Part shown: one piece after another, positions 1 to 64,000 of the stretch
Layout of the letters: every line of letters starts with the position of its first letter
Position numbering within the stretch: position 1 is the first letter of the stretch
DNA from: Pseudaquabacterium pictum
GTDB taxonomy: Bacteria; Pseudomonadota; Gammaproteobacteria; Burkholderiales; Burkholderiaceae_C
Assembly: GCF_005403045.1 (NCBI RefSeq)
Contig: NZ_BJCL01000004.1
Coordinates: forward strand, 186,001-250,000
DNA length: 64,000 bases
Reading direction: 5' to 3'
The notes under the pieces: generated by a model
What the model was told of the DNA's origin: nothing
The model's input: the letters and a program-made list of their open reading frames with translations, nothing else
Databases searched by the model: none
Made by a program: the position numbers and the translations under genes

Positions 1-707
1 TCGACCGCATGCAGGCGCCCAGCTGGGCGCACTGGTTCGGCACCGACAACCTCGGCCGCGACGTGCTCTCGCGCTGCATCTACGGCGCCCAGCTGTCGGT
101 GATCATCGGCTGCTCGGCCGCGGCGCTGGCCACACTGATCTCGGGTGTCATCGGCATCGTCAGCGGCTACTTCGGCGGCAAGATCGACATGGCGGTGCAG
201 CGCTTCGTCGATGCCTGGATGAGCTTCCCCGACCTGATCGTGCTGATCGTGGTCGTCAGCGTGCTCGGCCCAGGCATGCCGCAGATCATCTTCACGCTCG
301 GTCTGCTGCTGGGCATCGGCGGCTCGCGCATCGTGCGCTCGGCGGTGGTGTCGGTGCGCGAGCACATGTATGTGCATGCGGCGCAGAGCATCGGCGCGGG
401 CACGCTGCGCATCCTGTGGCGGCATGTGCTGCCCAATGTGCTGCCGCCGATCATCGTGCTGTTCACCACCCGCGTGGGCTCGGTGATCCTGGCCGAATCG
501 GGCCTCAGCTTCCTGGGCCTGGGCGTGCCGCCACCGGCACCCACCTGGGGCTCGATGCTGTCGGGCAGCGGCCGCACCTACATGTTCCAGGGCCCCTGGC
601 TGGCGCTGGCGCCCGGCCTGTGCCTGACGGCCGTGGTGTACGCCACCAACGTGTTCGGCGATGCGCTGCGCGACTTGCTGGATCCACGCATGCGCGGCAC
701 CCGCTGA
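1..707 (+). CDS. ABC transporter permease, DppC/OppC type (5' end outside window)
   Basis: This is one half of the inner-membrane channel of a peptide/opine/nickel-type ABC importer. The frame is open to the left edge, and the visible part starts with the HWFGTDNLGRDVLSR segment that DppC-type permeases carry just before the core domain, so roughly the first 50-70 residues lie outside. Several hydrophobic segments follow. The cytoplasmic EAA-type loop that docks on the ATPases is visible around residues 123-142 (HAAQ...G...RHVLP). The stop at 705-707 is followed 61 bases later by the first binding protein on the same strand. A DppB partner is presumably just upstream. Confidence 0.93.
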   Translation, partial: DRMQAPSWAHWFGTDNLGRDVLSRCIYGAQLSVIIGCSAAALATLISGVIGIVSGYFGGKIDMAVQRFVDAWMSFPDLIVLIVVVSVLGPGMPQIIFTLGLLLGIGGSRIVRSAVVSVREHMYVHAAQSIGAGTLRILWRHVLPNVLPPIIVLFTTRVGSVILAESGLSFLGLGVPPPAPTWGSMLSGSGRTYMFQGPWLALAPGLCLTAVVYATNVFGDALRDLLDPRMRGTR

Positions 708-768
708 TTGCGGCACCAAGACCAAGAAGACCAGCCCGCCTGCGCGGGCCCACAACGAGGAGACACCC

Positions 769-2487
769 ATGGTCCGTCTGCAGTTCCCCCAACGCCTGGT
801 CTGCGTGGTCGCCGCGGCACTGGTGGCCACGTCACCGGCCTGGGGCCAGGCCAAGCCGGCCGCTGCGCCGGCCGAGAAGCCGCAGTACGGCGGCTCGCTG
901 AGCATCGGCAATGTCTACTACACCGTCTCGCCGCTGAGCTTCGACGCCGCTGACTGGCCCTGGAAGCACAACCAGGACACCGGCCTGGTCTATGAGCAGC
1001 TGATCGCTGCCGACCTGAGCAAGGCCAAGCGCAATGGCGGGCCGTTCCCCTTCCAGAGCGACGCCTACCTGCCGCCGCAGGGCCAGCGCGGCGAGCTGGC
1101 CGAGAAGTGGGAGCTGAAGCAGAACCCGTGGCGGCTGGAAGTGCAGCTGCGCAAGGGCATCATGTTCCCGGCCAAGCAGGGTGTGATGGCCGCGCGCGAG
1201 ATGACCGCCGAGGACGTGGTCTACAGCTACGACCGGCTCAACAAGAGCCCGAAGAAGATCGCCGGTTACTTCGACCACGTCGAGAAGGTCGAGGCCACCG
1301 GCAAGCACACGGTGGTGTTCACCTACAAGCACTACAACGCCGAGTACGACTACCGCTTCGGCTGGGGCTACTACTCGGCCATCATGCCCAAGGAGGTGGT
1401 GGCCGCCGGCGCGCAGGACTGGAAGAACATGAACGGCACCGGCCCGTTCATGGTCGACAACTACATCCAGGGCAATTCGCTGTCGTTCAAGAAGAACCCG
1501 AACTACTGGGACAGCGAGACCATCGGCGGCCAGCCCTACAAGCTGCCCTTCGTCGACGGCATCACCTACCGCTTCATCAAGGATGAGGCGACGATGCTGA
1601 CCGCCCTGCGCACCGCCAAGGTGGATGTGCTGGAGTCCATCCGCTGGAGCGCGGCCGACGAACTGCGGAAGAACGCGCCCAAGCTGCAATGGAACAAGGT
1701 GCTGGCGATGGGCGGCATGTTCGTCGCGATGCGGGTCGACCAGAAGCCGTTCGACGACATCCGCGTGCGCCGCGCGCTGAACATGGCGGTCAACAAGCCC
1801 GAGATCATCAAGACCTACTGGGGCGGCAATGCCGAGATGCTCGGCTTCCCGATGCACCCCACCTGGACGGGCTACTACGAGCCGCTGTCGGACATGCCCG
1901 AATCGGTGAAGGAGCTGTTCGTCTACAACCCCGCCAAGGCCAAGCAGCTGCTGGCCGAGGCCGGCTACCCCAACGGCTTCAGCTTCAAGACCCAGACCAC
2001 CTCGGCCTCCACCGACAACGACCTCCTGGCCATGGTGGCCGCCTACCTGGCCAAGGTGGGCGTGAAGATGGAGATCCAGGTGATGGAGTACCCGGCCTAC
2101 ATGTCGGCCATGGGCACCAAGACCAATGCCCCGGGCTACTTCATGTTCACCGGCGCCACCAACCCGACGACGTCTCTGCGCAAGAACTTCGTCAAGGGCC
2201 AGTACTGGAACCCGTCGCAGTGGGCGGATCCGGAGTTCGACAAGAAGATGGCCGAGGTCTATGCCGAGCCGGACGAGCGGGTGCGCCAGATCAAGGTCAA
2301 GCTGATGACCCGCGAGATCCTGGAGAAGGCGCCGCTGATCTTCCTGCCCAACGCCTACAGCTACACCGCCTGGTGGCCATGGGTGAAGAACTACGGCGGT
2401 GAGCTGCGCGCCGGCAGCGAACGGCCCAACCCGATCCATGCCCGCATGTGGGTCGACCAGGACCTGAAGAAGAAGCTCGGCTTCTGA
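769..2487 (+). CDS. ABC transporter substrate-binding protein, family 5 (first of two paralogues)
   Basis: Periplasmic solute-binding protein of the DppA/OppA class (SBP_bac_5), 572 residues. The ATG at 769 follows a GAGGAGA ribosome site; the frame extends further upstream but without a signal peptide. Residues 1-26 form a Sec signal ending in AWGQA, then an Ala/Pro-rich linker. The body has the family's central features, such as the R-V-R-R-A-L-N segment and the late [11 protein letters not shown] block. It lies in an importer operon between the permease and the ATPases, with a close paralogue immediately downstream. Substrate is unknown; short peptides, opines or other charged organics are all possible for this family. 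Confidence 0.92.
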
Positions 2488-2531
2488 GCGGGCGCAGCCC
2501 GCGGCGCCACACCACCACCGAGGAGACAGCC

Positions 2532-4238
2532 ATGAAGATGCTTGCAATCGCGGCCGCAACCCTGCTGGCCCTGTCGGGCGCTGCCCAGGCGCAGCCCAAG
2601 CCCGCCACCGCACCAGCCGCGGCCGAGAAGCCGCAGTACGGCGGCGCGCTCAGCGTGGCGAACGTGTACTACACGATCTCGCCGCTGACCTTCGATTCGG
2701 CCGACATGGCTTGGAAGTTCAACCAGGACACCGGCCTGGTCTATGAGCAGCTGTTCGTGGCCGACCTGTCCAAGGCCAGGCGCAACGGCGGCAAGTACCC
2801 GTTCGTCTCGGATTCCTTCCTGCCGCCCGACAGCCTGAAGGGCGAGCTGGCCGAGAAGTGGGAACTGAAGCAGAACCCGTGGCGGCTGGAGGTGCAGCTG
2901 CGCAAGGGCATCCAGTGGCCGGCCAAGCCCGGCATCATGGCCGCCCGCGAGCTGGTGGCCGACGACGTGGTCTACAGCTTCGACCGCGTCAACAAGAGCC
3001 CCAAGAAGATCCCGACCTACTGGGACCATGTCAGCCGCATCGAGGTGACGGGCAAGCACAGCTTCACCATGCACTTCAGCAGCTACAACGCCGAGTGGGA
3101 CTACCGCTGGGGCTGGGGCTACTACTCGGCCATCGTGCCGAAAGAGGTGATGGAGGCCGGCGCCAAGGACTGGAAGAACGTCAGCGGCACCGGGCCGTAT
3201 GCCCTGACGAACTACGTGCAGGGCAACCAGATGACCTTCACGAAGAACCCGGCCTACTGGGACAGCGAGACCATCGGCGGCGCGCCCTACAAGCTGCCGT
3301 TCGCCGACACCATCACCTACCGCTACATCAAGGACGAGAGCACCGCGCTGACGGCGCTGCGCACCGGCAAGATCGACATCATGGAAGCGGTGCGCTGGAG
3401 CGCGGTGGACGAGCTGAAGAAGAGCGCGCCCAAGCTGCAGTGGAACAAGATCATCAGCAACAACGGCAGCTACATCACGCTGCGCATGGACCAGAAGCCG
3501 TTCGACGATGTGCGGGTGCGCCGGGCGCTGAACATGGCGATCAACAAGCCCGAGATCATCAAGGCCTACTACGGCGGCAATGCCGAGATGCTGGGCTTCC
3601 CCATGCACTCCAGCTGGGGTGGCTACTACGAACCGCTGGCCGAGATGCCCGAGTCGGTCCGCGAGCTCTACACCTTCAACCCGACCAAGGCCAAGCAGCT
3701 GCTGGCCGAGGCCGGCTACCCCAACGGCTTCAGCTTCAAGACGCAGACCTCCTCGGCCAGCCTGGACAACGACCTGCTGGCGCTGATCGCCGCCTACCTG
3801 GCCAAGGTGGGGGTGAAGATGGAGATCCAGGTCATGGAGTACTCGGCCTACCTGTCGGCCATGACCACCAAGACCAATGCCGCGGGCTACTTCCTGCAGG
3901 CCGGCCTGAACAACCCCACCACCTCGCTGCGCAAGACCTTCGTCACCAAGCAGACCTGGAACCCGTCGCAGCACAGCGACCCGGAGTTCGACAAGAAGAT
4001 GGCCGAGGTCTATGCCGAGCCCGACGAGCGGGTGCGCCAGATCAAGGTCAAGCTGATGACGCGCGAGATCCTGGACAAGGCGCCGCACATCTTCCTGCCC
4101 GTGCCGCATGTCTACACCGCCTGGTGGCCGTGGGTGAAGAACTACGGCGGCGAGCTGCGCGCAGGCGCCGACCGGCCCGGCCCGATCCATGCCCGCGTGT
4201 GGATCGATCAAGAGATGAAAAAGAAGATGGGCTTCTGA
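2532..4238 (+). CDS. ABC transporter substrate-binding protein, family 5 (second paralogue)
   Basis: A 568-residue periplasmic binding protein that matches the preceding gene over nearly its whole length, with the best conservation in the last third. The ATG at 2532 follows GAGGAGACAGCC. The signal peptide (about residues 1-22, ending AAQAQ) is unlike that of the first copy, whereas the mature parts align without large gaps, so this is a gene duplication with a diverged export signal. One base separates its stop from the ATPase start. Two binding proteins sharing one translocator would widen the substrate range; that is inference. Confidence 0.92.
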
Positions 4239-4239
4239 C

Positions 4240-5253
4240 ATGGCTGCACCGCTGCTCGAGGTCAAGAACCTCACCACCCGCTTCCGCACCGAGCGGGGTG
4301 AACTGACCGCCGTCGACGACGTCAGCTTCAGCGTGCAGCCGGGGCAGACGCTGGCCATCGTCGGCGAATCGGGCTCGGGCAAGAGCGTCACCGCGCTGTC
4401 GCTGATGCGGCTGATCCCCGATCCGCCGGGCCGCATCACCAATGGGCAGCTCCTGTTCGAGGGGCAGGACCTGCTGAAGCTCAGCGATGCCGAGATGCGT
4501 GCCATCCGCGGCGACCGCATCGCGATGATCTTCCAGGAGCCGATGAGCAGCCTGAACCCGGCGCTGACCGTGGGCATGCAGATCGCCGAGCCGGTGAACC
4601 TGCACCGCAAGATGCCCTGGACCCAGGCCTACGAGGTGGCCAAGGGCCTGCTGGGTAAGGTGCGCATCCCCGATGCCGCCAGCCGCCTGCAGACCTGGCC
4701 GCACCAATACTCGGGCGGCATGCGCCAGCGCACGATGATCGCGATGGCGCTGGCCTGCCAGCCCAAGCTGATCATCGCCGACGAGCCCACCACCGCGCTG
4801 GATGTGACGGTGCAGGCCCAGATCCTGGACCTGCTGAAGGAACTGACCCGCGAGACCGGCGCCGCGCTGATCCTGATCACCCATGACCTGGGCGTGGTGG
4901 CGCGTTACGCCGACCATGTGGCGGTGATGTACGGCGGGCGCATCGTCGAGCAGGCCGAGGCCGGCGCGCTGTACGCCAGCCCGCGCCACCCCTACACCCG
5001 CGGCCTGCTGGCCTCGATCCCGCGGCTGGACAGCCATGCCGGCCAGCGCCTGGTGCCGATCCAGGGCCAGCCACCCGACCTGGCCCGCCTGCCGCCGGGC
5101 TGCGCCTTTGCACCGCGCTGCCAGCATGCCGATGCGCAGTGCAGCGCCAGCCGGCCGCTGCTGCGCATGGTGGAGCCCGGCCACCTGGCCGCCTGCCACC
5201 ACGACCACGCCATCGACGCCGTCCTCCAGCCCGCCCAAGCCCATGCCGCCTGA
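4240..5253 (+). CDS. ABC transporter ATP-binding protein, DppD/OppD type
   Basis: Cytoplasmic ATPase of the importer, 337 residues, normal for DppD. Walker A GESGSGKS begins at residue 42, the signature SGGMRQR at about 158, and Walker [13 protein letters not shown] with Asp181-Glu182, followed by the switch histidine in ITHDLGVV. The C-terminal oligopeptide-transporter extension contains the [10 protein letters not shown] cysteine cluster known in this family, which in some homologues holds an iron-sulphur cluster. The start lies one base after the upstream stop, and the 3' end overlaps the next gene by 11 bases, so it is translated with its neighbours. Confidence 0.96.
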
Positions 5254-6286
5254 CACCGCCCCCCTGCTGCAGGTCGACAACCTGAAGGTGCACTTCCCGC
5301 TGCCGGCCGCCGGCCTGCTGCGCAGATCGGCCGGCGCCGTCAAGGCGGTGGACGGCGTGTCGTTCAGCCTGAACGCCGGCGAGACGCTGGGCCTGGTGGG
5401 CGAAAGCGGCTGCGGCAAGAGCACCACCGGCCTGGCGGTGCTGCGCATGCAGCCGGTGACCAGTGGCCGCGTCATCTTCGAAGGCGCCGACATCACCACC
5501 CAGCAGGCCCGCACCGGCACCTTCCGCCGGCGCATGCAGATGGTCTACCAGGATCCGTACGGCAGCCTCAACCCGCGCATGAAGGTGCGGGATCTGGTGG
5601 GCGAGCCGCTGCAGGTGCACGGCATGGACAAGAACCCCGGCGAGTACCAGGACCGCATCGCCGGCCTGCTCAAGACCGTGGGCCTGCTGCCCGACATGGC
5701 CGACCGCTATCCGCATGAGTTCTCAGGCGGCCAGCGCCAGCGCATCGGCATCGCCCGCGCACTGGCGCTGGAGCCCAGCCTGATTATCTGCGACGAGCCG
5801 GTGTCGGCGCTGGACGTGTCGATCCAGGCCCAGGTGGTCAACGTGCTGCAGGAGCTGCAGGAGCGCCTCGGCCTGGCCTACCTGTTCATCGCGCATGACC
5901 TGGCCGTGGTGCGCCACCTCAGCCACCGGGTGGCGGTGATGTACCTGGGCCGCATCGTCGAGATCGCCAGCCGGGACGACCTCTACCGCGCGCCGCTGCA
6001 CCCGTATACCCAGGCCCTGCTGTCGGCGGTGCCGGTGGCCGATCCGGTGGTCGAGCGGGCGCGCCAGCGCATCGTCGTGCAGGGCGAGGTGCCCAGCGCG
6101 CTGAAGCCGCCGCCGGGCTGCCGCTTCCACACCCGCTGCCCGCATGCCATGGCCAAGTGCCGCACCGACGACCCGCCCTTGGCCGACCTGAGCCACCTGG
6201 GTGCCGGCCGGGCGGTGGCCTGCCACCTGCACACCGTGTCGGCCCCGGTGTCGGCCGGCTCGACGGCCCTGGCGGCCGCCGCCTGA
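5243..6286 (+). CDS. ABC transporter ATP-binding protein, DppF/OppF type
   Basis: Second ATPase of the importer, 347 residues. The ATG at 5243 lies inside the end of the DppD-type gene (11-base overlap), giving the standard N-terminus [14 protein letters not shown]. Walker [10 protein letters not shown] starts near residue 53, the signature is FSGGQRQR, and Walker [13 protein letters not shown] has its Asp at about 184. The C-terminus again carries [10 protein letters not shown]. DppD- and DppF-type subunits form a heterodimer below the two permeases. This closes the transport operon; the fused TetR regulator starts 34 bases later. Confidence 0.96.
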
Positions 6287-6320
6287 AACCCGGCCCGCCC
6301 AGCCGCCGAAAGCCGCCCGC

Positions 6321-7628
6321 ATGCAGCCGTCGGTCCCCGGCACCACCCTGCCGCCACCGACCGCCCGCTTCCAGGAGAAGCGCGAGGTGCTGCTGGACGC
6401 GGCGGCCCGCCACTTCAACGCCCAGGGCGTCAAGGGCGCCACGCTGGGCGAGATCGCCGCCCAGGTGGGCCTGGTCACCACCAGCCTGACCTACTACTAC
6501 CGCAAGAAGGAGGACCTGGCCACCGCCTGCTTCCTGCGTGCCATCGCGGCGCACGAGGCGCTGGCCCGGCAGGCCCAGGCAGAGGCGCCGGCGGCCACGG
6601 CGGCGGCACGGGTGCTCTGCTTCCTGCAACTGCATGCCCAGCTGCTGGCCGGCATGGACAGCGGCAGCCAGCCAGCGCTGATCGGCTTTGCCGACATCCG
6701 CGCGCTGCCCGAAGCCCAGGCAGCCAGCGTGTTCGCCGCCTACAACGGCATGTTCCGCCGCGTGCGGGCGCTGCTGGACGGCCCGGAGACCGCCGCTCTG
6801 GGCCGCGACGACCTCAACGCCCGCGCCCACCTGCTGCTCTCAGCCGCCCACTGGCTGCGCGCCTGGGTGCAGCGCCATGCGGTCGATGACTATCCCCGCG
6901 TGGCCCAGCGCCAGGGCCAGCTGCTGCTGCAGGGCCTGGCGGCCGCCGGCGTGGCCTGGCCTGACGCGACCAGCCTGGCCCCGCTGGGGCTGGACGCGGT
7001 GGCCGCGGCTGCGCTGCACCCGGCCGGAGCGAGCACCGGCAACCACACGGCCGACGACCACACCGCCGATGCCTTCCTGCGCGCGGCCACCATGCTGGTC
7101 AACGAGCAGGGCTACCGCGGCGCCTCGGTCGAGCGCATCTCGGCCCGGCTGCATGTGACCAAGGGCTCGTTCTACCACCACAACGAGACCAAGCACGACC
7201 TGATCACCGCCTGCTTCGACCGCAGCTTCGCGGTGGTGGGCCAGACGCTGCGCGCCGCCGCCGGCGCCCCCGGCCCGGCCTGGCAACGGGCCTGTGCGGC
7301 GACGGACGCGCTGGTGCGCTTCCAGCTGGGGTCGCAAGGCCCGCTGCTGCGCACCAGCGCCACCAGCGCCCTGCCCGACGAACCCCAGCGCGCCCATGTG
7401 CGCCGCCAGCTGCAGCAGCTCACCGGCGTGATCGCCGGCCTGCTGGTCGACGGCCTGGAAGACGGCAGCCTGCGCCCGCACGACCCGGCCATCGCCGCCC
7501 AGCTGCTGTCCTCGGCGATCAATGCCGCGGCCGAGCTGCAGCGCTGGGTGCCGGGCATCAGCCCGGCCACCTCCACGGCGCTCTACACCCGGCCGGCCCT
7601 GCTGGGCCTGCTGTGCAGCGCCGGCTGA
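6321..7628 (+). CDS. Tandem TetR-type regulator: two TetR units fused in one protein
   Basis: 435 residues, about twice the normal TetR length (190-220). A complete TetR helix-turn-helix domain lies at about residues 15-65 (GATLGEIAAQVGLVTTSLTYYY) with its ligand/dimer helices to about 235. A second HTH lies at about 245-299 (GASVERISARLHVTKGSFYHH) with another C-terminal helical domain. Both HTH units keep the family's Y/F-Y/H-Y/H recognition-helix end, so both could bind DNA. The ATG at 6321 lies just after the importer operon; control of that operon is a guess from position. There is no sign of a sequencing join: the linker is open and continuous. Confidence 0.9.
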   Translation: MQPSVPGTTLPPPTARFQEKREVLLDAAARHFNAQGVKGATLGEIAAQVGLVTTSLTYYYRKKEDLATACFLRAIAAHEALARQAQAEAPAATAAARVLCFLQLHAQLLAGMDSGSQPALIGFADIRALPEAQAASVFAAYNGMFRRVRALLDGPETAALGRDDLNARAHLLLSAAHWLRAWVQRHAVDDYPRVAQRQGQLLLQGLAAAGVAWPDATSLAPLGLDAVAAAALHPAGASTGNHTADDHTADAFLRAATMLVNEQGYRGASVERISARLHVTKGSFYHHNETKHDLITACFDRSFAVVGQTLRAAAGAPGPAWQRACAATDALVRFQLGSQGPLLRTSATSALPDEPQRAHVRRQLQQLTGVIAGLLVDGLEDGSLRPHDPAIAAQLLSSAINAAAELQRWVPGISPATSTALYTRPALLGLLCSAG

Positions 7629-7779
7629 CGGCGCGCAACCGCAGCCGGACCACGACGACCCAAGCGCTCGCGCGGGGCGTGCCCACACCGTCACCGCTTC
7701 CGGCTTTCTTGCGCCGCCGCGCTCAAGCCGGCCGTGTGGCGGGCGATATCCAGCCATCGTTGTACTCCCGCCCCGCGCC

Positions 7780-8946
7780 ATGGCCCTGATCCTGCTCTCG
7801 CTGTTGCTGCTGGCTGCCCTGGCCGGCGGCTTCCTGCTGTGGCGCAGCCGTGCCCGGGTGGCGGTCCCGGCCGCGCCCGCCCGGCCGCAGCGCACGCCGC
7901 TGCCGGCCGCGGCACCGGCCAGTGTGGGCGCCGCACCGCGGCCCCCGGTGGCGGCCGCGGCCAACCCGCCGCCGCCGCTGGTGCTGCCGCCGGCCCTGGT
8001 CGGCAGCTTCCGCTGGCTGCTGGCGGACGATCTGCCCGGCCCGCAGCGCCAGGCGCTGACCGAGGCCATGGCCAGCATCCGCCGGCCGCCGGCGGCGGTG
8101 CACCAGATGCTGTCGCCGCAGTTCCTCGACCGCGCCAGCTCGCAGGCCCTGAGCGACCTGATCAGTGGCGAGGCGCAGATCGCCGCCAAGGTGCTGGCCA
8201 GCGTCAATGCGCCGCACCACGGCCTGTCGCGGCCGGTGTCGAGCATCGGCCAGGCCATCACCTTCCTCGGGCTGAACACGGTGCGCAGCATCTGCCTGCG
8301 CGACCTGCTGGACGATTCCTTCCCGCACCGGCCGGCGGCGCTGCGGCAGACCACGCGCGAGCTGTGGAACGCCAGCGCGCTGGCCAGCGAGCTGTGCAGC
8401 CGGCTGGCCGCGCGCCTGGGTCTGGCCGACAGCGGCACGCTGGTGGCGCAGACGCTGCTGTCCTTCCTGGGCCACCTGGCGATGTCCACGCTGCTGGCTG
8501 CCAAGGACGAGGATCCGGCCTCCACCGGCCCGCTGCTGGCGCGCACCGCGCGCGCCCAGGCGGCGCTGGGCCTGGGGCCGGCCGAGCTGGGTGGCCTGCT
8601 GCTGCAGGCCTGGGGCCTGCCGGACCCGATCATCGACGGCGTGCGCGCCATCGACCGGCTGCTGGTCGTGCCGGCCGGCGGCCGCGATGCCGAGACCCAC
8701 CAGCGCCTGGCCCTGGCCCACCTGTGCGCCCGCATCGGCGAGCAGCTGGCCTGCAGCAGCGCCAGCCCGGCCAGCGCGGCCGGCCTGGCCGGCCTGGCCA
8801 TGGCGATCACCGACGCCGAGGAGAGCTACCACCTGCGCGAGCACCTGGCTGCGCCGATGTTCGCGCGGCTGCCCGAGCTGCTGCTGTCGGCCGACCTGGC
8901 GCAGCCGCTGCTGGCGCTGCAGCAGGGCATGCGCGGCCCGCGCTGA
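7780..8946 (+). CDS. HDOD-domain protein with N-terminal membrane anchor
   Basis: 388 residues. Residues 1-21 form one hydrophobic helix followed by RSRAR, so the protein is probably anchored with its body in the cytoplasm. A Pro/Ala-rich linker follows to about residue 65, then an HDOD (HD-related output) domain: the LISGEAQIAAKVLASVN and ISSIGQAITFLGLNTVRS-type blocks (here VSSIGQAITFLGLNTVRS) are characteristic. HDOD domains lack the HD metal-binding residues of true phosphohydrolases and are linked to signalling scaffolds in proteobacteria. The ATG at 7780 gives a clean anchor; upstream in-frame sequence looks non-coding. Confidence 0.85.
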   Translation: MALILLSLLLLAALAGGFLLWRSRARVAVPAAPARPQRTPLPAAAPASVGAAPRPPVAAAANPPPPLVLPPALVGSFRWLLADDLPGPQRQALTEAMASIRRPPAAVHQMLSPQFLDRASSQALSDLISGEAQIAAKVLASVNAPHHGLSRPVSSIGQAITFLGLNTVRSICLRDLLDDSFPHRPAALRQTTRELWNASALASELCSRLAARLGLADSGTLVAQTLLSFLGHLAMSTLLAAKDEDPASTGPLLARTARAQAALGLGPAELGGLLLQAWGLPDPIIDGVRAIDRLLVVPAGGRDAETHQRLALAHLCARIGEQLACSSASPASAAGLAGLAMAITDAEESYHLREHLAAPMFARLPELLLSADLAQPLLALQQGMRGPR

Positions 8947-9021
8947 TCCCGCCGGCCGGCGCGGGCGGCGCCGGCATCGCAGAATGGGCGGGTCGCCTTG
9001 CCACCGATCGGGGCCCGCCGC

Positions 9022-10005
9022 ATGCCGCCACCACCGCTCACCCACCATCAGATCCTCGGCCTGGTCGAGCCCTTCACCCGCAGTGGTCGGCAGGTGGACC
9101 TGGCCGCCAGCGACCGCCTGGCCCGCCGCCTGCACTTCAAGCCGGTCGCGCATGCCGCCAGCGGCAACACCCCGGCGCTGACCGAGACGCTGCAGCTGGA
9201 ATGCCATGAGAGCGGCAACCACCGCCTCACCCGCCAGCTGCGCCCGGTCGATGGCCCTGCCGCCACGCTGCAGGCCATGGGCACCGACCTGGCCCGCCTG
9301 CTGGCCCAGGTGGATGCGGTGGCGCCGCCGCAGCACTTCAGCGCCGGCCCCGGCTGGCAGGTCGCCCGCAGCTACGACCTGGTGCCCAGCGCCCATGCCG
9401 GCCCGCCGGTGCTGACCTTCCGCCACGGCGAGGCCTGGGTCGACGGCCTGCACTTCAGCCTGGCGGTGATGGATGTGAAGAACGTGGCCGGCGACATCAC
9501 GCTGCGCCCGGCACCCGGCGAACGCCTGGCCCTGCCCGAGGATCTGCTGGCGGTGATGGGCTGGAACTGGGTGCGTCTGGTGCCGGCCACCGATGGCTGG
9601 ACCAGCAAGCTGCGCCTGCGCGGCCGCGGCCCTGGGCGCACCCAGGCTGCCGAACGGGCGCTGGACCAGGCCGCCCGCCACCTGGCACAGGTGCTGGCCA
9701 CGCCGCCGGCAGCGTTCCACAGCCGCTGGCGCGCGGCCCGCTGGGGCGTGGTGCTGCGGCGCAGCATCCCCACGCTGACGGCCGTGGGGCTGGTGGTCGG
9801 CGCGCTGCTGCTGCCGCACATCACCGGCAACGAGCTGTCGGGCGTCTGGATGGCCCTGCACTACCTGCCCATCGCCATCCTGGCGCTGAGCTTCACCATG
9901 CAGGAGCTGGCGCGCTTCGAGATCCCGCCGCTGCCGCGGCGGCTGAAGGCGGCGCACTGGCGCAGCGGGCCGGCAGCCGCCCTGGCACCGGCCAGCGCGC
10001 AGTGA
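9022..10005 (+). CDS. Conserved hypothetical protein with C-terminal membrane segments
   Basis: 327 residues from the ATG at 9022; an in-frame TTG at 8998 could add eight residues. I do not recognise a named family. The N-terminal two-thirds is soluble, with a repeated Leu/Ala-Arg pattern and an FRHGEAWVDGLHFSLAVMDV stretch that resembles a ligand or structural beta region. Near residues 250-300 there are two hydrophobic helices (TLTAVGLVVGALLLP and LHYLPIAILALSF). The tail is basic. It follows the HDOD gene by 75 bases on the same strand, so they may be co-transcribed. The function is unknown. Confidence 0.75.
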   Translation: MPPPPLTHHQILGLVEPFTRSGRQVDLAASDRLARRLHFKPVAHAASGNTPALTETLQLECHESGNHRLTRQLRPVDGPAATLQAMGTDLARLLAQVDAVAPPQHFSAGPGWQVARSYDLVPSAHAGPPVLTFRHGEAWVDGLHFSLAVMDVKNVAGDITLRPAPGERLALPEDLLAVMGWNWVRLVPATDGWTSKLRLRGRGPGRTQAAERALDQAARHLAQVLATPPAAFHSRWRAARWGVVLRRSIPTLTAVGLVVGALLLPHITGNELSGVWMALHYLPIAILALSFTMQELARFEIPPLPRRLKAAHWRSGPAAALAPASAQ

Positions 10006-10027
10006 GCCACCAGACAGGCGCCCACCG

Positions 10028-10423
10028 ATGTTCTCGCACCTCTTCACCGGCGTTCACGACTTCGCCCGCGCCTTCGCGTTCTACGACGCGGTGACCGGCG
10101 CGCTGGGCCTGCAGCTGCGCTTCAACCAGCCCGACCACGGCTGGGCCGGCTGGCAACAGCCCGGCGGCGGCCGGCCGCTGTTCGTCATCGGCCGGCCCTA
10201 CGACGGCGAGCCCCACCACCCGGGCAACGGCCAGATGGTGGCCTTCCTGGCGCCGACGCGGGCGGTCGTGCGGCAGGTGCATGCCGCGGCGCTGCAGCAT
10301 GGCGGCAGCTGCGAGGGCCCGCCCGGCCTGCGGCCTCACTACCACCCCGACTACTACGGCGCCTACTTCCGCGACACCGAGGGCAACAAGGTCTGCGTGG
10401 CCTGCCACGGGCCGGAGGCCTGA
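10028..10423 (+). CDS. VOC/glyoxalase-superfamily protein
   Basis: 131 residues, the normal size for a single-chain vicinal-oxygen-chelate protein. It opens with the typical first strand and helix (FTGVHDFARAFAFYDAVTGALGL) and ends with the second-module pattern HYHPDYYGAYFRDTEGNKV. Metal-ligand candidates are His10 near the start and the Glu of DTEGNK near the end. Members range from glyoxalases to resistance proteins and extradiol dioxygenases, and the substrate cannot be told from sequence. Its 3' end faces the chemotaxis receptor gene 27 bases away; a CCCGGG inverted pair (10427-10446) lies between them. Confidence 0.85.
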   Translation: MFSHLFTGVHDFARAFAFYDAVTGALGLQLRFNQPDHGWAGWQQPGGGRPLFVIGRPYDGEPHHPGNGQMVAFLAPTRAVVRQVHAAALQHGGSCEGPPGLRPHYHPDYYGAYFRDTEGNKVCVACHGPEA

Positions 10424-10450
10424 CGCCCGGGCCCCGCCAACCCGGGACGG

Positions 10451-12010
10451 TCAGTCCTGGGCCAGCCGGAAGGCGCCCACCGCATCGGCCAGGCGCCCGG
10501 CCTGGTCGCGCAGCATGGCGGCGGCGGCGGCGCTTTCTTCCACCAGCGCGGCGTTCTGCTGCGTGCCCTGGTCCAGCGCGCTGACGGCCGCGCCCACCTG
10601 GGCGATGCCGCTGGTCTGTTGCCGTGCGGCGCCGCTGATCTCGGCCACCAGCGCATTGACGCGGCCGAACTGGGCCACGATCTCGCCCATGGTGGCGCCG
10701 GCCTCGGCCACCTGGCGGCTGCCGTCGGCCACCTGGGTCACGCTGCTGGCGATCAGGCCCTTGATCTCACGGGCGGCATCGGCGCTGCGCTGGGCCAGGC
10801 TGCGCACCTCGGCCGCCACCACGGCGAAGCCGCGGCCCTGCTCGCCGGCGCGCGAGGCTTCCACCGCCGCATTCAGCGCGAGGATGTTGGTCTGGAAGGC
10901 AATGCCGTCGATCACGTTGGTGATGTCGGCAATGCGGCGGCTGGCGTCCTCGATCTCGGCCATGGTCGCCACCACCTGGTGCACCACCGCGCCGCCACGC
11001 TCGGCGGCCTGGCTGGATTCGGCCGCCAGCGTGGTCGCCGTCTCGGCATGCACTGCCGTCTGCTGCACGCTGTCGGTGACGCCGGCCATGCCGGCGGCGG
11101 CGGCCTGCAGGCTGCTGGCCTGCTGGCTGGTGCGCTCGGCCAGATCCTGGTTGCCGCTGGCGATCTGGATGCTGCTGCTGGCCACGCTGTCGGCGCCATG
11201 GCGGATGGTGACCACGGTGTCGTGCAGGCGGTCGCGCATGCCTTCGAGCGCGGCGGCCACGCTGCCCTGGCAGGTGGGCGGCTGGTCGAAGCGGGTGGCC
11301 AGCGCGCCATCGGCGATGCGCTGGGCGAACCGGCGCAGCTGGTCGGGCTCGGCGCCCAGGCGGCGCAGCAGGCCATTGGCAAAGCGCAGCCCCAGCCCCA
11401 GCAGCAGCGCCACCATCGCCGCGGCCACGCCACCGGCCAGCAGGCGGTCCTGGGTGATCAGTGCATCGCGCTGGGCCAGGCGGCGGCCGGCACCGGCCTC
11501 GATCAGCGTGCCCAGCTGGTCCAGCCGGGTCTCCAGCTGCTTGAAATCGGCTTCGAAGCGGCTGCGCAGCGCCGGCACGGTGGCCTGGCCGCTCAGCGCC
11601 GCGTCGACCAGGGCCTGGGCGGCGCCCAGGTAGGCTTCGAGCACCGGGCGCAGGTCATCGGCCATCTGCTGCACCGCGGCATCGTCGGCATGCTGGACGA
11701 TCTGTTTCTGCGCCTCGACCAGGGTGCGCTGCATGTCGGCCAGCTCGGCACGCACGGCGGCCTGCTCGGCCGAAGCCGCCTGCGGGCCGGCGAGCAGGGC
11801 GCCGCGGGTGGTGGCCAGCAGGCCGTCGTGCACCATGTCCACCTGCAGCACCGCCCGCACCAGCTGCACATCGCCCAGCAGCTGGTCGGACAACGACTGG
11901 CTGTGCTGGATCTGCTGCTGGGCCAGGCCACCGAGCAGGGCGGCGCCGGCGCTGGCGATGGCGACGAACAGCAGCACGCTGCCGCGCACGGTCATGGATC
12001 TGGGGGACAT
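10451..12010 (-). CDS. Methyl-accepting chemotaxis protein
   Basis: 519-residue transmembrane receptor. The start at 12010 is set by AGGAG seven bases upstream. TM1 is at about residues 6-28, a periplasmic four-helix-type sensor region runs to about 180, TM2 at about 185-203, then a HAMP-like stretch. The signalling tip [20 protein letters not shown] is at about 365-385, flanked by long heptad coiled coils. The protein ends with AFRLAQD and has no NWETF-type CheR/CheB tether. It stands alone here, with no other che genes. The ligand is unknown. Confidence 0.95.
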
Positions 12011-12227
12011 GGGGACACTCCTGGGACAGCGGGGATGCGCGCGCCAGTCGGCATCCGGCCGCCAACACGCTGCCAGGCTTATCGGAGCGGCTGCAATCGA
12101 CATGACCCCCGGCAGGCGGTGGAGATCTCCCGACAGGCCGCTGCGTGCAATCCAGCACGGCGCGCGGCGCGCACCGCTGCGCCGCCGGGGACAGACAGCC
12201 GCCGTGGCCCGCTCCTACAGTGGCCGC

Positions 12228-13298
12228 ATGCAAGACACCACATTGCCGCCGCTGCAGCAGGGCCCGCAGATCTGGCTGGGCCCCGAGATGGCCGCCCGCA
12301 GCGACTGGATCGTGCCGCTGTCGTCGGCCGAGATCGCCGAGATTGCCGCGGCTGCCGAACCGCTGGCCGACCGCGGCGCCGACATCGCCGCGCTGACCGC
12401 GGCCGACTTCCCGCTGCCCACGCTGGCGCCGCGCCTGGCAGGCCTGCAGCAGCAGGTGCTGGAAGGCCGCGGCTTCGTGCTGCTGCGCGGCCTGCCGGTG
12501 GACCGCTGGCCGCTGCGGCTGAGCGCCACCGCCTTCTACGGCCTGGGCCTGCACCTGGGCAGCGCCGTCAGCCAGAACGCGCAGGGCCATGTGCTGGGCC
12601 ATGTGCGCGACCTGGGCCTGAAGAGCGACGACCCGCGGGTGCGCATCTACCAGACCGCCGAGCGCCAGACCTTCCACACCGACAGCTGCGACATCGTCGG
12701 CCTGCTGTGCCTGCAGGCGGCGAAGGCGGGCGGCCACTCGGCCCTGGTGAGCACCGGCGCGGTGTGGAACGCAGTGCTGCAGCAGCGGCCCGACCTGGCC
12801 GCCGCGCTGCTGCAGCCGGTGGCGACCGACCGCCGTGGCGAGGTGCCACCCGGCCAGCAGCCGTTCTTCACCATCCCGGTGCTGAACTGGTTCGACGGCC
12901 AGCTGTCGGGCATCTACCACCGGTCCTATGTCGATTCGGCCCAGCGCTTTGCCGATGCGCCGAAGCTGACGCCGCTGCAGCGCGAGGCGCTGGACCTGTT
13001 CGACAGCCTGTGCAACAGCCCGGCGATGCACTTCCTGATGACGCTGCAGCGCGGCGACATCCAGCTGGTGCACAACCACACCCTGCTGCACGACCGCACC
13101 GCCTTCACCGACTGGCCCGAGCCCGATCGCCGACGCCACCTGTTGCGGCTGTGGCTGGCGCCGGCCAACGCCCGGCCGCTGCCGCCGGTGTTCGCCCAGC
13201 GCTATGGCAGCGTGGTGCCGGGCGCCCGTGGCGGCGTGCCGCCGAAGAACGGCCAGCTGGTGGCCCCGCTGTCGCCCGACGGCGGCACGGTCGGTTGA
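12228..13298 (+). CDS. TauD/TfdA-family Fe(II)/2-oxoglutarate dioxygenase
   Basis: 356 residues. The facial triad is visible: His150-x-Asp152 in FHTDSCD and the distal His288 in HNHTLLHDR, followed by the 2-oxoglutarate-binding Arg region ([11 protein letters not shown], about 302-307). [18 protein letters not shown] and the [11 protein letters not shown] opening are typical of TfdA-like enzymes with organic-acid substrates. The ATG at 12228 was chosen because the frame further upstream has no family similarity and lies across the receptor's promoter region. It is followed 26 bases later by an acyl-CoA dehydrogenase, suggesting joint oxidation of a CoA- or carnitine-like substrate; that is inference. 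Confidence 0.92.
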
Positions 13299-13324
13299 TC
13301 TCCCTTCCCAACCAGGAACCCGCG

Positions 13325-14530
<1,206 letters not shown>

Positions 14531-14543
14531 GCGGCAGCCCGGA

Positions 14544-14906
14544 TCAGGCCGGGACGAACCGCAGCAGCGCCGTCCCCGCCAGCGTGACGGCAATGGCCCG
14601 CACCCGCTGGTTGATGGCCAGCCCCGCAGCCCCGTGCGCCATCAGCCGCGGGCCCTCGTCCAGGTCGACCAGCACCAGGGTGTAGGGCGCCAGCGCGCGC
14701 CAGGCCTCGGTGGGTGCGCGGTGCACGGTGCTGACGGCGTACACCGTGCCGGTGCCGGCGGCATCGCACCAGGCCAGCCGGGCGCTGCCGCAGCCGGTGC
14801 AGGCGAAACGCTGGCCGGTCAACGCCGTGCCGCAGGCAGTGCAGCGCTGGTGGCGCAACACACCGGCGGCCAGGCCCTGGACGAAAGGGGACGCGGTGGG
14901 GTCCAT
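14544..14906 (-). CDS. DUF35 OB-fold protein with N-terminal zinc ribbon
   Basis: 120 residues. Four cysteines (Cys22, Cys25, Cys36, Cys39) form a rubredoxin-like zinc ribbon, followed by the OB-fold acyl-CoA-binding domain (GTGTVYAVSTVHRAP; YTLVLVDLDEGPRL). DUF35 proteins are partners of thiolase-fold enzymes or hydratases. The ATG at 14906 shares one base with the stop of the upstream thiolase-fold gene (TGATG), so the pair is translationally coupled. In steroid side-chain degradation the same arrangement (Ltp2 with a DUF35 partner) forms a retro-aldolase complex, which is the best hypothesis here. Confidence 0.92.
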   Translation of the reverse strand: MDPTASPFVQGLAAGVLRHQRCTACGTALTGQRFACTGCGSARLAWCDAAGTGTVYAVSTVHRAPTEAWRALAPYTLVLVDLDEGPRLMAHGAAGLAINQRVRAIAVTLAGTALLRFVPA

Positions 14907-16051
14907 CAAGCCTCCCGGGTCAGCACCAGGCTCACGTGGGACGACATCACGCCGCCATCGGCATGCACCAGGGCATGCGTGGCCGGCCGGGCCTGGCGGT
15001 CACCGGCCCGGCCGCCCAGCTGCAGCACCGTCTCCACCGCGTGGGCCATGCCACCGGCCACGCCGCAGTGGCCGTAGCTCAGCAGGCCGCCGTGCAGGTT
15101 CAGAGGCAGATCACCCTGCGGGCCGAAGACACCGGCCCGCGCCATCGCCGCGCTGCCGCCGCGCGGCGCGATGCCGATCTCCTCCAGCAGCATCACCAGG
15201 GTGATGGTGAAGGAGTCGTAGATGCCCAGGTGGCCGATCTGCGCCAGCGCCACGCCGGCCTCGGCCAGGGCGCACTGCGCCGCCTCGGCCGCGCCGCAGG
15301 CCAGCACGTCGGCCATGGCGCTCAGGTGCTGGTGGCGGTGGGCCTGGCCGGCACCGCGCAGCACCACACGCACACCGGGCCCGGGGTCGGCTGCCACCAC
15401 GAAGGCCGCCGCGCCATCGCTGATCGGGCAGCAGTCGGCCAGCTTCAGCGGCGTGGCGATCGGCTTGCTGGCCAGCACATCGGCCACCGTCAGCGGGCTG
15501 CGCAGCTGGGCGCCGGGGTGGGCCTGGGCATGGCGGCGCATCAGCACCGCCAGCTCGGCCAGATCGGCTTCGGTGGTGCCGGTGGCATGCAGGTAACGGC
15601 TGGCCATCAGCGCGTAGTAGGCCGGCACCGAGGCGCCGTTGGGCACCTCCATCTCGGCATCGCCCACCTGGGCCAGGGTCTGGATGGCACTGTCGCGGGC
15701 CTGGCCGCTCAGGCGGTTCTCGCCGGCCAGCACCAGCACCCGCCGGCAGCGGCCGCTGCGCACCAGGTCGCCGGCCAGCATCAGCAGTGCCGCGCCGGTG
15801 GCGCCGCCCAGTTGCACGCTGTGCGCGTAGGCCGGCCGCAGCGCCAGGCGCTCGGCCACCAGCGTGGACAGCATCAGGTGCGGCAGTGTGGTGGCATAAC
15901 CGCACAGCAGGCCGTCGATCTGGCCGCGGGCCAGGCCGGCATCGTCCAGCGCCGCCTGGGCAGCCTGGGCCATCAGGCCGATGGCGGTGCTGCCATCGTG
16001 CCGCCCGAAAGGCGTGCAACCCACGCCGGTGATGTTCGGCAATGCGGCCAT
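14906..16051 (-). CDS. Thiolase-fold lipid-transfer-type protein, probable Ltp2-like aldolase
   Basis: 381 residues of the SCP-x/Ltp thiolase branch (opens PNITGVGCTPFGRHDG). The nucleophilic Cys of true thiolases is missing: the expected site reads SVQLGGATG (about 78-86). Tyr278 (HLGIYDSF) and Tyr326 (LLSYGHCG) are present with the spacing of the two tyrosines proposed as catalytic in the Ltp2 aldolase of steroid degradation. With the coupled DUF35 gene this argues for C-C bond cleavage by retro-aldol chemistry instead of thiolysis. The in vivo substrate is unknown. The gene is six bases from the AI-2E family gene on the same strand. Confidence 0.87.
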   Translation of the reverse strand: MAALPNITGVGCTPFGRHDGSTAIGLMAQAAQAALDDAGLARGQIDGLLCGYATTLPHLMLSTLVAERLALRPAYAHSVQLGGATGAALLMLAGDLVRSGRCRRVLVLAGENRLSGQARDSAIQTLAQVGDAEMEVPNGASVPAYYALMASRYLHATGTTEADLAELAVLMRRHAQAHPGAQLRSPLTVADVLASKPIATPLKLADCCPISDGAAAFVVAADPGPGVRVVLRGAGQAHRHQHLSAMADVLACGAAEAAQCALAEAGVALAQIGHLGIYDSFTITLVMLLEEIGIAPRGGSAAMARAGVFGPQGDLPLNLHGGLLSYGHCGVAGGMAHAVETVLQLGGRAGDRQARPATHALVHADGGVMSSHVSLVLTREA

Positions 16052-16056
16052 GCTGC

Positions 16057-17097
16057 TCAGGCGCGGTCAGGGGCGGTGTGAACCACGATGTGCCAGGCGG
16101 CGATGAACATCGCCGCAATGGCCGGCCCCACCACGAAGCCGTTGAGCCCAAACACCGACATGCCGCCCAGCGTGGCGATCATCACCACGTAGTCGGGCAG
16201 CCGGGTGTCCTTGCCCACCAGGATGGGCCGCAGCAGGTTGTCGACCAGGCCGATCACCAGCACGCCCCAGGCGGTGAGGCCGGCAGCCTCCGCCCATTGG
16301 CCGTGCAGCGCGAACCACGTCGCCACCGGGGCCCAGACCAGGGCCGCGCCCACCGCCGGCACCAGCGACAGGAAGGTCATCAGCACCGCCCAGAGCAGCG
16401 CACCCTGCACGCCCAGCACCCAGAAGGCCAGGCCACCCAGCGCGCCCTGGGCCACCGCCACCAGCAGGCTGCCCTTGACGGTGGCGCGCACCACGGTGGC
16501 GAACTTGCTGCCCAGCGCCCGCTGGTGGGCCGCTGCCAGCGGCAGACCGGCGGCGATGGTGCGCACCAGGGCTTCGCCGTCGCGCACCAGGAAGAAGGCC
16601 AGGTACAGCGTGATGGCCAGGCTGGTGAGGAAGTCGAAGGTGTCCAGCCCGATGCCCAGCGCCCGGGTGGTGATCAGCTGTGCGGCCTGGGCCACGGCCG
16701 CCGTCATGCGGCGCTGCAGGCTGTCGAAATCGGCCACGCCGAAGCGCTGCAGCAGGCTGGCCACCCAGTCGGGCAGGGTGTTGAACAGCCGGCGCACCGC
16801 CAGCTCGGGCTGCCAGGCGCCGCTGTCGATCTGCTGGTAGACCACCGCCGCCTCGCGCGCCAGCGATGCCGCCACCAGCGTCAGCGGCAGCACGCCGATC
16901 AGCAGCACCGCGCCCAGCACCAGGCCGGCGGCCACGTTGCGGCGCCCGCCCACCCGCGGCAGCAGGCGGCGGAACATCGGCATGAAGATCAGGGCGATGA
17001 TCACCGCCCACAGGATGGCGCCCCAGAAGGGTTGCAGGATCCAGCCCAACGCCAGGGCGCAGGCCAGCAGCAGCAGGACAGGCAGTCGGGAAGCCAT
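16057..17097 (-). CDS. AI-2E family transporter (PerM/TqsA family)
   Basis: 346-residue inner-membrane protein, the usual size. The N-terminus opens directly into two hydrophobic helices (LPVLLLLACALALGWILQP; WGAILWAVIIALIF), then a loop domain with amphipathic sequence (about 80-150) and five or six further helices. The conserved late block with GLVDNLLRPILVG and LPDYVVMIATLGG is diagnostic for this family. Members include quorum-signal exporters and sodium/proton antiporters, so the name does not prove AI-2 transport. The ATG at 17097 is preferred; the frame runs further upstream but only across the end of the amidase gene. Confidence 0.93.
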   Translation of the reverse strand: MASRLPVLLLLACALALGWILQPFWGAILWAVIIALIFMPMFRRLLPRVGGRRNVAAGLVLGAVLLIGVLPLTLVAASLAREAAVVYQQIDSGAWQPELAVRRLFNTLPDWVASLLQRFGVADFDSLQRRMTAAVAQAAQLITTRALGIGLDTFDFLTSLAITLYLAFFLVRDGEALVRTIAAGLPLAAAHQRALGSKFATVVRATVKGSLLVAVAQGALGGLAFWVLGVQGALLWAVLMTFLSLVPAVGAALVWAPVATWFALHGQWAEAAGLTAWGVLVIGLVDNLLRPILVGKDTRLPDYVVMIATLGGMSVFGLNGFVVGPAIAAMFIAAWHIVVHTAPDRA

Positions 17098-17123
17098 GCA
17101 GGGGTCAGATGGAGACAGACTGC

Positions 17124-18533
17124 TCAGCGCGGATCGATCGGCGTCATCGGCGGCTGCCGCGCCTCGATGACGGCGGCGGCGTCGAGCACCAGGTCTTCGC
17201 GGAAACGCGGGCCGATGAGCTGCACGCCCATCGGCAGCGCGCCGGCCAGGCCGGTCGGCACCGACACGGCGGGCAGCCCCAGCACCGGCACCGCGAATTG
17301 CGACTCCTGCGCACGCAGCACGGCGGCCATGGATTCGGCGCTGTCCACATCCCGGCCCCAGGCGAAGGGTGGCTCGCCGGAGACCGGCGTCAGCACCAGC
17401 GGGTAGCGTTCCAGGAACAGCTGCCAACGCCGCACCAGGGTGGACCGCTTGGCCAGGGCCAGCAGGTGGGCGGTGTGGTCCAGCGCCGGCGAGGCGGCCA
17501 GCATCCAGCCGAAGGACCGGCGCACACCCTCGTCGCCATGGGCCTCGATGGCCGGCCACATGAAGCGGCGCGCCTCGTCGTTGCCCATCAGGTTCCACAG
17601 TTCGTGGGCCTCGGCCAGGCTGGGTGGCTCGGTCTCTTCCACGGTGTAGCCGGCGTCGGCCAGCCAGGCACCGGCCTGGCGCACCGCGGCCACCACCGCC
17701 GGGTCGGCCGGCTGGCCGTTGCAGCACACCGTCATCGCCACCCGCAGCGGCCGGTCCGGGGCCGGGCCGGTGAGCGGTGCGGGCACCCACCAGGGGTCGC
17801 GGGCATCGCCGGCGCTCATGGCCTGCAGCGCCAGGCGCACATCGACCACCTCGCGGGCCAGCGGGCCCTGCACCGACATCATCGCCATCGACAATGGCCG
17901 CTCGGCCTGGGCGCTGGGCAGGAAGGCCGGCACGCGGCCGAACGACGGCCGCAGGCCCACCACGCCGGTGCAGTAGGCCGGGTAGCGCACCGAGCCAGCC
18001 AGGTCATTGCCATGGGCGATGGCGCCCAGACCGGCGGCCACCGCCGCCGACGCGCCGCCGCTGGAGCCGCCCGGCGTGTGGTCGGCCGACCAGGGGTTCA
18101 GCGTGCGGCCGTGCAGCGCGTTGTCGGTGAACCAGCGCACCGAGAACGCCGGCGTGTTGGTGCGGCCGATGATGACGGCGCCGGCGCGGCGCAGGTTGGC
18201 CACCACCGGGCTGTCTTCGGGGGCGATGTTGTCGCGGTAGGCCACCACGCCGTTGGTGGTGGCGCGGCTGGCCACGTCGACATTCACCTTGACGGTGACC
18301 GGCACACCGTGCAGCACGCCCAGCGGATCGCCGCGGCGGCGGGCGGCATCGGCGGCGCGTGCGGCGGCCAGGGCCTCGTCGGCCATCACATCGACCACGG
18401 CATTCAGGCGCGGATTGACATCGGCCACCCGGGCCAGGCTGGACGCGACGGCTTCCTGCGCCGAGATGGCGCCGGTGCGGATGGCGGCGGCCAGGCGGTG
18501 TGCCGGCCAGCGCCAGAGAGCTTCGTCAGACAA
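17124..18533 (-). CDS. Amidase-signature family hydrolase
   Basis: 469 residues. The Ser-cisSer-Lys triad is visible as Lys82 (GVPVTVKVN), Ser157 (TPGGSSGG) and Ser181 (DLAGSVR), with spacing as in GatA. It hydrolyses a carboxamide, but the substrate is not predictable. The start is a TTG at 18533-18531: it is preceded by GGAGG at a six-base distance and gives the usual N-terminus, whereas no ATG is suitably placed. It is separate from the second amidase at 59886-61280 and differs in most of its sequence. There are 27 bases to the AI-2E gene and 52 to the tail-tube-like gene upstream. Confidence 0.92.
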   Translation of the reverse strand: MSDEALWRWPAHRLAAAIRTGAISAQEAVASSLARVADVNPRLNAVVDVMADEALAAARAADAARRRGDPLGVLHGVPVTVKVNVDVASRATTNGVVAYRDNIAPEDSPVVANLRRAGAVIIGRTNTPAFSVRWFTDNALHGRTLNPWSADHTPGGSSGGASAAVAAGLGAIAHGNDLAGSVRYPAYCTGVVGLRPSFGRVPAFLPSAQAERPLSMAMMSVQGPLAREVVDVRLALQAMSAGDARDPWWVPAPLTGPAPDRPLRVAMTVCCNGQPADPAVVAAVRQAGAWLADAGYTVEETEPPSLAEAHELWNLMGNDEARRFMWPAIEAHGDEGVRRSFGWMLAASPALDHTAHLLALAKRSTLVRRWQLFLERYPLVLTPVSGEPPFAWGRDVDSAESMAAVLRAQESQFAVPVLGLPAVSVPTGLAGALPMGVQLIGPRFREDLVLDAAAVIEARQPPMTPIDPR

Positions 18534-18585
18534 GGGGAACCTCCAGGTCAGGGTTGCGGTGGCCGCTGCAGCGGTGCAACGGCAG

Positions 18586-19473
18586 TCAGGCCAGCGTGAG
18601 CTTCATGCCGCCCACATCGAAGCGCAGCGTCAGCGTGGCGATGCGGTCTGCGGCGCCGCCCAGCGGCTCCTCGTCCATGCCGCTCAGCAGGCATCCCGTC
18701 AGCTGCACGCTGGCCAGCGTCTTCTTCAGCGCGGCGTCGAGCAGGTCCACCTGCAGCGCGAGGCCGTCGCGCTCGTCGATGCTGCCGTCGGCCACCAGCT
18801 TGTGCACCCAGGCGCGGGCCGCCTCGGCCCGGCGGGCGCTGACCGTGACCACCAGCTCGCCCAGCTGGCGCTGCACCATCTGCGGGTCGCGGTAGCCGCC
18901 GTTGAAGCGGTCCTGGGCCCAGCCCACCTGCAGCGTGGGCAGTTCCACCATGGTCACGGCATCGTCGCCAAACGGCAGGCCGACAAAGCGGAAGTTGCTG
19001 GCCATCAGCGGCCGGCGGCGGCTGGTGCCGCTCTTGAGCTTGCCGCTCGATGGTGCATCGTCCACACCGGCGACCAGCCAGCGCAGCGTCAGGCTGAGGG
19101 CACGCCTGCCGGCGCTGGCGTCCAGCACCGGCCAGGACAGCCCCGAGATGCAGGCGCCGCGGAAACCGATGCGGCGGCGGGCATTGAAGTTCATGTCCCC
19201 CACCAGCAGCGCGCCGTCGCGGGGCGCCATGTCGCCGGCCAGCGCCGCGCCCAGCCAGTCGACCAGCGGCCCCGGTTCCAGCAGATCGAACTCGGCCGCC
19301 ATCTCGCCCAGGGTCACCTGGGCGCTGCGGCGCACCACCATCTCGCGGCCGGTCGGCTGCGTGGCCATGTCGACGCGCAGGCTGGCCGGCTGCGCGCTGC
19401 GCAGGGGCCCGGCTGCCGCGCCGTCAAGTTCCAGGAACAATGCGCCGGTGGCGCTGGAAACAACAGTGGCCAT
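18586..19473 (-). CDS. Duplicated phage tail-tube-like (T4 gp19-type) protein, tentative
   Basis: 295 residues with no signal peptide. The protein is two copies of one domain. In the first half a W-L-G...R-D-G-x-L-x-V-x-D stretch is followed by CISGLSWPVLDA and a strand LTLRWLVAGVD. In the second half WVHKL...RDGLALQVD is followed by CLLSGMDEEPLGGA and LTLRFDVGGMK. The halves start with the similar FLELDG and FRFVGLPFG strands. This layout resembles the T4 gp19/tail-tube fold shared by phage tails and contractile injection systems, but I have no proof from sequence alone. No sheath, baseplate or spike genes are nearby. The ATG at 19473 lies just upstream of a typical start (MATVV). Confidence 0.6.
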   Translation of the reverse strand: MATVVSSATGALFLELDGAAAGPLRSAQPASLRVDMATQPTGREMVVRRSAQVTLGEMAAEFDLLEPGPLVDWLGAALAGDMAPRDGALLVGDMNFNARRRIGFRGACISGLSWPVLDASAGRRALSLTLRWLVAGVDDAPSSGKLKSGTSRRRPLMASNFRFVGLPFGDDAVTMVELPTLQVGWAQDRFNGGYRDPQMVQRQLGELVVTVSARRAEAARAWVHKLVADGSIDERDGLALQVDLLDAALKKTLASVQLTGCLLSGMDEEPLGGAADRIATLTLRFDVGGMKLTLA

Positions 19474-19574
19474 GGGCGGCTCCGCCGTGGTGGAGCGGCC
19501 AGCATAACAAGCACCCGGCAGGGTGGCGACCGGGTTTGTCAGGGCCGGCGCGGGCGTTGGCCGCAGGGGCGAGC

Positions 19575-21188
19575 TCAGCAAGACGCCGGCGTCAGCGAGA
19601 AGCCGGCATAGCCCTGCTGCTGCACCTCGGCGCACTTCTGCACATAGGCCGGAAAGCCGAACAGCGGCATGAAGATGCGCGGCTTGCCCGGGATGTTGGC
19701 GCCCAGGTACCAGCTGTTGCAGCCCAGGTAGATGGTGCGGGCGGCCACCGCATTGACATGGGCCACCCAGGCGGCCTCGGCCTCGGGCGTGGCCTCCAGC
19801 GTGCGCACGCCGCGGGCATCGAGATCGGTCACCGTGTCGGCGATCCATTGCACCTGGTGCTCGATGGCGACGATCACGTTGGTGAAGGCGGCGGTGGCGC
19901 CCGGCCCGGTCAGCGTGTACAGGTTGGGGAAGCCCGACAGGCACAGGCCCAGGTAGTTCAGCGGCCCGGCCCGCCAGTGCTGCTGGATGCTGCGGCCGCC
20001 GCGGCCGCGCAGGTCCAGCCGCAGCATGGTGCCGGTCATCGCGTCGAAGCCGGTGGCCAGGATCAGCGCATCCAGCGTGTGCTCCTCGCCGCCGGCCAGC
20101 ACGCCGGTGGCGGTGAAGCCGTCGATCGGCGTCGTCTGCAGATCGACCAGCCGCACGTTGGGCCGGTTGAAGGTGGCGTAGTAGCCGGTGTCCACGCACA
20201 GCCGCTTGCAGCCGATGGGGTGGCTGGGGCACAGCGCGGCGGCGGTGGCCGGGTCGTGCACGATGCTGCGGATCTTGTTGCGCACGAACTCGCCGGCCAG
20301 TTCATTGGCCGCCGGGTTGACGATCAGGTCGTTGAAGGTGCCCAGCAGGCCGAAGCCGCCGATCTGCCAGCGCTCCTCGAACATGCGTTCACGTTCTTCG
20401 GCCGACACCGAGAAGGCCGAGAAGCCATTGGGCGGCAGCATGGACCCGAAGCCGCCCATCATCTTGCGGTTGCGTTCGCGGAAGGCGGGGTAGTCGGCCT
20501 TGACCTGGGCTTCCAGCGCCTTGTCCAGCGGGCCGTTGTGGGCCGGCACCGCATAGGTGGGCGTGCGCTGGAACACGGTGAGCTGCGCCACCTGCGGCGC
20601 GATGGTGGTGATGGTCTGCACGCCCGACGAGCCGGTGCCGATCACGCCCACCCGCAGGCCGGTCAGGTCGACCGGCTCGTGCGGCCAGGCCGCCGTGTGC
20701 AGCACCCGACCCTTGAAATCCGAGAGGCCGGGAAAGTCGGGCTGGTTGGGCGTGGACAGCGGGCCGGTGGCCAGCACCAGGTGGCGCGCCGACCAGGAGC
20801 GGCCGTCCTTCGCCGCCACCTGCCAGACCAGCGCGGCCTCGTCCCAGTGCGCCGCGGCGATGCGGGTGTCCAGCAGGATGCCGTCGCGCAGCGCATAGCG
20901 GTCGGCCACATGGTTGGCATAGGCCAGCAGCTCAGGCTGGGCGGCATAGCGCTCGGTCCAGCACCAATCCTGCTGCAAGGCATCGTCGAAGCCGAAGCTG
21001 TACTCCAGGCTCTGGATGTCGACCCGCGCGCCGGGGTAGCGGTTGTGGTACCAGGTGCCGCCCACGCCCCCGGCGGCTTCCACCACCAGCGCGGTCAGCC
21101 CGCGCTGGCGTGCGGTGTGCAGCATGTACAGGCCGCCGAAGCCGGCGCCGACGATCAGCAGGTCAATGGGAGCGGGCGTGTGGGTCAT
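19575..21188 (-). CDS. Flavin-containing Baeyer-Villiger-type monooxygenase
   Basis: 537 residues, the usual size for class B flavoprotein monooxygenases. The FAD-binding GAGFGG lies at 14-19 followed by GGVGGTWYHNRYPGARVD. The Baeyer-Villiger fingerprint FKGRVLHTAAWPH is at 158-170, and the NADPH-binding GTGSSG at 184-189. These enzymes insert oxygen next to a ketone with NADPH and O2, giving esters or lactones. The closest character is that of the cyclohexanone/phenylacetone group (ending in a NSWYLGANIPGKPR block). Next to it on the same strand lies an old yellow enzyme; together they could act on cyclic or unsaturated ketones. Confidence 0.95.
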   Translation of the reverse strand: MTHTPAPIDLLIVGAGFGGLYMLHTARQRGLTALVVEAAGGVGGTWYHNRYPGARVDIQSLEYSFGFDDALQQDWCWTERYAAQPELLAYANHVADRYALRDGILLDTRIAAAHWDEAALVWQVAAKDGRSWSARHLVLATGPLSTPNQPDFPGLSDFKGRVLHTAAWPHEPVDLTGLRVGVIGTGSSGVQTITTIAPQVAQLTVFQRTPTYAVPAHNGPLDKALEAQVKADYPAFRERNRKMMGGFGSMLPPNGFSAFSVSAEERERMFEERWQIGGFGLLGTFNDLIVNPAANELAGEFVRNKIRSIVHDPATAAALCPSHPIGCKRLCVDTGYYATFNRPNVRLVDLQTTPIDGFTATGVLAGGEEHTLDALILATGFDAMTGTMLRLDLRGRGGRSIQQHWRAGPLNYLGLCLSGFPNLYTLTGPGATAAFTNVIVAIEHQVQWIADTVTDLDARGVRTLEATPEAEAAWVAHVNAVAARTIYLGCNSWYLGANIPGKPRIFMPLFGFPAYVQKCAEVQQQGYAGFSLTPASC

Positions 21189-21203
21189 GCGGAGGTTGCT
21201 CGT

Positions 21204-22319
21204 CTAGCGTTGGCCGATGCGGGCATCGCCGAACAGGTGGGTCATGCCACGCGGCTGGCTGCGCCAGTACTGCTTCGGCGCCTGCACCTGCGCGCCCAGT
21301 GCGGCGGCGGCATGCCAGGGCCAGTGCGGGTCGTAGAGGATGCCGCGGGCGATGGCCACCGCATCGGCCTGGCCGCTGGCGATGATGTCTTCGGCCTGCT
21401 GCGGCTCGGTGATCAGGCCCACGGCGAGGGTGGGCAGGCCGGCCTCGCGCTTGATCTGTGCGGCCAGGTGCACCTGGTAACCGGGGCCGATGGGGATCTG
21501 CTGGCGCGGCGACACGCCGCCCGAGCTGACGTGGATGAAATCGCCGCCCAGGCGCTTGAGTTCCTGCGTGAAGGCGACGCTGTCATCGGGGCCCCAACCG
21601 CCGTCCACCCAATCGGTGGCCGACAGGCGCATGCCCACCGCCACGCCGGCCGGCACGGCGGCGCGCACGGCGCTGAACACCTGGAGCGGGAAGCGCATGC
21701 GGTTGGCCAGGCTGCCGCCGTAGGCATCGGTGCGCTGGTTGGCGATCGGCGAGAGGAACTGGTGCAGCAGGTAGCCATGCGCCGCATGCAGCTCGATGGC
21801 CTGGAAGCCCAGGCGCACGGCGCGGCGGGCGGCGGCGACGAAGTCGTCCTGCACCTGCTGCAGGCCGGCGTCGTCGAGCGCGGCGGGCGGCAGTTCACCA
21901 TCGCCGTGGGGCAGGGCGGATGGCGCCTGCGCCAGCCAGCCGCCCTGGTCCAGCGGGATCTGCTGGCCGCCGTCCCAGGGCGTGTGGCTGCTGGCCTTGC
22001 GGCCGGCATGGCCGAGCTGGATGGCCAACGGCATGGGGGTGCCGGTGTGGCGCACGGCTTGCAGCACGCGGGCCAGGGCGGCCTCGTTGGCGTCGTTGTA
22101 CAGGCCCAGGCAGCCTGGGGTGATGCGGCCTGCGGCGCTGACAGCCGTGGCCTCGACGATCAGCAGGCCGGCGCCGCTGAGCGCCAGCCGGCCCAGGTGG
22201 ATCAGATGCCAGTCGGTGGCATTCCCGTCAACGGCGCTGTACTGGCACATCGGCGCGATGACGATGCGGTTGGGCAGGTTCAGCTGGCCGAGCGCGAGGG
22301 GGGTGAAGAGCTGGGGCAT
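21204..22319 (-). CDS. NADH:flavin oxidoreductase, old yellow enzyme family (YqjM-like)
   Basis: 371 residues from the ATG at 22319, which puts the family start (PQLFTPLALGQLNLPNRIV) at the N-terminus; an upstream ATG would add 13 residues without family similarity. YqjM-type features are Cys25 and Tyr27 in APMCQYSA, and the substrate-anchoring His178 and His181 in ELHAAHGYLLHQF. It reduces activated C=C bonds of enones, maleimides and similar compounds with FMN and NAD(P)H. It lies 15 bases after the monooxygenase start in reading order, so a common transcript is likely. Upstream lies a heavily folded intergenic block. Confidence 0.94.
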   Translation of the reverse strand: MPQLFTPLALGQLNLPNRIVIAPMCQYSAVDGNATDWHLIHLGRLALSGAGLLIVEATAVSAAGRITPGCLGLYNDANEAALARVLQAVRHTGTPMPLAIQLGHAGRKASSHTPWDGGQQIPLDQGGWLAQAPSALPHGDGELPPAALDDAGLQQVQDDFVAAARRAVRLGFQAIELHAAHGYLLHQFLSPIANQRTDAYGGSLANRMRFPLQVFSAVRAAVPAGVAVGMRLSATDWVDGGWGPDDSVAFTQELKRLGGDFIHVSSGGVSPRQQIPIGPGYQVHLAAQIKREAGLPTLAVGLITEPQQAEDIIASGQADAVAIARGILYDPHWPWHAAAALGAQVQAPKQYWRSQPRGMTHLFGDARIGQR

Positions 22320-22621
22320 GGTTGCAGTGTGCACGGGCTGGGGCACCTGCGCTGTCACCAGGCGGTCGCCTTTGGGCTCGTTGCGGACGTTTGGTTCTGC
22401 GCGATCGCGCCGGGCCGGGTGGGCCTGTTTTGCTCCATGTCCCCCGTCCTACACGCCGCAAGCGGCGCATAGGACTCCTCCCCTACTTCCGCAAAACAGG
22501 CCCACCCGCCCCGACGCTCAGCCACCACTGTGACCTTCTCCGAGCGCGGAGACGGTGGCTGGCCTCGTCCTTGCGCCAGTCAAGGCGTGTCCGCAAAGAG
22601 CCCACAGCCGCCAAGCCCACG
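22320..22621. repeat. Gene-free block with nested inverted repeats
   Basis: There is no convincing coding region in these 302 bases between the GST-like gene (ending 22622) and the old yellow enzyme gene (starting 22319). Outer arms at 22373-22388 and 22589-22604 match in 15 of 16 positions as an inverted repeat, with GGCGG/CCGCC just outside. Inside are an exact 12-base palindrome (22399-22410), an exact 18-base inverted repeat (22416-22433 with 22491-22508) that itself encloses GTCCTA/TAGGAC and CGCCGC/GCGGCG stems, and a second nested hairpin (22519-22526 with 22554-22561, and 22537-22542 with 22547-22552). It may be a REP/MITE-like element, a structured RNA or a terminator array. Confidence 0.8.
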
Positions 22622-23650
22622 CTAAGCCGGCACAAACAGCGCTTCGCAGCCGGTGCCTGCGAGCGCTGCATCCACCTGGGCGCGCGCATCGGGCAGCAGT
22701 GCGGCATGGTCGCGCCGCAGCCACGCCAGGCACTTGGCCTGGTAAGGGAACGCCTGCTGCACCCAGGGCTGGCCATCCACCGTGGTCTGCAGTTCACTCT
22801 GGCCAGCGGCCAGCGCACGGGCGTTGGCCAGCAGCAGCGGCGCGTACAGGCGGCCCACCTCGCCCAGCATCGCCTGCACGCTGGCGGGCAGATGGGAAGG
22901 ATCCAGCCAGCCGCTGTCGGCCACCTCCAGGCCCGACAGGTCTTCCATGCGACCGGTCCAGGCCATCACCCGCGGCGCGGTGGCGCTGGCCAGGGCCATC
23001 GGCGTGGGGTCGAACTGCACCAGCTGGGTGAGCTGGCCGAACATGCCGAAATCGCTGGCGCCCGGGCGGCTGCCCATCAGGAACGGATGCTGGCGGAGGT
23101 GGTCCTCCAGCGCCAGCAGCACACGCTGGTAACCCGCCTCGATCACCGGCGCGGTGGTGGCGTTGCTGCCCACGTAGCGCAGCCGCGGCACCTGGCGGCC
23201 GCTGACCAGCGCCGCCGTCTCGGCCAGGGCCGCGTCGTCCTGCGGCGCACCGCGCCAGCTGGCCAGCACCCGCATGGCCTGGTGCTCGTCCGCCTTGTAG
23301 GCCCAGCGGTAATGGAACATCGCCTTGGTCAGCCACTCGTCGGCAAAGTCTTCCAGCAGCGCATCGATGAAGGCCAGCGCCGGGTCGGGCGGCACTGCGG
23401 CGCGGCCGGGGTGGTCGGCCTCGAAGCGGCGGATCAGCGGCGTGGAATCGGTGACCGGCTGCAGGGTACCGCCGGCATCGGGCAGGTAGAACGTGGGCAG
23501 CAGCCGCGGCTTCGCCTCCGGCAGGCCCGGGATGCCGGTGCTGCTGTGGGTGTAGCGGTAGGGGATGTGCCGGTAGCGCAGCAGCGCCAGCATCTTGCGG
23601 GTGTAGGGCGAACCATGCACGCCGTAGAGCTGCAAGGGGGCGGTGGACAT
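22622..23650 (-). CDS. Glutathione S-transferase family protein
   Basis: 342 residues, longer than a standard GST (about 210). The N-terminal thioredoxin-like domain is clear (LQLYGVHGSPYTRKMLALLRY), with the expected Ser/Tyr-Thr motif where GSH would bind, followed by the PVTDSTPLIRRFE strand-turn. The C-terminal all-helical part is enlarged, containing HPFLMGSRPGASDFGMFGQL. The ATG at 23650 has AGGAG six bases upstream. It may be a detoxification or isomerase-type enzyme. The fatty-acid desaturase lies upstream on the same strand, 33 bases away. Confidence 0.88.
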   Translation of the reverse strand: MSTAPLQLYGVHGSPYTRKMLALLRYRHIPYRYTHSSTGIPGLPEAKPRLLPTFYLPDAGGTLQPVTDSTPLIRRFEADHPGRAAVPPDPALAFIDALLEDFADEWLTKAMFHYRWAYKADEHQAMRVLASWRGAPQDDAALAETAALVSGRQVPRLRYVGSNATTAPVIEAGYQRVLLALEDHLRQHPFLMGSRPGASDFGMFGQLTQLVQFDPTPMALASATAPRVMAWTGRMEDLSGLEVADSGWLDPSHLPASVQAMLGEVGRLYAPLLLANARALAAGQSELQTTVDGQPWVQQAFPYQAKCLAWLRRDHAALLPDARAQVDAALAGTGCEALFVPA

Positions 23651-23683
23651 GGCAGCTCCTGGTGGCGGCGGTGGTGGATCGGC

Positions 23684-24595
23684 CTAGTGCGGCGCGGCCA
23701 GCCGCATCACCGCCAAGTAGCCGGGCTGCACCTCCATGCGGGCGGTGGTGCCGGCGGCCTGCAGCAGCGCATGGGCCTTGGGCAGCTGCCAGCAGGGCAG
23801 CTGGGTGAACAGGTGGTGCTCGCTGTGGAAGTTGACCCAGTAGGGCGCGATCAGGGCGCGCTCCAGCCAGCCGGCACGGGTGGTGCGGGCCTGGCGCAGC
23901 GGATCGGGCTGGTCCACCGGCACCAGCGCATGCTCGGCGATGTTGCGCAGACGGGTGACCAGCGGCAGCCAGGTCGCCATCGGCAGCAGCCACAGCAGCA
24001 GCCACAGCCACCACCAGCCGGCGGCGGCCAACACCGCGAAGCCCAGCGCGTTGGCGATCACGAAGTGCCGGTCATGGCCCGCGAAGGCACTGGCGCCATC
24101 GCCGCCCGCGGCCTTGCTGCTGCGCTGCAGGAAGGGCTGGATGCGCTGCTTGTAGAAGGTCTGGCCGCTCAGGTCGCGCCACATCTTGCGGCGCAGCGAG
24201 GTGCGGCTGATCGGGAACGGCGCCGACAGCACCAGGTCCGGATCCTCGGCCTGCTGCACATAGCGGTGGTGCTGCAGGTGGTAGGGCCGGTAGGCCTTCA
24301 GCGTGGGGGCGCACAGCCAGTGGCCGACCCAGTCGTTGACGGCGCGGTTGGGGTGCAGCAGGCCGTGGGCCGCGTCGTGCATCAGGATGGCCAGGCCCAG
24401 CTGGCGGGTGCCGACCACCATCACGCACAGCGGGATCAGCCAGGGCCAGCGTGCACCCACCAGCATGGCCAGGCCGATCGCGCCCCAGCAGTGCGCCACC
24501 AGCCACAGCCCGCGCCAGGGCGACTTGGCCGACAGCCGGCGCCACTGGTCGGGCGTGAAGTGGTCTTCGGGGCGGGCACGGGGGGCAGCGGCCAT
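23684..24595 (-). CDS. Membrane fatty-acid desaturase family protein
   Basis: 303 residues with the three di-iron histidine boxes: HDAAH at 73-77, HLQHH at 106-110 and HSEHH at 257-261, each on the cytoplasmic side between hydrophobic helix pairs (about 35-75 and 185-215). It is related to the DesA/CrtR-type desaturases and hydroxylases that act on acyl-lipids or carotenoids using an electron donor; the exact substrate cannot be told. The ATG at 24595 gives a normal cytoplasmic N-terminus. The gene is divergent to the DSD1-type gene, which starts 77 bases away on the plus strand. Confidence 0.92.
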   Translation of the reverse strand: MAAAPRARPEDHFTPDQWRRLSAKSPWRGLWLVAHCWGAIGLAMLVGARWPWLIPLCVMVVGTRQLGLAILMHDAAHGLLHPNRAVNDWVGHWLCAPTLKAYRPYHLQHHRYVQQAEDPDLVLSAPFPISRTSLRRKMWRDLSGQTFYKQRIQPFLQRSSKAAGGDGASAFAGHDRHFVIANALGFAVLAAAGWWWLWLLLWLLPMATWLPLVTRLRNIAEHALVPVDQPDPLRQARTTRAGWLERALIAPYWVNFHSEHHLFTQLPCWQLPKAHALLQAAGTTARMEVQPGYLAVMRLAAPH

Positions 24596-24671
24596 GGTGC
24601 GCGGATTGTGTTGGCGACCGGCCTGCGCGGGCGTCGCGCAGATGACGGCCGGCATGGCGACAATCCCGGCC

Positions 24672-25820
24672 ATGCACCCCCTCGACATCCTCGACACGCC
24701 CGCCGCCGTGCTGGACGTGGCACGCCTGCAGCACAACCTGGCGCACATGCAGCAGCGCATCAGTGCCCTGGGCGTCGCCCTGCGTCCGCACATCAAGACC
24801 AGCAAGTGCCTGGCGGTGGTGCAGCAGCAGCTGGCGCTGGGCGCGCAGGGCGTCACCGTGTCGACGCTGAAGGAGGCGCAGCAGTGCCTCGCCGCAGGCA
24901 TCACCGACATCACCTACGCAGTGGGCATCGCGCCGGCCAAGCTGCCGCAGGTGCTGGCGCTGCGCCGCCAGGGCGCGCAGCTGACCATCCTGACCGACAA
25001 CCTGGCCAGCGCGCAGGCCATCGGCAGCTTCTGCCAAGTGCAGGGCGAGGCCATCCCGGTGCTGATCGAGATCGACACCGACCAGCACCGCAGCGGCGTG
25101 GCGCCCGAGTCCGGCCTGCTGCTGGACCTGGGCCGCGCCCTGCACGCCAGCGGCTGCCTGGCGGGCGTGCTGACCCATGCCGGCGCCAGCTACCAATGCA
25201 ACACCCCCGCCGCGCTGCAGGCCATGGCCGAGCAGGAACGTGCCGGCTGCGTGCGCGCCGCCGAGCGCCTGCGCGCCGCCGGCCTGCCCTGCCCGGTGGT
25301 GAGCGTGGGCTCCACGCCCACCGCGCTGTCGGCCACCCGGCTGCACGGCGTGACCGAGGTGCGTGCCGGCGTCTATGCCTTCATGGACCTGGTGATGGCC
25401 AACGTGGGCGTGTGCAGCGCCGACGACATCGCGCTGAGCGTGCTGGCCACGGTGATCGGCCACCAGGCCGAGCGCGGCTGGGCCCTGGTCGACGCCGGCT
25501 GGATGGCGATGAGCCGCGACCGCGGCACCCAGTCCCAGGCCTGCGACTACGGCTACGGCCAGGTCTGTGACGCCGACGGCCGCCTGCTGCCCGGCTGGGT
25601 GATGTCCGGCGCCAACCAGGAGCACGGCATCGTCGGCTTCGACGCCGCCAAGCCCGGCGCGGGCGCGGCCCCGGCCGATGTGGTGCAGGCGCTGCCGGTG
25701 GGCACGCGCTTGCGCATCCTGCCCAACCATGCCTGCGCCACCGCGGCGCAGTTTGCCGGCTACCACGCGCTGCAGCGCGACGGCACGCTGGCCGACTGGC
25801 CGCGCTGGAACCACTGGTAG
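24672..25820 (+). CDS. DSD1-family PLP enzyme (D-threonine aldolase / D-serine dehydratase-like)
   Basis: 382 residues, fold III PLP enzyme. The PLP lysine is expected in RPHIKTSK (Lys42 region), and the C-terminal metal site is present as His353 and Cys355 in PNHACAT. That His-Cys pair is diagnostic for the metal-dependent D-threonine aldolase, D-serine dehydratase and 3-hydroxyaspartate dehydratase group, as opposed to alanine racemase. It converts a D-hydroxyamino acid to a keto acid or aldehyde plus glycine; which one is open. The ATG at 24672 follows directly after GGCC. The DUF4198-like gene follows 40 bases downstream. Confidence 0.9.
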   Translation: MHPLDILDTPAAVLDVARLQHNLAHMQQRISALGVALRPHIKTSKCLAVVQQQLALGAQGVTVSTLKEAQQCLAAGITDITYAVGIAPAKLPQVLALRRQGAQLTILTDNLASAQAIGSFCQVQGEAIPVLIEIDTDQHRSGVAPESGLLLDLGRALHASGCLAGVLTHAGASYQCNTPAALQAMAEQERAGCVRAAERLRAAGLPCPVVSVGSTPTALSATRLHGVTEVRAGVYAFMDLVMANVGVCSADDIALSVLATVIGHQAERGWALVDAGWMAMSRDRGTQSQACDYGYGQVCDADGRLLPGWVMSGANQEHGIVGFDAAKPGAGAAPADVVQALPVGTRLRILPNHACATAAQFAGYHALQRDGTLADWPRWNHW

Positions 25821-25860
25821 CCGGTGCATCCGGTCCCTGCCTGCCTGCGTAACCGAGACC

Positions 25861-26709
25861 ATGACCGCCACCTCCCTGCCAAGACCCCGGCGCCATTGGC
25901 TGGCGCTGTTGCTGCTCACCCTCGCCGGCGCGGCCCAGGCCCACGACACCTGGTTTGCGCCGCAGCCCCCCGGGCCCGCAGGTGAGCTGGTGCTGGCGCT
26001 GGGCACCGGCGACCGCTTCCCGCGCCAGGAAACCGCGCTGGACAAGGCCCTGATCCAGGCCAGCGGCTGCCACGCCCGCGGCAGCGCCGCCACGTCCACC
26101 GGCCCGTTGCAATGGCTGGCCTACCGGGATGACGCGGTGCTGCTGCGCGCCGCCGCAGCGCAGGATGCCGGCACCCGGCTGAGCTGCTGGCTGCAGGCGA
26201 AGCCGCTGGCCGTCGACCTGGACGACCGCATCGTCCAGCTCTACCTCGACGAGATCCGCGCGCTGCCGGCGGTGCGTGAGCGCTGGGCCGCGCTGCAGGC
26301 GCGCGGCGTGCGCTGGCAGGAGCGGTATGTGAAGAACGCCCGCATCGAGCTGCCCGCCGCCACGCCTGGCGCCGCCACTGGCGGCCTGCCCGGGCAGGCG
26401 GACGGCGCGCCCGGGCTGGACCTGCAGGCCGACATGCCGGCCGGCCCGCTGCGCGCCGGCGACAGCCTGCGGGTGCGGCTGTTGCGCGACGGCGCGCCGC
26501 TGGCCGGCCTGCCGCTGGCGCTGCGCAACGACACCAGCCCGGTGACGCTGTGGCACCGCAGCGATGCCGACGGCTGGGTCACGCTGACGCTGCCGCTGGC
26601 CGCACGCTGGCTGCTGACCGGCGTCGACCTTGGCCCCTCGGCCACCGCTGCCGACGGCTGGGACAGCCGCTTCGTCAGCCTGCACCTCGAGGCGCTGCCG
26701 CGGCGCTGA
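25861..26709 (+). CDS. DUF4198-like periplasmic protein
   Basis: 282 residues. A Sec signal peptide (LALLLLTLAGAAQA, cut at about residue 27) is followed directly by HDTWF, the mature N-terminus usual for DUF4198 / NikM-like proteins that sit by metal (nickel, cobalt) uptake systems. The C-terminal half has an Ig-like pattern with internal strands (LRVRLLRDGAPLAGLPLALRN, then DADGWVTLTLPLA). The N-terminal His could be a metal ligand. No transporter lies nearby, so a metal role is family-level inference. It is on the same strand as the DSD1-type gene and opposed to the transglycosylase gene, which ends 25 bases away. Confidence 0.75.
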   Translation: MTATSLPRPRRHWLALLLLTLAGAAQAHDTWFAPQPPGPAGELVLALGTGDRFPRQETALDKALIQASGCHARGSAATSTGPLQWLAYRDDAVLLRAAAAQDAGTRLSCWLQAKPLAVDLDDRIVQLYLDEIRALPAVRERWAALQARGVRWQERYVKNARIELPAATPGAATGGLPGQADGAPGLDLQADMPAGPLRAGDSLRVRLLRDGAPLAGLPLALRNDTSPVTLWHRSDADGWVTLTLPLAARWLLTGVDLGPSATAADGWDSRFVSLHLEALPRR

Positions 26710-26733
26710 GCAACCCGGCCGCGTGCTGCGCCG

Positions 26734-28062
26734 TCACGGCGCGGCAGTCAGGCGCTGCAGCAAGTCCAGCGTGGGGTGCCCGTCGGCCGGCATGCCGATG
26801 CTGCGCTGCAAGCCACGCAGCGCCGCCCGCGTGGCCGGGCCCAGCAGGCCGTCGGGCGTGCCGCTGTCGAAGCCGCGGGCGTTCAGCGCGGTCTGCAGCG
26901 CCAGCACCTGGGCCCGGCTGAGCGCCGGTTGCTCACGCGGCCAGGCGGCCTGCACGCCGGGGCCGCCGGCCAGGGCCTGCGACAGCAGGCCGACCGCCAG
27001 CGCATAGCTGGTGGCATTGTTGTAGCGCAGCAGCGCCCGGAAATTGGCACCCACCAGGAAGGCCGGCCCGCGCACGCCGGCCGGCAGCAGCACCATCGCA
27101 TCGGCCAGGACCGGCAGCGGTTGGCCGTCCACGGCCTGCAGGCCCTCGGCCGCCCACTGGCTGGCCGGCTGCCGCACGCTGGCATCGGCGCGGCCGGCGT
27201 CGAAGCCGGGCGGCAGCCGCACCTCGGCGCCCCAGGGCTCGCCGGCCTGCCAGCCGGCGTGGGCCAGGAAGTTGGCGGTGGATGCCAGCACATCGGGCAG
27301 GCTGCCCCAGATGTCGCGCCGGCCATCGCCGTCGGCGTCGACCGCATGGGCCAGGAAGCTGGTCGGCAGGAACTGCGTCTGGCCCATGGCCCCGGCCCAG
27401 GAGCCGACCATGCGCGCGCGCGGGATGTCGCCCTGCTGCAGGATGCGCAGCGCGGCGATCAGCTGGCTGCGCGCCCAGTCGGCGCGCCGGCCGTCGAAGC
27501 CCAGCGTGGCCAGCGCGTCGATGGTCGGCAGATCGCCGGTGTTGGCGCCGTAGTCGCTCTCCATGCCCCAGATGGCCACCAGCACCTCGGCGGGCACGCC
27601 GTACCGGGCGGCGGCGGCATCGGCCTCGGGGCGCAGCTGGGCCAGCCGGGCCTGGCCGCCGGCCACGCGCCGGGCGCTGACGCTGCGGTCCAGGTAGTCC
27701 CAGACCGTGCGGTTGAACTCGGGTTGGGCGCGGTCCAGCGCCACCACCCGCGGAATGTGGCGCACATCGGCCAGGGCGCTGCGCAGGGTGTCGTCGGCAA
27801 TGCCGGCGGCACGGGCTGTGGCGGCGAAGTCGCGCACCCAGGCGCTGAATGCGGCCGGCTGCGCGGCCGCTTCCGGCGGCATGGCCGGGGGCAGCACCGC
27901 GGCCGTGACCGGCGCAGCGCCGGTTGGCGCCGGCGGCGTCCGGCCGGGTGCCGGATGGGGTGCTGGATCGGGTGCGGTGGCGCAGGCGGCCAGCAGCAGG
28001 GCCGCCAGGCCCAGGCTGGTCAGCCGCAGGCGGGCACAGGTTGGGGCGGCGGTGCAGGGCAT
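26734..28062 (-). CDS. Lytic murein transglycosylase, MltB family, with peptidoglycan-binding domain
   Basis: 442 residues. A lipoprotein signal ends in LLLAAC with Cys27 as the acylated residue. The SLT_2/MltB catalytic domain (about 70-365) has the catalytic Glu168 in IWGMESDYG, plus AMGQTQFLPTSFLAHAVDADGDG, the latter with a Ca-binding-like acidic run. The last 60 residues form a PG_binding_1 domain (LQTALNARGFDSGTPDGLLGPATRAAL). It cleaves the glycan strand with formation of 1,6-anhydro-MurNAc in the outer-membrane periplasmic face. The ATG at 28062 gives the signal peptide; earlier in-frame starts do not. Confidence 0.95.
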   Translation of the reverse strand: MPCTAAPTCARLRLTSLGLAALLLAACATAPDPAPHPAPGRTPPAPTGAAPVTAAVLPPAMPPEAAAQPAAFSAWVRDFAATARAAGIADDTLRSALADVRHIPRVVALDRAQPEFNRTVWDYLDRSVSARRVAGGQARLAQLRPEADAAAARYGVPAEVLVAIWGMESDYGANTGDLPTIDALATLGFDGRRADWARSQLIAALRILQQGDIPRARMVGSWAGAMGQTQFLPTSFLAHAVDADGDGRRDIWGSLPDVLASTANFLAHAGWQAGEPWGAEVRLPPGFDAGRADASVRQPASQWAAEGLQAVDGQPLPVLADAMVLLPAGVRGPAFLVGANFRALLRYNNATSYALAVGLLSQALAGGPGVQAAWPREQPALSRAQVLALQTALNARGFDSGTPDGLLGPATRAALRGLQRSIGMPADGHPTLDLLQRLTAAP

Positions 28063-28102
28063 GCCGCGATTGTCCCGTGCCCGCCGCAGCGGGCCGCCGC
28101 GG

Positions 28103-28378
28103 TCAGTCCACCGGCAGCGGGCTGTCGATCTCGCTGAGCGGCGCCGAGGCCGCATTCAGCATCAGCGGCGCCGCGGTCTCGCTGTTCGCGGTGTTGGCGA
28201 CCAGCTGGGCGGCGAACTCGGTGTAGGCGCGCACGGAGGCGGTGGCGCTGTCGGGCACGGTGTCCGTCGGCGTGGTGGGCGGCGCGGGCGTCTCCGGGTG
28301 GTCATTGCTGCCGCCGCCGCAGGCGGCGAGCAGGGCAGCCGCCGCAGCGGCCACCCCCAGGCGAATCAGGCGTTGCAT
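28103..28378 (-). CDS. Small lipoprotein paired with DUF4331 gene (copy A)
   Basis: 91 residues. The lipobox LLAAC is near residue 18 (ALLAACGGGSND), followed by a Pro/Thr-rich linker and a short acidic tail that ends in PLSEIDSPLPVD. No enzyme motif is seen. The start at 28378 has AGGAGA about nine bases upstream; an overlapping in-frame start at 28402 would add eight residues but would hide the signal. It lies directly after the DUF4331 gene and is nearly identical in its first half to copy B. Function unknown; it is probably an outer-membrane-attached accessory of the DUF4331 protein. Confidence 0.8.
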   Translation of the reverse strand: MQRLIRLGVAAAAAALLAACGGGSNDHPETPAPPTTPTDTVPDSATASVRAYTEFAAQLVANTANSETAAPLMLNAASAPLSEIDSPLPVD

Positions 28379-28445
28379 GGCGTGGTTCTCCTGGGTGTGC
28401 ATCACTTGCTGCCCGGCAGCGGGGTGTTCAGGTACGGGAAGCCCG
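28242..28445. repeat. 204-base exact duplicate (first copy)
   Basis: This tract covers the first half of lipoprotein copy A, the 23-base gap and the end of DUF4331 copy A, and is identical to 30284-30487. The surrounding coding sequence is similar but not identical, so the tract stands out from its flanks. Recent gene conversion between the tandem copies is the simplest explanation. Confidence 0.85.
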
Positions 28446-29946
28446 GCAGCAGCGTCACCACGGCCTGGTCGACCGCGTCATGCAGCGAGAACGCGGTGCT
28501 GCTCAGCGGCACCTTGGCCGGCGTGCAGTCGGTGCCGAAGCCCAGCGCGTTGGTGGTGCCGTTGGCCACGCACAGGCCGCCCATCACCGCCACCAGCGAG
28601 ATGTCGACCACGTCGTCCTTCGGCCGGCGGCCGTTGGGGTAGCCGGCGTTGTCGTTGCCACCGGCCAGGATGTTGCCGACGATGCCCAGCCGGTTCTGCT
28701 GGGCAAAGGCCACCGGCGGGATGGCGGTGTTCAGCCGCAGCATCTCGGCGCCGACCACGTTCCTTGGCTGGTTCACGCCGGCGATGCCGGTCAGGAAGGT
28801 GGTGACCAGGTCGTTGCGCGGGAAGTTCGTCGGCGCGATGTTCGGCAGGGCCAGCGCAATCTCCAGCAGCGCCGGCAGGGTGGGGTTGGTCACGTAGTCG
28901 ATGAACTGGCCGTCGCCCGTGGGGGCCGAGGCGTTGAACTTGTCCTTGTCCTTCAGGCCGATCACCACCTCGTTGACCAGGGGCATGCCCAGGCGCGAGA
29001 CCTGCACCCAGGCGCCGCCGGGCTTTTCACTGGCCTGGTGGGCCGACGCGGGCCGCGGGTTCAGCAGCCGCGCCTGGCGCAGGCTGGCGGTGGTCCAGCC
29101 GCCGATCACGTCATCGCCGGTCTCGCCGGCCTTCAGGCAGCTCTTGTGCACCTCCAGGGCCAGCGTGGTGACGTTCTTGTCGCCGATGGTGTTGGGCGCG
29201 GCATTGATCAGCTCCGGGTTGGTGATCACACCCACGGGTGCGTTGACCAGGTCGAAGATGGTGCCCAGGTTGACGGCGAACGGATCCTGCCGCTGGCCGA
29301 CGAACACCTTGGCCGGCATGGCGCAGCCGGGAATGTTGACGGTGTGGATGTGCTTGGCGGCGTAGCCGGCGTAGTCGGGAATGGTCTTCACGCCGATGTT
29401 GTCGACCGGCTTGTCGAACTGGGTGGCGCCGCCGCTGGCGTTGGTGGCCAGACTGGCCGTGCCGGTGCGGCGGTCGCCGCGCACCACTGTCAGGGTGAAC
29501 TTCTCGGACAGGTTCAGGCTGGCATCGCGCACGTTCGCCACCTGGCCGGCCTGGATCAGCGGGATGGCCACGTTCTTGCCGCCGATGGGCAGCGTCACGC
29601 CGGCGCCGGCGTTGGCCAGGGTGTTGGTGAAGCGGAACTGGAAGGTCAGGTCTTCCTTGGCATCACCGTTGTTGTCGACATGGATCTCGTACAGCGCATT
29701 CGGATCCATCGCGAAGTAGTTCGGGCCGCCGTAGGCGTCCTGCAGCGGCACGTAGTTCGCGATCAGCGTCACATGGTCGTCGCGGCCGGCTTCATAGCTG
29801 CGGAACATGTAGAAATCCGTCGCGTCCACCTTGGGCACGGTGGTGATGAACGGCGCTTCGCGGTGGCTGGACGCACCGACGGGGCCGACGGCTGCCATCA
29901 GCAGGGCAGCCAGCAAAGGGGTGAACGCGAACGACGGCTTGGTCAT
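28402..29946 (-). CDS. DUF4331 domain protein, exported (copy A)
   Basis: 514 residues. The signal peptide ends at about residue 25 (GPVGASS), and the mature protein begins SSHREAPFIT, the standard start of DUF4331 proteins. The body is beta-rich with YAMDP/YFAMDPNALYEIHVDNNGDAKEDLTFQFRF, a pattern of surface-type beta repeats, and ends GFPYLNTPLPGSK. The family has no proven function; it is often found in operons with tetratricopeptide or small lipoprotein genes. The ATG at 29946 follows GAGGACTTGTC; an upstream in-frame start would add seven residues. It shares most residues with copy B (30444-31979), which lacks three residues near its middle. Confidence 0.9.
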   Translation of the reverse strand: MTKPSFAFTPLLAALLMAAVGPVGASSHREAPFITTVPKVDATDFYMFRSYEAGRDDHVTLIANYVPLQDAYGGPNYFAMDPNALYEIHVDNNGDAKEDLTFQFRFTNTLANAGAGVTLPIGGKNVAIPLIQAGQVANVRDASLNLSEKFTLTVVRGDRRTGTASLATNASGGATQFDKPVDNIGVKTIPDYAGYAAKHIHTVNIPGCAMPAKVFVGQRQDPFAVNLGTIFDLVNAPVGVITNPELINAAPNTIGDKNVTTLALEVHKSCLKAGETGDDVIGGWTTASLRQARLLNPRPASAHQASEKPGGAWVQVSRLGMPLVNEVVIGLKDKDKFNASAPTGDGQFIDYVTNPTLPALLEIALALPNIAPTNFPRNDLVTTFLTGIAGVNQPRNVVGAEMLRLNTAIPPVAFAQQNRLGIVGNILAGGNDNAGYPNGRRPKDDVVDISLVAVMGGLCVANGTTNALGFGTDCTPAKVPLSSTAFSLHDAVDQAVVTLLPGFPYLNTPLPGSK

Positions 29947-30037
29947 GACAAGTCCTCGGAGGAGCAAGTGGTAGGGACGTGGTGAGGTGACTGCGCAGCC
30001 CCTTCGACTGCTGATCCGGGGTGCGGGGAATCTAATC

Positions 30038-30062
30038 GACCCCCCCCTAATTCAAGGGGGTC
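30038..30062. terminator. GC-rich hairpin in the DUF4331 intergenic region
   Basis: GACCCCC at 30038-30044 pairs with GGGGGTC at 30056-30062 around an AT-rich loop (TAATTCAA). It lies between the end of lipoprotein copy B and the start of DUF4331 copy A, where a minus-strand transcript of the B pair would end. No U-run follows on the minus strand, so an intrinsic terminator is not certain; an operator for copy A is the alternative. Confidence 0.4.
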
Positions 30063-30144
30063 GTATCCCGCGCATTTCCGTGAACTAGGTCGCATCCCCG
30101 CCAACACGCTGGGGTCAAGGTTGGCGGGGGCGCCAGGGACCGGC

Positions 30145-30420
30145 TCAGTGCACCGGCAGCGGGCTGTCGGTGTCGCTCAGCGGCGCGGATGCCGCGTTCA
30201 ACATCAACGGCGCCGCGGTCTCGCTGGTGGCGGCGCTGGTGGCCAACTGGGCGGTGAACTCGGTGTAGGCGCGCACCGAGGCAGTGGCGCTGTCGGGCAC
30301 GGTGTCCGTCGGCGTGGTGGGCGGCGCGGGCGTCTCCGGGTGGTCATTGCTGCCGCCGCCGCAGGCGGCGAGCAGGGCAGCCGCCGCAGCGGCCACCCCC
30401 AGGCGAATCAGGCGTTGCAT
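30145..30420 (-). CDS. Small lipoprotein paired with DUF4331 gene (copy B)
   Basis: 91 residues, same length and plan as copy A: signal, lipobox LLAAC, Gly/Pro/Thr linker and an acidic tail ending LSDTDSPLPVH. The first 45 residues are identical to copy A and the DNA here is the same base for base, whereas the tail differs at scattered positions. The ATG at 30420 has the same AGGAGA site. It lies 23 bases after the stop of the DUF4331 copy B gene, so the pair is likely one transcript. Function unknown. Confidence 0.8.
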   Translation of the reverse strand: MQRLIRLGVAAAAAALLAACGGGSNDHPETPAPPTTPTDTVPDSATASVRAYTEFTAQLATSAATSETAAPLMLNAASAPLSDTDSPLPVH

Positions 30421-30487
30421 GGCGTGGTTCTCCTGGGTGTGCATCACTTGCTGCCCGGCAGCGGGGTGTTCAGGTACGGGAAGCCCG
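30284..30487. repeat. 204-base exact duplicate (second copy)
   Basis: Identical to 28242-28445 at every position I compared, and bounded by mismatches at both ends (A at 30283 where copy A has G, A at 30488 where copy A has G). It runs from the last DUF4331 codons across the gap and into the first half of the lipoprotein gene, so the identity includes non-coding bases. Confidence 0.85.
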
Positions 30488-31979
30488 ACAGCAGCGGCAC
30501 CACAGCCTGGTCGACCGCGTCGTGCAGCGAGAAGGCGGTGGCCCCCAGCGGCACCTTGGCCGGCGTGCAGTCGGTGCCGAAGCCCAGCGCGTTGGTGGTG
30601 CCGTTGGCCACGCACAGGCCGCCCATCACCGCCACCAGCGAGATGTCGACCACGTCGTCCTTCGGCCGGCGGCCATTGGGGTAGCCGGCGTTGTCGCTGC
30701 CACCGGCCAGGATGTTGCCGACGATGCCCAGCCGGTTCTGCTGCGCAAAAGGAACCGCCGGGATCGCGGTGTTCAGCCGCAGCATCTCGGCGCCGACCAC
30801 GTTCTTCGGCTTGTTCACGCCGGTGATGCCGGTCAGGAAGGTGGTGACCAGGTCGTTGCGCGGGAAGTTCGTCGGCGCAATGTTCGGCAGGGCCAGCGCA
30901 ATCTCCAGCAGCGCCGGCAGCGTGGGGTTGGTCACGTAGTCGATGAACTGGCCGTCGCCGCCGGGCACCGAGGCGTTGAACTTGTCCTTGTCCTTCAGGC
31001 CGATCACCACCTCGTTGACCAGGGGCATGCCCAGGCGCGAGACCTGCACCCAGGCGCCGCCGGGCTTCTCGCTGGCCTGGTGGCCGGACGGCGGCATCGG
31101 GTTCAGCAGCCGCGCCTGGCGCAGGCTGGCACTGGTCCAGCCGCCGATCACGTCGTCGCCATTGGTCAGGCAGCTCTTGTGCACCTCCAGCGCCAGCGCG
31201 GTGACGTTCTTGTCGCCGATGGTGTTGGGCGCGGCATTGATCAGCGCCGGGTTGGTGATGACGTTCACCGGTGCGTTGACCAGGTCGAAGATGGTGCCCA
31301 GGTTGACGGCGAACGGATCCTGCCGCTGGCCGACGAACACCTTGGCCGGCATGGCGCAGCCGGGGATGTTGACGGTGTGGATGTGCTTGGCAGCGTAGCC
31401 GGCGTAGTCGGGAATGGTCTTCACGCCGATGTTGTCGACCGGCTTGTCGAACTGCGTGGCGCCGCCGCTGGCGTTGGTGGCCATGCTGGCCGTGCCGGTG
31501 CGGCGGTCACCACGCACCACGGTCAGGCTGAAGCGCTCGGCCAGGTTCAGACTGGCATCACGCACATTGGCCACCTGGCCGGCCTGCACCAACGGAATGG
31601 CCACGTTCTTGCCGCCGATGGGCAGCGTCACGCCGGCGCCGGCGTTGGCCAGGGTGTTGGTGAAGCGGAACTGGAAGGTCAGGTCTTCCTTGGCATCACC
31701 GTTGTTGTCGACATGGATCTCGTACAGCGCATTCGGATCCATCGCGAAGTAGTTCGGGCCGCCGTAGGCATCCTGCAGCGGCTGGTAGTTGGCGATCAGC
31801 GTCACGTAGTCGGAGCGGCCAGCCTCGTAGCTGCGGAACATGTAGAAGTCGCTGGCGTCCACCTTGGGACTGGTGGTGATGAACGGCGCCTCGCGGTGGC
31901 TGGACGCGCCCACAGGGCCGGCAGCGGCCAGCAGCAGCGCAGCCATCAGCGGCGTCAGGGCGAAGAAGGGCTTGGTCAT
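30444..31979 (-). CDS. DUF4331 domain protein, exported (copy B)
   Basis: 511 residues, a tandem paralogue of 28402-29946. The signal peptide again ends in GPVGASS and the mature protein opens SSHREAPFIT. Compared with copy A, three residues are missing near the middle (LTNGDDVIGG against LKAGETGDDVIGG), and most changes are conservative. The ATG at 31979 follows GAGGAAATCCC. Upstream lies a 175-base gap with an AATTCTTTTG stretch that could hold the promoter for this pair. It is the first gene of the four-gene minus-strand array. No function is proven for the family. Confidence 0.9.
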   Translation of the reverse strand: MTKPFFALTPLMAALLLAAAGPVGASSHREAPFITTSPKVDASDFYMFRSYEAGRSDYVTLIANYQPLQDAYGGPNYFAMDPNALYEIHVDNNGDAKEDLTFQFRFTNTLANAGAGVTLPIGGKNVAIPLVQAGQVANVRDASLNLAERFSLTVVRGDRRTGTASMATNASGGATQFDKPVDNIGVKTIPDYAGYAAKHIHTVNIPGCAMPAKVFVGQRQDPFAVNLGTIFDLVNAPVNVITNPALINAAPNTIGDKNVTALALEVHKSCLTNGDDVIGGWTSASLRQARLLNPMPPSGHQASEKPGGAWVQVSRLGMPLVNEVVIGLKDKDKFNASVPGGDGQFIDYVTNPTLPALLEIALALPNIAPTNFPRNDLVTTFLTGITGVNKPKNVVGAEMLRLNTAIPAVPFAQQNRLGIVGNILAGGSDNAGYPNGRRPKDDVVDISLVAVMGGLCVANGTTNALGFGTDCTPAKVPLGATAFSLHDAVDQAVVPLLSGFPYLNTPLPGSK

Positions 31980-32154
31980 GGGATTTCCTCAAGGTGGAAG
32001 GGTGGCGAGAACCCCCACTTACGCGGTCCGTCCGGCAGCGGATGCAGCCCCGGATGCAAAGCCCGGCAAAATTCTTTTGTCGTGCGATGCGTGCTGCAGT
32101 TGCATCCGATCCGCGGGCGGGCACGTATCGCGGGAACCCAACTGGAGATCCGCC

Positions 32155-32760
32155 ATGCACCCACTGCCTGCCATCACCCGCTTCCTGCGCACCGCCACCC
32201 TGGCTGCGCTGCCCTGGTTCGCCCTGGCACCTGCCGCGCAGGCGGGCCCCTTGGTGTTTGCACCCTTTGCCGGCAGCGGCAATGCGGTGCTGTTCGATGC
32301 CAGCACCGGCGAAGGCGGCTGGGTCGGATCGGTGGTGCAGACCCCTGACCCGGGCGTGGCCGTCCCGCTGGACTTCGTCAGCGTGGTGTCCTTCCAATTC
32401 GATGCGCTGACGCGGATGCTGAGCGGCCAGTTCGAGTTCACCCGCAGCACCGATCTGGGCGCCACGCTGTTCGGCCAGGTGACCGGCAGCACCACCGATG
32501 CCGACCTGTTCAACCTGGGCGGGCAGCTGGCGCTGGACTACACCATCCGCGGTGGCACCGGTGACTTCGCCGGCGCCAACGGCTTCGGGCTGTCGTTCCT
32601 GACCTACGACCCGGCCGGAACGCTCGACAACTACCTGGAAGACGGCCTGCTCGTCTTCGCCGTGCCCGAACCGGGCTCCCTGCCGCTGCTGGCCGGTGCA
32701 CTGGGCCTGCTGGTGGTGCTGCAGCGCCGCCGCGAAGCGCCGCAACGCCTGCAGCGCTGA
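32155..32760 (+). CDS. PEP-CTERM sorting domain protein
   Basis: 201 residues. A signal peptide (ATLAALPWFALAPAAQA, cut at about residue 28) is followed by a beta-rich middle and the C-terminal sorting signal: VPEPGSLPLLAGALGLLVV then the basic RRR tail. PEP-CTERM proteins are cut and anchored or released by exosortase during exopolysaccharide or floc formation; no exosortase is in the window. The ATG at 32155 has GGAG seven bases upstream. It is divergent to the DUF4331 array. Function unknown, probably at the cell surface. Confidence 0.88.
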   Translation: MHPLPAITRFLRTATLAALPWFALAPAAQAGPLVFAPFAGSGNAVLFDASTGEGGWVGSVVQTPDPGVAVPLDFVSVVSFQFDALTRMLSGQFEFTRSTDLGATLFGQVTGSTTDADLFNLGGQLALDYTIRGGTGDFAGANGFGLSFLTYDPAGTLDNYLEDGLLVFAVPEPGSLPLLAGALGLLVVLQRRREAPQRLQR

Positions 32761-32853
32761 CGGCTGGCGCCCCTCGTCGGATCGGACGATGGGCGCGCAG
32801 CGGGGGGCTGCTTACGATGCCCGGTCCATCCAAGACCCGAGGAACGCCCGCCC

Positions 32854-33633
32854 ATGACCGCCCCCGCCGTGCTGATCGAGAAGCTGCCCGACCATGTCAC
32901 CCTGGTCACCATCAACCGGCCCGAGGCCCGCAATGCCGTCAATGGCGACGTGGCCGCCGGGCTGGATGCCGCCATCACCCAGACCGAGGCCGATGTCGAC
33001 TGCTGGGTGGTGATCCTCACCGGCGTGGGCAACGACGCCTTCAGCGCCGGCGCCGACCTGAAGGCGGTGTCCAGCGGCAACGGCCACCTGCTGCGCACCG
33101 AGCGCGGCGGCTTTGCCGGTTTCGTGACCGCGCCGCGCAGCAAGCCCTGGATCGCCGCGGTCAACGGCCCGGCACTGGCCGGCGGCTGCGAGCTGGCCCT
33201 GGCCTGTGATCTGCGTGTGGCCGTGCCCGAATCCCGCTTCGGCCTGCCCGAGGTCAAGCGCGGCCTGATCGCGTCGGCCGGCGGCCTGTACCGCCTGCCG
33301 CGCGCGCTGCCGCAGGCGGTGGCGCTGGAGATGATCCTGACCGGCGACCCCATCCCCGCCGAACGTGCGCATGCGCTGGGCATGGTCAATGCGCTGGCGC
33401 CGCGGGACCAGCTGCTGGCCACCGCCCAGGCACTGGCCGCGCGCATCACCGTGAACGCGCCGGTGTCGGTGCGCCACAGCCTGAGCGTCGCCCGCCAGTC
33501 GCAGGACCTGAGCGATGCCGAGCTGATGGCCGTCTCGCAGACCGCCCAGGCCGCCAACATGACCAGCGAGGACTTCAAGGAAGGCCCGCGCGCCTTCATC
33601 GAGAAGCGCGCCCCGCGCTGGACGGGCAAATGA
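32854..33633 (+). CDS. Enoyl-CoA hydratase/isomerase (crotonase) family protein
   Basis: 259 residues. The oxyanion-hole segments are seen in NDAFSAGADLK and NGPALAGGCELALACD, and the first catalytic-Glu block in RFGLPEVKRGL. The position of the second Glu (in SAGGLYRLPRALP) is not conserved as Glu in the way mitochondrial hydratase has it, so another crotonase reaction (isomerase, hydrolase) is possible. It overlaps the downstream thiolase-fold gene by four bases (ATGA), so the two act in one pathway of acyl-CoA degradation. Confidence 0.92.
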   Translation: MTAPAVLIEKLPDHVTLVTINRPEARNAVNGDVAAGLDAAITQTEADVDCWVVILTGVGNDAFSAGADLKAVSSGNGHLLRTERGGFAGFVTAPRSKPWIAAVNGPALAGGCELALACDLRVAVPESRFGLPEVKRGLIASAGGLYRLPRALPQAVALEMILTGDPIPAERAHALGMVNALAPRDQLLATAQALAARITVNAPVSVRHSLSVARQSQDLSDAELMAVSQTAQAANMTSEDFKEGPRAFIEKRAPRWTGK

Positions 33634-35168
33634 GCTGGCAGGACCGGCTGCCGGTGCTGGTCGGCGTCGGCCAGATCACCCAGCGCGAACCAGACCCGCG
33701 GGCCGCGATGGGCCCGCTGGACCTGATGGCCGCTGCGGCCAAGGCAGCGGCCGAGGACAGCGGCGCCGGCCCGGCGCTGCTCGCCGCGCTGGACCAGCTG
33801 ACGGTGATCCGCCTGTTCGCCGACACCAGCCCGCGCTTCGTCAGCCCCTTCGGCAAGCAGACGAATCCGCCGGTCAGCGTGGCGCGGCGCCTCGGCGCGG
33901 ACCACGTGCGCCAGCATGTCTACACCTGGCCCGGCGGCAACATGCCGCAGTACTGCCTGAACCGGCTGGGCGAGGCCATCACCCGCGGCGAGGTGGAGGC
34001 GGCCATGGTCGTCGGCGCCGAGGCGCTGTCCACGCAGAAGGCGGCGCAGCGCCAGGGCGTGGCGCTCGACTGGGCCGAGGACCTGGGCGGCACGCACCAC
34101 ACCTGGGGCGTGTCGCGCCGCGGCTGGTCGGACCTGGAAGACCGCCATGGCGCGCGCGCGGCGATCACCATGTACCCGATGTTCGAGCATGCCATCCGCG
34201 GCCGGCTGGGCCGCAGCGTGGCCGATCACCAGGCGGCCATCGGCACGCTGCTGGCGCGCTTTGCCGCGGTGGCCGCCGCCAACCCGCTGGCCGACCGGCG
34301 TGCCGGCTACGGCGCGGCGCAGATCAGCACGCCGGCAGCCGACAACAAGTTCATCGCCCACCCGTACACCCGGCTGATGAGCGCCAATGCCTTCATCGAC
34401 CAGGGCGCGGCGGTGGCCATGACCAGCGTGGCCAAGGCCCGGTCGCTCGGCATTCCGCCCGACAAGTGGGTCTACCTGCACGGCTGCGCCGACGGCCACG
34501 ACCACTGGCATGTCACCGAACGGCGGGATCTGCATTCCTCACCGGCGATGCAGCAGGTCTTCGCCCAGGCCTTCGACATGGCCGGCTGCACGCTGGCCGA
34601 CATCGGCGTGCTCGACATCTACAGCTGCTTCGCCAGCGCGGTGGAAGTGGCCTGCGACGCGCTGGGCCTGGCCCAGGACGACCCGCGTGGCCTCACCGTC
34701 ACCGGCGGGCTGCCGTACTTCGGCGGGCCGGGCAACAACTACGTGACCCACAGCATCGCCGAGATGGTGCAGCGGGTGCGGGCCCGCCCCGGCGTCAAGG
34801 GCCTGGTGACGGCCAACGGCAACTACCTGACCAAGCACTCGGCCGGCATCTACAGCACCGAGCCGCCGGCGCGGCCGTTCGCGCCGGCCGATCCGGCGCT
34901 GCTGCAGGCCCGGCTGGATGCGATCCCGCGTCCACCGCTGGTCGAGCTGGCCGACGGCGCGGCCACGGTGGAGAGCTACACCGTCAGCCACGACGGCCAG
35001 GGCCCGGTCAACGCGGTGGTGATCGGCCGTCTGGGCGACGGCAGCCGCTTCATCGCCAACACGCCGGCCGATGCGGCGCTGTGGCAGGCCATGCAGACCG
35101 AGGACTTCCTCGGCCGCCGTGGCCAGGTGGCCAACGACGGCCGCATCAACCGCTTCACGCCGGCCTGA
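33630..35168 (+). CDS. Thiolase-fold acetyl-CoA acetyltransferase-like protein with C-terminal domain
   Basis: 512 residues, longer than ordinary thiolases (about 390). The N-terminal thiolase half opens LPVLVGVGQITQRE. At the nucleophile position the pattern reads TWPGGNMPQYCLNRL, so the Cys is shifted or absent and classical thiolysis is doubtful. The thiolase C-terminal region follows (GVLDIYSCFASAVEVACDALGL; YFGGPGNNYVTHSI), then about 100 residues that may be an OB-type domain (AVVIGRLGDGSRFIANT). Its ATG overlaps the stop of the crotonase gene by four bases. A role in CoA-ester breakdown, perhaps as an aldolase-like partner, is inferred. Confidence 0.85.
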   Translation: MSWQDRLPVLVGVGQITQREPDPRAAMGPLDLMAAAAKAAAEDSGAGPALLAALDQLTVIRLFADTSPRFVSPFGKQTNPPVSVARRLGADHVRQHVYTWPGGNMPQYCLNRLGEAITRGEVEAAMVVGAEALSTQKAAQRQGVALDWAEDLGGTHHTWGVSRRGWSDLEDRHGARAAITMYPMFEHAIRGRLGRSVADHQAAIGTLLARFAAVAAANPLADRRAGYGAAQISTPAADNKFIAHPYTRLMSANAFIDQGAAVAMTSVAKARSLGIPPDKWVYLHGCADGHDHWHVTERRDLHSSPAMQQVFAQAFDMAGCTLADIGVLDIYSCFASAVEVACDALGLAQDDPRGLTVTGGLPYFGGPGNNYVTHSIAEMVQRVRARPGVKGLVTANGNYLTKHSAGIYSTEPPARPFAPADPALLQARLDAIPRPPLVELADGAATVESYTVSHDGQGPVNAVVIGRLGDGSRFIANTPADAALWQAMQTEDFLGRRGQVANDGRINRFTPA

Positions 35169-37062
35169 GCGGCGGAGCGGTCGCCGGGCCAGTGTCGACC
35201 TCCACCCGGCCGCGGCCGGCCTGCTTGCCGCGGTACATCGCCTGGTCGGCACGGCGCAGCAGCGATTCCAGCGGCTCGGGCTGCTCCACATAGGCGCAGC
35301 CGGCGGTCAGGCCCAGCGGCAGGTCGGCCCGCTCGGGCAGCAGCGGCGTGGCCAGTGCATCGACCAGGTTGCGGCCCAGGGCCTGCGCCTGGGCAGGGTG
35401 GTGCAGGCCCTCGGCCACCAGCACGAATTCATCGCCGCCCAGCCGTGCCAGCACATCGCCCGGGCGGATGCGGCTGCGCAGCCGGTCGGCCAGCGCGGCC
35501 AGCAGCCGGTCGCCCACCGCATGGCCATGGGCGTCGTTGACGGCCTTGAAGCCATCCAGGTCGATCATGTAGACCGCCAGGCCGTGGCCCGGCCGGGCGC
35601 GGGCCAACGATTCCTGCACCACCGCATCCAGCCCGCGGCGGTTGGGCAGCAGCGTCAGCGGGTCGGTCTCGGCCAGGTTGCGCAGGTGGCCGGCCTCGCG
35701 GGCCGCATGCTCGGCGCGGGCCAGGCGCTCGCGCTGGCGCAGCACCACCACCTGCAGGAACAGCAGCAGGTCCAGCACCGCGGCGATCTGGAAGGCATGC
35801 AGGGTCAGCGGCTGCGCCGGCAACCGGCCGTAGGACACGCCCATCAAGGTGAACACACCCAGGTAGTAGCCCAGCCAGGCCAGCAACAGGTACACGCCGG
35901 TGGCATCGCCCAGCCGCACCCGCGACCAGGCCCGCGACAGCGCCAGCAGCGCCGGCAGCATGCCCACCGTGCCGGCCACCGCGCTGACCCCGGCGATGCC
36001 GATGGCGTCCACCGCGAACAGCAGCGCCGTGGCCAGCATCACCGCGGCACCCAGCCGCATCGTGGTGCTGAAGCCGCGCCAGCCGGCCTGGTCGCGCAGC
36101 ACCGCCTCGGTGTAGAGGAAGCTGGCGCACTGCGCCAGCAGCGCGGCCATGCCGGCGCCATGGCGCAACGCCCAGGCATGGCCCGGCCACAGGAACTGCG
36201 CTGCCAGGCCGAACTGCGCCAGCGACACGGTCAGCGAACAGGCCACCATGAAGGCGTACTTCAGGTGCAGGCTGTCGCGGTGCCACCAGGCCTGGCCCAG
36301 GCTGTAGGCCAGCAGGGCCAGGCTCAAGCCGGCCAGCAGCGCCTGCAGGGATTGCGCAGCCAGCGTGTTGTCGATGTAGGGGCCGGGCTTGCTCATGCGC
36401 AGCGGCAGGATCAGCGGCGCCTCCGATCGCGCGCGCAGCAGCAGCACCAGGTCCTGCCCGGCCGGCAGCGTCAGCCGGGCGGTGGGCACGCGGGCGCTCA
36501 GCCGCTCCAGCGCGCCGATCTGGCCGGCGGCCAGCACCGCGCCACGGGCATCCAGCAGGTGGTAGGACAGGTGCTGCACCGAGGCATGGTCGGATTCCAG
36601 GATCCACTGCCCGTCCGAGCTGGCCGGCACCCGCAGCGGCACCGCCAGCCAGACCGCACCGCGCTGCAGGCCGAGCGTGCCCGGCTGCGTGGGCGGCTGG
36701 CTGAACTGCCGCAGCCGCTGGTGCGCGCCGGCCAGGTCGAGCCGGCCGTCAGCGTCGGGCAGCCAGCGCACCGCCGGCCACAGCGGCACCACGCCCGCGG
36801 CGTCGTCGAGCACTGCCGGCACGGCCGGTGCGGCCTGCGCCCACGCAGTGCCGCCCAGCAGCCAGCCAAGGATCAGCAGCAGGAACCAGCACCACCACCG
36901 ATGCAGGCTGCCGCGGCCACCACCGGCCCTGAGCCTGCCCGTCCATCCACCCACCGCATGCAACTCGCTGCCCTTTCGTGCCTGTCCTGGCGTGATGGCT
37001 GCATTCTGCCGGCGCCGGGCGGTGCACCGCACCGCGCTGTCACCTGCCATACGCCGCCGCAC
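35155..37062 (-). CDS. Diguanylate cyclase with 7TMR-DISM sensor (GGDEF)
   Basis: Up to 635 residues. A signal peptide ending AWAQA (about residues 55-76) is followed by a periplasmic 7TMR-DISM extracellular region (about 80-235), seven hydrophobic helices (about 240-430) and a short coiled coil. The GGDEF domain has the intact motif at 542-546 and the product-inhibition RxxD site (RPGD, 533-536) five residues upstream, so it should make c-di-GMP and be feedback inhibited. The first ATG puts 55 odd residues before the signal; a GTG at 36945 gives a normal signal peptide and may be the real start. It is divergent to the SMP-30 gene and its stop overlaps the thiolase-fold gene by 14 bases. Confidence 0.9.
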   Translation of the reverse strand: MRRRMAGDSAVRCTARRRQNAAITPGQARKGSELHAVGGWTGRLRAGGGRGSLHRWWCWFLLLILGWLLGGTAWAQAAPAVPAVLDDAAGVVPLWPAVRWLPDADGRLDLAGAHQRLRQFSQPPTQPGTLGLQRGAVWLAVPLRVPASSDGQWILESDHASVQHLSYHLLDARGAVLAAGQIGALERLSARVPTARLTLPAGQDLVLLLRARSEAPLILPLRMSKPGPYIDNTLAAQSLQALLAGLSLALLAYSLGQAWWHRDSLHLKYAFMVACSLTVSLAQFGLAAQFLWPGHAWALRHGAGMAALLAQCASFLYTEAVLRDQAGWRGFSTTMRLGAAVMLATALLFAVDAIGIAGVSAVAGTVGMLPALLALSRAWSRVRLGDATGVYLLLAWLGYYLGVFTLMGVSYGRLPAQPLTLHAFQIAAVLDLLLFLQVVVLRQRERLARAEHAAREAGHLRNLAETDPLTLLPNRRGLDAVVQESLARARPGHGLAVYMIDLDGFKAVNDAHGHAVGDRLLAALADRLRSRIRPGDVLARLGGDEFVLVAEGLHHPAQAQALGRNLVDALATPLLPERADLPLGLTAGCAYVEQPEPLESLLRRADQAMYRGKQAGRGRVEVDTGPATAPPLRPA

Positions 37063-37108
37063 CCGGGCCCGGGTCTATGCTGGCCGATCCAACCTGGAGG
37101 AGAGCCCG

Positions 37109-38038
37109 ATGAAGGTGCGTGAAATCGCCAGCGGCCTGCAGTTCCCCGAGGGCCCGGTGGCCTTGTCCGACGGCTCGGTGCTGGTCGTCGAGATCGCCCG
37201 AGGCACGCTGAGCCGGGTGACGCCGGACGGCCGCATCCATGTCGTGGCCGACCTCGGCGGCGGCCCCAATGGTGCGGCCATCGGGCCCGACGGCGCGGTC
37301 TATGTCTGCAACAACGGCGGCTTCCGCTGGCACACCGAGGCCGACGGCTGCCTGCGCCCGGTGGCCCAGGCCGACGACTACTCCGGCGGCCGCATCGAGC
37401 GTGTGAACCTGGTCACCGGCCAGGCCGAGCGGGTCTGTGACAGCGTGGAAGGGCGCGCGCTGCGCGGCCCCAACGACATCGTCTTCGATGCCCAGGGCGG
37501 CTTCTACTTCACCGACCTGGGCAAGGGCCGAGAGTTCGACATGGACATGGGCGCGGTGCACTACGGCCATGCCGACGGCCGCGCGGCCCACGTGGTGGCA
37601 CGGCCGCTGCTCACGCCCAACGGCGTGGGCCTGTCGCCCGACGGCCAGACCCTGTACTACGCCGAGACCGCCGGCGCCCGGCTCTGGGCCTACGACATCA
37701 CCGCCCCGGGCCAGGTGCAGAAGCACGCCTGGCCATCGCCCAATGGCGGGCGTCTGCTCACCGCATCGCCGGGCGGGGGGCTGCAGCGCTTCGATTCGCT
37801 GGCGGTGGACGCGCTGGGCAACATCTGCGTGGCCACGCTGATGCACGGCGGCATCAGCATCGTCTCGCCCGACGGTCGGCTGGTCAGCCATGTGCCGCTG
37901 CCCGACCGCATGACCACCAACCTGTGCTTCGGCGGCCCGGGGCTGCGCACCGCGTATGTCACGCTGTCGGGCACCGGCAAGCTGATCGCCATCGACGACT
38001 GGCCGATCCCCGGCCTGCCCCTGCACTTCAACGCATGA
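37109..38038 (+). CDS. SMP-30/gluconolactonase family protein
   Basis: 309 residues of a six-bladed beta-propeller. Divalent-metal residues of the family are visible: Glu at 14 (LQFPEGPV), the Asn-Asp in LRGPNDIVFDAQGGFYFTDL, and the Asp in FDSLAVDALGNICVA. The family hydrolyses lactones or sugar-acid esters; the substrate here is unknown. The ATG at 37109 has GGAGGAGA upstream. The gene overlaps the downstream phosphotransferase by four bases (ATGA). Confidence 0.92.
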   Translation: MKVREIASGLQFPEGPVALSDGSVLVVEIARGTLSRVTPDGRIHVVADLGGGPNGAAIGPDGAVYVCNNGGFRWHTEADGCLRPVAQADDYSGGRIERVNLVTGQAERVCDSVEGRALRGPNDIVFDAQGGFYFTDLGKGREFDMDMGAVHYGHADGRAAHVVARPLLTPNGVGLSPDGQTLYYAETAGARLWAYDITAPGQVQKHAWPSPNGGRLLTASPGGGLQRFDSLAVDALGNICVATLMHGGISIVSPDGRLVSHVPLPDRMTTNLCFGGPGLRTAYVTLSGTGKLIAIDDWPIPGLPLHFNA

Positions 38039-39090
38039 CCACGACCACCGATCCCGGCGCGCCGTCCATCGGCGCGGTGCGCAGCAACCAGCAACTCGAC
38101 CAGCCGGCGCTGGAAGCCTGGTTCCGCGCCCATGTCGACAACCCGGCCGAGCCGCTGCAGCTGCAGCAGTTCCAGCGCGGCGCGTCCAACCCCACCTACC
38201 TGCTGAGCGCCGGCACCCGGCGCTGGGTGCTGCGCAAGAAGCCGCCCGGCACGTTGCTGGCCAGCGCCCACCAGGTGGACCGCGAGTTCCGTGTGATGCA
38301 GGCGCTGGGCGGCATCGGCTTCCCGGTGCCGCGGGTGCGGGCCTACTGCGACGATGCGTCGGTCATCGGCACCGCCTTCTACGTGATGGACTTCCTGGAA
38401 GGCCGCATCTTCCGCGATGCCCGGCTGCCCGGCATGGCGCCCGCCGAACGTGCCGCCATCTACGACGACCTCAACGCCACGCTGGCGCGGCTGCACCAGG
38501 TCGATGTGGCCGCCATCGGCCTGGCCGACTACGGCCGGCCCGGCAACTACTTCCAGCGCCAGATCGACCGCTGGATCAAGCAGTACCGCGGCGCCGAGAC
38601 CGAGACGATCCCGGCGATGGAACGGCTGATGGCCGAGCTGCCAGGCCGCATCCCGCCCGGTGACGAGACCGCCATCGCCCACGGCGACTACCGGCTGGAG
38701 AACGTGATGTTCCACCCCACCGAGCCGCGGGTGATCGCGGTGCTCGACTGGGAGCTGTCCACCCTGGGCCATCCGCTGGCCGACATCGCCTACGGCTGCA
38801 TCCTCTACCACTCCGACAGCGAGAGCTGGGGCACGCTCAAGGGCCTGGACTTCCGCGCCGCCGGCATCCCCGACGAGGACGCGTACGTGGCCGCCTATTG
38901 CCGGCGCACCGGGCGGGCCAGCATCCCCGGCTTCAACGTCTACCTGGCGTTCTCGATGTTCCGGCTGGCGTCCATCGGCCAGGGCGTGTTCAAGCGCAAC
39001 CTGGTGGGCATCGGCAATGCGCCGGCCTCGCGCGACAACAGCCACACCCACCACCTCGCCAGCACGGCCTGCGCCATCCTGGACCGCTGA
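38035..39090 (+). CDS. Phosphotransferase family protein (ACAD10/11 kinase-like)
   Basis: 351 residues of the aminoglycoside-phosphotransferase/choline-kinase fold. It contains the N-lobe pattern QFQRGASNPTYLL and RRWVLRKKPPG, the Brenner motif HGDYRLENVMF and the metal-binding VLDWELSTLGHPLAD. These match the kinase-like proteins that go with acyl-CoA dehydrogenases (as in the ACAD10/11 fusion), which phosphorylate 4-hydroxyacyl-CoA for catabolism. That specific role is inference from family; no such dehydrogenase sits next to it here, though one is at 13325-14530. It is coupled to the SMP-30 gene by a 4-base overlap. Confidence 0.92.
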   Translation: MTTTTDPGAPSIGAVRSNQQLDQPALEAWFRAHVDNPAEPLQLQQFQRGASNPTYLLSAGTRRWVLRKKPPGTLLASAHQVDREFRVMQALGGIGFPVPRVRAYCDDASVIGTAFYVMDFLEGRIFRDARLPGMAPAERAAIYDDLNATLARLHQVDVAAIGLADYGRPGNYFQRQIDRWIKQYRGAETETIPAMERLMAELPGRIPPGDETAIAHGDYRLENVMFHPTEPRVIAVLDWELSTLGHPLADIAYGCILYHSDSESWGTLKGLDFRAAGIPDEDAYVAAYCRRTGRASIPGFNVYLAFSMFRLASIGQGVFKRNLVGIGNAPASRDNSHTHHLASTACAILDR

Positions 39091-39101
39091 CGCGCGCAGC
39101 C

Positions 39102-40244
39102 TCAGGCCGGCAGCATGCCGGCCTGCTGCATCAGCTCGGCCAGGAAGCTGTCTTCCAGCGCATAGACGCCGCGGGCGGCCTTCCAGACCAGGGCCTTGTC
39201 CTGCAGCGCCACCAGGGCCTGCTGGACGTTGTTGGTCTCGGGCTCGACCTTGGCATCGGGCGCGATGGTGGCCAGCGTGGCGCGGTAGCGGTCCATGGTC
39301 TGCGCCTCGAACGGCGCATAGCCGGCGCCACTGGCGGCCAGCACCCGCAGCACAGCCGACTGCAGCGGCGTCAGGCTGTGCACCACGCGCAAGGCCTCGT
39401 GATTGCTGGCACGCACCTGTTCCTGGATCAGCTGGTGCAGGCGCTGGGCAAACTGGCCGGGGCGCACGGCCAGGTCATACAGCAACGCATCGACCGCGCC
39501 GCCCAGGATCTCCGGCCGGAAGGCCGCCGCGCTGAACCACTGGTAGACCTGGTCCGCGTCCAGTTCCTGCCGGAACGGCAGGTGGCTGATGAACCAGGCG
39601 ATGTAGTCGGGCCCCAGCGGCGGAAAGTTGACCAGCGGCGCGCCGAAGAAGGCCTGGTCCTTGCTGTTCCGCAGCATGGCCAGCTTGTCGCGGTTGGAGC
39701 CGGTGGCCACCACCCGCAGGCCGTGGTGGGCGCTGGAATTGAGCTCGTCGCGCGCGGCCTTCAGCGCGAACAGCGCATTCGCGCCGGCCTCGCTGGTGAT
39801 GGCATGCTGGGCTTCGTCGACGATCAGCACCGTCATCGCCTGGGCCTCGTCGGACAGCGCCGCCAGCGCGGCGCTGAGGCTCACCCCCTGGGCCAGACCC
39901 ACCCGGTCCAGCGAGAAGGCCAGGCCGCCGACGCTGACCTTGTCCAGCCCGCTGCTGCGCGCCAGCCGGGTGACCACACCCTCGCGCTGGGCCAGGGCCG
40001 CGCGGATGGCCGCGACGATCACGTCGCCGGGGTCGGCCGTCTTGTCGGCCCACAGGTCGGCATAGATGACGACGGCGCCGCGCCGGGCCAGTGCGGGGCG
40101 CAGGTCTTCCCGCAGGAAGGTACTCTTGCCGGTGCGCCGCGGCGCGGCCAGGAACAGGCCGGAGCCCGAGGCCGAGGTGGCCGGCGCCGCCAGCAGCCGG
40201 GCGGCCAGGTCGTCGGCCAGGGCCTGGCGGGGGAAGATGGTCAC
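39102..40244 (-). CDS. AAA-type ATPase (ORC/TniB-like P-loop protein)
   Basis: 380 residues. Walker A is APRRTGKST (near residues 34-42), and Walker B VLIVDEAQH with the Asp-Glu pair near 144-145. A sensor-1-like RVVATGSN follows, and the C-terminal part is helical with a winged-helix-like end (SPLTPLQSAVLRVLAASGAGY region). The start is a GTG at 40244, supported by the Pro-Arg N-terminus used in this family (TIFPRQ). Such proteins are DNA- or partner-loading ATPases, sometimes found next to mobile elements or defence genes, but no such partner is in view. The AT-rich region upstream holds a likely control site. Confidence 0.8.
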   Translation of the reverse strand: MTIFPRQALADDLAARLLAAPATSASGSGLFLAAPRRTGKSTFLREDLRPALARRGAVVIYADLWADKTADPGDVIVAAIRAALAQREGVVTRLARSSGLDKVSVGGLAFSLDRVGLAQGVSLSAALAALSDEAQAMTVLIVDEAQHAITSEAGANALFALKAARDELNSSAHHGLRVVATGSNRDKLAMLRNSKDQAFFGAPLVNFPPLGPDYIAWFISHLPFRQELDADQVYQWFSAAAFRPEILGGAVDALLYDLAVRPGQFAQRLHQLIQEQVRASNHEALRVVHSLTPLQSAVLRVLAASGAGYAPFEAQTMDRYRATLATIAPDAKVEPETNNVQQALVALQDKALVWKAARGVYALEDSFLAELMQQAGMLPA

Positions 40245-40288
40245 GGCGGGGTCGCGGCGGGCAGCCGCAGGTTGGCATTACAGGCAAT

Positions 40289-40304
40289 TATAGTTGTCTA
40301 TAGT
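40289..40304. promoter_or_regulatory. AT-rich control region with two TATAGT repeats
   Basis: TATAGT occurs at 40289-40294 and 40299-40304, ten bases apart (one helical turn), with AATTATA just before. The same stretch read on the minus strand offers a TATAAT -10 box for the ATPase gene (start 40244), and on the plus strand a TATAGT -10 box for the MFS gene (start 40388). It is the most AT-rich short stretch I noticed in an otherwise very GC-rich window. A repressor or divergent promoter site is inferred from position only. Confidence 0.5.
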
Positions 40305-40387
40305 GCGCAGCAGGCCAACACGGCGCTGCGGGCACGGCTGTCACCGGTTCTGGCCAGAATGCGCCGCCGACCCACCGCCGTCCCGCC

Positions 40388-41587
40388 ATGCCTTCCTCTG
40401 CCCCCGGCCGCGCTGCCGAACCGCCCGCCAACCCGGTGCTGTGGCTGATCCCGGCGGTGTACTTCCTGTTCGTCGCCGGGGAATTCGCCACCATCACGTC
40501 GATCGCCCTCACGCTCACCGAGCGCGGCGCCAGCGCGCTGCGCGTGGGCGTGCTGGTGTCGGCGCTGTGGCTGGGCATCCTGGCGGCCAGCCTGCGGGCC
40601 CATGCCTGGATCGCGCGGCATGGCCATGGCCGGGTCTTCGTCGGGGCGATGGTGGTGTCCCTGGTCAGCATGGGCTCGATGGCACTGCACCAGCGCTACG
40701 ACGCCTGGCTGCCGGCGGCGGTGGTGCTGGGCATCGGCGGCGGGCTGGTGTGGGTGGCTGGCGAGAGCTGGCTGGCCGAAGCTGCACCGCCGGCGCGGCG
40801 CGGCCTCTACGTCGGCCTGTTCGAGACGGCCGTGGGCCTGGGGCTGATGGCCGGCCCGGCCCTGGTCCCGCTGGCGCTGTGGCTGCAGGCACCACCCATC
40901 GTGCTGGGCACCGGCCTGATGCTGGTGGCGCTGGGGGTCTCGCTGGCGCTGCTACGGGCACCGCGTCTGGCCATGCACGACACGGTGGCGACTGGCGATG
41001 CCACCACGCCAGACCCCGGCGGCGACTGGCGGGCGGTGGCCCTGCCGCTGGTCATGCTGGCGGCGCTGAGCGGCCTGATGGAGAGCGGCATCTCGTCCCT
41101 GCTGCCGTCGATCGCGATGCGGCTGGACTTCAGCATGGCCGCCGCGGCAACGCTGGGCGCGGTGATCGGCGCCGGCAGCGCGCTGCTGCAGAGCCCGTTC
41201 GGCCTACTGGCCGACCGCACCGGCATGGGCCGGGCCATGGCGCTGGCCTGGCTGCTGGTGGTGGCCAGCCTGGCGGCCCTGGTGGCCGGCGCCGAGCACC
41301 ACGGGCTGCTGTGGGGCGCCGGCTTCGTGATCGGCGGCGCGGGCGGGGCGGTCTACACGCTGGTCGTCATCGCGCTGGGGCACCACCTGCGCGGCAGCGG
41401 CCTGGTCAAGGCGATGGGGCTGCTGGTCACCGCCTACACCATGGGCACGGCCGGCGGACCGGCGGCCGGCGGCTGGCTGTTCGACCAGGCCGGCCTGCGC
41501 GGCCTGGCCGGCGTGCTGCTGGCGGTGGCGCTGCTGGGCTGCGTGCTGACCTGGCGGGCGGTGCCGGCCACCCGCGCATCAGCCTGA
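40388..41587 (+). CDS. MFS transporter (YcaD-like)
   Basis: 399 residues with about 12 hydrophobic helices. The start and first helices are YFLFVAGEFATITSIALTLT, and the loop after helix two and three is HAWIARHGHGRVFVG, which is close to the YcaD branch of major facilitator proteins. In the second half the repeat of the loop (LADRTGMGRAMALAW) is clear. The transported compound is unknown; drug or metabolite efflux is usual. Its stop overlaps the end of the LysR gene on the other strand by nine bases. Confidence 0.9.
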   Translation: MPSSAPGRAAEPPANPVLWLIPAVYFLFVAGEFATITSIALTLTERGASALRVGVLVSALWLGILAASLRAHAWIARHGHGRVFVGAMVVSLVSMGSMALHQRYDAWLPAAVVLGIGGGLVWVAGESWLAEAAPPARRGLYVGLFETAVGLGLMAGPALVPLALWLQAPPIVLGTGLMLVALGVSLALLRAPRLAMHDTVATGDATTPDPGGDWRAVALPLVMLAALSGLMESGISSLLPSIAMRLDFSMAAAATLGAVIGAGSALLQSPFGLLADRTGMGRAMALAWLLVVASLAALVAGAEHHGLLWGAGFVIGGAGGAVYTLVVIALGHHLRGSGLVKAMGLLVTAYTMGTAGGPAAGGWLFDQAGLRGLAGVLLAVALLGCVLTWRAVPATRASA

Positions 41588-42586
41588 CCGCGTCGGCCGG
41601 CCGGCCGCATGCCGCACCGCCGGGCGGTGCCCGGGCAGCTGCCGCAGCAACTGGCGCACCACCGCATCCACCTTGCCGGCGCGGCAGGTGAGCACGATGT
41701 CCTGCTGGAACGACAGCCCGTCGGGCCACACCCGGCGCAGGCTGCGCAGCGCCTGCGACTGCGCGACCAGGTGGTCGGGCAGCACGCCGGCATGGCAACC
41801 GGTCAGCACCAGCAGGGCCACGCCCTCCAGGCTGTCGGCCTGTGCCGACGGCCGGGCCTGGCGCCAGGCGCTGCGCAGCGGCTCGGGCACATCGTCGCCG
41901 TAGGGATCGGCCACGAAGGGCAGCTGGGCCAGCGCCTGCAGGCTGCGCGCGGCGGCAGCGTCGTCGTGCCAGGGGTGGCCCGGCGCCACCCACAGGCTGT
42001 TGGGCTCGCTGTACAGCGGCAACTGCTGCAGGCCAGGCGCTGCCGCGCGGGCGCCGATCACGCCAGCGTCCAGCTGCCCGGCCAGGATGTCGCGCTCGAT
42101 CTGCAGCGGCCGCAGCGCGCTGATGCGCAGCTGCAGGCCCGGCATGGCGTGGCTGCAGCCGGCCAGCATGTCGGCCAGCAGGTTGTTGCCGGCCAGCGTG
42201 GTCAGGCTCATCAGCGCGTCCACCACGCCCAGGCGCAGCAGCGGAGGCGGCGCCTGGCCCAGGGCGGCCACGCCGCTGTCGAAGCTGCGCATGGCCGCCA
42301 GCAGCGGCAGGGCCAGCGCATGCAGCTGGCGGCCGTCGGCCGTGAGGCGGAAGCCGCCGCGGCCGCGCTCGGCCAGCCGCAGGCCCAGGCGGGCCTCCAG
42401 CGCGGCCATCTGCTTGCTGACGGTCGACAGATCGACCCGCAGCGCCGCCGCCGCGGCCGAGAAGCCGCCGGCCGCCACCACCGCCACGAAGACCTGCACC
42501 AACCGCCAGTCGGCCTCGCCCAGCGCGGGCAGGGCGCCGTCCGCGAACATGGCGTGCGGATCCAGTGAACGTGGCGGTGCCGGCAT
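41579..42586 (-). CDS. LysR-family transcriptional regulator
   Basis: 335 residues. The N-terminal winged HTH is at about 24-80 (VQVFVAVVAAGGFSAAAAALRVDLSTVSKQMAALEARLG is the family opening), and the periplasmic-binding-like effector domain spans about 110-310. The first residues may be over-long: an in-frame ATG at 42550 would remove 12. It is divergent to the ureohydrolase gene (start 42665, 78 bases away), which is the typical arrangement for LysR control of a neighbour, so regulation of that gene is a good hypothesis. It is convergent with the MFS gene with a nine-base overlap. Confidence 0.92.
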   Translation of the reverse strand: MPAPPRSLDPHAMFADGALPALGEADWRLVQVFVAVVAAGGFSAAAAALRVDLSTVSKQMAALEARLGLRLAERGRGGFRLTADGRQLHALALPLLAAMRSFDSGVAALGQAPPPLLRLGVVDALMSLTTLAGNNLLADMLAGCSHAMPGLQLRISALRPLQIERDILAGQLDAGVIGARAAAPGLQQLPLYSEPNSLWVAPGHPWHDDAAAARSLQALAQLPFVADPYGDDVPEPLRSAWRQARPSAQADSLEGVALLVLTGCHAGVLPDHLVAQSQALRSLRRVWPDGLSFQQDIVLTCRAGKVDAVVRQLLRQLPGHRPAVRHAAGRPTRSG

Positions 42587-42664
42587 GTGTGGCGCTGGGT
42601 TGTCTGGCTAGGCTGCCGGTCTTGATTCTCGACGCTGTGCCGCCGCCGCGGCCCGCCCCCTGCC

Positions 42665-43609
42665 ATGCATGATTTCGCCTTCCTCTCCGACAGCAGCTTC
42701 CTGCGCGTGCCACGCCAGGCCGCGCCGGCCGAGCGCCCGCTGGCCATCGCCGGCATCGCCTGGGATGGGTCCACCACCAACCGACCCGGCGCGCGCTTCG
42801 GCCCGCGGGCCATCCGCCAGGCCAGCCACATGCTGTGCGACGGCATCCACCCGGTGCTGGACAGCAACCCCACCCCGCTGCTGACCGACCTGGGCGACCT
42901 GCTGCTGCCCAACACCAGCCTGGCCGGCATGCGCGCCGCGCTGGCGCCGCAGCTGCCGGCCCTGCTGGCCGCGCACCACATGGTGTGGCTGGGCGGCGAC
43001 CACTCCATCACCCTGCCCATCCTGCGGGCGCTGGCCGCCCACCACGGCCAGCCGCTGGCGGTGGTCCACTTCGACGCGCATTGCGACACCTGGCAGGACC
43101 ACTTCGGCGAGCCCAGCGGCCACGGCACCTGGGTCAGCGAGGCCATCCAGGAAGGCCTGGTGCACCGCAGCTGCTTTACCCAGCTGGGCATCCGCTCGGC
43201 AGGTGATCCGGCGGCCACCCGCTATGTGCGCGACCAGGGCGGCCTGCTCTACACCGCCCGCGACCTGCGCGGCCGCGAGAGCAGCGCCCAGCTGGCCGAG
43301 GTGGTGCAGGCCATCCGCCAGCGCCTGGACGCGCAAGGCCGCCCGCCGGTCTACCTGAGCCTGGACATCGACTGCCTGGACCCGGCCTTCGCCCCCGGCA
43401 CCGGCACGCCCGAGCCAGCCGGCATGACCAGCGCCCAGGTGATGACCCTGCTGGAAGACCTGGCCGACCTCGACTTCGTCGGCATGGACTGCGTGGAGGT
43501 GGCACCGCCCTACGACCATGCGGAAATCACCGCCAGTGCGGCGGCTGGCTTCATCTGGACCTACCTGGCGGGGCGGGCGCGGGCCGTCAGCGCTCGGCGC
43601 GCGGGGTGA
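42665..43609 (+). CDS. Agmatinase/ureohydrolase family enzyme
   Basis: 314 residues. The binuclear-manganese ligands are visible: His113 (GGDHS), Asp137-x-His139-x-Asp141 (HFDAHCD) and Asp234-x-Asp236 (SLDIDCLDPAFAPGTGTPE). This matches the agmatinase/guanidinobutyrase/guanidinopropionase group and not arginase. It splits a guanidino compound into urea and an amine; which one is not certain. The last 23 bases overlap the end of the DUF3047 gene on the opposite strand. The LysR gene lies divergently upstream. Confidence 0.92.
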   Translation: MHDFAFLSDSSFLRVPRQAAPAERPLAIAGIAWDGSTTNRPGARFGPRAIRQASHMLCDGIHPVLDSNPTPLLTDLGDLLLPNTSLAGMRAALAPQLPALLAAHHMVWLGGDHSITLPILRALAAHHGQPLAVVHFDAHCDTWQDHFGEPSGHGTWVSEAIQEGLVHRSCFTQLGIRSAGDPAATRYVRDQGGLLYTARDLRGRESSAQLAEVVQAIRQRLDAQGRPPVYLSLDIDCLDPAFAPGTGTPEPAGMTSAQVMTLLEDLADLDFVGMDCVEVAPPYDHAEITASAAAGFIWTYLAGRARAVSARRAG

Positions 43610-44327
43610 GCGCCAGGTCGGTGATGAAACCCAGGCTGTCGCCGCCCGTGTTGTCCGCATCGGCGCCCACGGCGATGGCCAGCAGCGGCGGCACGCTGGT
43701 GGTTTCGTCGCCGAAGGCGCGGAGGAAGTCCGCCGCCAGGTCACGCTGCACGGCCTGCCAGGACCGCACGGCGGTGCCGAGGGTGAGGTAGCGGACCCGA
43801 CGGGTGTAGGCATTCGGCACCACCGTGCCCTCGGGCCACGACGGATCCCACACGTAGCACACGGTGGCCGACGGCAGGCGCTCGCCGGTGCGGCTCTCGG
43901 CCAGCCGCAGCAGCTGGCGTTCCAGGAACGGCACGGCGGCGCGGGGCATGTCGAACAGGGCGCAGACCTTCAGCGCCACATCATCGCCCTGGCGGCTGCG
44001 CAGGTCCGCCGCGGCCAGCGGCTGGTCGACACGCCAACGCCAGGCCAGCCGCCCCGCGGCGCCGTCCTTCAGCGGATGCACCAGGTTGCCGTAGGACGCC
44101 ACCGCCTGGATGCGCAGCACCACACCGCCGTCCAGCGGCGCCAGCTGGAAGCGGGTGACCGGCAGCGTCTGCGCCGGAAGCTTGGCCAGCACCCAGGGCG
44201 CTGGCGGCAGGGAACCGGGCGACCCCGCCAGCGGCGCCAAGGGCGGCACCAGCAACTGCGCCGCCGCCAGGCAGGGCGCCAGCGCGCCGATCAACCCGGC
44301 CCAGCGCCGCACGTGGTGGTGGCGCAT
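43587..44327 (-). CDS. DUF3047 domain protein
   Basis: 246 residues. A likely signal peptide (LIGALAPCLAAAQ, cut near residue 23) and then the DUF3047 core are seen: PVTRFQLAPLDGGVVLRIQAVASYGNLVHPL, LAWRWRVDQPLAAADLRSRQGDDVALKV, and an acidic end GDSLGFITDLAL. The function of DUF3047 is unknown; it is periplasmic with a carbohydrate-binding-like beta sandwich look. It is the last gene of the six-gene ArsS operon, and starts four bases after the stop of the TIGR04282 gene. The start at 44327 was chosen because it alone gives a signal peptide. Confidence 0.82.
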   Translation of the reverse strand: MRHHHVRRWAGLIGALAPCLAAAQLLVPPLAPLAGSPGSLPPAPWVLAKLPAQTLPVTRFQLAPLDGGVVLRIQAVASYGNLVHPLKDGAAGRLAWRWRVDQPLAAADLRSRQGDDVALKVCALFDMPRAAVPFLERQLLRLAESRTGERLPSATVCYVWDPSWPEGTVVPNAYTRRVRYLTLGTAVRSWQAVQRDLAADFLRAFGDETTSVPPLLAIAVGADADNTGGDSLGFITDLALTPRAER

Positions 44328-44331
44328 GCGG

Positions 44332-45048
44332 TCAGGCCAGCGGTCGCACCGCATCGCCGGCACCGCCATCAGGCCCGCGCAGGATGCGGTCGAGACGGGA
44401 CACATCGGCACCGCTGCCCGCGGGCCACCAGGCCTCGACGTCGGTGCGCCAGCCCGGCGGCAGGTGCACCAGGTCGGCCGGCTCGTCGATGTCGGCCACC
44501 GGCGCCAGCTCGGCCCAGCGCACGCCGGCGGCACGCAGCCGTTCGCGGGTGTCGTCCATCACGCGGGCATGGCTCCAGGCCATGCCGTCGAAGCAGCGCG
44601 CATCGGCCCGGCGCTGACCCACCAGGACGTAGCCGCCATCCAGCGCAGGCACGAACACGGCATCGTGGTCCTGCAGCGCCTGGGCGGCCTGGCGCAGCAC
44701 GGCTGCATCCAGCCCCGGCGCATCGGTGCCGATCAGCAGCGCGCGGCCATGCGCCGCCAGGCTGCGCGCCAGGGCGCGGTGCATGCGCTGGCCCAGGTCG
44801 CCGCTGCCTTGCGCAGCCAGGGTGGCGCCGTGCTGCGCGGCTGCGGCCTGCAGGGCAGGGTGCCCGGCATCGGGCGTGGCGCACAGTTCCACCGGGCCCA
44901 CACCAGCCGCCGTGGCCTGGGCCAGGGCATGGCGCAGCATGCGCTCGGCGAGCGCCGCGGCGCCGGCCGTGCCCAGCACGGGGGCCAGGCGTGTCTTGGC
45001 CAGGCCGGGCACGGGGGCCTTGGCAAACACGATCACCGCCGTGCTCAC
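44332..45048 (-). CDS. Arsenosugar-type glycosyltransferase, TIGR04282 family
   Basis: 238 residues of a GT-A-like nucleotidyl/glycosyl transferase. The N-terminus AVIVFAKAPVPGLAKTRL carries the nucleotide-binding KxPxxGxxKTRL motif; RALLIGTDAPGLDAAVLRQA and DAVFVPALDGGYVLVGQ are the other family blocks. TIGR04282 is defined by genomic association with ArsS and TIGR04283 in arsenosugar biosynthesis. The start is a GTG at 45048 that overlaps the upstream stop (GTGA). It transfers a sugar-like group in the cytosol, but the donor and acceptor have not been shown from sequence. Confidence 0.9.
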   Translation of the reverse strand: MSTAVIVFAKAPVPGLAKTRLAPVLGTAGAAALAERMLRHALAQATAAGVGPVELCATPDAGHPALQAAAAQHGATLAAQGSGDLGQRMHRALARSLAAHGRALLIGTDAPGLDAAVLRQAAQALQDHDAVFVPALDGGYVLVGQRRADARCFDGMAWSHARVMDDTRERLRAAGVRWAELAPVADIDEPADLVHLPPGWRTDVEAWWPAGSGADVSRLDRILRGPDGGAGDAVRPLA

Positions 45049-45722
45049 CGGTAGGCCTCCGCCAGGCGTGCCGCCGATTCGCCACGCCAGTAACGCCAGC
45101 GCAGCCGCCACATCAGCAGGATGGTGCGCCAGACGCCGCGCTGCTCCCAGCGCCGGCCCGAGGTGCAGACCCGCGCACGCAGGCAGGCCGGCGGCCCCAG
45201 CCGCTTGAGCCGCCGCGAGATCTCGATGTCCTCCATCAGCGGCTGGACCGGGAAGCCGCCCACCTGGTCGAAGGCATCACGGGTGACGAAGATCGCCTGG
45301 TCACCGGTGGCGATGCCGCTGCAGCGCGAGCGCAGGTTCATCAGCGCCGCCACCACGCGCAGCATCCAGGGCCGGCCGGCGATGCGCACGTCGAAGCGGC
45401 CCCAGGACGCGCCGGCGGCCAGGGCCTGCGCCACCAGCACATCGGCCAGCGGTGGCAGGCGGGTGTCGGCATGCAGGAACAGCAGCGCCGCCCCGCGGGC
45501 CTGCGCGGCGCCGGCGTTCATCTGCAGTGCACGTCCGCGCGGTGCGTCCACCACGGCATCGACCCAGGGCCGGGCCAGTGCCGGCGTGGCGTCGCTGCTG
45601 TGGCCATCGGCCAGCACCAGCTCGACACCCCGCGCCCGCAGGGGCTGCAGGGCCTGCAGCGTGGCCTCGATGCCTGCGGCCTCGTCCAGGGCCGGCACCA
45701 CGATCGACAGTGCCGGTCTCAT
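45045..45722 (-). CDS. Arsenosugar-type glycosyltransferase, TIGR04283 family
   Basis: 225-residue family-2 glycosyltransferase. It opens with LSIVVPALDEAAGIEATL and has the acidic donor-binding LVLADGHSSDATP and FLHADTRLPP, then a QAIFVTRDAFDQVGGFP acceptor block and a C-terminal hydrophobic end (ILLMWRLRWRY). This subfamily is known with ArsS and TIGR04282 in arsenosugar clusters. The ATG at 45722 overlaps the DUF547 stop (ATGA), and its own stop overlaps the next gene, so translation is coupled on both sides. Confidence 0.9.
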   Translation of the reverse strand: MRPALSIVVPALDEAAGIEATLQALQPLRARGVELVLADGHSSDATPALARPWVDAVVDAPRGRALQMNAGAAQARGAALLFLHADTRLPPLADVLVAQALAAGASWGRFDVRIAGRPWMLRVVAALMNLRSRCSGIATGDQAIFVTRDAFDQVGGFPVQPLMEDIEISRRLKRLGPPACLRARVCTSGRRWEQRGVWRTILLMWRLRWRYWRGESAARLAEAYR

Positions 45723-46555
45723 CGTGCGTCGTTCAGCGCCCAGTCGTAATCGGTGAAGGCGATGTCGACACTGCCGGCGCGGATGCGCGCGCGGTCGGCC
45801 GGCGCGTCCGCCAGCTGGTCGGCGTAGCGCGCGGCAAACGCCGGCAGCGAGGCGATGCCGCGGTGGCCGAGGCGGAAGTCCTCGCCATACCAGTCGAAGA
45901 TCTTCGACAGCTCCAGCCGGCCGCGCTGGGCGTTGTAGCGGTTGCGGGTGCGGTCGCTCATGAAGCGCAGCGTCTGCTCGTCCATCTGCGCGTCCAGCCG
46001 GGCGGCGACGAAGGCCTCCTCGCGCAGCGCCGGGCAGCCGATGCTGGCGCAGTTGACCGCGAAGTGCACCCGCGGATCGTCGTATTCACCGCGCTTGCGC
46101 AGCATGGCGTGCTCGATGTCGTCCAGCGACACCTTGCCGCCCAGCAGGCTGATCCACTGGGGCTTCCAGGGGCTGCTGAGCAGGCTGCCGAGGTCCTTGA
46201 TCGACTTCAGATCCGGGTAACGGGTGAGGATCAGCTCGACCGTGAAGGCGTTGTAGGCATTGGTGAGGAAGGCCTGGCGCTCGGCCTTGGACCAGGCGCC
46301 GAAGCTGCCCGACGCCACCGCCGACAGGCTGTCGAGGTAAGTCTTCAGCGCCGCGCGGTCGGCCTTGAAGCCGGCATAGGCCACCTGCGTGGCCTGGCCG
46401 CCGCGCAGCAGCCGCACATGCTTGCGCAGCAGCGCCGTCCAGGCCGCGTGGCTGTGGTCGAAGCCGGCGGACTGCGCCCGCAGCGGTGGCGGCAGCAGGG
46501 CCGCGGTGCTGGCCAGTGCCAGGCCCAGCCAGTGGCGTCGTGGCAGTGTCGTCAT
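45719..46555 (-). CDS. DUF547 domain protein, exported
   Basis: 278 residues. A signal peptide with two arginines (MTTLPRRHWLGLALASTAALLPPPLRA, a possible Tat signal) is followed by the DUF547 domain: FLTNAYNAFTVELIL, the HFAVNCASIGCPALREEAF Cys/His stretch and LSKIFDWYGEDF. In DUF547 the Asn-Cys-x-S-x-GCP motif resembles a papain-like nucleophile, but no activity is proven. The family is often found with ArsS-type genes. The ATG at 46555 overlaps the stop of the reductase-fusion gene. Confidence 0.87.
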   Translation of the reverse strand: MTTLPRRHWLGLALASTAALLPPPLRAQSAGFDHSHAAWTALLRKHVRLLRGGQATQVAYAGFKADRAALKTYLDSLSAVASGSFGAWSKAERQAFLTNAYNAFTVELILTRYPDLKSIKDLGSLLSSPWKPQWISLLGGKVSLDDIEHAMLRKRGEYDDPRVHFAVNCASIGCPALREEAFVAARLDAQMDEQTLRFMSDRTRNRYNAQRGRLELSKIFDWYGEDFRLGHRGIASLPAFAARYADQLADAPADRARIRAGSVDIAFTDYDWALNDAR

Positions 46556-48717
46556 GCCCGCTCCCAGGCGTGGTAACGCCCCACCCACTGCAGCAGCGTC
46601 TGCGGCGCATGGGTGCGCTTCCATTCGCCGGCCACCGCCTTGTTGGCCTCGGCCAGCGTGGGGTAGGTGTGGATGGTGCCGAGGATCTTGTTCAGGCCCA
46701 GGCCATGCTTCATGGCCAGCACGTATTCGGCCAGCAGGTCACCGGCGTGCTCGCCGACGATGGTCACGCCCAGGATCCTGTCCTTGCCGGGCACGGTGAG
46801 CACCTTGACGAAGCCGTGCGCCGCACCGTCGGCGATGGCGCGGTCGAGGTCGTCGATGCCGTAGCGTGTCACCTCGTAGGCCACGCCCTGCTCCCGGGCT
46901 TCCACCTCGCTCAGGCCCACCCGCGCCACCTCGGGGTCGGTGAAGGTGGCCCAGGGGATCACGCGGTAGTCGGCCTTGAAGCGGCGGAAGCGGCCGAACA
47001 GCGCATTCACCGCCGCATACCAGGCCTGGTGGGCGGCGGTGTGGGTGAACTGGAACGGCCCGGCCACATCACCCACGGCATAGATGTTGGGGTACAGCGT
47101 CTGCAGGTAGGCATTGGTCTCGATGGTCTTGCGCGGGGTCAGCGGGATCCCCAGTTCCTCCAGCCCGTAGCCGGTGACACGCGGGCTGCGGCCCACCGCG
47201 CACAGCAGGTCGTCGAAGGGAATGGCCACCTCCACGCCGCCGGCCTTGGCGATCAGCCGTTTCTCCCCGTCCACCACCTCGACCCGCACCGCCTGGTGGC
47301 CGGTGAGCACGTTCACGCCATCGGCGCGCAGCGAGGCGGTCACCAGGGCCGAGACCTCGGGGTCCTCGCGCCCCATGATGCGCGGCGCCATCTCCACCTG
47401 GGTGACGGCACTGCCCAGCCGGGCAAAGCTCTGCGCCAGCTCGCTGCCGATGGGACCGCCGCCCAGCACCACCAAGCGCTTTGGCAACTTGGTCAGGCCC
47501 CACACCGTGTCACTGGTGAGGAAGCCGGCTTCCTTCAGCCCCGGGATCGGCGGCACGAAGGGGCTGGCCCCGGCGGCGATGACGATGTTCTTCGTCGTCA
47601 GGGTCTGCTGGCTGCCATCGGCCAGCGCCACCTCCACCGTCCAGGGGCTGGTGATGCGGGCGTGGCCCTGCAGCACCTCCACGCCCAGGCCGGTGTAGCG
47701 TTCCACCGAGTCGTGCGGCGCGATGTCGGCGATGACCCGGTGCACCCGCTGCATCACCGCGGCGAAGTCGACCCGGCCGGCGGCATCGGTCACGCCGAGC
47801 TCGTGGGCCTTCTTCAGCTGCTGCGCCATCTTGGCCGAGCGGATCAGCGCCTTGCTGGGCACGCAGCCGAAGTTCAGGCAGTCGCCGCCCATCTTGTGGC
47901 CTTCGATCAGCGTCACCTTGGCCTTGACGGCCGCGGCAATGTAGGCCGAGACCAGGCCACCGGCGCCGGCGCCGATCACCACCAGGTTGCGGTCGAAGGA
48001 CCGTGGCCTGGTCCATTTGGCGTAGACCTTGCGCTGTGCCAGCCAGCCCACGCCGGCCTTGGCCAGCAGCGGGAACAGGCCCAGCAGCACGAAGCTGCCC
48101 CACAGGCCCGGCGAGAGGATGTCGCCGGCCGACTGCACCGCCGCCAGCTGCGTGCCGGCGTTCACGAACACCGCGGTGCCGGCCAGCATGCCGACCTGGC
48201 TGACGGCATAGAAGCGGCCCGCGCCGATGGGCGTCAGGCCCATCATCAGGTTCACCAGCCAGAACGGGAACACCGGCACCAGGCGCAGCGTCAGCAGGTA
48301 GAAGGTGCCGTCCTGGCGCACACCCTCGTTGATGGGTGCCAGCGCCTGGCCGAAGCGGGCCTGGATGGTGTCACGCAGCAGGTAGCGCGCCGCCAGGAAG
48401 GCCAGCAGGGCGCCCAGGCTGGACGCGAAGCTCACCAGCAGCAGGCCCCAGCCCAGGCCGAACATGGCGCCGGCCGCCAGCGTGAGGATCAGCGCGCCGG
48501 GGATCGACAGCGCCGCGGCGGCCACATAGATGGCAAAGAAGATGGCGGCGGTGGTGATCGGCTGGGCCTGCACCCGCGCCTGCAGCGCATCGCGGCTGGC
48601 CTTGAGGTTGTCCAGCGTCAGCAGCGCACCCAGGCCGAAGTGCTGCCAAGCCCACACGGCCGCCAGCACCAAGGCCGCCGCGCCGGCCCACAGCAGGGCT
48701 TTGGGGGGGCGGGCCAT
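46552..48717 (-). CDS. Fusion of TVP38/TMEM64 membrane domain and dithiol FAD oxidoreductase
   Basis: 721 residues. The N-terminal 235 form a TVP38/TMEM64 (SNARE-associated/DedA-like) membrane region with about six helices (FFAIYVAAAALSIPGALIL; FWLVNLMMGLTPIG). From about 243 it is a pyridine-nucleotide disulphide reductase: FAD-binding GAGAGG, redox pair Cys280/Cys285 in GGDCLNFGCVPS, NADH-binding GGGPIG, and the C-terminal dimerisation domain with a HTYPTLAEA end containing the base His. Mercury-reductase-like proteins are relatives. The fusion puts a reductase on the membrane. The ATG at 48717 overlaps the ArsS stop. A metal or quinone reduction role is inferred. Confidence 0.9.
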   Translation of the reverse strand: MARPPKALLWAGAAALVLAAVWAWQHFGLGALLTLDNLKASRDALQARVQAQPITTAAIFFAIYVAAAALSIPGALILTLAAGAMFGLGWGLLLVSFASSLGALLAFLAARYLLRDTIQARFGQALAPINEGVRQDGTFYLLTLRLVPVFPFWLVNLMMGLTPIGAGRFYAVSQVGMLAGTAVFVNAGTQLAAVQSAGDILSPGLWGSFVLLGLFPLLAKAGVGWLAQRKVYAKWTRPRSFDRNLVVIGAGAGGLVSAYIAAAVKAKVTLIEGHKMGGDCLNFGCVPSKALIRSAKMAQQLKKAHELGVTDAAGRVDFAAVMQRVHRVIADIAPHDSVERYTGLGVEVLQGHARITSPWTVEVALADGSQQTLTTKNIVIAAGASPFVPPIPGLKEAGFLTSDTVWGLTKLPKRLVVLGGGPIGSELAQSFARLGSAVTQVEMAPRIMGREDPEVSALVTASLRADGVNVLTGHQAVRVEVVDGEKRLIAKAGGVEVAIPFDDLLCAVGRSPRVTGYGLEELGIPLTPRKTIETNAYLQTLYPNIYAVGDVAGPFQFTHTAAHQAWYAAVNALFGRFRRFKADYRVIPWATFTDPEVARVGLSEVEAREQGVAYEVTRYGIDDLDRAIADGAAHGFVKVLTVPGKDRILGVTIVGEHAGDLLAEYVLAMKHGLGLNKILGTIHTYPTLAEANKAVAGEWKRTHAPQTLLQWVGRYHAWERA

Positions 48718-49709
48718 CAGCGGGCGCCCTCGGCCTCGGCCGCCGCCGCTTCCAGCGCACCGCCGCAACTGCTGCCCTGGCCGGCCGTGCAGCCGTAGCA
48801 ATGGTCGGCGATGCGGATGTCGGTGCCTGCCGCGCCGTGTTGCAGCAGGTCACGCAGGTGCGGCTGCGACTGCCCGCCGATGCTGGCGCGCAGGCCCAGC
48901 ATCTGGTTGAAGTCGCAGTCGAAGAGGAAGCCCTGCCAGTCGACGCTGAGCAGGCTGCGGCACATCACGGTGTCGAGGTTCTCGGCGCGGTAGCTGCCAT
49001 GCAGCAGCTGCATGTAGCTGCCGAACGTGCCCTGGCTGACCAGCGTGCTGCCGAAGCGCTGGATCGGCATGTTGGTCAGCGCGAACAGGTGGTCGAAGCG
49101 GATGCCGAAGTGCAGCAGCAGCTCGCGCTTGTAGTCGGCCTCCAGCGGCCCCTGCGGTGGCGGCAGCACCGGGCCCTGCGGGTTGTAGACGAGGTTCAGC
49201 ACCAGACCGCGGGCGGGGTCACCGTAGCCCAGCGCATTGAGCTGGCGCAGCCCGGCGATGCTGCGCTCGAACACGCCGTCGCCGCGCTGCCGGTCGACAT
49301 TGGCCGGCGAGTAGCAGGGCAGCGAGGCGGTGACCTCCACCCCCTGCCCGGCCAGGAAGGCCGCCAGATCGTCCTGGCCCGGCTCGGACAGGATGGTGAG
49401 GTTGCAGCGGTCGATGACCCGCACGCCCAGTGCCCGGGCCTGGCGCACCAGGTGGCGGAAGTGCAGATTCAGCTCCGGCGCCCCGCCGGTGAGGTCCAGC
49501 GTCGCCACCCGGCGGGTGCGCAGCACCTCGATCACCAGGGCGACCGTGTCGCCGTCCATCATCTCGGTGCGCTGCGGGCTGGCCGCCACGTGGCAGTGCA
49601 GGCAGCTCTGGTTGCACTTGTAGCCCAGGTTCACCTGGAGGGTGTCCAGCGAGCGGCGCCGGATCGGCGGGAAGTCGGTGGCGGCGAGCAGGGGCAGGGT
49701 GGCGTGCAT
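48717..49709 (-). CDS. arsS: Arsenosugar biosynthesis radical SAM protein ArsS
   Basis: 330 residues. The radical-SAM cluster Cys32-x3-Cys36-x2-Cys39 is seen in YKCNQSCLHCH. The C-terminal ArsS-specific region has the CYGCTAGQGSSCGG cysteine block (about 304-317), which includes a second possible cluster. ArsS puts a 5'-deoxyadenosyl group from SAM on methylated arsenic to start arsenosugar formation. The expected arsM methyltransferase is not in the window. It is the first gene of the operon, with the start at 49709 about 28 bases below the predicted transcript start. The ATG is preferred over an upstream in-frame start that has no family similarity. Confidence 0.93.
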   Translation of the reverse strand: MHATLPLLAATDFPPIRRRSLDTLQVNLGYKCNQSCLHCHVAASPQRTEMMDGDTVALVIEVLRTRRVATLDLTGGAPELNLHFRHLVRQARALGVRVIDRCNLTILSEPGQDDLAAFLAGQGVEVTASLPCYSPANVDRQRGDGVFERSIAGLRQLNALGYGDPARGLVLNLVYNPQGPVLPPPQGPLEADYKRELLLHFGIRFDHLFALTNMPIQRFGSTLVSQGTFGSYMQLLHGSYRAENLDTVMCRSLLSVDWQGFLFDCDFNQMLGLRASIGGQSQPHLRDLLQHGAAGTDIRIADHCYGCTAGQGSSCGGALEAAAAEAEGAR

Positions 49710-49743
49710 GGGTGTCCGGTTCGGCAGGAAGCGACACCCGGTA

Positions 49744-49769
49744 TTCGCGCCAGCGCGCCGATCGGTTAC
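49744..49769 (-). promoter_or_regulatory. Predicted SigF-type ECF promoter for the arsS operon
   Basis: Read on the minus strand: GTAACC at 49769-49764, a 16-base spacer, CGAA at 49747-49744. Spacing and both boxes are exact for the GTAACC-N16-CGAA element known (to my recollection) for the Caulobacter SigF ECF sigma factor. The transcript should begin a few bases below 49744 and leave a short leader before the ArsS ATG at 49709. The sigma factor of the same class is encoded divergently at 49886. Confidence 0.72.
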
Positions 49770-49859
49770 AGCCGGCACCGCCGCCGCGGCCTGGGTGCCT
49801 TGGGCGGCACAATGGTCTCACTGAACCGGCACACCGACCCACCCATCCTGCGGGCCGGT

Positions 49860-49885
49860 GTAACCAAAGGGGCTTGCGCCGCGAC
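49860..49885 (+). promoter_or_regulatory. Near-match SigF-type element before the sigma factor gene
   Basis: GTAACC at 49860-49865, 16-base spacer, CGAC at 49882-49885 (one mismatch to CGAA) directly before the ATG at 49886. A promoter here would start transcription inside the coding sequence, so either the true start codon is further in or this is not a working promoter. It is reported because the same -35 box occurs twice in the divergent region. Confidence 0.3.
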
Positions 49886-50494
49886 ATGCCTGTTGACGAC
49901 AGCCACGGCGACTTCGAGTCAGCCCTCAAGCCGCTTTGGCTGCGTGCGCAGTCGGGCGATGACGCCGCCTACCGGCAAGCCTTGGGCCTGCTGGCGGCGC
50001 GGCTGCGCGCCTACTTGAAGCGCCGTCTCGCGGGCTGGCCCGACGAGGTGGAAGACCTGGTTCAGGAGACGCTGTTGGCCCTGCATCTGCAACGTGGCAC
50101 CTACGACCCGACGCTGGCTGTCAGCGCCTGGGCCGTGGCGATCGCACGCCACAAGCTGGTCGACCTGTGGCGCCGGCGTGGCCGGCGCGACAAGCTGCAC
50201 GACGCCATCGACGATGTGGACGAGCAACTGCTGGCGGCCGAGCCCGACGACGGCGGCGCCCGGCGTGATCTGGAAACGCTGTTCGGCGCCTTGCCGCAGG
50301 CCCAGCGGCAGGCCATCGTGCTGACCAAGCTCGAAGGCCTCTCGGTGGCCGAAGCGGCGGCGCGCACCGGCGCGTCCGAATCGGCCATCAAGGTGCAGGT
50401 GCACCGCGGCCTGAAACGCCTGGCGGCCCTGGTCCGCCAGGACACCCGGGATGACCCAGGCACGCACCAGCCTGGTCCAGCACGCCCGACATGA
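49886..50494 (+). CDS. ECF-type RNA polymerase sigma factor (SigF-like)
   Basis: 202 residues. Region 2 is at about 30-95 (DEVEDLVQETLLALHLQRGTYD, then AWAVAIARHKLVDLWRRRGRR), and region 4 at about 140-190 (LPQAQRQAIVLTKLEGLSVAEAAARTGASESAIKVQVHRGLKRL). The short N-terminus and overlap with the anti-sigma are like the sigF-nrsF pair of Caulobacter, which answers chromate, cadmium and other heavy metals. The ATG at 49886 gives the expected N-terminal length. The gene is divergent to arsS, 176 bases apart. Confidence 0.92.
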   Translation: MPVDDSHGDFESALKPLWLRAQSGDDAAYRQALGLLAARLRAYLKRRLAGWPDEVEDLVQETLLALHLQRGTYDPTLAVSAWAVAIARHKLVDLWRRRGRRDKLHDAIDDVDEQLLAAEPDDGGARRDLETLFGALPQAQRQAIVLTKLEGLSVAEAAARTGASESAIKVQVHRGLKRLAALVRQDTRDDPGTHQPGPARPT

Positions 50495-51126
50495 AGACCG
50501 ATGCCCTGATCGACCTGCTGGCCCGCGACGCCGGCCCCGCACCCCGTGCGCTGGCGGCGCGCCGGCTGTCGCCTGCCGCCGCCGCCGGCCTGCTGATGAG
50601 CGCAGCGATCTCGATCGCCTGGTTCGGCGTCATCCCGGCGCCGATGTTCGCCACCGCCGTGCCGTGGACGAAGATGGCCTATGCCGGCGCCCTGGCGCTG
50701 GCCGCCGGCTGGCTGACGGCGCGCCTGTCGCGGCCGGCGGCGCCGACCGCCCAGCCGCGGCGCCTGACCGTCCTGGTGCTGCTGGCCATGGCGGCGGTGG
50801 GTGGCGTTTCGCTGGCCGCCACGCCACCCGGTGCGCGCCTGGATGGCCTGCTCGGCCATTCCTGGGCCTCGTGCCCCTGGAGCGTGTTGGCGCTGTCGCT
50901 GCCGGCGCTGGCAGCCGCGCTCTGGTCGGTGCGCGGCCTCGCGCCAACGCGGCCCCGGGCCGCCGGGTTCGCGGCCGGGCTGTTGGCCGGCTCGGTGGGC
51001 GCCTTCGGCTATGCCTTGTCCTGTCCCGAGGCCTCGCCGGCCTTCGTGGCTGTGTGGTACACGCTGGGCATCGCCGTCACCGGCGCTGTCGGCGCCGCCC
51101 TCGGGCCCCGGCTGCTGCGCTGGTGA
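50491..51126 (+). CDS. nrsF: NrsF-type (DUF1109) membrane anti-sigma factor
   Basis: 211 residues with six hydrophobic helices in three pairs. Conserved periplasmic-side cysteines are visible in HSWASCPWSV and YALSCPEASPAFVAVWYTLG. In Caulobacter the NrsF cysteines are required for the response to metals. The short N-terminal cytoplasmic segment would bind the sigma factor. Its ATG overlaps the sigma stop (ATGA), so the two are made together in the way usual for sigma/anti-sigma pairs. Confidence 0.9.
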   Translation: MKTDALIDLLARDAGPAPRALAARRLSPAAAAGLLMSAAISIAWFGVIPAPMFATAVPWTKMAYAGALALAAGWLTARLSRPAAPTAQPRRLTVLVLLAMAAVGGVSLAATPPGARLDGLLGHSWASCPWSVLALSLPALAAALWSVRGLAPTRPRAAGFAAGLLAGSVGAFGYALSCPEASPAFVAVWYTLGIAVTGAVGAALGPRLLRW

Positions 51127-51192
51127 GCGGCCTGGCCGCGCGGCGCCGTCTGCCGGGCGCAGCCGATCGGGTCAACGACCGGCGGCCGCCGT

Positions 51193-52617
51193 TCACGTGC
51201 CGTGGGACTTGCCGGTGTCCAGGTTGTAGTCCTTGGCCGACAGGCTGGTCTTGGCCCTCTGCTTGGGCTTGACCTCGATGACATTGCGCTTGACCTTGCG
51301 GCGGACCTGGCCGTCCCGCAGCTTCGCGGCCACCACGTTGTCCGCAATGTCGTAGTCCTTGTCGAAGGTTTCGGCCCAGGTGATCCACAGGGTCTTGAAG
51401 TCGATCGCCAGCACCTTGTTGGCATCGGTGGCGTGGGCGGTGTAGAACAGCGAGTCGTCGTGCAGGTTGGCGGCATGCCGGCGCACACACTGCCAGCGTG
51501 CACCCTCGCCGGCCAGCTTGGTGTAGGCGTCCAGGTTGTGTTCGGCGCCGCCCAGCGTCTCGGCCAGGATGTTGGGCGCCGGCAGGGGGCTGTTGCCGTC
51601 GTGCTTGTCGTGCACGTTCGAGAACTTCAGGTGGCGGTAGTGGTCGCCCACCAGGCCGGAGGTGTCCTTGAGCGCCGCTTCCGTGCCCACGTCGTACATC
51701 GACGGCACCGCGCGGGTGTCGGCATTGGTGCTGTCGTAGATGGCCTCGACATAGCCCGTCCAGTGCTTGGCATGCTGGAAGATCAGCTCCAGCCGCTGGT
51801 CATGGCCGCCATCGTCGAAGGACACCATCACGCCGAACATGAACGGATCCACCTTGTCCAGGTCCTTGTCGTTCAAGGCCTGGTGGCTGGGCGTCCACTT
51901 CTGGTTCTTGTCGGCGATGCGCAGTTCGTTCCTGGCGTACTGGTCGACGGCCACGCCCACCGCGGCATTCAGGGTGGCGGCCTGCTGGATGGCGGCGATC
52001 CTGCTGGCGGCCTTGGTGGCATGTTCCTTCACATAAAGGTTGACCTCCCGGCCGTCGGACACGGCGTTGCGCTTGCCGTCGTCCGTGTAGCCGGTGGCCA
52101 GCTTGGCCTGCGCCAGGTTCTTGCCCTGCACCACGGTGGACGCAGGCGCAGCGGTCGGCAGGCGGGCCGCCAGGCTGGTGGAAGGCCGATCCGGACCGGC
52201 GGCCCAGGCCGCTGCACGCGCGCCCATCGCATCGGCCTCCTGCTCCAGCTGCTGGTCCTGGTTGACTGCCCAGCCACCGGCCATCTGCAGGCTGGGCGCC
52301 ACCCGGCCCTGGGCCTGCTGCACCACATGCCAGGCCTCGTGCGCCAGGTGGTGGTCCTGGCCCGGCGCCAGGTGGATGTCATGGCCCTGCGCAAAGGCCT
52401 GCGCACCCAGCGCGGCCGGCATCGGTGAACCACGGTGCACCCGCACGCCGCCCAGATCGAGCCCGGACAGCGCCTGGATGCCCTGGCGCAGCGGCGCCGG
52501 CAGGCTGCCCACCTGGGCAGGCCCGGGCGGCTGGCGGGCCAGGCCGCGATGCCCGGCTGTGCTGGCGGGCTCAGGGTGGTTCGCGGCCTTCCGGCTCGCT
52601 GGCAGATGCTGGCGCAT
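51193..52617 (-). CDS. DUF4157 protein with unrecognised C-terminal region
   Basis: 474 residues. DUF4157 is at about 38-110: LPAPLRQGIQALSGLDLGGVRVHRG, then the zinc-protease-like HEAWH at 93-97 with VVQQAQGRV. A linker follows to about 165 and then 300 residues that I do not recognise, with many polar and charged residues, an HDQRLELIFQHAKHWTGYVEAIY stretch and a Lys/Arg-rich C-terminus. DUF4157 is often the leader of cargo for extracellular contractile injection systems. The start at 52617 is set by AGGAG upstream; no signal peptide. It lies between the NrsF gene and the esterase gene, in neither operon. Confidence 0.8.
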   Translation of the reverse strand: MRQHLPASRKAANHPEPASTAGHRGLARQPPGPAQVGSLPAPLRQGIQALSGLDLGGVRVHRGSPMPAALGAQAFAQGHDIHLAPGQDHHLAHEAWHVVQQAQGRVAPSLQMAGGWAVNQDQQLEQEADAMGARAAAWAAGPDRPSTSLAARLPTAAPASTVVQGKNLAQAKLATGYTDDGKRNAVSDGREVNLYVKEHATKAASRIAAIQQAATLNAAVGVAVDQYARNELRIADKNQKWTPSHQALNDKDLDKVDPFMFGVMVSFDDGGHDQRLELIFQHAKHWTGYVEAIYDSTNADTRAVPSMYDVGTEAALKDTSGLVGDHYRHLKFSNVHDKHDGNSPLPAPNILAETLGGAEHNLDAYTKLAGEGARWQCVRRHAANLHDDSLFYTAHATDANKVLAIDFKTLWITWAETFDKDYDIADNVVAAKLRDGQVRRKVKRNVIEVKPKQRAKTSLSAKDYNLDTGKSHGT

Positions 52618-52749
52618 GGGCGGGGGCTCCTGGTGGCAGACGGGGCCGCCCAGCCTGGCTGCGCCCCCGCGCAGCGCACTGTAGGCACCGCCCGGGCGCA
52701 CCACAAGCCGCCCGTCGGTCCGGACCCCTAGGTTCAAGCCTGGGTGCGC

Positions 52750-53835
52750 TCAGGCGGTGCCGCCATGGGGCAACGCCAGGAAGAACCGCACCATTTCCGC
52801 CGAGGCATCCGGCCCGGCGCCGTCGGTGTGGGACCCGCTGGCATGGCCGCCAGACCAGGCATGGCCCGCGCCGTGCACCGTCCAATGCTCGATGCGGGTG
52901 TGGCCCAGCGCGTCGGTGTGCACAGCGCGGCTGTAGCGGCGCCCGCCGGGCGCCTGGCCGGTGTGGGTGACGGCCTGCAGGCCGCCACCTGCTTCGGCGG
53001 CATGGGCTGCCCGGGCCTGCTGCACGATGGCTTCGCCATTGGCGGGCTGCACGGTGTGGTCCCGGTCGCCATGGAAGACGATGACCGGCACCGCCTGCAC
53101 CGCCTTCCTGCCGCCACCGGCCGCAGCGCCGGGCAGGTTCTTCAGGGCCGGCAGGCCGCTGCGCCCGCCCTTCATCGCGGCCAGGGCCGACGGGATGTCG
53201 TGCGCGCTGGCATAGGGCAGGCCGGAGTGGGCGCCGACGCCGGCAAACAGATCGGGGCAGGTCTCGCCCAGCACCACGGCCATGGCCGCGCCGGCCGACA
53301 GACCGGCCACGAAGATGCGCCGGGGGTCGGCACCATGCCGCTGCGCCACCTCGCGGACGATGCCCGCGATCAGCGACGGCTCGCCGCCATCGCCGGCCTG
53401 GTCCTGCGGCCGGAACCAGTTCCAGCATGCCGACGGGTTGGCCTGCGCCGGCTGCTCGGGATAGACCACCAGGAAGCCGTGCGCATCGGCCAGCCGGTTC
53501 ATCTGCGTGCCTGTCGCGAAGTCGTCGGCGGACTGGGTGCAGCCGTGCAGCATCACCAGCAGCGGGGGTGGCCCGTCCGGCAGGACCGCCGGCACATGCA
53601 GCTTGTAGGCCCGGGTGCCGGCGGCGTTGCTGAAGTGGTGCGTGGCCAGACCGCCCGGACGCTGCGGTGCCTCGGCCAGCGGCCCGGGGGCCAGGGCGCG
53701 CCGGAGGGTCTCGGTCACGCCACGCATCGGCCCGGTGCCGGTGTCGAGGCCGGCGGAGGCCAGCGCCCGCTGGATGGTCGCGTGGATCGCCTGGCCGTCG
53801 AACGACGGCGCACGGGCGTGGAAGGGAGGCTTCAT
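52750..53835 (-). CDS. PHA/PHB depolymerase family esterase
   Basis: 361 residues of the alpha/beta hydrolase poly(hydroxyalkanoate) depolymerase group. HGCTQSADDFATGTQMN gives the oxyanion hole, Ser180 in GLSAGAAM is the nucleophile, the Asp is expected in FHGDRDHTV and the His in GAGHAWSGG. There is no signal peptide or lipase box variant (GxSxG is normal). The substrate may be short PHA oligomers or another ester such as feruloyl. It follows the RHH regulator by 40 bases on the same strand, probably in one operon. Confidence 0.92.
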   Translation of the reverse strand: MKPPFHARAPSFDGQAIHATIQRALASAGLDTGTGPMRGVTETLRRALAPGPLAEAPQRPGGLATHHFSNAAGTRAYKLHVPAVLPDGPPPLLVMLHGCTQSADDFATGTQMNRLADAHGFLVVYPEQPAQANPSACWNWFRPQDQAGDGGEPSLIAGIVREVAQRHGADPRRIFVAGLSAGAAMAVVLGETCPDLFAGVGAHSGLPYASAHDIPSALAAMKGGRSGLPALKNLPGAAAGGGRKAVQAVPVIVFHGDRDHTVQPANGEAIVQQARAAHAAEAGGGLQAVTHTGQAPGGRRYSRAVHTDALGHTRIEHWTVHGAGHAWSGGHASGSHTDGAGPDASAEMVRFFLALPHGGTA

Positions 53836-53875
53836 GGTGGGCTTTCTGCGGGTGGTGTCGGGGGAAGGAGGGCGG

Positions 53876-54310
53876 TCAGCGGATGCGGTCGGCCAGCGCC
53901 CGCCGCACCGCCGGGCTGGCCTGGAACGCGCCCAGCACGGTGACGGAGGCGATGGCCGCGCGTGCCAGCACGGGCGGCACGTCGTCGGCGATGCGGGCGA
54001 GGCCGACGACCTGCACCTGCAGCGTCTGGCCCGCCGCCACCACCTGCTCCAGGTCGGCGCGGCTGAAGTGCTGCAGGCCGACGGTGAGCGTGCGGCGCGA
54101 GACGGTCTGCTTCAGCGTGTCGGCATGCAGGGCCAGCTGGTTGCGCAGCGCCGTGCGCACCAGGTCCGAGCGGTTGGAGTAGAAGCCTTCCTGGACCAGC
54201 AGGTCCACCTGGCCCAGGTCGACGACGCCGACGTTGACGGTCATCTTCTCGGTTTCGCCGGCGCGCTGGCGGGGTTCGATCGCTGCTGATTTCTGCTGCA
54301 TGTCATCCAT
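53876..54310 (-). CDS. Ribbon-helix-helix (CopG/ParD-like) regulator
   Basis: 144 residues, longer than a plain CopG (45-80). The ribbon-helix-helix N-domain is MTVNVGVVDLGQVDLLVQEG with YSNRSDLVRTALRNQL as helices (about residues 23-60). The last 80 residues are a second domain with VQVVGLARIADDV and an Ala-rich end. It is next to the PHA-depolymerase-like gene as in several betaproteobacteria. No toxin gene is adjacent, so a toxin-antitoxin role is unlikely. The start at 54310 (MDDMQQ) lies immediately after a perfect palindrome; a start at 54244 is the alternative. Confidence 0.82.
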   Translation of the reverse strand: MDDMQQKSAAIEPRQRAGETEKMTVNVGVVDLGQVDLLVQEGFYSNRSDLVRTALRNQLALHADTLKQTVSRRTLTVGLQHFSRADLEQVVAAGQTLQVQVVGLARIADDVPPVLARAAIASVTVLGAFQASPAVRRALADRIR

Positions 54311-54312
54311 CT

Positions 54313-54330
54313 GGATTCCAATTGGAATCC
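54313..54330. promoter_or_regulatory. 18-base perfect palindrome, probable operator of the RHH regulator
   Basis: The bases read GGATTCCAATTGGAATCC on both strands, three bases upstream of the RHH start at 54310. A second related TTGGAATCCC-ATTGGA segment overlaps its right side. RHH proteins bind short palindromic operators as paired dimers, so autoregulation at the start of the RHH-esterase operon is the obvious reading. The sequence is far more AT-rich than its neighbours. Confidence 0.7.
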
Positions 54331-54434
54331 CATTGGAGCATGAATCGGCAACGGACGGACCGAAGCGACGGTTTTGCCGCCACCCGGCCGCCACGTCGAG
54401 GTGGTGGACTTCGCCGCCGCGCCGGCGTCGCGCC

Positions 54435-55133
<699 letters not shown>

Positions 55134-55134
55134 G

Positions 55135-55872
55135 TCAGACTCGTGTGGTGTAGACCTGCTGGACCTTCGCGGACTGCTGGATCTGGTCGACCGTGCCCGA
55201 GTCCAGCACCTTGCCCTGGTCCAGCACGGTCAGCACGTCGCAGATGTCGCGGATGAAGTCGAGGTCGTGCTCGACGATCACCAGCGCGCAGGTGGACTTG
55301 ATCGGCATCAGCAACTCGCCGGTCACCCGGCGCTCCTCGGGGCTCATGCCGCCGGTGGGCTCGTCCAGCAGCAGCAGCTGCGGCTTGGGCGCCAGCGCCA
55401 TCGCGATCTCCAGCCACTGCTGCTCGCCGTGCGACAGCGCGCCGGCGAGCTCGTCGGCACGGTCGGCCAGGCGGAAGCGCTCCAGCGCATGCATCACCTC
55501 GCCGCGCATCCTGGTGCGGCTGCGCGAGCGGATCAGCGCCCACACGCCCTGCTCGGCCTGCAGCGCCAGCAGCACGTTGTCGTAGACCGACAGCTCGGGC
55601 AGCACCGCGGTGATCTGGAACTTCAGGCTCAGCCCCAAGCGTGCGCGCTCGTAGGGCGTGGCGTTGGTGATGTCGGTGCCACCGAAGTGCACCGTGCCGC
55701 TGCTGGGCAGGTGGGCGCCGGCGATGGCCTTCAGCAGCGTGCTCTTGCCCGAGCCGTTGGGTCCGATCAGGCCGTGGAAGGTGCCGGCGCGCACGGTGAC
55801 ATCGACGCCGCCCAGCGCCTGCAGCGTGCCGAAGCGCTTGGTGACGCCGCGGACTTCCAGCAGTTCACTCAC
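55135..55872 (-). CDS. Branched-chain/urea-type ABC ATPase, LivG/UrtD type
   Basis: 245 residues. Walker A GPNGSGKST near residue 37, FQITAVLPELSVYDNV in the LivG Q-loop region, signature LSHGEQQWLEIAMAL (the HGEQQ form characteristic of UrtD-like ATPases), Walker B LLLLDEPTGGMSPEE. The start is a GTG at 55872 that overlaps the permease stop (GTGA). Together with the LivF-type protein it forms the cytoplasmic heterodimer. The UrtD-like signature fits the nearby amidases. Confidence 0.93.
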   Translation of the reverse strand: MSELLEVRGVTKRFGTLQALGGVDVTVRAGTFHGLIGPNGSGKSTLLKAIAGAHLPSSGTVHFGGTDITNATPYERARLGLSLKFQITAVLPELSVYDNVLLALQAEQGVWALIRSRSRTRMRGEVMHALERFRLADRADELAGALSHGEQQWLEIAMALAPKPQLLLLDEPTGGMSPEERRVTGELLMPIKSTCALVIVEHDLDFIRDICDVLTVLDQGKVLDSGTVDQIQQSAKVQQVYTTRV

Positions 55873-56870
55873 TTGGGGCCCTTCCGCCCGCCGAAGGAGC
55901 CGATGCGCTCGCGCGGCGAGACGAAGAAGCCGAGGATGCCGGTGGGCTTGAACACCACCACCACCAGCAGCACCACGCCCAGGATCACCGGCCAGTACTG
56001 CTTGATCGCGTCCTGGTCGGCCAGCACATAGCTGATGGTCTCGATCAGGAAGGCGCCGATCACCGGCCCGATCAGCGTGCCGCTGCCGCCGAACAGCGCG
56101 TACAGCACCGCGGTGGTCGACAGGCCCGGCCCCATGTTGCCCGGGCCGATGAAACCCTGGTGGTACGAGTAGAGCGCGCCGGCCAGCCCCGCCAGCAGGC
56201 CGGCGAAGGAGAAGATCAGCGCCTTGAACACCTGGGTGCGGTAGCCGAAGAAGGCCAGCCGCTCCTCGTTCTGCCGCATGCCGGCCAGCACCAGGCCGAA
56301 CTGCGAGCGCACGATGTAGCGCGAGGCGCCGTAGCACAGCGCCAGGATGGCCAGCACCATGTAGTAGAAGGCCGGCCCCTCGACCATCTCGAACGATCCC
56401 CACTGCAGCAGCTTGACCGACGACAGGCCGTTGCCCGCGCCCACGTACTGCCAGCCCGAGACCAGCCGCTCGGCGGCATAGGCGCCGGTCAGCGTGCCCA
56501 GCGAGACGAAGATCACCGTCGGCGTGCGCCGCCCCAGCAGCAGGAAGGCGGCGAACGCGAACGACAGCAACAGCCCCACGCCCATGGCGATGGGCAGCGT
56601 GCCCCAGCCGTGGCTGAACTCCAGGTCGCGCCCGATCAGCGCGATGGCATAACCCGCCACGCCGAAGAACAGCGCCTGGCCGAAGCTCATGATGCCGGAG
56701 TAGCCCCAGCACAGGTCGAAGCTGATCGCCAGCAGCGACAGGATCAGCACATTGGTGGCCAGCGTGATCAGCTCGGGCTTGCTCGTCAGCAGCAGCGGCG
56801 TGGCCAGCGCGATGGCGAAGACCGCGATCTCGATGACCGGCAGGATGCGCCGGGGGGGCCGGGTCAGCAC
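55869..56870 (-). CDS. Branched-chain/urea-type ABC permease, LivM/UrtC type
   Basis: 333 residues, about nine hydrophobic helices. The LivM/UrtC pattern CWGYSGIMSFGQALFFGVAGYA is at about 53-75, and the EAA-like loop is in GMRQNEERLAFFGYRTQVFK. The start is a GTG at 56870, four bases below the stop of the binding-protein gene, without a better codon upstream. It pairs with the LivH-type subunit at 58131-58988. Its 3' end overlaps the LivG gene by four bases. Confidence 0.93.
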   Translation of the reverse strand: MLTRPPRRILPVIEIAVFAIALATPLLLTSKPELITLATNVLILSLLAISFDLCWGYSGIMSFGQALFFGVAGYAIALIGRDLEFSHGWGTLPIAMGVGLLLSFAFAAFLLLGRRTPTVIFVSLGTLTGAYAAERLVSGWQYVGAGNGLSSVKLLQWGSFEMVEGPAFYYMVLAILALCYGASRYIVRSQFGLVLAGMRQNEERLAFFGYRTQVFKALIFSFAGLLAGLAGALYSYHQGFIGPGNMGPGLSTTAVLYALFGGSGTLIGPVIGAFLIETISYVLADQDAIKQYWPVILGVVLLVVVVFKPTGILGFFVSPRERIGSFGGRKGPK

Positions 56871-56874
56871 GGGA

Positions 56875-58134
56875 TCAGCACTCCTTGGGGTCGACCATGC
56901 CGTGCTTGGAGATGATGTCCCAGCGCAGCTTGTCGCCGTCCTTCTTGCACTGCGCCACGTACATGTTCATCTTCGCGTGCATCTTGCCCGGCACCATCTC
57001 GGCGCCGCCGCCGGGGCCCTTGTCGATCTTGGCCTTGTCCAGCGCGGCCGACACCGTCTCGCGGTTGGTGTCGCCCTTGGTGGCCTTGACGGCCGCCTCG
57101 TACAGGCGGATGCCGCGGTACATGCCGGTGGCCGCGCTGCCGGCGGTGAACTGGTACTTGGTGCCGGGGAACTTCTTGGCATAGGCGGCCAGCAGCTCCT
57201 TGCTGAACGGGTCGTCCACGGTGTGGAAGAAGTCCAGACAGGAGTACACGCCTTCCAGCTCGCGCGCCGGCACGTAGTTCAGCGAGTTCTCGTCGAAGTA
57301 GACGCAGGCCTGCGCACCACCGCGCTGCGGGAAGCCCGATTCATACAGCTGCTTCATGAACGGCTGCAGGCCCGGGGGAATGATGGTGTTGAACACGCAG
57401 TCGACCTTGCCGTCGCGGATCTTGTTGATCGTGGCCGAGTACTCGGCCTGGTCCAGCGGGTAGTACTCCTCGAACACCACCTCGCCGCCGTTGGCCTGGA
57501 TCACCTTGCGGGCGTACTTGTTCAGCAGCTGCGGCCACACATAGTTGGCCGAGGGCATGGCGAAGCGCTTCTTGCCCACCGTCTTGATCAGGTAGGGAAT
57601 CAGCTCGTCGATCTGCTGCGCCGGCGACGGGCCGGTGTTGAACAGGTGCTTGGTGCACTCCTGGCCTTCGTACAGCTGCGGGTAGATGTAGAGCGTCTTG
57701 CCGCGGTTGACGATCGGGTCCTTGATGGCCTGGCGCATCGCCGAGGTGATGCCGCCGAGCACCACGTCGACCTTGTCGCGCTGGATCAGCTTGCGCACAT
57801 TGGCCACGGCCGCCTTCGGGTCGGAGGCGGTGTCCTCCAGGAACAGCTCCACCGGCCGGCCGGCCATGCCGCCGGCGGCATTGATCTGCTCGACCGCCAG
57901 CTGCGCGACCTGCCAGTTGGAGTTGCCCGATGGCGCGATGGCGCCGGTGATGTCGGTGGCGATGCCCAGCTTGATGGCGTTCTTGCCCTGGCCCCAGGCG
58001 GCCGGCAGGAACCAGCTGCCGGGTCCGCCCGCCGTCCAGCCGGCCAGCGCCAGCGCGGCCGACCGGGTGACGATGCGGCGGCGGTCCGGACGGGCCGGTT
58101 GGTTGGAAGCGTCGTCGAACTTGTCTTGGCTCAT
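56875..58134 (-). CDS. ABC importer substrate-binding protein (AmiC/UrtA/LivJ type)
   Basis: 419 residues. A long N-terminal signal has the RRRIVTRS stretch followed by a hydrophobic run and ends PAAWGQG, so export by Tat is likely. The mature protein is a type I periplasmic binding fold: IKLGIATDITGAIAPSGN, NAAGGMAGRPVELFLEDTASDP, KVDVVLGGITSAMRQAI. This is close to the UrtA/amide-binding branch and not to LivJ. It is placed between the two permeases and overlaps the LivH-type gene by four bases. The substrate is probably urea or a short amide. Confidence 0.92.
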   Translation of the reverse strand: MSQDKFDDASNQPARPDRRRIVTRSAALALAGWTAGGPGSWFLPAAWGQGKNAIKLGIATDITGAIAPSGNSNWQVAQLAVEQINAAGGMAGRPVELFLEDTASDPKAAVANVRKLIQRDKVDVVLGGITSAMRQAIKDPIVNRGKTLYIYPQLYEGQECTKHLFNTGPSPAQQIDELIPYLIKTVGKKRFAMPSANYVWPQLLNKYARKVIQANGGEVVFEEYYPLDQAEYSATINKIRDGKVDCVFNTIIPPGLQPFMKQLYESGFPQRGGAQACVYFDENSLNYVPARELEGVYSCLDFFHTVDDPFSKELLAAYAKKFPGTKYQFTAGSAATGMYRGIRLYEAAVKATKGDTNRETVSAALDKAKIDKGPGGGAEMVPGKMHAKMNMYVAQCKKDGDKLRWDIISKHGMVDPKEC

Positions 58135-58988
58135 TTTCTTGCTCCTGCGATGAAGCCCTGTGGGCGTAACTTGACGATGACCAGCGCGATGAGGAACACC
58201 AGGGGATCGGCCAGCACGGGCGGCACGGCCCATGGCAGGCCGGCGGCCATCGCGCCGATGGCCGCCGCTCCCAGCACCGGCCCTTCGAAGGTGCCGACGC
58301 CGCCCAGCATCACCGACAGGAAACCCTGCACGAGGAAGCGCAGGCCCATGTCGGCCGACAGCTGGTACAGCGGCACCACCAGTGCACCGGCCAGGCCGGC
58401 CAGCGCGGCACCGAAGGCGAAGGTGGCGGTGTAGAGGGTGCCCGTCGAGATGCCGCAGGCGCGCGCCAGCATCGCGTTCTCGAGCGAGCCGCGGATGCGC
58501 AGGCCGAACGAGGTGCGCACCAGGAACAGCCAGCTGCCGGCGATGACCGCCCCCGTGGTGACGATGATCACCGTGCGCCAGATCGAGAAGTCCAGCCCCA
58601 GCATCGACCAGGAGCCGGGCCAGGGCTCGGCCACCGAGCGGTAGTGGCCGCCCAGCAGGCCGCGCACGATCTCGCGGATGATCAGCCCGATGGCATAGGT
58701 GCCCAGCATCGCGATGATGGGCGACGCATAGAAGCGGCGGATGATGGTGCGCTCCAGCACCACGCCGAACAGGCCGACGACGATGGGCGCCGCGATGATG
58801 CCCACCCAGATGTTCAGCCCCGCCTCGCTGACCACGAACACGGTGTAGGCGCCCAGCAGCACCAGCTCGCCATGGGCGAAGTTGAAGATGCCCATCATGC
58901 TGGCGATCACGCCCAGGCCCAGCACGATCAGCACCATCACCGCGGTGAAGGCCAGGATGTCGAAGGCGAAGCGGACGATGTCGAGCAT
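58131..58988 (-). CDS. Branched-chain/urea-type ABC permease, LivH/UrtB type
   Basis: 285 residues with about eight hydrophobic helices. The LivH-type opening VLIVLGLGVIASMMGIFNFAHGELVLLGAY is at about 20-50, and the EAA-like loop is in ENAMLARACGISTGTLYTATFAFGAALAG. The ATG at 58988 follows immediately on the nitrilase gene (stop at 58999). It is read before the binding protein, LivM, LivG and LivF genes. With these it forms a complete importer. Confidence 0.94.
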   Translation of the reverse strand: MLDIVRFAFDILAFTAVMVLIVLGLGVIASMMGIFNFAHGELVLLGAYTVFVVSEAGLNIWVGIIAAPIVVGLFGVVLERTIIRRFYASPIIAMLGTYAIGLIIREIVRGLLGGHYRSVAEPWPGSWSMLGLDFSIWRTVIIVTTGAVIAGSWLFLVRTSFGLRIRGSLENAMLARACGISTGTLYTATFAFGAALAGLAGALVVPLYQLSADMGLRFLVQGFLSVMLGGVGTFEGPVLGAAAIGAMAAGLPWAVPPVLADPLVFLIALVIVKLRPQGFIAGARK

Positions 58989-58998
58989 GGCGATCCGC

Positions 58999-59877
58999 TC
59001 AAAACCAGCCAGGCTTGACGCCGGTGCCGAGCATGGCGTCGTAGTGGTCGGTGCGGCGGTCGCGCAGGATCTGGTTGAAGTCGTTCCAGTTGCGCGCGCG
59101 CCGGGCCAGCGACAGGTTCAGGTCGGCGATCAGCGTCTCGGGCTCGGTGCGGCTGGCCGGCCCGGCCACCGGCCAGCCGGTGTGGGCGCAGATCAGCGAG
59201 CTGCCGAGGAAGGGCTGGCCGCGCTCGGTGCCCACCCGGTCGGCGCAGGCGACGAACAGCGAGTTGACATGGGCCGCGCCCATGGCCAGCACATTGGCCA
59301 TCGCCGGCTGGGCCGGGTCCTGGCCGGGGATCGGCACCCAGTTGGTCGGCACGCAGACGATGTCGGCGCCCTGCAGCGCGCACAGCCGCCAGGCCTCGGG
59401 GAACCAGCCGTCGTAGCAGATCAGCATGCCGATGCGCCCGATCGGCGTGGCGTAGACCGGAAAGCCCAGATCGCCCGGCTCGAAGAACAGGTTCTCGGCC
59501 GCCCACAGGTGCATCTTGCGGAAGGTGCCGATGTGGCCATCGGGCCCGACCAGCACCGCCGCGTTGTACAGCCTGGGGCCCACCCGCTCGGCCAGGCCGG
59601 CGACGATCCAGGCGCCATGCCGCTTCGCCGCCGCCATCCACGCGGTGCAGGCGGGGCCGTGCGGAATCTCCTCGGCCAGTGCAAAGGCCTCGTCGCGGGT
59701 GGCGAAGACATAGCCCGACGACGTCAGCTCGGGCAGCACCATCAGCTTGGCGCCCTGGGCGGCCGCGGCATCGATGCGGGCGACGCTGTCGGCGATGTTG
59801 TCGTGCAGCGCACCGACGCGCGGCTCCATCTGGATGCAGGCGACGCGGACCGGGCTTTCGGCGGGCAGGGTGCGCAT
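58999..59877 (-). CDS. Nitrilase-superfamily amidohydrolase (C-N hydrolase)
   Basis: 292 residues. The Glu-Lys-Cys triad is complete: Glu50 (MVLPELTSSG), Lys121 (TFRKMHLW) and Cys154 (LICYDGWFPE). These fit aliphatic amidases, carbamoyl-amidohydrolases and omega-amidases more than true nitrilases. It cuts an amide or carbamoyl group with release of ammonia. It lies between the amidase gene and the LivH-type gene on the same strand, in line with a shared role of uptake and hydrolysis of one nitrogen compound. Confidence 0.92.
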   Translation of the reverse strand: MRTLPAESPVRVACIQMEPRVGALHDNIADSVARIDAAAAQGAKLMVLPELTSSGYVFATRDEAFALAEEIPHGPACTAWMAAAKRHGAWIVAGLAERVGPRLYNAAVLVGPDGHIGTFRKMHLWAAENLFFEPGDLGFPVYATPIGRIGMLICYDGWFPEAWRLCALQGADIVCVPTNWVPIPGQDPAQPAMANVLAMGAAHVNSLFVACADRVGTERGQPFLGSSLICAHTGWPVAGPASRTEPETLIADLNLSLARRARNWNDFNQILRDRRTDHYDAMLGTGVKPGWF

Positions 59878-59885
59878 CGGACGTC

Positions 59886-61280
59886 TCAGCGCTGCGGCTG
59901 GCGGGTGTGCCAGTCGGTGGCGCGCTCGTAGGCACGGGCGATGCGCAGGATGCGGGCCTCGCCGAAGGGCCGGCCCATCACCTGGAAGGCGGTGGGCAGG
60001 CCGCCCTGGCCGAAGCCGCAGGGCACCGACACCGATGGCGTGCCGGTGACATTGGCCGGCGCCGACAGCCGCACATAGACCCCCGATGCGGTCTCCTCGA
60101 CCCCATCGGGCCAGGTGATGGTCGGCTGGTCGCGGCGCATCGCCACCGCCGCCACGGCCGGGCCGATCAGGGCATCCAGTCCGTCGAACATCGTGGCCCA
60201 GGCGGCCTGGATCAGCGTGCGCTGGCGCAGCGCGGCGATGTAGTCGACCGCGGGGATCAGCATGCCGGCCTCGAGAAAGGTGCGCACATCCGGCTCATAG
60301 AGATCGGCCCGCTCGCGCAGCATGCTGCGGTGGTAGGCCGAGGCCTCGGGCATGCACAGGCCGAATTCGATGGCCGAGATCATGTCGGTCATCGGCACCG
60401 TGACCTCCACCAGCTCGGCGCCCTGGCTCTCCAGCAGCGCCAGCGCGGCGCGCACGTTGGCCGCCACCTCGGGCTCGACATGGTCGAAGAAGAAATTGCG
60501 CGGCACGCCGATGCGCAGGCCCTGCACGCCCAGCTCCAGCTCGGCGGTGTAGTCGGCCACCGGCACATCGGCGCTGCCGGGGTCGCGTGGATCATGGCCG
60601 GCCAGGGCGCCCAGCGTCACCGCGCAGTCGCCCACCGTGCGGGCCAGCGGGCCGGCATGGTCCAGCGACCAGCTCAACGAGGCGATGCCGACGCGGCTGA
60701 CCCGGCCGTAGGTGGGCTTCAGGCCCACCGTGCCGCAGACCGCGGCGGGGATGCGGATCGAGCCGCCGGTGTCGGTGCCCATGGCCATGAAGCAGCCGCG
60801 CGCCGCCAGCGTGGCGCCCGAGCCGCCCGACGAGCCACCGGGGATGTGCGCGGTGTTCCAGGGATTGCCGGTGGTGGGCGTGGCGATGCCGTAGGCGAAC
60901 TCATGCGTGTGGGTCATGCCGACGATGCAGGCGCCGGCCTGCTCCAGCCGCTGCACGCAGGCGGAGTCGGCCGCGGCGATGTGGTCATGCCGCACCTTGG
61001 AGCTGCAGGTGGCCGGCAGGCCGGCCATGTCGTAGAGGTCCTTCACCGCGACGGGCACGCCATGCAGTTCGCCGCGCCAGTGGCCGGCCAGGATCTCGCG
61101 CTCGGCCTGCCGCGCGGCGGCCATGGCGCGGGCCTCGGTCAGCCGCGCGTAGGCGTTGATGCGTGGCTCGTCAGCGGCGATGCGCTCCAGCGACAGCCGG
61201 GCCAGTTCCACCGGCGAGACGTCCTTCGTGCGGATGGCCGCGGCCACCTCGCGCATCGACAGGTCGAGCAGGCCGGCCAT
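59886..61280 (-). CDS. Amidase-signature enzyme, AtzE/GatA-like
   Basis: 464 residues. Catalytic residues Lys80 (GVPVAVKDL), Ser150 (IPGGSSGG) and Ser174 (DTGGSIR) are in place with normal GatA-like spacing. The ATG at 61280 follows one base after the stop of the AtzG-like gene, which argues that the two make a complex, as AtzE and AtzG do in cyanuric-acid breakdown (a GatA-GatC-like pair). In that family the substrate is a carboxybiuret-type amide; here it is unknown. Confidence 0.93.
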   Translation of the reverse strand: MAGLLDLSMREVAAAIRTKDVSPVELARLSLERIAADEPRINAYARLTEARAMAAARQAEREILAGHWRGELHGVPVAVKDLYDMAGLPATCSSKVRHDHIAAADSACVQRLEQAGACIVGMTHTHEFAYGIATPTTGNPWNTAHIPGGSSGGSGATLAARGCFMAMGTDTGGSIRIPAAVCGTVGLKPTYGRVSRVGIASLSWSLDHAGPLARTVGDCAVTLGALAGHDPRDPGSADVPVADYTAELELGVQGLRIGVPRNFFFDHVEPEVAANVRAALALLESQGAELVEVTVPMTDMISAIEFGLCMPEASAYHRSMLRERADLYEPDVRTFLEAGMLIPAVDYIAALRQRTLIQAAWATMFDGLDALIGPAVAAVAMRRDQPTITWPDGVEETASGVYVRLSAPANVTGTPSVSVPCGFGQGGLPTAFQVMGRPFGEARILRIARAYERATDWHTRQPQR

Positions 61281-61281
61281 G

Positions 61282-61482
61282 TCAGCGCCCCGTCCAGCTG
61301 GCGTGGAAGGCGATGGCCGGCGGCGTCTCGCCCAGCTCGGTGCTGTGCAGCACATCGAGCAGGGCATAGAAGCCGTCCATCGCTGGCACGAGTTGTGCGA
61401 CGCGCTCCGCATCGAGCGTCAGGTCTGCGAGTGTCGCGGCGGCCTCGACCAGCGGGGCGTTGGTGGGTGTGCGCATGGACAT
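61282..61482 (-). CDS. AtzG-like (DUF4089) small subunit
   Basis: 66 residues. The sequence after the start is MRTPTNAPLVEAAATLADL with the DUF4089 helix pattern AERVAQLVPAMDGFYALLDVL, a GatC-like helical fold that wraps around the amidase, and ends AFHASWTGR. Two ATG codons (61482 and 61476) are possible. It is the first gene of the minus-strand amidase/importer operon. The opposite, plus-strand gene at 61660 is 177 bases away and lies divergently. Confidence 0.85.
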   Translation of the reverse strand: MSMRTPTNAPLVEAAATLADLTLDAERVAQLVPAMDGFYALLDVLHSTELGETPPAIAFHASWTGR

Positions 61483-61659
61483 GGTGGCAATCACTTTCCC
61501 AGGCAACTATTTCGGCCCATGCTACGCCGCGACTTCGGGCGCCGTCAACCGTGTTCTTGCCCCGCGTTGCGCGGGCCCTGGCGGCGGTATGCTCGGCCGG
61601 GCGTCGGGCGCAGGCGCCGGTCGGCTGACCGGTGGTCACGACGCAGACGGGGGCATCGG

Positions 61660-62751
61660 GTGGGGCAGTTGAAGCCAAGCGATGTGTTCGGGCGCGGGCT
61701 GCTGCAGCGGGCCCGCGTGCACCGGCGCGGGCCGTTCCATGTCGGCGTGCTGATCCCCACGTCGGGTGCGATGGGGCTGCTCGGGCCGTGTGCGCTGGCC
61801 TGTGCGGCGCTGGCGCGCGACAGCTGGAACGCCCAGGGCGGCCTCGATGGGCGCGAGGTGCGGTTGACGCTGCTGAACGCCAGCGAGGCCAACACCGGGC
61901 TCGACGACGACGTGCGCGACCTGGTCGCCGATGGCGCGGTCGATGCCCTGGTGGCGCTGAGCAACACCGCCGTGTGCCGGCGCATTGCCGGCGTGGTCGA
62001 TGCCCGCGTGCCGCTCATCTACACGCCCTTGTACGAGGGCTGCGGCCTGCCGGCCTGGGTGCATGCCATCGGCGAGACGCCGGAACGCCAGCTGCTGCCG
62101 GCCATCGACTGGCTGGCCGGGCGCTACCGGCCGCGGCGGTGGTACCTGCTGGGCAACGACTACAGCTGGCCGCGCCGCACCCATGCGCTGGCGCTGCCGG
62201 CCATCCGCACCAGCGGTGCCGAGGTGGTGCGCGAGCGCTACGTGCCGCTGGGCGAGCGCGACTATGACGCCATCATCGACGACGTGATCGCCAGCCGTGC
62301 GCAGGTGGTGCTGCTGTCGCTGCTGACGGCCGACGCGGTGCACTTCTGCCGTGCCTTCGAACGCGCCGGGCTCGGCGGCAAGGTGCTGCGGCTGTCGACC
62401 TGTGTCGAGGAGAACACCGTGCTCGGCGTGGGCGATGCCAACTCCGAGGGCATGTTCGTCGCCGCGGGCTACTTCGATGCGCTGGATTCCGATGCCAACC
62501 ACGCCTTCAAGGAGCGCTACCGCGCCCGCTTCGGCGACCGCGCGCCGGCGCTGAACTCCGCCTCGCAGTCGGTCTACGAGGGCTTCGCCCACCTGCAGCG
62601 GCAGGCGCAGACCCGGCGCGGCCCGCTGCTGCCGGGCGCACGCGACACCCAGCGTGGCGCCTACGACGCCGGCCGCAGCCCGATCTACCTGGGCGAGGTG
62701 CGCGGCCTGGGCATCCGCCCGCTGCGCACGCTCACCGATGCGCCTGGATGA
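61660..62751 (+). CDS. Type I binding-fold protein without signal peptide (AmiC/FmdD-like), probable cytosolic sensor
   Basis: 363 residues. After the GTG start (VGQLKPSDVFGRGLLQR) the binding-protein core starts at once: FHVGVLIPTSGAMGLLGPCAL, RDSWNAQGGLDGREVRL. No hydrophobic export signal exists in front of it. It belongs with the AmiC amide sensor and the FmdD binding proteins, both related to UrtA. In Pseudomonas AmiC sits in the cytosol and releases the antiterminator AmiR in response to amides; no amiR is seen here. Its divergence from the amidase operon supports sensing of the same amide. The GTG at 61660 is preceded by a GGGGG stretch. Confidence 0.82.
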   Translation: MGQLKPSDVFGRGLLQRARVHRRGPFHVGVLIPTSGAMGLLGPCALACAALARDSWNAQGGLDGREVRLTLLNASEANTGLDDDVRDLVADGAVDALVALSNTAVCRRIAGVVDARVPLIYTPLYEGCGLPAWVHAIGETPERQLLPAIDWLAGRYRPRRWYLLGNDYSWPRRTHALALPAIRTSGAEVVRERYVPLGERDYDAIIDDVIASRAQVVLLSLLTADAVHFCRAFERAGLGGKVLRLSTCVEENTVLGVGDANSEGMFVAAGYFDALDSDANHAFKERYRARFGDRAPALNSASQSVYEGFAHLQRQAQTRRGPLLPGARDTQRGAYDAGRSPIYLGEVRGLGIRPLRTLTDAPG

Positions 62752-63178
62752 AGGCGCTGAGCAGTTCGCGCAACTGCGCCTCGCGCTCGGGCCCGAAGCT
62801 GTCGCGCAGGCGGTCCTGGTGGGCGCGCACATCGGCGCGCAGCGCGGCCACCTTCTGCAGCCCGAGGTCGGAGATGTGCAGGATCACGCGGCGCTGGTCC
62901 TGCGGATCGACCGCGCGCTGCACCAGCGCGGCCTCGGTCATCCGGTCGACCAGTTTGCAGGTGGCCGGCAGCTGCATGCCGGCCTGCTCGGCCAGCGCCG
63001 ACATCGACCGGCCCTGCTCGTCGGCCAGCACCTCCAGCACCCGCCAGAACTCGGCCGGCAGGCCTTCGGTGCCGACCAGCCGCCGCAAGTCCAATGTGGC
63101 CTGGCGGCTGGCCTGGCTCAGCAGACTGTGCAGGGCCTGACCGGCAGGCTGGGGTTCGGATTTCCGTCGGGTCGCCAT
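62732..63178 (-). CDS. MarR-family transcriptional regulator
   Basis: 148 residues. Winged HTH at about 45-110: FWRVLEVLADEQGRSMSALAEQAGMQLPATCKLVDRMTEAALVQR, with the wing in VDPQDQRRVILHI. The ATG at 63178 was chosen because of family length; the frame continues upstream without similarity. Its end overlaps the AmiC-like gene by 20 bases. An inverted repeat lies 13 bases upstream of its start and probably serves as its own operator. Effectors could be an aromatic or amide compound. Confidence 0.9.
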   Translation of the reverse strand: MATRRKSEPQPAGQALHSLLSQASRQATLDLRRLVGTEGLPAEFWRVLEVLADEQGRSMSALAEQAGMQLPATCKLVDRMTEAALVQRAVDPQDQRRVILHISDLGLQKVAALRADVRAHQDRLRDSFGPEREAQLRELLSAFIQAHR

Positions 63179-63190
63179 GGGATGCGGAGG

Positions 63191-63209
63191 TCGCACCGCC
63201 CTGGTGCGA
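63191..63209. promoter_or_regulatory. Inverted repeat upstream of marR-type gene
   Basis: TCGCACC (63191-63197) and GGTGCGA (63203-63209) form an exact inverted repeat with a five-base gap, 13 bases above the MarR start. This is the size and position of a MarR operator. A TATACT -10-like box is on the minus strand at 63238-63233, so bound protein would cover the start of the transcript. Confidence 0.55.
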
Positions 63210-63260
63210 AACGGGCTGACAGGCACCAAACCAGTATAGCCACCGGCCTGTTCTTCACCG

Positions 63261-64000
63261 TCACGGGCCGCCGCGCAGCTGCCACCAGGCCGGCAGCAGA
63301 TTGACGACCTCCGGCCGCCGGTAGCGGTCATCCAGCAGCCACAGCCAGCCGCGGTCGTCGGGTGTGCGCAGCACCCGGCCGGCCGCCTGGGTGACACGCT
63401 GCATGGCCGGCACCAGATCGGCATGGGCGCCACCGGCGCCGAACAGCGCGGCCAGCCGGGCCTGGATGGCGTCCTGCGCGGGTGACACCGGCGGCAGGCC
63501 CAGCGTGGCGATGAAGGCCCCGATCAGCAGCGGCCCGGGCAGATCCACGCCTTCGGCAAACACGCCACCCAGCACGGCAAAGCCGATGCCCCGGCCCTGC
63601 GGCTGGAAGCGCGCCAGGAACTCGCTGCGCGCGCCGCTGTGCATGCGGCGCGCCTGCCGCCACTGCGGGATGTCCGGCCGCAGTCTGGCCAGTTGCGTCG
63701 CGGCCTGGTCCAGGTAGTCAAAGCTGCTGAAGAACGCCAGGTAGTTGCCCGGGTGCTGGTCGAACTGGCGGGCGACCACGGTCAGCAGCGCCTGCAGCGA
63801 GCGGGCGCGGTGCGCGTAACGGGTCGACAGGCCGTCGGCCACACGCACCGTCAGGTGCTCGGCAGGGAAGGGCGGCGGCACGTCCAGCCAGGCGGTGTCG
63901 GCCGGCAGGCCCAGCAGCTGCATGGCATGGGCCGGCGGCGCCAGCGTGGCCGAGAACAGCGTGGTGCTGTGCAGCGCCTCGAAGCGCCGGCGCAGAAAGC
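63261..64000 (-). CDS. DinG/XPD-like ATP-dependent helicase (C-terminal part; N-terminus outside window)
   Basis: The frame is open through the right edge; the visible 246 residues are the second motor domain. Seen are LFSATLAPP (motif III/IV region), NYLAFFSSFDYLDQ (motif IV), LGGVFAEGVDLPG (motif V) and QRVTQAAGRVLRTPDDRG (motif VI with the two Arg fingers), all as in DinG and XPD-type superfamily-2 iron-sulphur helicases. Its Fe-S and Walker A region would be further right, so their presence is not known. It unwinds DNA 5' to 3' in repair or R-loop removal. Confidence 0.93.
   Translation of the reverse strand, partial: FLRRRFEALHSTTLFSATLAPPAHAMQLLGLPADTAWLDVPPPFPAEHLTVRVADGLSTRYAHRARSLQALLTVVARQFDQHPGNYLAFFSSFDYLDQAATQLARLRPDIPQWRQARRMHSGARSEFLARFQPQGRGIGFAVLGGVFAEGVDLPGPLLIGAFIATLGLPPVSPAQDAIQARLAALFGAGGAHADLVPAMQRVTQAAGRVLRTPDDRGWLWLLDDRYRRPEVVNLLPAWWQLRGGP

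What the first reader, a model, noticed from the sequence alone, without database searches (positions are those of the whole stretch)
49710..49885. Exact GTAACC-N16-CGAA promoter facing arsS, beside a SigF/NrsF-like pair
The 176-base gap between the arsS operon and the sigma/anti-sigma genes has GTAACC (49769-49764) then 16 bases then CGAA (49747-49744) on the minus strand. As I recall, Caulobacter SigF, which is controlled by the membrane protein NrsF and answers heavy metals, uses GTAACC-N16-CGAA. The sequence shows the match; the link of this sigma class to an arsenosugar-type operon is inference and, to my knowledge, not described.
Basis: partly seen in the sequence, partly recalled or inferred. 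Interest (0 to 1): 0.78.

Follow-up and report, generated by a model that had tools for sequence, protein, structure and literature searches.

The report
Stress sigma factor controls arsS operon
A metal- and oxidant-sensing bacterial switch (SigF with its membrane brake NrsF) appears to control a neighbouring operon named for arsenic-sugar synthesis, an inferred wiring kept in several bacterial genera even where the genes have been shuffled.

Summary
The 6.1-Mb genome has two exact GTAACC-N16-CGAA sites; the other precedes a decayed copy of this locus. SigF-nrsF lies near arsS at 12 distinct loci found: 9 of 12 have GTAACN-N16-CGA[AC] within 300 bp before arsS; the other three have variants or a box one gene upstream. 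Among 96 arsS loci of an order sample, the exact box is in 5 of 18 in NrsF-positive genomes and 0 of 78 in NrsF-negative ones. In Hydrogenophaga-type loci the operon is split, with SigF-like boxes on both pieces. In two genomes arsS shares its promoter region with a DUF2282-MNIO (bufferin-type) operon, the classic Caulobacter SigF target. Best reading: arsS is a lineage-specific SigF/ECF16 target. No expression data exist. The arsenic label is weak here: no ArsM reached cut-off in this genome, and published SigF signals are Cu, Cr, Cd and oxidants. My searches of the held library found no paper linking SigF/NrsF to arsS.

The parts
49744..49769 (-). Predicted SigF (ECF16) promoter facing arsS: GTAACC-N16-CGAA, 34 nt before the arsS ATG
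   Evidence: similar position in relatives; consensus from PMC3511200
49860..49885 (+).
   Evidence: sigF-facing box in 11 of 12 linked loci
49886..50494 (+). sigF-like ECF sigma factor (202 aa, Sigma70 regions 2 and 4)
50491..51126 (+). nrsF-like membrane anti-sigma (211 aa), PF06532, Cys128 and Cys178; overlaps the end of sigF
48717..49709 (-). arsS radical SAM protein (TIGR04167, 445 bits), first gene of the predicted operon
46552..48717 (-). VTT-domain / FAD disulfide-reductase (MerA-like) fusion protein; start taken from the ORF list
45719..46555 (-). DUF547 protein; start taken from the ORF list
45045..45722 (-). TIGR04283 glycosyltransferase
44332..45048 (-). TIGR04282 glycosyltransferase-like protein (DUF2064); GTG start assumed
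43587..44468 (-). DUF3047 protein, probably the last gene of the operon; in Polaromonas (L237) a DUF3047 gene lies between the SigF box and arsS; start approximate

Best explanation
The gap is a bidirectional SigF (ECF16) promoter region. NrsF, a membrane anti-sigma factor with two cysteines, holds the neighbouring sigma factor inactive. When a thiol-reactive stress reaches NrsF (copper, chromate, cadmium or hypochlorous acid in studied relatives; arsenite is plausible but untested), the sigma factor is released. RNA polymerase then reads leftward from GTAACC-N16-CGAA (49769-49744) into arsS and the genes behind it, and rightward from GTAACC-N16-CGAC into sigF-nrsF. Shown by sequence: the genes, both boxes, their rarity in the genome, their recurrence where sigF-nrsF is present and scarcity elsewhere, and their presence after gene rearrangement. 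Inferred: transcription from the boxes, operon co-transcription, the inducing signal, and the chemistry of the operon.
For: (1) Exact box facing arsS plus a box facing sigF; 4 CGAM-type matches in 6.1 Mb against 38 for the reversed control. (2) 12 distinct loci, chosen by having sigF-nrsF within about 4.5 kb of arsS: 9 of 12 have GTAACN-N16-CGA[AC] within 300 bp before arsS; 0 expected from 200 shuffles each, and the reversed control pattern hits 1 of 12. The others have a box one gene upstream (L237), CGTA (L243) or N15-CGTC (L248). (3) Among 96 arsS loci of the order sample the exact box is in 5 of 18 in NrsF-positive genomes and 0 of 78 in NrsF-negative ones. In 20 named genomes the relaxed box is in 6 of 9 with NrsF and 1 of 11 without. 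(4) 36 of 47 stretches around NrsF genes have an exact GTAACC-N16-CGAA within 600 bp of sigF or nrsF, so the sigma family reads this consensus here too. (5) In L236 the VTT-MerA gene and in L240/L242/L244 the DUF547 gene are divergent from sigF-nrsF-arsS, and both sides have SigF-like boxes. (6) In L232 and L235 arsS shares a two-way box pair with a DUF2282-MNIO operon, the type of operon SigF controls in Caulobacter (PMC3511200; PMC8224329). (7) The decayed second copy in the same genome keeps the arsS-facing box. (8) Cys128 in 58 of 58 and Cys178 in 38 of 58 aligned NrsF rows, spaced like the cysteines of Caulobacter (131/181) and Brucella (129/179).
Against: No expression, 5'-end or mutant data. 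The five exact-box ArsS of the order sample lie in one clade (quick tree only), so they are not independent trials; L060 is the clearest separate case and has GTAACT 245 bp upstream. 11 of 17 NrsF-positive arsS genomes have no box before arsS. L235 has the box but no NrsF was found in its genome; L051 (NrsF-negative) has a relaxed match; L241, L246 and L250 (NrsF-negative) have near-boxes. 9 of 47 NrsF stretches have no exact box, two of them cut by contig ends. The sigF-facing box abuts the sigF ATG, so how sigF would be translated from it is unclear.
Confidence: 0.87

Rival explanations
1. The promoter link is real but the operon has nothing to do with arsenic: ArsS and its partners belong to a copper, soft-metal or oxidant defence, and the arsenosugar names are carried over from distant relatives.
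For: No ArsM at cut-off in this genome (best 52.7 of 263 bits); ArsM at E<=1e-50 in 17 of 93 ArsS genomes of the order sample and in none of the six NrsF-positive genomes with a SigF-type box before arsS (overlap counted by hand); arsS shares a promoter region with bufferin-type operons in two genomes; published SigF/ECF16 inducers are Cu, Cr, Cd and hypochlorous acid.
Against: TIGR04167, TIGR04282 and TIGR04283 all hit above cut-off. ArsM is over cut-off in the genome of L235, which has the exact box, and a below-cut-off relative (188 bits) is in that of L239, a linked locus; G114 (L051, relaxed box, no NrsF) has ArsM at E<=1e-50. Methylated arsenicals could come from neighbours; only one ArsM model was searched; arsenite is itself thiol-reactive (recalled).
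Confidence: 0.45
2. The arsS-facing box is a chance or relic match; arsS is driven by another promoter.
For: Base composition alone would give about 4 exact matches per genome; many arsS operons manage without the box.
Against: Placement, strand, distance (60 to 67 nt before the ATG in the five exact cases) and recurrence in linked loci, with about 1e-4 expected in the gap.
Confidence: 0.07
3. The neighbouring sigma is not the factor that uses the arsS box; another ECF sigma with the same consensus does.
For: In G005 and G181 the box is present although NrsF lies on another contig; in L232 no sigF-nrsF was found within 6 kb, though its genome has NrsF; in L235 no NrsF was found.
Against: This genome has a single NrsF, and the same kind of box faces its sigma gene. 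Other ECF sigma genes of this genome were not surveyed.
Confidence: 0.06

Closest known systems
Caulobacter crescentus SigF-NrsF (ECF16) regulon
   Same: ECF sigma with PF06532 anti-sigma in the same operon, two spaced cysteines, GTAACC-N16-CGAA promoter, similar promoter before sigF itself (PMC3511200, passages and section 7)
   Different: The SigF-dependent genes named in the passages seen are DUF2282-DUF692-DUF2063-DoxX genes and msrP (yedY); arsS is not among them. The window genome has no PF05114 (MNIO/DUF692) match.
ECF16 systems for oxidant defence (BcrS-AbcS of Brucella; SigF of Azospira suillum, the latter as cited there)
   Same: ECF16 sigma with six-helix DUF1109 anti-sigma and an adjacent target operon (PMC8315932, abstract and passages)
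   Different: [quoted passage not shown] here a radical SAM operon.
Buf1 bufferin gene clusters
   Same: NrsF and sigma genes occur in these clusters (PMC12452194, passages); two relatives place a DUF2282-MNIO pair back to back with arsS
   Different: The window genome has no MNIO match; the target here is arsS.
ArsS (TIGR04167) arsenosugar-type operons
   Same: ArsS, TIGR04282, TIGR04283 in one row
   Different: No ArsM at cut-off in the genome; a SigF/NrsF pair and SigF-type boxes sit at the operon (that ars operons are usually under ArsR is recalled).

Membership tests
SigF-NrsF (ECF16) sigma/anti-sigma system | ECF sigma with regions 2 and 4 | tested here: met
   PF04542 and PF08281 above cut-off
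SigF-NrsF (ECF16) sigma/anti-sigma system | NrsF/DUF1109 anti-sigma encoded next to it | tested here: met
   PF06532 205.3 bits, cut-off 26.8
SigF-NrsF (ECF16) sigma/anti-sigma system | NCBIfam equivalog level NF042994 (anti-sigma-F NrsF, cut-off 300) | tested here: not met
   146.9 bits over the full length: a homologue in the NrsF family, not at NCBI's equivalog level; I therefore claim the family, not equivalence to the Caulobacter protein
SigF-NrsF (ECF16) sigma/anti-sigma system | Two conserved cysteines about 50 residues apart | tested here: met
   Cys128 and Cys178; Caulobacter 131/181, Brucella 129/179
SigF-NrsF (ECF16) sigma/anti-sigma system | Six transmembrane helices | tested here: inconclusive
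   Simple hydropathy gives six partly overlapping segments; no structure model was made
SigF-NrsF (ECF16) sigma/anti-sigma system | GTAACC-N16-CGAA promoters at its targets and at sigF | tested here: met
   (CGAC at sigF in the window)
SigF-NrsF (ECF16) sigma/anti-sigma system | Release of the sigma factor by metals or oxidants | not testable with these tools
   No expression data
Arsenosugar biosynthesis operon (ArsS type) | ArsS radical SAM protein above curated cut-off | tested here: met
   TIGR04167 445 bits, cut-off 300
Arsenosugar biosynthesis operon (ArsS type) | Arsenite methyltransferase ArsM in the genome | tested here: not met
   NF008823 best 52.7 bits, cut-off 263; other ArsM models were not searched
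Arsenosugar biosynthesis operon (ArsS type) | Makes an arsenosugar or its precursor | not testable with these tools
   Needs chemistry
Bufferin (DUF2282-MNIO) operon | MNIO enzyme | tested here: not met
   No PF05114 match in the window genome

The most novel reading that the evidence does not exclude
SigF-NrsF plus the arsS operon is a self-contained, horizontally moving stress module in which a copper/soft-metal/oxidant sensor drives a radical SAM pathway that does not depend on the cell's own arsenic methylation, standing beside or in place of bufferins as the output of the same sensor; the ArsS family would then be partly misnamed.
Probability: 0.3. Interest if true: 0.75.

Novelty: new variant of a known kind. 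Interest (0 to 1): 0.58.

Why it matters
It gives the ArsS operon, whose physiological trigger is unknown to me, a testable regulator and signal class, and adds a radical SAM pathway to a regulon otherwise described for methionine-repair and metal-binding peptide genes. In this genome the GTAACC-N16-CGA[AC] sites outside this gap are one in the decayed copy and one inside a long ORF, so the arsS operon may be the main SigF target and one mutant could tell what stress the pathway answers. It also warns that the arsenosugar label may mislead for this branch.

Tried and rejected
Chance match: rejected on placement, the second box, and recurrence. One-mismatch genome scan: 106 hits in all, fewer than its control (142), so not informative. 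The hit at C18:98650 lies inside an ORF of at least 1000 codons and the relaxed hit at C18:78082 inside an ORF of at least 629 codons; treated as chance. The relaxed hits at C1:645540 and C19:43541 were not resolved. GTAACC in L237 at -85 from arsS lies inside the DUF3047 coding sequence; the candidate is the box before DUF3047. L074 (L234) also has a divergent GTAACC-N15-CGAA before a large gene of unknown kind; not pursued. GTAACC-N17-CGAA inside sigma genes of a second sigma subfamily was set aside as coding sequence. The first scan dropped 8 of 81 loci whose ArsS did not match a regular expression; one search repeated it on all 96. The careful ArsS tree did not finish in 300 s; only the quick tree was used. 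Names of other SigF targets (Met-rich peptides, MsrA/MsrB-, DsbD-, thioredoxin-, cytochrome b561-like) were read by eye from sequences, not by family scan. The Azospira mBio 2015 paper was not held. No structure prediction was run.

Full report
Observation. The 176-bp gap between the arsS ATG (49709) and the sigma ATG (49886) carries GTAACC-N16-CGAA on the minus strand at 49769-49744. In the whole genome (6,136,994 bp, 64 contigs) the exact pattern occurs twice and GTAACC-N16-CGA[AC] four times against 38 for the reversed control pattern; GTAACN-N16-CGA[AC] occurs 7 times against 130. The window's base composition alone would predict about four exact matches per genome and 1e-4 in the gap, so the genome count is not high; the placement is what is unlikely.

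A decayed second copy. The other exact match (C3:557475) lies before a decayed copy of the same locus. There the first 22 codons of arsS are fused in frame to the tail of the DUF547 gene, followed by the two glycosyltransferase genes. On the other side lies a partial, broken sigF with a GTCACC-N16-CGAA box, and no second nrsF was found in the genome. The two CGAC hits are the sigF box in the window and one site inside a long ORF on C18.

Genes. The sigma protein has ECF regions 2 and 4. The next protein is NrsF-family (PF06532, 205 bits) but falls short of NCBI's equivalog cut-off (146.9 of 300). On the left are ArsS (TIGR04167, 445 bits), a VTT-domain/MerA-like fusion, DUF547, TIGR04283, TIGR04282 and DUF3047, all on the minus strand and closely packed; co-transcription is inferred. 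Cys128 is present in 58 of 58 aligned NrsF rows and Cys178 in 38 of 58 (L072 and L233 are one contig and give two rows). Caulobacter NrsF has 131/181 (PMC3511200, passages) and the Brucella homologue 129/179 (PMC8315932, passages).

Order sample. Of 300 genomes, 93 have ArsS over cut-off, at 96 places including the window, and 45 have NrsF over cut-off. All 96 arsS places were scanned (80 fetched, plus the window). The exact box faces arsS in 5 of 96: the window, L072, L074, L083 and L098, at 60-67 nt before the start. All five genomes have NrsF: 5 of 18 arsS loci in NrsF-positive genomes against 0 of 78 in NrsF-negative ones (Fisher p 1.4e-4, not corrected for kinship). With GTAACN-N16-CGA[AC] the counts are 6 of 18 and 1 of 78 (L051), with 0.02 and 0.12 expected from shuffles; the reversed control hits 0 of 18 and 1 of 78. 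In the quick ArsS tree the five fall in a seven-member clade (SH-aLRT 95) that spans four families; the other two members (G210, G179) have neither the box nor an NrsF match. The window's ArsS is 89% identical to one from another family, and 8 of 8 other sampled members of its own family lack ArsS over cut-off, which suggests horizontal transfer. SigF-nrsF is adjacent to arsS in 4 of 96 (window, L072, L098, L060). L060 is a distant ArsS whose near kin L066 and L073 come from genomes without an NrsF match; it has GTAACC-N16-CGAA before sigF and GTAACT-N16-CGAA before arsS. GTAACT is also found before sigF in L191, L198 and L219.

Named relatives. SigF-nrsF lies within 3.5 kb in 8 of 80, and in L243 a little further. 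The exact box faces arsS in 5 of 80; two of these, L233 and L234, are the same contigs as L072 and L074 and are not counted twice. All these cases are among the 21 best-scoring loci (70-90% identity); 0 of the 59 lower-scoring loci (59-71%) have the strict or the relaxed box. Together with the order sample this gives 12 distinct linked loci. Nine of 12 have GTAACN-N16-CGA[AC] within 300 bp before arsS, four of them exact; shuffles give 0 and the reversed control 1 of 12. L237 (Polaromonas sp. CG9_12) has the box before a DUF3047 gene that precedes arsS; L243 has CGTA; L248 has GTAACC-N15-CGTC. Eleven of 12 have a sigF-facing box.

Rearrangement as a test. In L236, L240, L242 and L244 (three Hydrogenophaga MAGs and one betaproteobacterial MAG) the order is sigF-nrsF-arsS on one strand. 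The VTT-MerA gene (L236) or the DUF547 gene (L240, L242, L244) lies on the other side of sigF, divergent. There are SigF-like boxes before sigF, between nrsF and arsS (GTAAC[CAG]-N16-CGAC), and facing the moved gene (GTAACC-N16 followed by CGTA, CGTA, CGAC and CGTC, so only one of four fits CGA[AC]). In L232 (Aquabacterium MAG) and L235 (Burkholderiales MAG) arsS is divergent from a DUF2282 gene followed by an MNIO gene, with boxes facing both ways. That is the operon type controlled by SigF in Caulobacter (PMC3511200; PMC8224329, passages). In the order sample, 38 of 47 stretches that hold an NrsF gene contain an exact GTAACC-N16-CGAA, 36 of them within 600 bp of sigF or nrsF, so the consensus holds in these bacteria. 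Nine stretches have none; L191 and L230 have one-mismatch boxes, and L188 and L231 are cut by contig ends.

NrsF in the named genomes. Of 20 named genomes searched, 9 have NrsF. By the relaxed pattern the box is before arsS in 6 of these 9 and in 1 of the 11 without NrsF (L235, exact). The other three NrsF-positive ones are L237, L243 and L248, described above. Among the NrsF-negative ones L241 (GTAAAC-N16-CGAC), L246 and L250 (GTAACG-N15-CGAC) have near-boxes. L235 is a MAG, so absence of NrsF there is not certain.

What the operon does. The names point to arsenosugars, but no ArsM reached cut-off in this genome (best 52.7 of 263 bits). In the order sample 17 of 93 ArsS genomes have ArsM at E<=1e-50; none of the six NrsF-positive genomes with a SigF-type box before arsS does, while G114 (L051, relaxed box, no NrsF) does (overlap counted by hand from the lists). 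Among 17 named genomes two have ArsM over cut-off, one of them that of L235; the genome of L239 has a weaker relative of 188 bits. Published signals of this sigma class are chromate and cadmium (PMC3511200), copper (PMC8224329) and hypochlorous acid (PMC8315932) (passages). I therefore hold the regulatory claim firmly and the arsenic claim loosely.

Results against. Eleven of 17 NrsF-positive arsS genomes in the order sample lack the box, so the wiring is lineage-specific. The exact-box cases are kin. The sigF-facing box abuts the sigF ATG in nine linked loci, so an mRNA started a few bases further on would lack that ATG; the Caulobacter start for CC2907 is at -7 from its start codon (PMC3511200, section 7), so very short leaders do occur, but this is unexplained. 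There are no expression data.

Literature. Searches for SigF/NrsF/GTAACC, arsenosugar/ArsS/sigma factor, DUF1109, arsenosugar/radical SAM/ArsS/operon, bufferin/SigF, ECF16/radical SAM, NrsF/arsenic and DUF3641/TIGR04167 showed no paper that links SigF/NrsF to arsS among the entries listed (at most 20 listed per search). Only listings, the passages cited and one section were read, and subscription journals are mostly not held.

Verdict. A real, conserved, lineage-specific extension of the SigF-NrsF regulon to an ArsS operon, by sequence evidence: a new variant of a known kind.

Noticed in passing
window 49860-49888; also L072, L098, L236, L237, L239, L240, L242, L244: The sigF-facing box directly abuts the sigF ATG in these arsS-linked loci, so an mRNA from it might lack the start codon; possibly it mainly raises nrsF (feedback) or sigF starts elsewhere. 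Unexplained.
   Followed up: partly
L189 4261-7871 (G000:C3 about 556735-560345): A decayed second copy of the locus in the same genome: arsS reduced to 22 codons fused to DUF547, broken sigF, no nrsF, promoter box kept.
   Followed up: partly
L236, L240, L242, L244: Genes of the arsS operon lie on both sides of sigF-nrsF, each side with a SigF-like box.
   Followed up: yes
L232 4442-6978; L235 1-2134: arsS is back to back with a DUF2282-MNIO (bufferin-type) operon, with SigF boxes facing both ways.
   Followed up: yes
L193, L195, L197, L206, L213, L218 and others: A second sigma subfamily (about 173-205 bits) next to NrsF has no box found before its own gene but often GTAACC-N16-CGAA before divergent genes, some small Met-rich or MsrA/MsrB-like (names by eye).
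   Followed up: no
L208 4974-6356; L215 5001-6946: Two NrsF genes beside one sigma gene in G119 and G178.
   Followed up: no
window 51196-52737: A protein with an eCIS core domain (PF13699) lies just beyond nrsF on the opposite strand.
   Followed up: no
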